From contig JAJTTP010000054.1 of assembly GCA_023313575.1 (NCBI GenBank), positions 1 through 17,627 of the forward strand: a stretch of DNA of 17,627 nucleotides, read 5' to 3'. A program made the position numbers and the translations under genes. The number at the start of each line of letters is the position of its first letter. Position 1 is the first letter of the stretch. Below, piece after piece: positions 1 through 17,627 of this stretch. The notes under the pieces were generated by a model that was not told where the DNA came from, ran no database searches, and saw only the letters and a program-made list of their open reading frames with translations. This DNA comes from Eutypella sp. D-1. Taxonomy: Eukaryota; Ascomycota; Sordariomycetes; Xylariales; Diatrypaceae.

Positions 1-1738
<1,738 letters not shown>

Positions 1739-1798
1739 ACTTCATACAATAAATCCTAATATTCCAATAGACATCATGGCATAAACCATTCCTATGTA
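1739..1798 (-). CDS. cox1: cox1 exon ([20 protein letters not shown])
   Basis: This 60-nt exon encodes exactly 20 residues, part of a cox1 membrane helix that leads to the HHMYTVG copper-ligand segment. It starts TAC ATA GGA immediately after G1799, the last base of intron 8. It ends GTA TGA AGT, where TGA is the conserved Trp of IVWS. Both junctions fall between codons. Joined to its neighbours it gives ...[13 protein letters not shown]...VWS-HHMYTVG, a continuous match to fungal cox1. Confidence 0.96.
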
Positions 1799-2146
1799 CT
1801 GATCATAAACTTATTAAAAATTTTTACTATAAATACATAATTATTAATTATATTTGAACATATCAGCTCTCTACACACATATATTCATATTTTAGTTTTT
1901 GCCCCCGTCCCCACCCTACTAATAATAAATTATAACTAAATAAACAGTAAACTTTACTGGTTGCTTATAAATAATTACTTAGTATGCCTATATAATACCA
2001 AATTATATAAATTAAACTAATTATCAATTAAATATGTTTTTTGTGTAGAGAGAATATTCAAAATTGTATAATATGTTTATATTTTTAATAAATCTTATGA
2101 AAATGGACCATCTCTTAACCAATATATTAACAATAATACTTTAAAG

Positions 2147-3022
2147 CTATTTATCCATGAAACTATTTCATTTGATAGTATAATACTTTCAAGCTTTACC
2201 TAAATCTGAGTTATCCGAAGCAGAATGAGCGTGAAGATTTCTAAGTTTATAAAAATCATTTACCATACTAATTCTCATCATTTTCTCAGATCTACAAGGA
2301 TTAACTTTAAAATAATCATTTACCAAAGATAAAACCTCCTTTTTCTTATAACAAGTTCATTTAAAAGCCTCTTGTTTAACCATAGGGTATATTGTACCCC
2401 CGTACAATTCAACTAAAGCTTCTAATATGTATCTATTCTTTTGAACAGCTGTTATAAAAAGTTGACCTGACATTTCATTAAAATATATACTACCATCAGT
2501 ATCAAAAAATCCAGCTAATCATCCACTATGATAAGTTAAAGGTTTAGGATCCTTTAATTCTATTTCATAAATTTCACAAATTCTACCTAATTGTAAAATT
2601 CTTATAGGGTTTCGCATTAACCCATTAATCTTATTAATTAATTTTAATAGGCCTTCTTTGTGATGTAGTCTATATCTTAAATGATTATTTCCACTTATTA
2701 ATTTAACAGATCCGCCAAATTGTTGTTTTATTAAATATAGAATCTTTTTATCTCTAAGTTGTGTAACAATCTCTAAACTACAGTATCCTTTTTTAGATAC
2801 TAAAAAACAACCATCTCCGTCAATAACTCCGGCTAACCATTCGTAAAATTTCATATTTTTGTTATTTTCGCGACCTTCGGTCTCCCTCCTCTGGAGGTCT
2901 TGGTTATCTAGATACTGATAAGAATCATTACTACCTTCATCTTCTTCGCTAGTTTCAGGATTGTCAGATTTCGATACATAATTTAACACTTCAGTTGTCA
3001 AACAAGAGTTTTTAATTAACAT
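2147..3022 (-). CDS. LAGLIDADG homing endonuclease (second ORF of intron 8)
   Basis: This ORF starts at ATG 3022 and stops at TAG 2147-2149: 291 residues with TGA as Trp. It has its own start and is not exon-fused. Residues ~1-60 are a polar, acidic linker containing a run such as SEEDEGSNDS. Motif 1 is WLAGVIDGDG (about 62-71) and motif 2 WLAGFFDTDG (about 168-177). Both keep the catalytic Asp, so activity is plausible. It is a clear paralogue of the C-terminal half of the ORF at 3123-5216: both have YGG/FGG turns, IRNP/MRNP followed by an LQL.RIC segment, then DG-ending motif 2 and a common C-terminal layout. A tandem GC hairpin (2872-2897) encodes linker residues ~43-51. Inferred role: homing of this intron, possibly with maturase activity. 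Confidence 0.88.
2872..2897. repeat. Tandem GC-rich double hairpin inside endonuclease coding sequence
   Basis: Two perfect short hairpins lie two bases apart: GACC-ttc-GGTC (2872-2882) and CCTCC-tct-GGAGG (2885-2897). They stand out as GC-rich in A+T-rich surroundings. They fall in the linker of the intron 8 second ORF without breaking its frame (residues ~43-51, LQRRETEGR). The form resembles the mobile double-hairpin elements described in some fungal mitochondria; that identity is an inference from shape only. Confidence 0.6.
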
Positions 3023-3122
3023 AAATAAATAATTTAAAGTATTAAAAAAAATCGATCACAAACGTATGGCCTCTGAAATTCCTACTAACTGATAATAATA
3101 ATTTTTCATTTACAAAAATGGA

Positions 3123-5216
3123 TTAATAAACAATTTTGTCTCACTTATCTTGAAATTGTATTCATTGGTTGAATTTATCAAGATTCTTAACATCTAAATT
3201 ACTATGATGCTGCAATAGATAAAAATCCTTTATTAAATTAAGCTTACGTTTTTTATAAGATCTTAGAGGACATTTTTGAAAATAATTATCTACTAAATTT
3301 AATATTTCTTCTTTTCTAAAAATAGAATATTGAAACGCATCTTTAGTACTTACAATTCTAATTCTTCCTCCGTACAGTATTTGTAACGGTTCTAGTAAAT
3401 ATTTATTCTTTTGAGTGACACTAATAATTAATTGTCTTGACTTTTCATCAATATAAATCGAACCATCACTATCTATAAACCCACTAAATCAACCATTATT
3501 ATAAGTTAAACCTTTAGGTTCTAGAAGGTTTATTCCATATAAATCACATATCCTGCTTAGTTGAAGCATTCTTAGAGGGTTTCTAATTAAACCATTAACA
3601 TCATTAATTAAATTGATTAAACCTTTAGGGCTTTGTAATTTATATTTCAATACATTAGATCCTGCTATGTTTTTAATAAACCCTCCATATTTGTGTTTTA
3701 TTACATATAATATGGGTTTATCGTTAATATGCATTATAATTTTAAAACTAGAAAAACCTTTTTTAGTAAATTGAAATTGACCGTCTCCATCTATTAATCC
3801 CGCCAACCATTGGCTAAATATAGTTTGATCGGTTATAAATTGCTTTTTGTGATTAGGAATTGGAGTAGTAGAGTAATGTCTTTTATTTACCGAGAAAGTA
3901 ACCTTGCTTGACCGTAAAGTGCTTGGATTCAATACTTTTTGGTTTTTAGTAAGTGAATCTTCACCAGATTCCCCGATTCTACCCTTATTCATTCCTAATT
4001 TTATTTCTTGAATATAATCCAACGCTTCTCTAGTTAAAGTATTATTACCCCCCTTTAGTAATAATACTTTTTTAAAATCGCTAAAATCGGAAGATTTTAC
4101 ACCATGAATAGGGTACTTCTCAAAAAAAGGAATAATTTTATTTTTAATGTCATTTAATCTTGTAACAAGGTAATCCCCATGCATTGGACTGTGAGGTCGA
4201 ATATAATATTTACCACATCCTAAATAATCTACCAAACTTTTTAATAATTCTGCATCTCGTATATGCTGAGTAACTAAAAATCTGAAACCAACAGAACCTC
4301 CTTTTAACGACTCCTTGGTTATCAATAAAAAGCAACCTTCAGCACTTACAAAGCCAGATATTCAATTAGGGTCTAAGATTTTTCTTACTGTAACTTGAGG
4401 TCTTAAAACCGGGATTATTTCAGGGAAAGCTGCTTTTAAATTCTCAGGTAAACCCTTATTTAATACAGCTTTAATTGAAACTACCTTTTGTAAACCTTCT
4501 TTTGTTAAATGCTTCTTACCATTCATTAAATCTATCACTTGTTTAAATAACTGATAGTCTGATCATTTTTGCGAGATCAAAGGATAATTATCAAAGTGAT
4601 TAATAATAACTTGTAAATCTTTCAAAGAACCAACTCAATATTGAATACAATCAGACCCTCTCATTGTAACTGTTCCAACGCCAAAATAATTTTCAATGTC
4701 TTCTACTAATGTTTTATCTTTTATGTGTAAAGCTACCTTGAAAACTAATTCTATAGAAAAACCAATTCTCATTTTAGAATTAGGTCTAACATTAATTAGA
4801 AAGCAACCTTCACCATCAGTAAAACCAGTTACAAAGTAAGGATTTAATTTATTCGCAATAAGGCGAGATCCATCATTATCTTTTGCTACATTAGACAATG
4901 AATGAGTATATCTTAATTGTTTAAAATATTCCATTTTAGGTCAGATCGTGACAAATGAATTAATAAAATTATTATTATTACGGTATTTATGTGAAAACAT
5001 GCATAACCCGGTAAATTCTTTTATACCTGGTTTGAAGTATTCACTTCGTGCTTTGGTTATCTGCGGGTCATCATAAATTACTAAGATTTTTACTAATGAT
5101 ACTCTAAATTCTGATATCATGGGAGTACTTAATAATATATCTAAAAAGAGACTGACTTTCCTGCATATAGTTTGTTGCGTTAATAAAATAAATTTTATTA
5201 AAGAGCTACTTGTGTA
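3123..5216 (-). CDS. Four-motif LAGLIDADG fusion protein, in frame with the upstream cox1 exon
   Basis: With TGA as Trp, the exon frame ...SVFG continues for 697 residues to TAA at 3123-3125. Residues 1-~120 translate the 5' ribozyme region. The first pair of motifs is I-OnuI-like: FVTGFTDGEG (~128-137) and WISGFVSAEG (~285-294), with the family's I(I/K)PFF.KYP-type segments. After a polar linker (about 415-465, containing RHYSTTP) comes a second, different pair: WLAGLIDGDG (~470-479) and WFSGFIDSDG (~576-585), closely related to the neighbouring ORF at 2147-3022. All four motifs keep an acidic catalytic residue. Normal homing endonucleases have one or two motifs in 150-350 residues, so this is two complete enzymes in one frame. 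Each half may work after proteolytic separation; no internal stop or frameshift was seen. Confidence 0.85.
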
Positions 5217-5292
5217 ACCGAAGACTGATTTATTGGAATTCGCAGATATGCTTGTACTAATTATACCAAAACCTGGTATAATTAATATATAA
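5217..5292 (-). CDS. cox1: cox1 exon (YILIIPGFGII ... SVFG)
   Basis: This 76-nt exon encodes one base finishing the Val of HPEV, then YILIIPGFGIISTSISANSNKSVFG. In the oxidase family the HPEVY segment carries the CuB ligand His and the cross-linked Tyr. Here it is split by intron 7, with Tyr at the start of this exon. The intron before ends in G5293 and the exon ends in T5217. The frame joins GAG GT|T TAT upstream and GGT|TAC downstream. Confidence 0.96.
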
Positions 5293-6401
5293 CAAATTTT
5301 TGATAAACCAAACAGTTATTCCAATAATCTGTTTGAATTTATACTCAAGAATTTCACGTTCTTGTTAGGACTTTATCTTAAACAGTAGTATCATTTAATC
5401 TGTTCATTGTACTTTTTAATTTAGAAATTCTTTTAGGCTCATAGCTTAAATGATACCCCTCACTTTGAACTATTAAATGGGCTTTTCTTCATTTTAAATA
5501 ATTAATGTGCTTACTAGATAATAAATGAAAGCGATCAAAATAATTAATAACATTTATGCCTGAACCAGAACTATCTGAAGAATAAGTATATTCATTTTTT
5601 GATTCATCACAGGAAATACTACCACCTAAAAAATCTTTAATTAATAATAGAATATTATTTTTCTGTGGTAGGCTTCATACGAAGTTAGAGCTAGCCACTA
5701 TTTGAAAATTTAATCTAACTTCAACTTTATCACTACTATTAAGTATTTTTATCTGAAAACTACAGGATCTCTGCAAAAGCGATACGGGGGATAAAGCATC
5801 AGAAAACCCGGCTAATCAATGATTTTTTAAATCTTTCTTAAAATTCGTTTTAAAATCAATTTTTTCTCTTAATTCAAGATAATTCTCATTATTTAATATA
5901 TTATCCTTTATCTGATCTAATTTACTTTCCGTTCTAATTTTTTTATTGATTAAATAAATGACTTTTTCCATTCCTTTTTTAGCTGCTATTATTAAAAGAA
6001 AAGCATTTCCATCTTTAACTTTTCTGACACTTCCAAAACCCAAACGTCTTTTAATGTAATAAGCTAAAGAAGCATCTAATGAATGAAATACAATAACCAA
6101 TTGTTGTTTACCATTAAATTCTCCACCACCATCTATTAAACCAGCCAAGTAATGCCCAAATTGATCATCGCAGAGAGGTTTAGAATGTTTAGGTACATGC
6201 ACAGAAATTAATTTCACGTTTTCTGTGTTTACTACAGTTTCGTTGCGTAAAGTCTCGGAGGTTTCATACTTAATATATCTGTCACCTGCTGATTTACCTC
6301 ATTGTTTTAACTTTTTAACTGTATCATTTAAATTGAAGTATTTAAAACTAGATATCAAAGTAGTTCCAGCATATAGCAACGTTAAGAGGCCTACTTTTTC
6401 G
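5293..6401 (-). mobile_element. cox1 intron 7, group I, with LAGLIDADG ORF
   Basis: This 1109-nt group I intron splits the Val codon of HPE-V-Y. P-like ATATGCTGGAAC lies near the 5' end (about 6366-6377), Q-like AATCAGCAGG follows (about 6289-6299), and R is CTCCGAGACTTTACG (6246-6260). S is AAGATAAAGTCC (5368-5379 on the minus strand). R GACTTT and S AAAGTC pair perfectly in P7, with a change on both strands relative to intron 5 (GACTAT/ATAGTC). The ORF fills the R-S interval and its stop codon overlaps S. The remaining 5293-5367 is the 3' peripheral end. Confidence 0.93.
5378..6401 (-). CDS. LAGLIDADG endonuclease with degenerate catalytic motifs, in frame with cox1
   Basis: The exon frame ...GHPEV continues for about 340 residues and ends in TAA at 5378-5380, inside the S element. 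Motif 1 reads LAGLIDGGG (about 85-93): the usual catalytic Asp (LAGLIDGDG) is Gly. Motif 2 reads WLAGFSDA (about 195-202) and is followed by an extra LSPVSLLQR before SCSFQI, where relatives go straight from the acidic residue to the beta strand (as in DADGSFQI). Both active-site acids are thus missing or displaced, although the frame is open throughout. The protein is probably inactive as a nuclease. It could persist as a splicing maturase or be an early stage of decay. The first ~55 residues translate the P-Q-R core. Confidence 0.85.
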
Positions 6402-6423
6402 ACCTCTGGATGACCGAAGAATC
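6402..6423 (-). CDS. cox1: cox1 micro-exon, 22 nt (part of W, FFGHPE, part of V)
   Basis: This tiny exon reads GA TTC TTC GGT CAT CCA GAG GT. The first two bases complete TGA (Trp) with the T that ends the upstream exon, and the last two begin the Val completed at 5292. It therefore supplies FFGHPE, including the His that is a CuB ligand in this family. It is bounded by G6424 (end of intron 6) and starts intron 7 at 6401. Only this placement restores ...QHLFWFFGHPEVYILIIPG. Confidence 0.93.
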
Positions 6424-6620
6424 CAATTCCGTATTATATAATTATTTATAACATCCCTTTAATTATATAACTTAGTATAATATACTAACCTAGGGTAAAA
6501 TACCTAGAGGAATCCGACAGTACATTAAGCAGCATTTCAGCCACCCACCGGTGAACCAGTCTGTAGCGATTTCTTAGAAAACCGACGGTCTTAATTTTAT
6601 TGGGAAAATTTTTGACCGTT
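6424..6620 (-). repeat. Intron 6 duplicated 3' module, copy B (splice-site proximal)
   Basis: 6487-6620 matches 7978-8110 over the R/S core: both contain CAGACTGGTTCACC, GGGTGGCTGAAA, GCTGCTTAATGTA and ACCGTCGGTT on the minus strand. The two copies end in the same TACGGAATTG and upstream ATAATTATATA. In copy B the S element reads TACTGTCGG, against TATAGTCGG in copy A. This loses one P7 pair with CAGACT, suggesting that copy B's core may be relaxed. Confidence 0.8.
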
Positions 6621-6835
6621 AGACTATATTTATTATAATAGTCACACCAATATTGCTCAAGCATTTTATTGTTTCTTTCTAAGAATTGCACAATAAATAA
6701 TATAGCAAGAACTAGGGTTAAGATATACTTAATAGTATTTATCATCTAAGGTCTTATTTTTATTTTCATCTGCCTTAGACAATTATAATAGATTGTAGCT
6801 GCTAAATCTTACCCTTTTTTCCTAATTTATATAAA

Positions 6836-7768
6836 TTATCTCGTTTTATTAATTTGTTTAGCTAAATTAATTAATTCTAATCTAGTATCATTACTTAAAT
6901 GATCTTTATTGACTAATCTATTATAAAGTGATTTTCACTTCAAATAACTATCTTTCTTTTTAGAAATAAGATTATAATTCTCAAAATAAATAAATAAACC
7001 TTTACAATTTTTTAGTCCATTTATCCTAAGTTCTCATACATTATCTGCATGATGACCCACTACAGAACCCTCAATTGAATGTTTATTTAATAATCTCAAG
7101 ATATGTTCAAAAACATATTTATTTGCTTCCCACTTTTGAGTTAATATAAATCTAAATCTAAAAGCAGAACTCTTAGAAAGTAATGAACAAGTAAAAGAAC
7201 CTTCTCCGTCACTTATACCAGATAGTCAACCATCTTCTAAAGTAGGTGTTACACAATTATCCAAAGGAATTATAGTATTAAGATTCTTTCTTATTAACCT
7301 TTCATTAAAAGTAGATAAAAAAATTAAAAATCTCGCTTTCCTTGTAGGAAATACCATGTTCCCATTGAAGAGTAAACAAATTAGATAAAGATTTTTAAAA
7401 TCTTGTATAACAAATCTATGCGTATTTTGTTTAATAGATTGTTTAATCACTCTACCAAAACCTAAATTATCTTTAATGTAATTTAATACTTCTATATCTG
7501 AACTAGATTGAGTAACAACAAAAGATAAGTCACCTCTTTTAGCTAGAATAAAAGAACCTTCTCCTTCTGAAAAACCTATTAGTCATTCTAAAAATCTACT
7601 ATCAGGTTCCTTTAAATCTGGATAATATTCTTTAAATTTAGAGTAAAAAGAAGAAAACTCAAAAGATTTTTGAATTGTACTATCTAATCCTAAAGATATG
7701 CAAGTTATGAAAAATTTTGTAAACCAAACTAATAAAACTATTTTTAATAAACTTCTTACAATTCCGTA
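6836..7768 (-). CDS. LAGLIDADG endonuclease, paralogue without a clear start (second ORF of intron 6)
   Basis: The frame is open for 310 residues from just after a TAG (7769-7771) to TAA at 6836-6838. There is no ATG before the domain; the first residues are a hydrophobic stretch (IVLLVWFTKFFITC). Motif 1 is [10 protein letters not shown] (about 62-71) and motif 2 WLSGISDGEG (about 181-190), both with catalytic acids. It aligns along its length with the first intron 6 ORF: shared F(V/I)(V/I)TQ or ISQD segment, RFVxQD, LFNGN, NVWELRINGL / NIWYFRVNGL and a similar C-terminus. The frame begins inside the 3'-end repeat TACGGAATTG, so translation may use a non-ATG start or depend on a fusion that is not visible. 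The sequence is otherwise unbroken. Confidence 0.8.
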
Positions 7769-8110
7769 CTATATAATTATTTTTATTCTACCCTAATTAT
7801 AAGCTTAATTTCCTAAAAAAAAATTTTTTTTATTTTTACTCTTATCAATCCCTATCCCGATCACCAGGAGGGTGCGGGATTACCCTACGGGTATAAAAAA
7901 AAATTTAGGGATTAGGAGGAGCTAACTTCGTACACACAAAAAATGAGTAGCTTGCTCCTTCAAGAGAAAAAAGGAAACTAACCTGGAATAACTTACCAGA
8001 GGAATCCGACTATACATTAAGCAGCGTTTCAGCCACCCATTGGTGAACCAGTCTGTAACGGTAAGTAAATAACCGACGGTCTTGTCGCGGTAAAGCGGTT
8101 TTAACCGTTA
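7759..8110 (-). repeat. Intron 6 duplicated 3' module, copy A (internal)
   Basis: This is the internal copy of the intron 3' end. Its R/S core (7978-8110) matches copy B at 6487-6620, and it also ends in TACGGAATTG (7759-7768). Its P7 strands (CAGACT with AGTC of TATAGTCGG) pair better than in copy B. Between core and end it carries about 150 extra bases (7800-7960) with a double hairpin that copy B lacks. Confidence 0.8.
7854..7893. repeat. Tandem GC-rich double hairpin in intron 6
   Basis: The first hairpin pairs ATCCCG (7854-7859) with CGGGAT (7875-7880) and CACC (7862-7865) with GGTG (7871-7874), with a two-base bulge and loop AGGAG. It is followed without a gap by TACCC-tac-GGGTA (7881-7893). 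It sits in an A+T-rich insertion present in only one copy of the duplicated 3' module. The form is that of a mitochondrial double-hairpin element. Confidence 0.6.
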
Positions 8111-8575
8111 ACACCAACATAGCTATATGAATATATGGATTATATGTAATTTATATTCATACTTACCTTCTAGGCAAATAATCCTTTATGATAAATAGTT
8201 ATTTCCGTCTAGATATAGAACCGAGAAACTATTATAATATAATTCCTTCTACCAGTTACTTATATTAAGAGATTACAACTAAACAGTAGCTTCTTTTTAT
8301 TTACAGAGGGTAACCCAGCTGTGCCAAAAAGAATATAATAATATAGTCTTTTGATATTATAATATCCAACAAATTTATAAATATATTTCATAAACCAACA
8401 CCTGCTATATTATTATAGATTGATACATTAGAATCATCTAATGATTTAGTTAAGATTTAGCTTCACTACCCTTCAAAGTATATAATAGGAAAAGGATAAA
8501 TGCTCCAGCTTTTTATTTTACGTCCCCAACCCAACTTCACCCCTTGACGAAAAATAATTTTATACCTGTAACCTT

Positions 8576-8640
8576 ACGTAGCGCGCCTACGTTGAAAAAA
8601 AAATAAATCGACGTGCCTAACTCAGTACGCGATTTTTTTT
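8576..8640. repeat. Tandem hairpins in intron 6
   Basis: ACGTAG-cgcgc-CTACGT (8576-8592) is a perfect 6-bp hairpin. It is followed by an A-run and a second stem AAATCG (8605-8610) with CGATTT (about 8630-8635). It lies in the ORF-free stretch downstream of the first intron 6 endonuclease. The GC-rich stems contrast with their surroundings. Confidence 0.45.
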
Positions 8641-8774
8641 TAACTCAAAGCATCCCATTTAGTAGTACGAAATACGAAGTAATGGTCTTTCCTTATTAAC
8701 ATAACGAGGTAGTGCTAAAGCCTCCACTTAACGGACTACTGCTTCCGTTTTTCCAATTGTTTAAATTAATCTTA

Positions 8775-9787
8775 TTAAGAATACTTATTTACAGTTTTAG
8801 ACAGACTTATCAATTTTTGTCTTTGTACAGGATCTAAATGTTCTTCTTGCTTTATAGAATTACGTATTTGTTTTCATAATAAATAACTAGAAGCTTTTTT
8901 AGTTAATAATGTAAAATCTGAATTTTCCAAATAATTAATAACAGCTAAAGTATCATATAAACCATTTACTCTAAAATATCAAATATTGTCATGGTAATGT
9001 CTATTTATAATCCCTACTTTGAAAAGTTCAAAAAGTCTGTCTAAAACCACTTTTTTATTATCAACCCCTTTTTGAGTTAAATCGAAACCAAGGCGATAAT
9101 ACCGGTTTTCCTCACGCAGTGAGGAAAATCCTACATGAAAACACCCCTCTGCGTCTATAAACCCTAGTAATCATGTATCATCTAAGGTTATAGTTTTTGT
9201 TGTTTTAATAGGTTCTATATATTCATAAACACTTGTATCTAATCCAAATTCTTTCAACTTACTTAAGGCACGACTTCTAGACTTTTTAATACTTATGTTA
9301 AGCGCATATAAAAATTTATTAAAAGACTCCAGCTTATCCGGAGTTCTAAGATTACCATTAAAAATTAAAGCAATCAAATACAAACCTAATTTATCTTGAA
9401 CTACAAATCGTGAAGTAGTTTTTCCTTGAGATAGAACTTTCCCAAGGTTAAGTTCTTTTTGAATATACTCTAAGACTTGTTTATCTCTGGTATCTTGACT
9501 AATTACAAAATAAAGATCACCTCTTGTTGATTTAATAAAACTACCGTCTCCTTCACTAAACCCAATTAACCAGTTTAGAAACTCAGGGCTCGGTTGTTTA
9601 TTTTTTCCTGCATCTGTATTTTTTACGGCTACGCATCTGGCATTTAATTGATAATATTTTTTAAACATATCTTCTTTATCTCCTTTATACAGTAACTGCG
9701 CAGATATTGAAGTATGTAATGCCTCTAAAGTCGGTTGATAATTAAAATAAGTACCGCAATAATAAATAAAAATAAAAACAGGGCCGT
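8775..9787 (-). CDS. Double LAGLIDADG endonuclease, in frame with the upstream cox1 exon (first ORF of intron 6)
   Basis: The exon frame ...DPILFQHLF continues as Y GPVFIF... for about 337 residues to TAA at 8775-8777. Motif 1 is [10 protein letters not shown] (about 72-81) and motif 2 [10 protein letters not shown] (about 205-214), both with catalytic acids; it looks intact. The first ~60 residues overlap the 5' ribozyme region. The rest of the core (R and S) follows at 7978-8110. A perfect 10-bp hairpin (9106-9128) lies in frame shortly after motif 2 and encodes the polar LREEN segment. Expected function is homing of intron 6. Its paralogue is the ORF at 6836-7768. Confidence 0.9.
9106..9128. 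repeat. Perfect hairpin within endonuclease coding sequence
   Basis: TTTTCCTCAC (9106-9115) and GTGAGGAAAA (9119-9128) form a 10-bp perfect stem with a three-base loop. It lies in the loop after motif 2 of the first intron 6 endonuclease and keeps the frame. It could be an inserted palindromic element. Confidence 0.6.
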
Positions 9788-9881
9788 AGAAAAGATGTTG
9801 GAACAGAATAGGATCACCCCCACCTGCTAATTCAAAAAATGAGGTATTGAAATTTCTATCTGTCAATACCATAGTTATTCC
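9788..9881 (-). CDS. cox1: cox1 exon ([31 protein letters not shown])
   Basis: This 94-nt exon encodes 31 residues plus the first base (T) of the next Trp codon. It carries the very conserved cox1 block [10 protein letters not shown]...GGGDP(I)L.QHLFW. It starts GGA ATA ACT ATG immediately after G9882, the last base of intron 5, and ends CTT TTC T at 9788. The ATG near its start is an internal Met, not a gene start. Joined frames give [17 protein letters not shown]. Confidence 0.96.
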
Positions 9882-10279
9882 CTGTTTTTCGCATTAATCT
9901 ACCTACCTTAGTACTTATAATAATCTTTGTTCAAAGAATTTTAAAAATTCTAAAAAAAATCAATAATTTTCGGTAGATATTCAACACATCACTACGTTGG
10001 TTGGACTATCTCTTATATATTTTTTTCTTTTTTTTTTTTTTTTACCTGTACTTATACTGATACCGAAGGGATATGGCAGGCCTAATTTATTAGAAAATAA
10101 TGAATTTAGATTATCTTGATTCCAAATATTGTCACGATTATTTTCTAATTTAAAAATAAGTTCCTCATAAGATATATGAGGGTTTTTTTTCTGAGATTAT
10201 TATTATAATATACAAAAAATTTTTGAGATATTTCCTATTTTATTTCAACTCTAAAGATATAATTCCTAATCTTAATTAA

Positions 10280-11377
10280 CTAATTGTTATTATTATTATT
10301 ATTATTTAATGATGAAACAGCCTGAAGTGTAGGTGAATTATTATTCACATGATTTATAAGATCTTGTCTAAATCTACGCATACTATCTAATGTACGCTCT
10401 TGAGATTGCACAACAGCAGGACTTCGAGTAGCCCCTTCGGTTTCCATAATGTCTTCAAAATTTGCTATTACAACATTAAGTCTACTTACTCCAAATCTTG
10501 CGTGATCTAGAGGCATTTGATTCATAGCAGTAACTCTACCTCAAATATATCAAGGTGAAGTTGGATTATCTATGAAGGGACCACCTATATGATTTGTAGT
10601 TCCAGGTATTCCACTACCTGGCATTAACGCAGCACGCCACACGCGATTAAGAGATATATCTAAAGCAGCTACAGCTTTACTTCGAACACCTCGTTGACCA
10701 AAATATTCAGCTGTAGCTTGATGAGGCATTTGAGGGTGATTCTCCGCACCCACATCCAAACCATCATACGGTCGAGGGTCATAATCCGCTCTGTTGTCCA
10801 CACTACTATTACGAGAAGATGCTTGAGAACTTGGTCTAGAATTCCCGGGATTCATAGAATTAGGAGATTCTGACCTCCTTGACTCTAATATTTCCTTTAT
10901 ATTACTCTCCTTTAATGAGTCTGCTCCATTATCTAATGATATACCACCTAACGGTAAACCTAAAAATTTACCTTCACAACCAGCTAATAAGTTTGATATT
11001 TTTATATTAAAGAATTTACCTGCGAAAGGTAAATGTAGTGAATAAATAAAACCCGGTATACTAACTATATTAGTTAATACATAAAAATCAAAAATATAAT
11101 GAATACCGCACTTTATAAGAAAACCATACAAACCAGAACACAAACAAGTTAATAACATTAATCAAGTAAACTTAGGAATTATCCCCCTTCATATTCCACT
11201 TTGTAAAGGTAGACTTACAAAGGCGTGAGGTTTAGGTGGACTATTTAAAGCCAAACCTAAGATCATATGACCTCTTAAAGAGGGATTTCTAGCTACTCCT
11301 AAAATTAATGCACCTAAAAATCAAAAAATTAATACACCTGAAAATACATAAAAAACAGAGAGAATTCCCAAGTTTAA
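10280..11377 (-). CDS. Unrecognised chimeric membrane ORF in intron 5 (ATP9-like and cox1-C-terminus-like N-terminus)
   Basis: The frame is open for 365 residues from after a TAG (11378-11380) to TAG at 10280-10282. The first ATG is at 11266 (residue 38), so the true start is unclear. Residues ~5-30 are hydrophobic and include GALILGVARNPSLRG (22-36), which strongly resembles mitochondrial ATP synthase subunit 9. LNSPPKPHAFVSLPLQS (44-60) resembles the C-terminal end of fungal cox1. Two more hydrophobic segments follow (about 71-112). Then comes a Ser/Asn/Arg-rich linker (about 165-190) and a soluble domain with DPRPYDGLDVGAEN, EYFGQRGVRSKAVAALD and ERTLDSMRRFRQDLI. The C-terminus is eight Asn in an AAT repeat. 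There is no LAGLIDADG or GIY-YIG motif. The C-terminal half is more GC-rich than its neighbours, suggesting separate origin. Function unknown. Confidence 0.75.
10283..10306. repeat. AAT trinucleotide microsatellite at the end of the intron 5 ORF
   Basis: A run of AAT codons (one AAC) encodes the terminal polyasparagine of the intron 5 ORF, ending at TAG 10280-10282. Such a run can slip, so the C-terminal length may vary between strains. Confidence 0.7.
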
Positions 11378-11540
11378 CTATGGTATATACTAGATAAAAA
11401 AAAAAAAAAAGAAAAAAATATACTTTGGCATATAGTCTCTGAAGGTTATAGAAAACATTATTTTCTAGCTTTCCTGCTGATTGTCATTATTAAAAGAGTT
11501 TCCAGCAATTAGCCAAATTTAGAGCCGGCAGAACTGATTT

Positions 11541-11615
11541 ACCGGCTAATACAGGTAAAGATAATAATAATAATACAGCTGTAATAACTACAGCTCATCC
11601 AAATAAAGCTAATTT
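11541..11615 (-). CDS. cox1: cox1 exon ([25 protein letters not shown])
   Basis: This 75-nt exon encodes 25 whole codons, one cox1 membrane helix. It starts AAA TTA GCT after G11616 (last base of intron 4) and ends GCC GGT at 11541. The Trp of FGWAV is TGA. Flanking exons join as ...[14 protein letters not shown] and ...PVLAG-GITMVL. Confidence 0.96.
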
Positions 11616-12993
11616 CAATTTTATAACTAAAATCCATATATTCAAGTCGCAAAAAGCCCCTGATATTTTTTTGTTTATTAGTACCCTAGCGTATTTACCT
11701 TAAGGTACAAGAGTCTACTAATAAATTAAAATATTTATCTTCATGCATAATATCATATTCTACTTTCTATTAAAATTCATATTAGATTTTATTGCTAATA
11801 TTTCATCTAATCCTTCTTTAGTTAAATGAGATTTCCGAGCCATTAAATCAGATACTCTTTTAAAATCCTCATAATTTCTTAATTTATCCCCTACTAAAGA
11901 ATATTTATCAAAAAAAGGGATAATTTTATTTTGTATGTCTGACAATTTTGTTACTGCAAATCTTATAACAGATGAAGACTCACTAATTGTGATAGATCCA
12001 CAACCTAGTGCTAATTTTATTTCTTCCATTAATTGCATATCTCTTAGACCTTGCACCACTATAAAATTTAAAGTTACACTTAAACCTAATTTGTGAGTTT
12101 TAGATTTACTAGTTTTTACATAAAAACAACCCTCCCCATCTACAAATCCTGCTATTCAATAATTTATATCGAATAATTTATCATTTTTATCTAAAGTAAA
12201 TTCTGGTCTTACCTCTGGATTAGCATTAGGAAATTCTGATAATAATCTTTCAGGTAAACCTTTATTCATCGAAGCTCTGATATTGACTAAATTTCTCATA
12301 TCCTGTAAATGTTCTTTATTTGCTATAAGATCGTAAGCTTTTTTAAATAATATAAAATCACTATGTTTTTGACTTCTTAAAGGGTACGAATTAAAATGCT
12401 CCATTACTCTTAATAAATCTGTCAAAGATACTACTTGATAATTAGCAGCATCTTTATGTATAGTCACATTACCCACCAAAAAAAATTTTTGTATCTTATA
12501 TAAAACATCAACTTCTTTTACATGAAGGTGTATAGAAAAGACCAATCTTACACTCCATCCTGATCTCACTTTAGGGTTTTTATATATAACTAGTTGAAAA
12601 CATGACTCCGCGTCACAAAACCCTGTCACTCAATTTGGATTTAATTTTTCATTGTATGTAGAATATTTCGTTAAATAATTATACGCCACATAAAATACGG
12701 CGAGGAAAATTAATATATAACTTCCAATAACCAGATTTCCTGGTCTCTAGAGCACACCTTACAATTATGACTGAATAATTGAAGAACCATCTACTCGTTG
12801 CTCTTTTGCAGACTTTAAAATTAAATCTGACTTAGATCCGCGATCACCCATTACTACTGCCGTAATCTCTAATAATGTTACTATACCCTAAGTCATTAAT
12901 CAGGCCGGATGTAAAGTTTCCTGTACATCTTTAGTTATTAGAGCTTTAGGGCTTTCCCGGAATTTGGCTCTTTTGCACAAATTAGCTACATTT
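11616..12993 (-). mobile_element. cox1 intron 4, group I, I-OnuI-type ORF
   Basis: This 1378-nt intron lies between ...GIKLH (exon ends in T12994) and KLALFGW (intron ends in G11616). P/Q-like AAATTCCGGGAAAGCCC lies near 12950-12966 and a conserved core GATCGCGGATCTAAGTC near 12828-12844. This core, and the following AAAGAGCAACGAG, also occur in intron 2, so the two introns are related. Unlike intron 2, the exon frame stops at once (AAA TGT AGC TAA), and stops occur between the core and the endonuclease. The stretch 11616-11759 after the ORF contains the 3' core and terminus and no gene. Confidence 0.9.
11760..12746 (-). CDS. I-OnuI-like double LAGLIDADG endonuclease with uncertain start
   Basis: The frame is open for 328 residues from after TAG (12747-12749) to TAG at 11760-11762. 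No ATG precedes the domain; GTG and ATA are the only start-like codons. Residues ~4-26 are hydrophobic (LVIGSYILIFLAVFYVAYNYL). Motif 1 is WVTGFCDAES (about 39-48), in which the last Gly is Ser but the catalytic Glu is kept. Motif 2 is the normal WIAGFVDGEG (about 197-206). Family features include KHSDFILFKKAYDLI, SMNKGLPERL, IIPFFDKY and the C-terminal HLTKEGLDEILAIKS.MN. In intron 2 the equivalent ORF continues upstream through the ribozyme core into the exon. Here stops cut that link, so the N-terminus looks eroded while the nuclease domain is intact. Confidence 0.84.
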
Positions 12994-13040
12994 ATGCAAT
13001 TTAATACCAGGAGTTCTCATATTAACTATTGTAGTTATGA
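12994..13040 (-). CDS. cox1: cox1 exon, 47 nt ([16 protein letters not shown])
   Basis: This short exon begins with TC, completing the Phe codon opened by the T at 14652, then encodes [15 protein letters not shown]. It lies after G13041 (last base of intron 3) and ends CAT at 12994. It supplies the loop between cox1 helices ([26 protein letters not shown]). Confidence 0.95.
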
Positions 13041-14651
13041 CACTTAAATTCATTTTCACCCTCCGGTCCCACGTAACTCTGAGGAGATTCGCTTACCTGA
13101 CAATTATACCCCGCTCTATTCCCCTTTTACCGGGCTAGGCGGAAGTAAAATAATAGGGTGAAATCCAGGAATGTCTTTTCCGGATTATATTTAGATATTA
13201 ACATAATATTACTACTATGGTTGGACCATATCTTAAGCGCATCGATAAATCGACACGGTCTATAACGTATGGCCTCTGAAGATCTTACTAATAAAAAAGT
13301 AAGTTTCCTGCTGATTGTCCTAAATATTCTATATACTATTAATAGTGATTTAGGATATCCCAGCAAACAGTTAAAAATTTTATATCAACCTCATATTAAC
13401 TACTAAATTTTTTTCATAATTAATTATATTATTTTACAAAAGTTTTACAAATATACCCATGATAAGTTATATTCGTATCTAACCGCTTAACTATTGTTTT
13501 TTGAGAAACCGGGAAACCTTTACTTGAAAAAAACTTTACACATTGACCTAAGCTTTCCAATACTATTTCCTCTCTACTTTCAATATTAATTAACAATATA
13601 GATTTACTTAAGCTGTTAACAGGTTTACTTCTATTAAACTTAACTCTATCCTGTTGTAACATTATAGATATTTCTGGTAAAGTCATCTCGGTGACTTTAG
13701 CTGTATCTACCCGTTCTCTTAAAAATAAATACTTACCTAAATAATAAGTACCCTCAGTAAGGTGTTTAGTAAATGTAAAATGACTAATATTAAGTTTAGA
13801 TATAAAATCTTTTTGTTGTAAAGTAAAATAATAAAGTATGGATTTGTCCCTGTTATACATGTATAAAGGTTTAGCTGTAGATCCACTAGGATTGTTTGCA
13901 ACTTTTATAGTGTTTAAATTAAAAGTAGGATCTAATAGAAAATATTGTTCTAGAACTATCTCTGGCCTAAACTCAGGGTAATAAGGTAAACATATTACTT
14001 CTAATCTAAACCAAGCTAGACCTTTTTGGTCAATTAAAGGAATTAGTTGACCTGTATCTTTATGTGTTTTATTTAAGTAACCTCTTAATCTCAAAGCCAA
14101 CTGAGAAGATGAACCTACATATTTTTGGTTCGTATCCAAACAAGTAAATATATAAACACCTCGTCGTTGTGTTTTACTATGAGGCAAACCTAGCTTATCA
14201 TCAATTAAAGTTCTAGTTTCTTTTTTATGTAAATCATTAAAAACCATCCTAGGCATATTTATTAAAGAATTCAATGTCTCTTCACTAACTAATATATTAG
14301 AGTAAGCTAATATTTCATTTAACACCTTTATAGTTAACTGTTTACCGCTATTAATCTGAGCTTTAGCTAACTCATGAGCATAAACACTGTTTCCTTTTCT
14401 ACCTAAAATAAGACCCCAGTCTAGTTTTTTATTAGAATCTTTAAAAGGTTCTATTTCAGATTCCAGGTCTGAACACTTCTCTGAGCGAGAGAAGTTATTA
14501 GATTTACTACTATAGTTAGCTGTAAATATTAAACTACCTCCATAATAGTTAAATCCTCCTGGTCCACAAGAATAGTTAAATTTGTGCGAAGCGGCGACTT
14601 TGTATTTTTCATTATTAAAAATTAATAAAAATTGAGAAAAAAAGAACTCGA
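13041..14651 (-). mobile_element. cox1 intron 3, group I, GIY-YIG ORF
   Basis: This 1611-nt intron splits the Phe codon of LLGAINF. The ORF comes first, in frame with the exon. The core follows it: P-like TTTGCTGGGATATCC (about 13353-13367), Q GACAATCAGCAGGAAAC (about 13303-13319), R TTCAGAGGCCATACGTT (about 13264-13280) and S AAGATATGGTCC (13223-13234). GGCCAT of R pairs with ATGGTC of S. Here the whole P-Q-R-S set lies downstream of the ORF, so the ORF occupies an early peripheral loop (P1/P2 region), unlike introns 5, 7 and 9. The stretch 13041-13222 is the 3' terminal domain with no gene. Confidence 0.92.
13429..14651 (-). CDS. GIY-YIG homing endonuclease with NUMOD-type DNA-binding tail, in frame with cox1
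   Basis: The exon frame ...SSLLGAINF continues for about 406 residues to TAA at 13429-13431. Residues 1-~160 are a long extension with no recognised domain. The GIY-YIG nuclease begins at GVYIF (about 164) with KYVGSS (177-181), Arg in LRLRGYL (about 187-189) and the catalytic Glu in IVLEQYFLL (about 234), followed by PTFNLN. All key residues of the family are present. The C-terminal part has repeated helix-rich segments of the NUMOD kind (about 262-315, [10 protein letters not shown]...; and about 356-405, [20 protein letters not shown]...), which bind the target in relatives. It is the only GIY-YIG enzyme in the window. Expected role is homing of intron 3. Confidence 0.92.
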
Positions 14652-14748
14652 AATTGATAGCTCCTAAAAGTGAAGAAACACCCGATAAATGAAGAGCAAA
14701 TATAGCTAGATCTACACTAGGTCCACTATGACTTTGTACTCCTGCTAA
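14652..14748 (-). CDS. cox1: cox1 exon ([32 protein letters not shown])
   Basis: This 97-nt exon encodes 32 residues plus the first base of the next Phe codon. The block [19 protein letters not shown] is diagnostic of cox1. It starts TTA GCA GGA after G14749 (last base of intron 2), giving YPP-LAGVQSH with the preceding micro-exon, and ends AAT T at 14652. A GTG just upstream belongs to the intron. Confidence 0.96.
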
Positions 14749-14807
14749 CACGGCAATAAAATTTATCCAACAAATTCTTAATAGTCTTCTTTTTATTATT
14801 AACCTGG

Positions 14808-14870
14808 ATCCCTGCCTACGAAGTCAGGAGGGATAAGAATAAAAGCAAAGCTTGTGCCCTACTTTGCTTT
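14808..14870. repeat. Tandem double hairpin near the 3' end of intron 2
   Basis: Hairpin one pairs ATCCCT (14808-14813) with AGGGAT (14829-14834) and CCT (14815-14817) with AGG (14826-14828), with one bulged G. Hairpin two is a perfect 9-bp stem, AAAGCAAAG (14842-14850) with CTTTGCTTT (14862-14870). The spacer is seven bases. It resembles the other double-hairpin units at 2872 and 7854. Confidence 0.6.
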
Positions 14871-15260
14871 AACCTTCTAGTAGTAAATATACAAAAAGAA
14901 AACTAATCTTACAGTAAATAAATAGATTATTAACCTGTTAAATTTCCATAATCTCCCTACTTAACCAAAATCTTATTCTGAATATCGAGGATACATACCT
15001 GAGATACCGTGTATTACAGATGACTACCGTCTTCACTACCAGAACAAAAAAGAAGTAAAAAGCTAGCCTGAAAAAGGGGAATTTTATACCCCACCTGAAT
15101 GAAATTAGCCACCCTCAGACTACACATCTAAAAATGCAAAGCAATGTGACCTACTGTGTCGTCTTACTCGGTAAAAACTCCCCTGAAATAGTAAAAATAA
15201 ACTTTACTAAAAATAGCTACAATGCAACAATAACAGCAAACAATAAGCAGCCAAATAAAG

Positions 15261-16538
15261 CTAAAGTTGTCTTCCTTTATTTATACCTGATTTTAAGGTA
15301 ATAATCCGATTTAACCCTTCTTCAGTTGTATGTTGCTTAGCTTTTATTATTTCAGCAGCTCTACATCAATCTTTGAAGTTATCCGATTTCACCCCAAAAA
15401 CATTACACTTTTGAAAAAATGGAATTATTTTTTCATAATTATCTGAAAACTTGTAAACCGAAAAATTAACAATAGGATCTCTAGAAGATGCCTCTAATAT
15501 TCCACACCCAAAAAAAGCAATAAAACTCTCCAGTAATCTCTCATCACGAGAATGTTGAGTGATTTGGAATACTAAATATACCTGGTCTATTCTTCTGTTG
15601 GGTCGTTTTACTAAAGTTATTTTAAAACAACCTTCAGCAGAAGTAAATCCGGCCATTCACTGGCCATCTGGTACTGTTTTATTTTCTACACAAGGTCTAA
15701 AAGTAGGTATAACGTCAGGAAAGTAAACCTGTAATTCAGCTGGCAAACCAAGATTAATAACAGCTTTAATTGATACAATTTTATTTAATCCTTTCTTAGT
15801 TAAATGTTCTTTATTTATCATCATGTTAACAACTTCTCTGAATAGAATATAATCTGCTAACTTATGAGTTATTAAAGGGTATTTATCAAAGTGTGGGATT
15901 ACTTTATTAACAATATCCTTTACAGATTCAACTTTAAATTTGACTTTATTATTTAAATCATTTCTTATGTAACCTACTCCGAAATATGTTTGAATCTCTT
16001 GCAAAATCATAAGATCTTTTTTATGTAGAGTTATTGAAAAACCAGCTTCAACCGTAAAACCTAAACGATATTTAGGTTTTCTTCTTACTCTAATCATAAA
16101 TGAACCCTCTCCATCTACAAACCCTGTAATAAATCAAGGATGAAGAGCACAACTCGTCACCTCAACCTCAGGATTTTTAATTGAAGACTGAGAAGAAATT
16201 GAAGAAAATTCTCGGAATATAGGTAAGCAAATTTGATTAGAAAGGATTTTCATTTGATAATTTCTCGCGAAACCCGTTAGAGTACATCTTAATTGTATAC
16301 TGTTTATACAACAACTACCATTAACTCGTTGCTCTTTTACAACAACACCTTCGGATATTGCTGACTTAGATCCGCGATAACCCACCTCCTTTTCAGAATC
16401 CTCCAAGCTTGTTACCGTACATGAATAATTACTTCATCCACTTATACTTCCTAAAGCATAGCTTGGTACTTGGTGTTCAAGGGTGTCCCCGGAATTTGAT
16501 AGTTTATCCCGCACGAATGATCTCCCACATCGTTCAGC
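15261..16538 (-). CDS. I-OnuI-like double LAGLIDADG endonuclease, in frame with the 10-nt cox1 exon
   Basis: From the micro-exon codons TAC CCT CCT the same frame runs 425 residues to TAG at 15261-15263. Residues 1-~110 translate the ribozyme core; they include RGSKS (55-59) and VKEQRVNGS (67-75), a segment I recognise from several fungal intron ORFs of this type. Motif 1 is WFITGFVDGEG (about 135-145) and motif 2 WMAGFTSAEG (about 294-303). Both keep the acidic residue before the last Gly; motif 2 has Ser for the usual Asp before AEG, a common variant in this family. Other family signs are IPHFDKYPLITHKLADYILF, LPAELQVYFPDV and IIPFFQK. It looks intact. Related ORFs are in introns 4 and 8. 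Confidence 0.9.
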
Positions 16539-16548
16539 AGGAGGGTAA
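16539..16548 (-). CDS. cox1: cox1 micro-exon, 10 nt (T TAC CCT CCT)
   Basis: The minus strand reads ...AAAAAG|TTACCCTCCT|GCTGAACG. The first T would complete a Val codon whose first two bases lie in the exon beyond the window; TAC CCT CCT encodes YPP of the cox1 block WTVYPPLAGVQSH. It is supported by a G before it (end of intron 1), a T at its end, correct phase with the next exon (TTA GCA GGA), and the intron 2 endonuclease being open in exactly this frame. The upstream neighbour is not visible, so the 5' edge rests on one side only. Confidence 0.82.
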
Positions 16549-17627
16549 CTTTTTATTAATAACCTCATATTTCTATTATAATTTATTGAATTTATTATAT
16601 TTATACCGCCCCTAATAATATTAAAAATCCACGAGTCGCGCCTTATCTTTGATCGGCGCAACGACTAAAAAAAAAATCAAAAACTAAATTCTAAATTTAG
16701 AAATAATACTTTAATAGATTCGTTTAAGAATTTATTTTGGATTTTTTTTAAAGGAGGCTCGCGATTCAAAAAATCAAAAAATAAAATATAATAAAATAAC
16801 TATCGTTATATCCATCATTCACATGATGGGTTGGACTATACCATCATCCTAATAATAAACCTTAATCCTGATGAATATTTTTAAAATCTTTATCTAATCT
16901 AGTTGATCTTAAATTTCTCACCAATTTTCTTATTTTACTTAATTTTTCATATTTTCCTTTATGTTTTACATAACTTCTAGCTCAAATTCTAAACTCTACT
17001 CCTTTCATACCTTTAAAGCAATTACAAAAGTAAGACATTATATTTTCTATAGCACGAGAATTGGTTGTAATTACTGCGTTATATGTATTTTTTTTTACTA
17101 CGTTAACACCTAGTATTAAAGAAATAGCTTTCAAAACAATAACATCTAATTTTTGAGTTATCTCAAAAGCATGGACTATACGAGTAGATGTTTTACTTAC
17201 TAAATAAAAACTACCTTCAGCTTCTGTAAAACCAATTAATCAATACTTACTAATTACTAATTTAGCTTCATTAGTATTATTCACTTCAAAGTTAACAACT
17301 TCTCAAGCAGGTGAAACATAGTTATCAGCCTTCTGTTCATTAATTAAGTCTAATAATAACCTATCTTTCTCTTGTTTAGCTAAACTACTATTTCTAAAAT
17401 GTGATAAGCTTCTTTAAATTTACAATAAGAGTAGTGTTTACTTGTTAATAAAGGGTATTTATCAAAATGGGTAAAATAATAGATCCAATGGTTTTTCTAT
17501 CTCTAACTCTAAAATCAGCTTTTGTATTATCAGCATTAGTATTTACTGAACCAACTCCTAATTGAGTTTTAACAAAGTATAATAATCTTAAATTATATGT
17601 ACTTTGAGTCAATTTAAAGAAAAGAGT
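16549..17627 (-). mobile_element. cox1 intron 1, group I, 3' part only
   Basis: This is the 3' portion of a group I intron that continues beyond the right edge and ends in G16549. An S element is visible at about 16833-16847 (GGTATAGTCCAACCC on the minus strand), next to an ATGATGG/CCATCAT stem. It lies downstream of the endonuclease stop codon. The stretch 16550-16860 holds no gene; a GC-rich stem AGTCG-CGCC / GGCG-CGACT (16634-16642 with 16655-16666) stands out. The 5' half, R element and preceding exon are outside the window. Confidence 0.85.
16862..17627 (-). pseudogene. LAGLIDADG endonuclease, 3' part, with two frameshifts
   Basis: The window's right end enters this ORF already inside the first domain (LFFKLTQSTYN..., LGVGSVNTN). 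It reads IGSIILPI, then needs one extra T in the T-run at 17464-17467 to continue as FDKYPLLTSKHYSYCKFKEAYH. A second missing T at about 17396-17399 is needed to continue into SSLAKQEKDRLLLDLINEQ. Without these the frame meets stops. Downstream it is open: motif 2 WLIGFTEAEG near 17213-17242, then ISLILGV, and a TAA at 16862-16864. Both breaks are single-base losses in poly-T runs, so they may be genuine decay or sequencing error. The 5' part and motif 1 are outside the window. Confidence 0.75.

Follow-up and report, generated by a model that had tools for sequence, protein, structure and literature searches.

An open reading frame of 365 codons lies in an intron of the mitochondrial cox1 gene of Eutypella sp. 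D-1, and it raises the question of what an intron frame without an endonuclease motif encodes and where it came from. We analyzed the whole stretch of 17,627 nucleotides that contains it (contig JAJTTP010000054.1; the window). The minus strand of the window is an intron-rich fungal mitochondrial cox1 gene. Using four fetched cox1 proteins as tblastn queries, we located the cox1 exon pieces and found that the gene extends past the window at both ends, so that the 3' end of the host cox1 lies outside it.

The intron and its open reading frame

Under genetic code 4, the whole window holds 11 minus-strand frames of at least 183 amino acids. Ten of them match LAGLIDADG or GIY-YIG above the Pfam cut-off, and the exception is the frame at 10280-11377 (minus strand). 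This agreed with the preliminary description, which had set an ORF without an endonuclease motif among endonuclease-bearing frames. The surroundings of the frame, here called the chimeric ORF, are as follows.

11541..11615, minus strand: upstream cox1 exon, ...LLLLSLPVLAG (tblastn)
11423..11558, minus strand: 5' half of the group I core, overlapping the exon end (Rfam Intron_gpI)
11432..11437, minus strand: P7 5' strand, GACTAT
11396..11422, minus strand: 5' arm of the P8 helix, 27 nt, perfect complement of 10016-10042
10280..11377, minus strand: chimeric ORF, 365 codons plus stop, code 4
10016..10042, minus strand: 3' arm of the P8 helix, 27 nt, perfect complement of 11396-11422
10004..10009, minus strand: P7 3' strand, ATAGTC
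9789..9881, minus strand: downstream cox1 exon (tblastn; start judged by eye)

The Rfam match to Intron_gpI at 11423..11558 scored 43.8 bits, which is under the gathering score of 50, with an E value of 1.9e-9. Folding of the joined intron flanks produced a long P8 helix, the 27-nt arms of which enclose the chimeric ORF, with the P7 strands immediately outside. The perfect complementarity of the arms, the flanking P7 strands and the folded helix therefore place the chimeric ORF within the P8 loop, as had been proposed, at least for its own intron. We had also considered the 27-nt arms as transposon terminal inverted repeats, but this was dropped in favor of the P8 helix because the P7 strands stand just outside them.

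Two side observations were made in the window. A short open stretch (..NNRDNIWNQDNLNSLFSNKLGLPYPFGISISTG..) at 10043-10200 (minus strand), between the chimeric ORF and the 3' P8 arm, is perhaps a remnant of an earlier intron ORF. A 63-nt stretch occurs twice, at 6506-6568 and 7998-8060, with 90% identity, and perhaps marks two related intron cores.

The chimeric frame opens after a stop at 11378-11380 and is not fused to the cox1 body. When the 1,662-nt intron was shuffled with its dinucleotides preserved, none of 1,000 shuffles attained 365 codons (mean, 75; longest, 180). The GC content by codon position was 0.44/0.43/0.18, similar to that of the four endonuclease genes compared. The frame at 10280-11377 (minus strand) is coding-like. 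Its first in-frame ATG is codon 38. No domain in the chimeric ORF exceeded the cut-offs of Pfam, NCBIfam, PHROGs or PADLOC, and Pfam ATP-synt_C was below threshold (E value of 0.056; 14.1 bits against a cut-off of 24). Neither a LAGLIDADG nor a GIY-YIG domain, as would mark an intron homing endonuclease, was found in it.

The atp9 piece, the cox1 tail and the membrane anchor

The chimeric ORF divides into the following parts.

11270..11344, minus strand: atp9-derived piece, about residues 12-36, with GALILGVARNPSLRG at residues 22-36
11301..11354, minus strand: 24-nt tandem duplication, 2.2 copies, inside the atp9 piece
11198..11269, minus strand: cox1 C-terminal tail, residues 37-60, with the ATG at codon 38 and LNSPPKPHAFVSLPLQS at residues 44-60
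10967..11197, minus strand: membrane anchor, residues 61-137, with predicted helices at 72-96 and 107-137, homologous to a Cox1 C-terminal extension
10718..10966, minus strand: Ser/Asn-rich low-confidence linker, about residues 138-220 (homology to the protein P0002 stops at residue 177)
10337..10717, minus strand: helical soluble part, about residues 221-347, with protein P0001 as the sole detected homologue
10283..10336, minus strand: C-terminal end, with a poly-Asn run from an ATT/AAT microsatellite (10283-10306)

Using an atp9 profile made from 38 fetched atp9 sequences, we found that residues 1-46 scored 32.5 bits, and the best of 5,000 shuffles reached 13.0 bits, so the ATP9-like piece of the preliminary description stood well clear of shuffled sequence. 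When the same profile was run against 469 stop-to-stop segments of the window, the best 15 rows included, of these, only the chimeric ORF itself. A functional ATP synthase subunit c has a GxGxG first helix and an essential Glu in the second helix. Both are absent from residues 1-46, and the atp9 piece is therefore not a working subunit c. The exact cox1 tail pattern has a single occurrence in the window, and none of 200 shuffles contained it. By these comparisons the atp9 piece and the cox1 tail are real, and with the tail the chimeric ORF contains the copied 3' end of a mitochondrial gene of the host. The spacing from GALILGVARNPSLRG to LNSPPKPHAFVSLPLQS is seven residues and not the eight given before.

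The cox1 tail does not stand alone. The protein P0002 opens with the ordinary last stretch of cox1, passes through ...PPKPHAFVSLPLQS and continues into a 335-residue extension. In the protein search, P0002 and P0003 matched the chimeric ORF at 36 to 38%. Using hhalign, we found that residues 39-177 of the ORF match the P0002 group with 46% identity and an E value of 5.9e-24; the match starts in the cox1 tail, crosses the anchor unbroken and stops at the linker. The tail and the membrane hairpin thus form a single inherited unit. The ORF without its tail still matched P0002 (8.6e-20) and P0003 (1.2e-18) in a phmmer search of a set of 65. We defined a Cox1 C-terminal extension family by a cox1 tail followed by the homologous anchor, and the chimeric ORF has the two in that order. 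A tblastn search of the window with 77 extension queries matched only the chimeric ORF as an extension copy; the endonuclease genes were also hit, but through the LAGLIDADG-bearing query P0006. The atp9 profile, the tail pattern and the hhalign match together upheld the earlier view of the ORF as a chimera of atp9-like and cox1-C-terminus-like pieces. The further claim that these pieces were fused to an unknown soluble domain held in part: the soluble part from about residue 201 is without a match beyond its near-identical copy, but the tail and the hairpin are not separate pieces, since residues 39-177 are one segment of a cox1-fused extension.

P0001, from a second source, is 99% identical to the chimeric ORF (3 differences in 328 residues) from codon 38 onward, with its frame open. 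The preliminary description had called the soluble domain conserved-looking, and it turned out to be shared by just this one near-identical sequence. A scan of viral contigs with P0001 as the query found no relative. Against a profile of the P0002 soluble domain, residues 201-357 scored -2.6 bits, under many of 2,000 shuffles (best shuffle, 3.3). A likeness noted by eye (AFRNSLN / RFRQDLIN) was dropped on this score. The AlphaFold models of the chimeric ORF and P0002 are of low confidence (mean pLDDT of 64.9 and 61.3, respectively) and contain a hairpin, a low-confidence linker and helices; no PDB chain matched these models at an E value of 0.001 or better. A search of 72,556 bacterial-type plasmid records, a set in which fungal mitochondrial plasmids are not represented, gave no match that would indicate a plasmid origin.

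Relatives in other fungal mitochondrial DNA

A protein search with the chimeric ORF returned 71 proteins at E values up to 1. All 71 carry the tail, which is expected because the query itself bears it, and counts of chimeras in this set are biased accordingly. Classified by pattern, the sequence upstream of the tail is cox1 in 63, atp9 in 3 (P0010, P0024 and P0028) and something else in 5 (P0001, P0007, P0014, P0029 and P0043). By eye, P0007 starts with cox2-like sequence and P0043 with repeated stretches of the cox1 N terminus. At least 100 residues follow the tail in 62 of the 71; 51 of these 62 have a hydrophobic segment near the start of the addition, and 38 have a low-complexity linker as well. 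The domains behind the tail vary, with LAGLIDADG in P0006 and a class-III aminotransferase in P0028. P0028 joins atp9, a cox1-like tail and the aminotransferase in a single 638-residue prediction without an anchor, and it may be a nuclear gene.

In a second search with P0010 as the query, the best 120 of 841 matches were taken. In the full set of 193 proteins fetched from the matches listed, 26 have a mitochondrial-type atp9 start with a C-terminal addition. A cox1-like tail is present in 10 of these 26, loosely so in P0077. P0100, a hypothetical protein of Golovinomyces cichoracearum, has a long acidic N-terminal addition followed by a complete atp9. A third search, with the P0002 extension as the query, returned six proteins including P0002; one of them, P0191, has a start other than the cox1 tail.

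We then compared the extensions with one another in a set of 74 that left out P0077, using nearest neighbors in place of a tree. The extensions of P0098, P0073, P0029, P0043 and P0014 are nearest to those of P0056, P0063, P0034, P0061 and P0020, respectively, and that of the window ORF is nearest to P0002. P0010, P0076 and P0007 have weaker neighbors, P0028 has none in the set, and P0096 and P0099 match solely each other. The atp9-headed P0024 and P0072 are mutually nearest and may share one capture event. Since their nearest relatives among the cox1 extensions differ, capture looks recurrent, and these nearest neighbors in a biased set suggest several independent captures.

We also examined six contigs that contain a cox1 3' end, L001 to L003 from IMG/VR and L007 to L009, which look fungal and lie inside bacterial records. 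In L001 (6038-7488), a cox1 with its tail is followed by a LAGLIDADG frame that overlaps it and then by another copy of the cox1 3' end, and the two copies agree at 149 of 166 nucleotides without gaps. By this layout, L001:6038-7488 is a C-terminal-duplication element at cox1. L002 (10037-10515) has a complete tail with its stop and then a degenerate second tail (41/52 nucleotides), which opens a frame of 144 codons bearing a P0061-type extension; here cox1 has apparently been split from its extension. A second tail is thus found in two of the six contigs, and these two suggest a route to a freed unit of tail and extension. L003 ends shortly past the tail. In L007 (3230-3591), cox1 continues in frame into nad4L-like sequence, which we took by eye to be nad4L. 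In L008, cox1 stops at the tail, and about 1.5 kb downstream (5900-6400) there are extension-like stretches broken by stops and repeated 3' fragments, which suggests that such pieces can be dispensable. In L009 (1597-2217), an extension related to P0057 lies directly behind cox1 in a different frame; the sequence has an ambiguous base, and the arrangement could be a frameshift, a separate gene or a sequencing error. With the idea that the tail might be a conserved DNA target, we counted codon identity across the six contigs; the raw counts were 162 of 210 pairs for the tail and 374 of 645 for the remainder of the last 94 codons. No cox1 tail was found at L010 and L011, the two atp9 loci found in IMG/VR. 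An earlier comparison of the ORF with mobile elements that carry host gene ends gained from L001, where an endonuclease gene lies between two cox1 3' ends, but the chimeric ORF itself encodes no endonuclease.

Origin of the chimeric ORF and comparison with known systems

We propose that the last residues of cox1 and a membrane-anchored C-terminal extension were duplicated as a unit, and that this unit was fused in frame to a short atp9 fragment preceding it and came to lie in the P8 loop of a group I intron of cox1. An origin of this kind is well supported by the comparisons above, and we consider it probable. A C-terminal-duplication homing endonuclease element probably set off the copying of the cox1 3' end, as the related contig L001 would indicate. 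The ORF would most likely be translated as an inner-membrane protein. The topology of Cox1 places its C-terminal tail on the matrix side, and the product would have the tail on that side, then a two-helix hairpin, a flexible linker and a helical soluble domain. It would be an accessory membrane-tethered domain uncoupled from Cox1, neither subunit c nor an endonuclease. For this origin and a translated inner-membrane product taken jointly, we judge the case to be evenly balanced. Counted against it are the ATG after the atp9 piece, the mismatch of the soluble part, the lack of a PDB match, the location of the host cox1 3' end (a possible donor) outside the window, the tail-less L010 and L011 and the decayed stretch in L008. 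A new intron-borne gene, as had been suggested from the sequence, is possible.

A serious rival, which we nevertheless hold to be somewhat unlikely, is that the frame is a dead relic, a recent product of illegitimate recombination that is still open through its recency and has no product or function. The lack of a start codon before the tail, the poly-Asn end derived from a microsatellite and the decay of the extension-like stretch in L008 are all consistent with this, as are the just three amino acid differences between P0001 and the ORF (a comparison at the protein level) and the truncated extra gene copies in Helotiales mitogenomes that have been read as duplications (PMC4162613). A relic is harder to reconcile with 365 open codons that have the codon-position bias of the neighboring genes, though that bias could be inherited from the donor, and with the open frame of P0001 in a second source. 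The frame could also belong to a mobile or selfish module of cox1 tail and anchor, duplicated by an endonuclease, acquiring new starts and soluble domains, with some members perhaps biasing mitochondrial transmission. The varied gene starts, the varied domains behind the tail in P0006 and P0028, and the endonuclease with a duplicated cox1 end in L001 point in this direction. However, the chimeric ORF lacks an endonuclease, P0028 has no anchor and may be nuclear, the relatives were gathered with tail-bearing queries and form a biased set, and mobility has never been observed; we consider this reading quite improbable. More broadly, and only tentatively, fungal mitochondria may have a recurrent module of cox1 tail and anchor that is copied through endonuclease-driven duplication of the cox1 3' end, captured behind new starts (atp9 above all), joined to varied soluble domains and possibly selfish in its effect on mitochondrial transmission, with the window ORF as a member residing in a cox1 intron, a proposal that we regard as unlikely.

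Two other readings have very little in their favor. The P8-loop position, which is that of the usual intron protein, would fit a helper of its own intron, a maturase or another splicing aid, but the ORF has no match to a family of endonucleases or maturases, its relatives are Cox1 fusions and not borne by introns, and a membrane anchor would be unexpected in an RNA-binding maturase; such a role is very unlikely. We give equally slight credence to an assembly artefact uniting unrelated pieces of mitochondrial DNA. A/T homopolymer arms do border the insert, and the full structure is seen in a single record, P0001 as listed beginning past the atp9 piece. On the other hand, the frame of tail and extension recurs in P0001, from another source, and the P7 and P8 strands of both sides pair as expected.

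Among the titles and abstracts returned from an open-licence library, a scope that mostly excludes subscription journals, none dealt with a C-terminal extension of fungal Cox1 or with a chimera of atp9 and the cox1 tail. As a kind, fungal chimeric mitochondrial ORFs are already known, and those with an unexplained C-terminal part have previously been reported as truncated gene copies. A coding length of 1,995 bp is longer than usual for cox1. In Ciborinia camelliae, the passages cited here give this length for cox1 and describe copies of atp9 and atp8 whose C-terminal parts had no match (PMC10512376). In Helotiales, duplicated truncated atp9 is described as common, and one atp9 copy without a stop continues into an unrelated 213-residue peptide (PMC4162613, section 12). 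Like the chimeric ORF, the copies in Sclerotinia borealis (ORF 0044; PMC4162613) and C. camelliae (PMC10512376) begin with atp9 sequence that continues in frame into a long C-terminal part. As described in those passages, their atp9 part is full-size or 59 residues long, and no origin is named there for the C-terminal part (PMC4162613, PMC10512376). In contrast, the chimeric ORF is intronic and has about 25 atp9 residues (about residues 12-36 only, and not a near-complete atp9), and the remainder is partly traced to the cox1 tail and extension.

Carboxy-terminal duplications with endonuclease ORFs are described for atp6, atp9, cox2 and nad3, with expressed mRNA (PMC3630166). Such hybrids, in Allomyces atp6 and in Glomus atp6, atp9, cox2 and nad3, resemble the chimeric ORF in placing a copy of a gene 3' end at a new junction, and atp9 is involved there as well; unlike them as described, the chimeric ORF has no endonuclease, is intronic, joins two genes and carries a non-endonuclease extension (PMC3630166). 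Intron-encoded N-acetyltransferases and rps3 (Wai et al. 2019, as cited in PMC7902536) likewise are foreign genes in mitochondrial group I introns, but in that account they encode whole recognizable enzymes or ribosomal proteins (PMC7902536). Other passages describe a decayed mitochondrial atp9 alongside a nuclear copy (PMC8260586), an atp9 region prone to pseudogenes and endonuclease-linked duplications (PMC7487136) and in-frame "core creep" fusions (PMC10448965). In bivalves, Cox2 C-terminal extensions and a duplicated cox2b are reported (PMC3176263). These extensions, as described, are also extra C-terminal parts with predicted membrane helices, sometimes on a duplicate gene; they concern another subunit in another kingdom, and the likeness is one of description (PMC3176263).

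Tracing the C-terminal part to a Cox1 extension provides a testable source for some fungal chimeric ORFs. It also offers a way for a domain attached to an essential respiratory subunit to be freed and reused. Plant cytoplasmic-male-sterility (CMS) chimeric ORFs join atp and cox pieces to a membrane-associated part. The chimeric ORF has the same combination; unlike the plant ORFs, it is fungal and intronic, and is known here from its sequence, without a known phenotype. If expressed, it would be an extra membrane-tethered protein in the mitochondrial proteome and a direct parallel to the plant chimeric mitochondrial ORFs. The recurrent module, if true, would be the counterpart in fungi of the chimeric ORFs of CMS type, or else of the Cox2 extension in bivalves.
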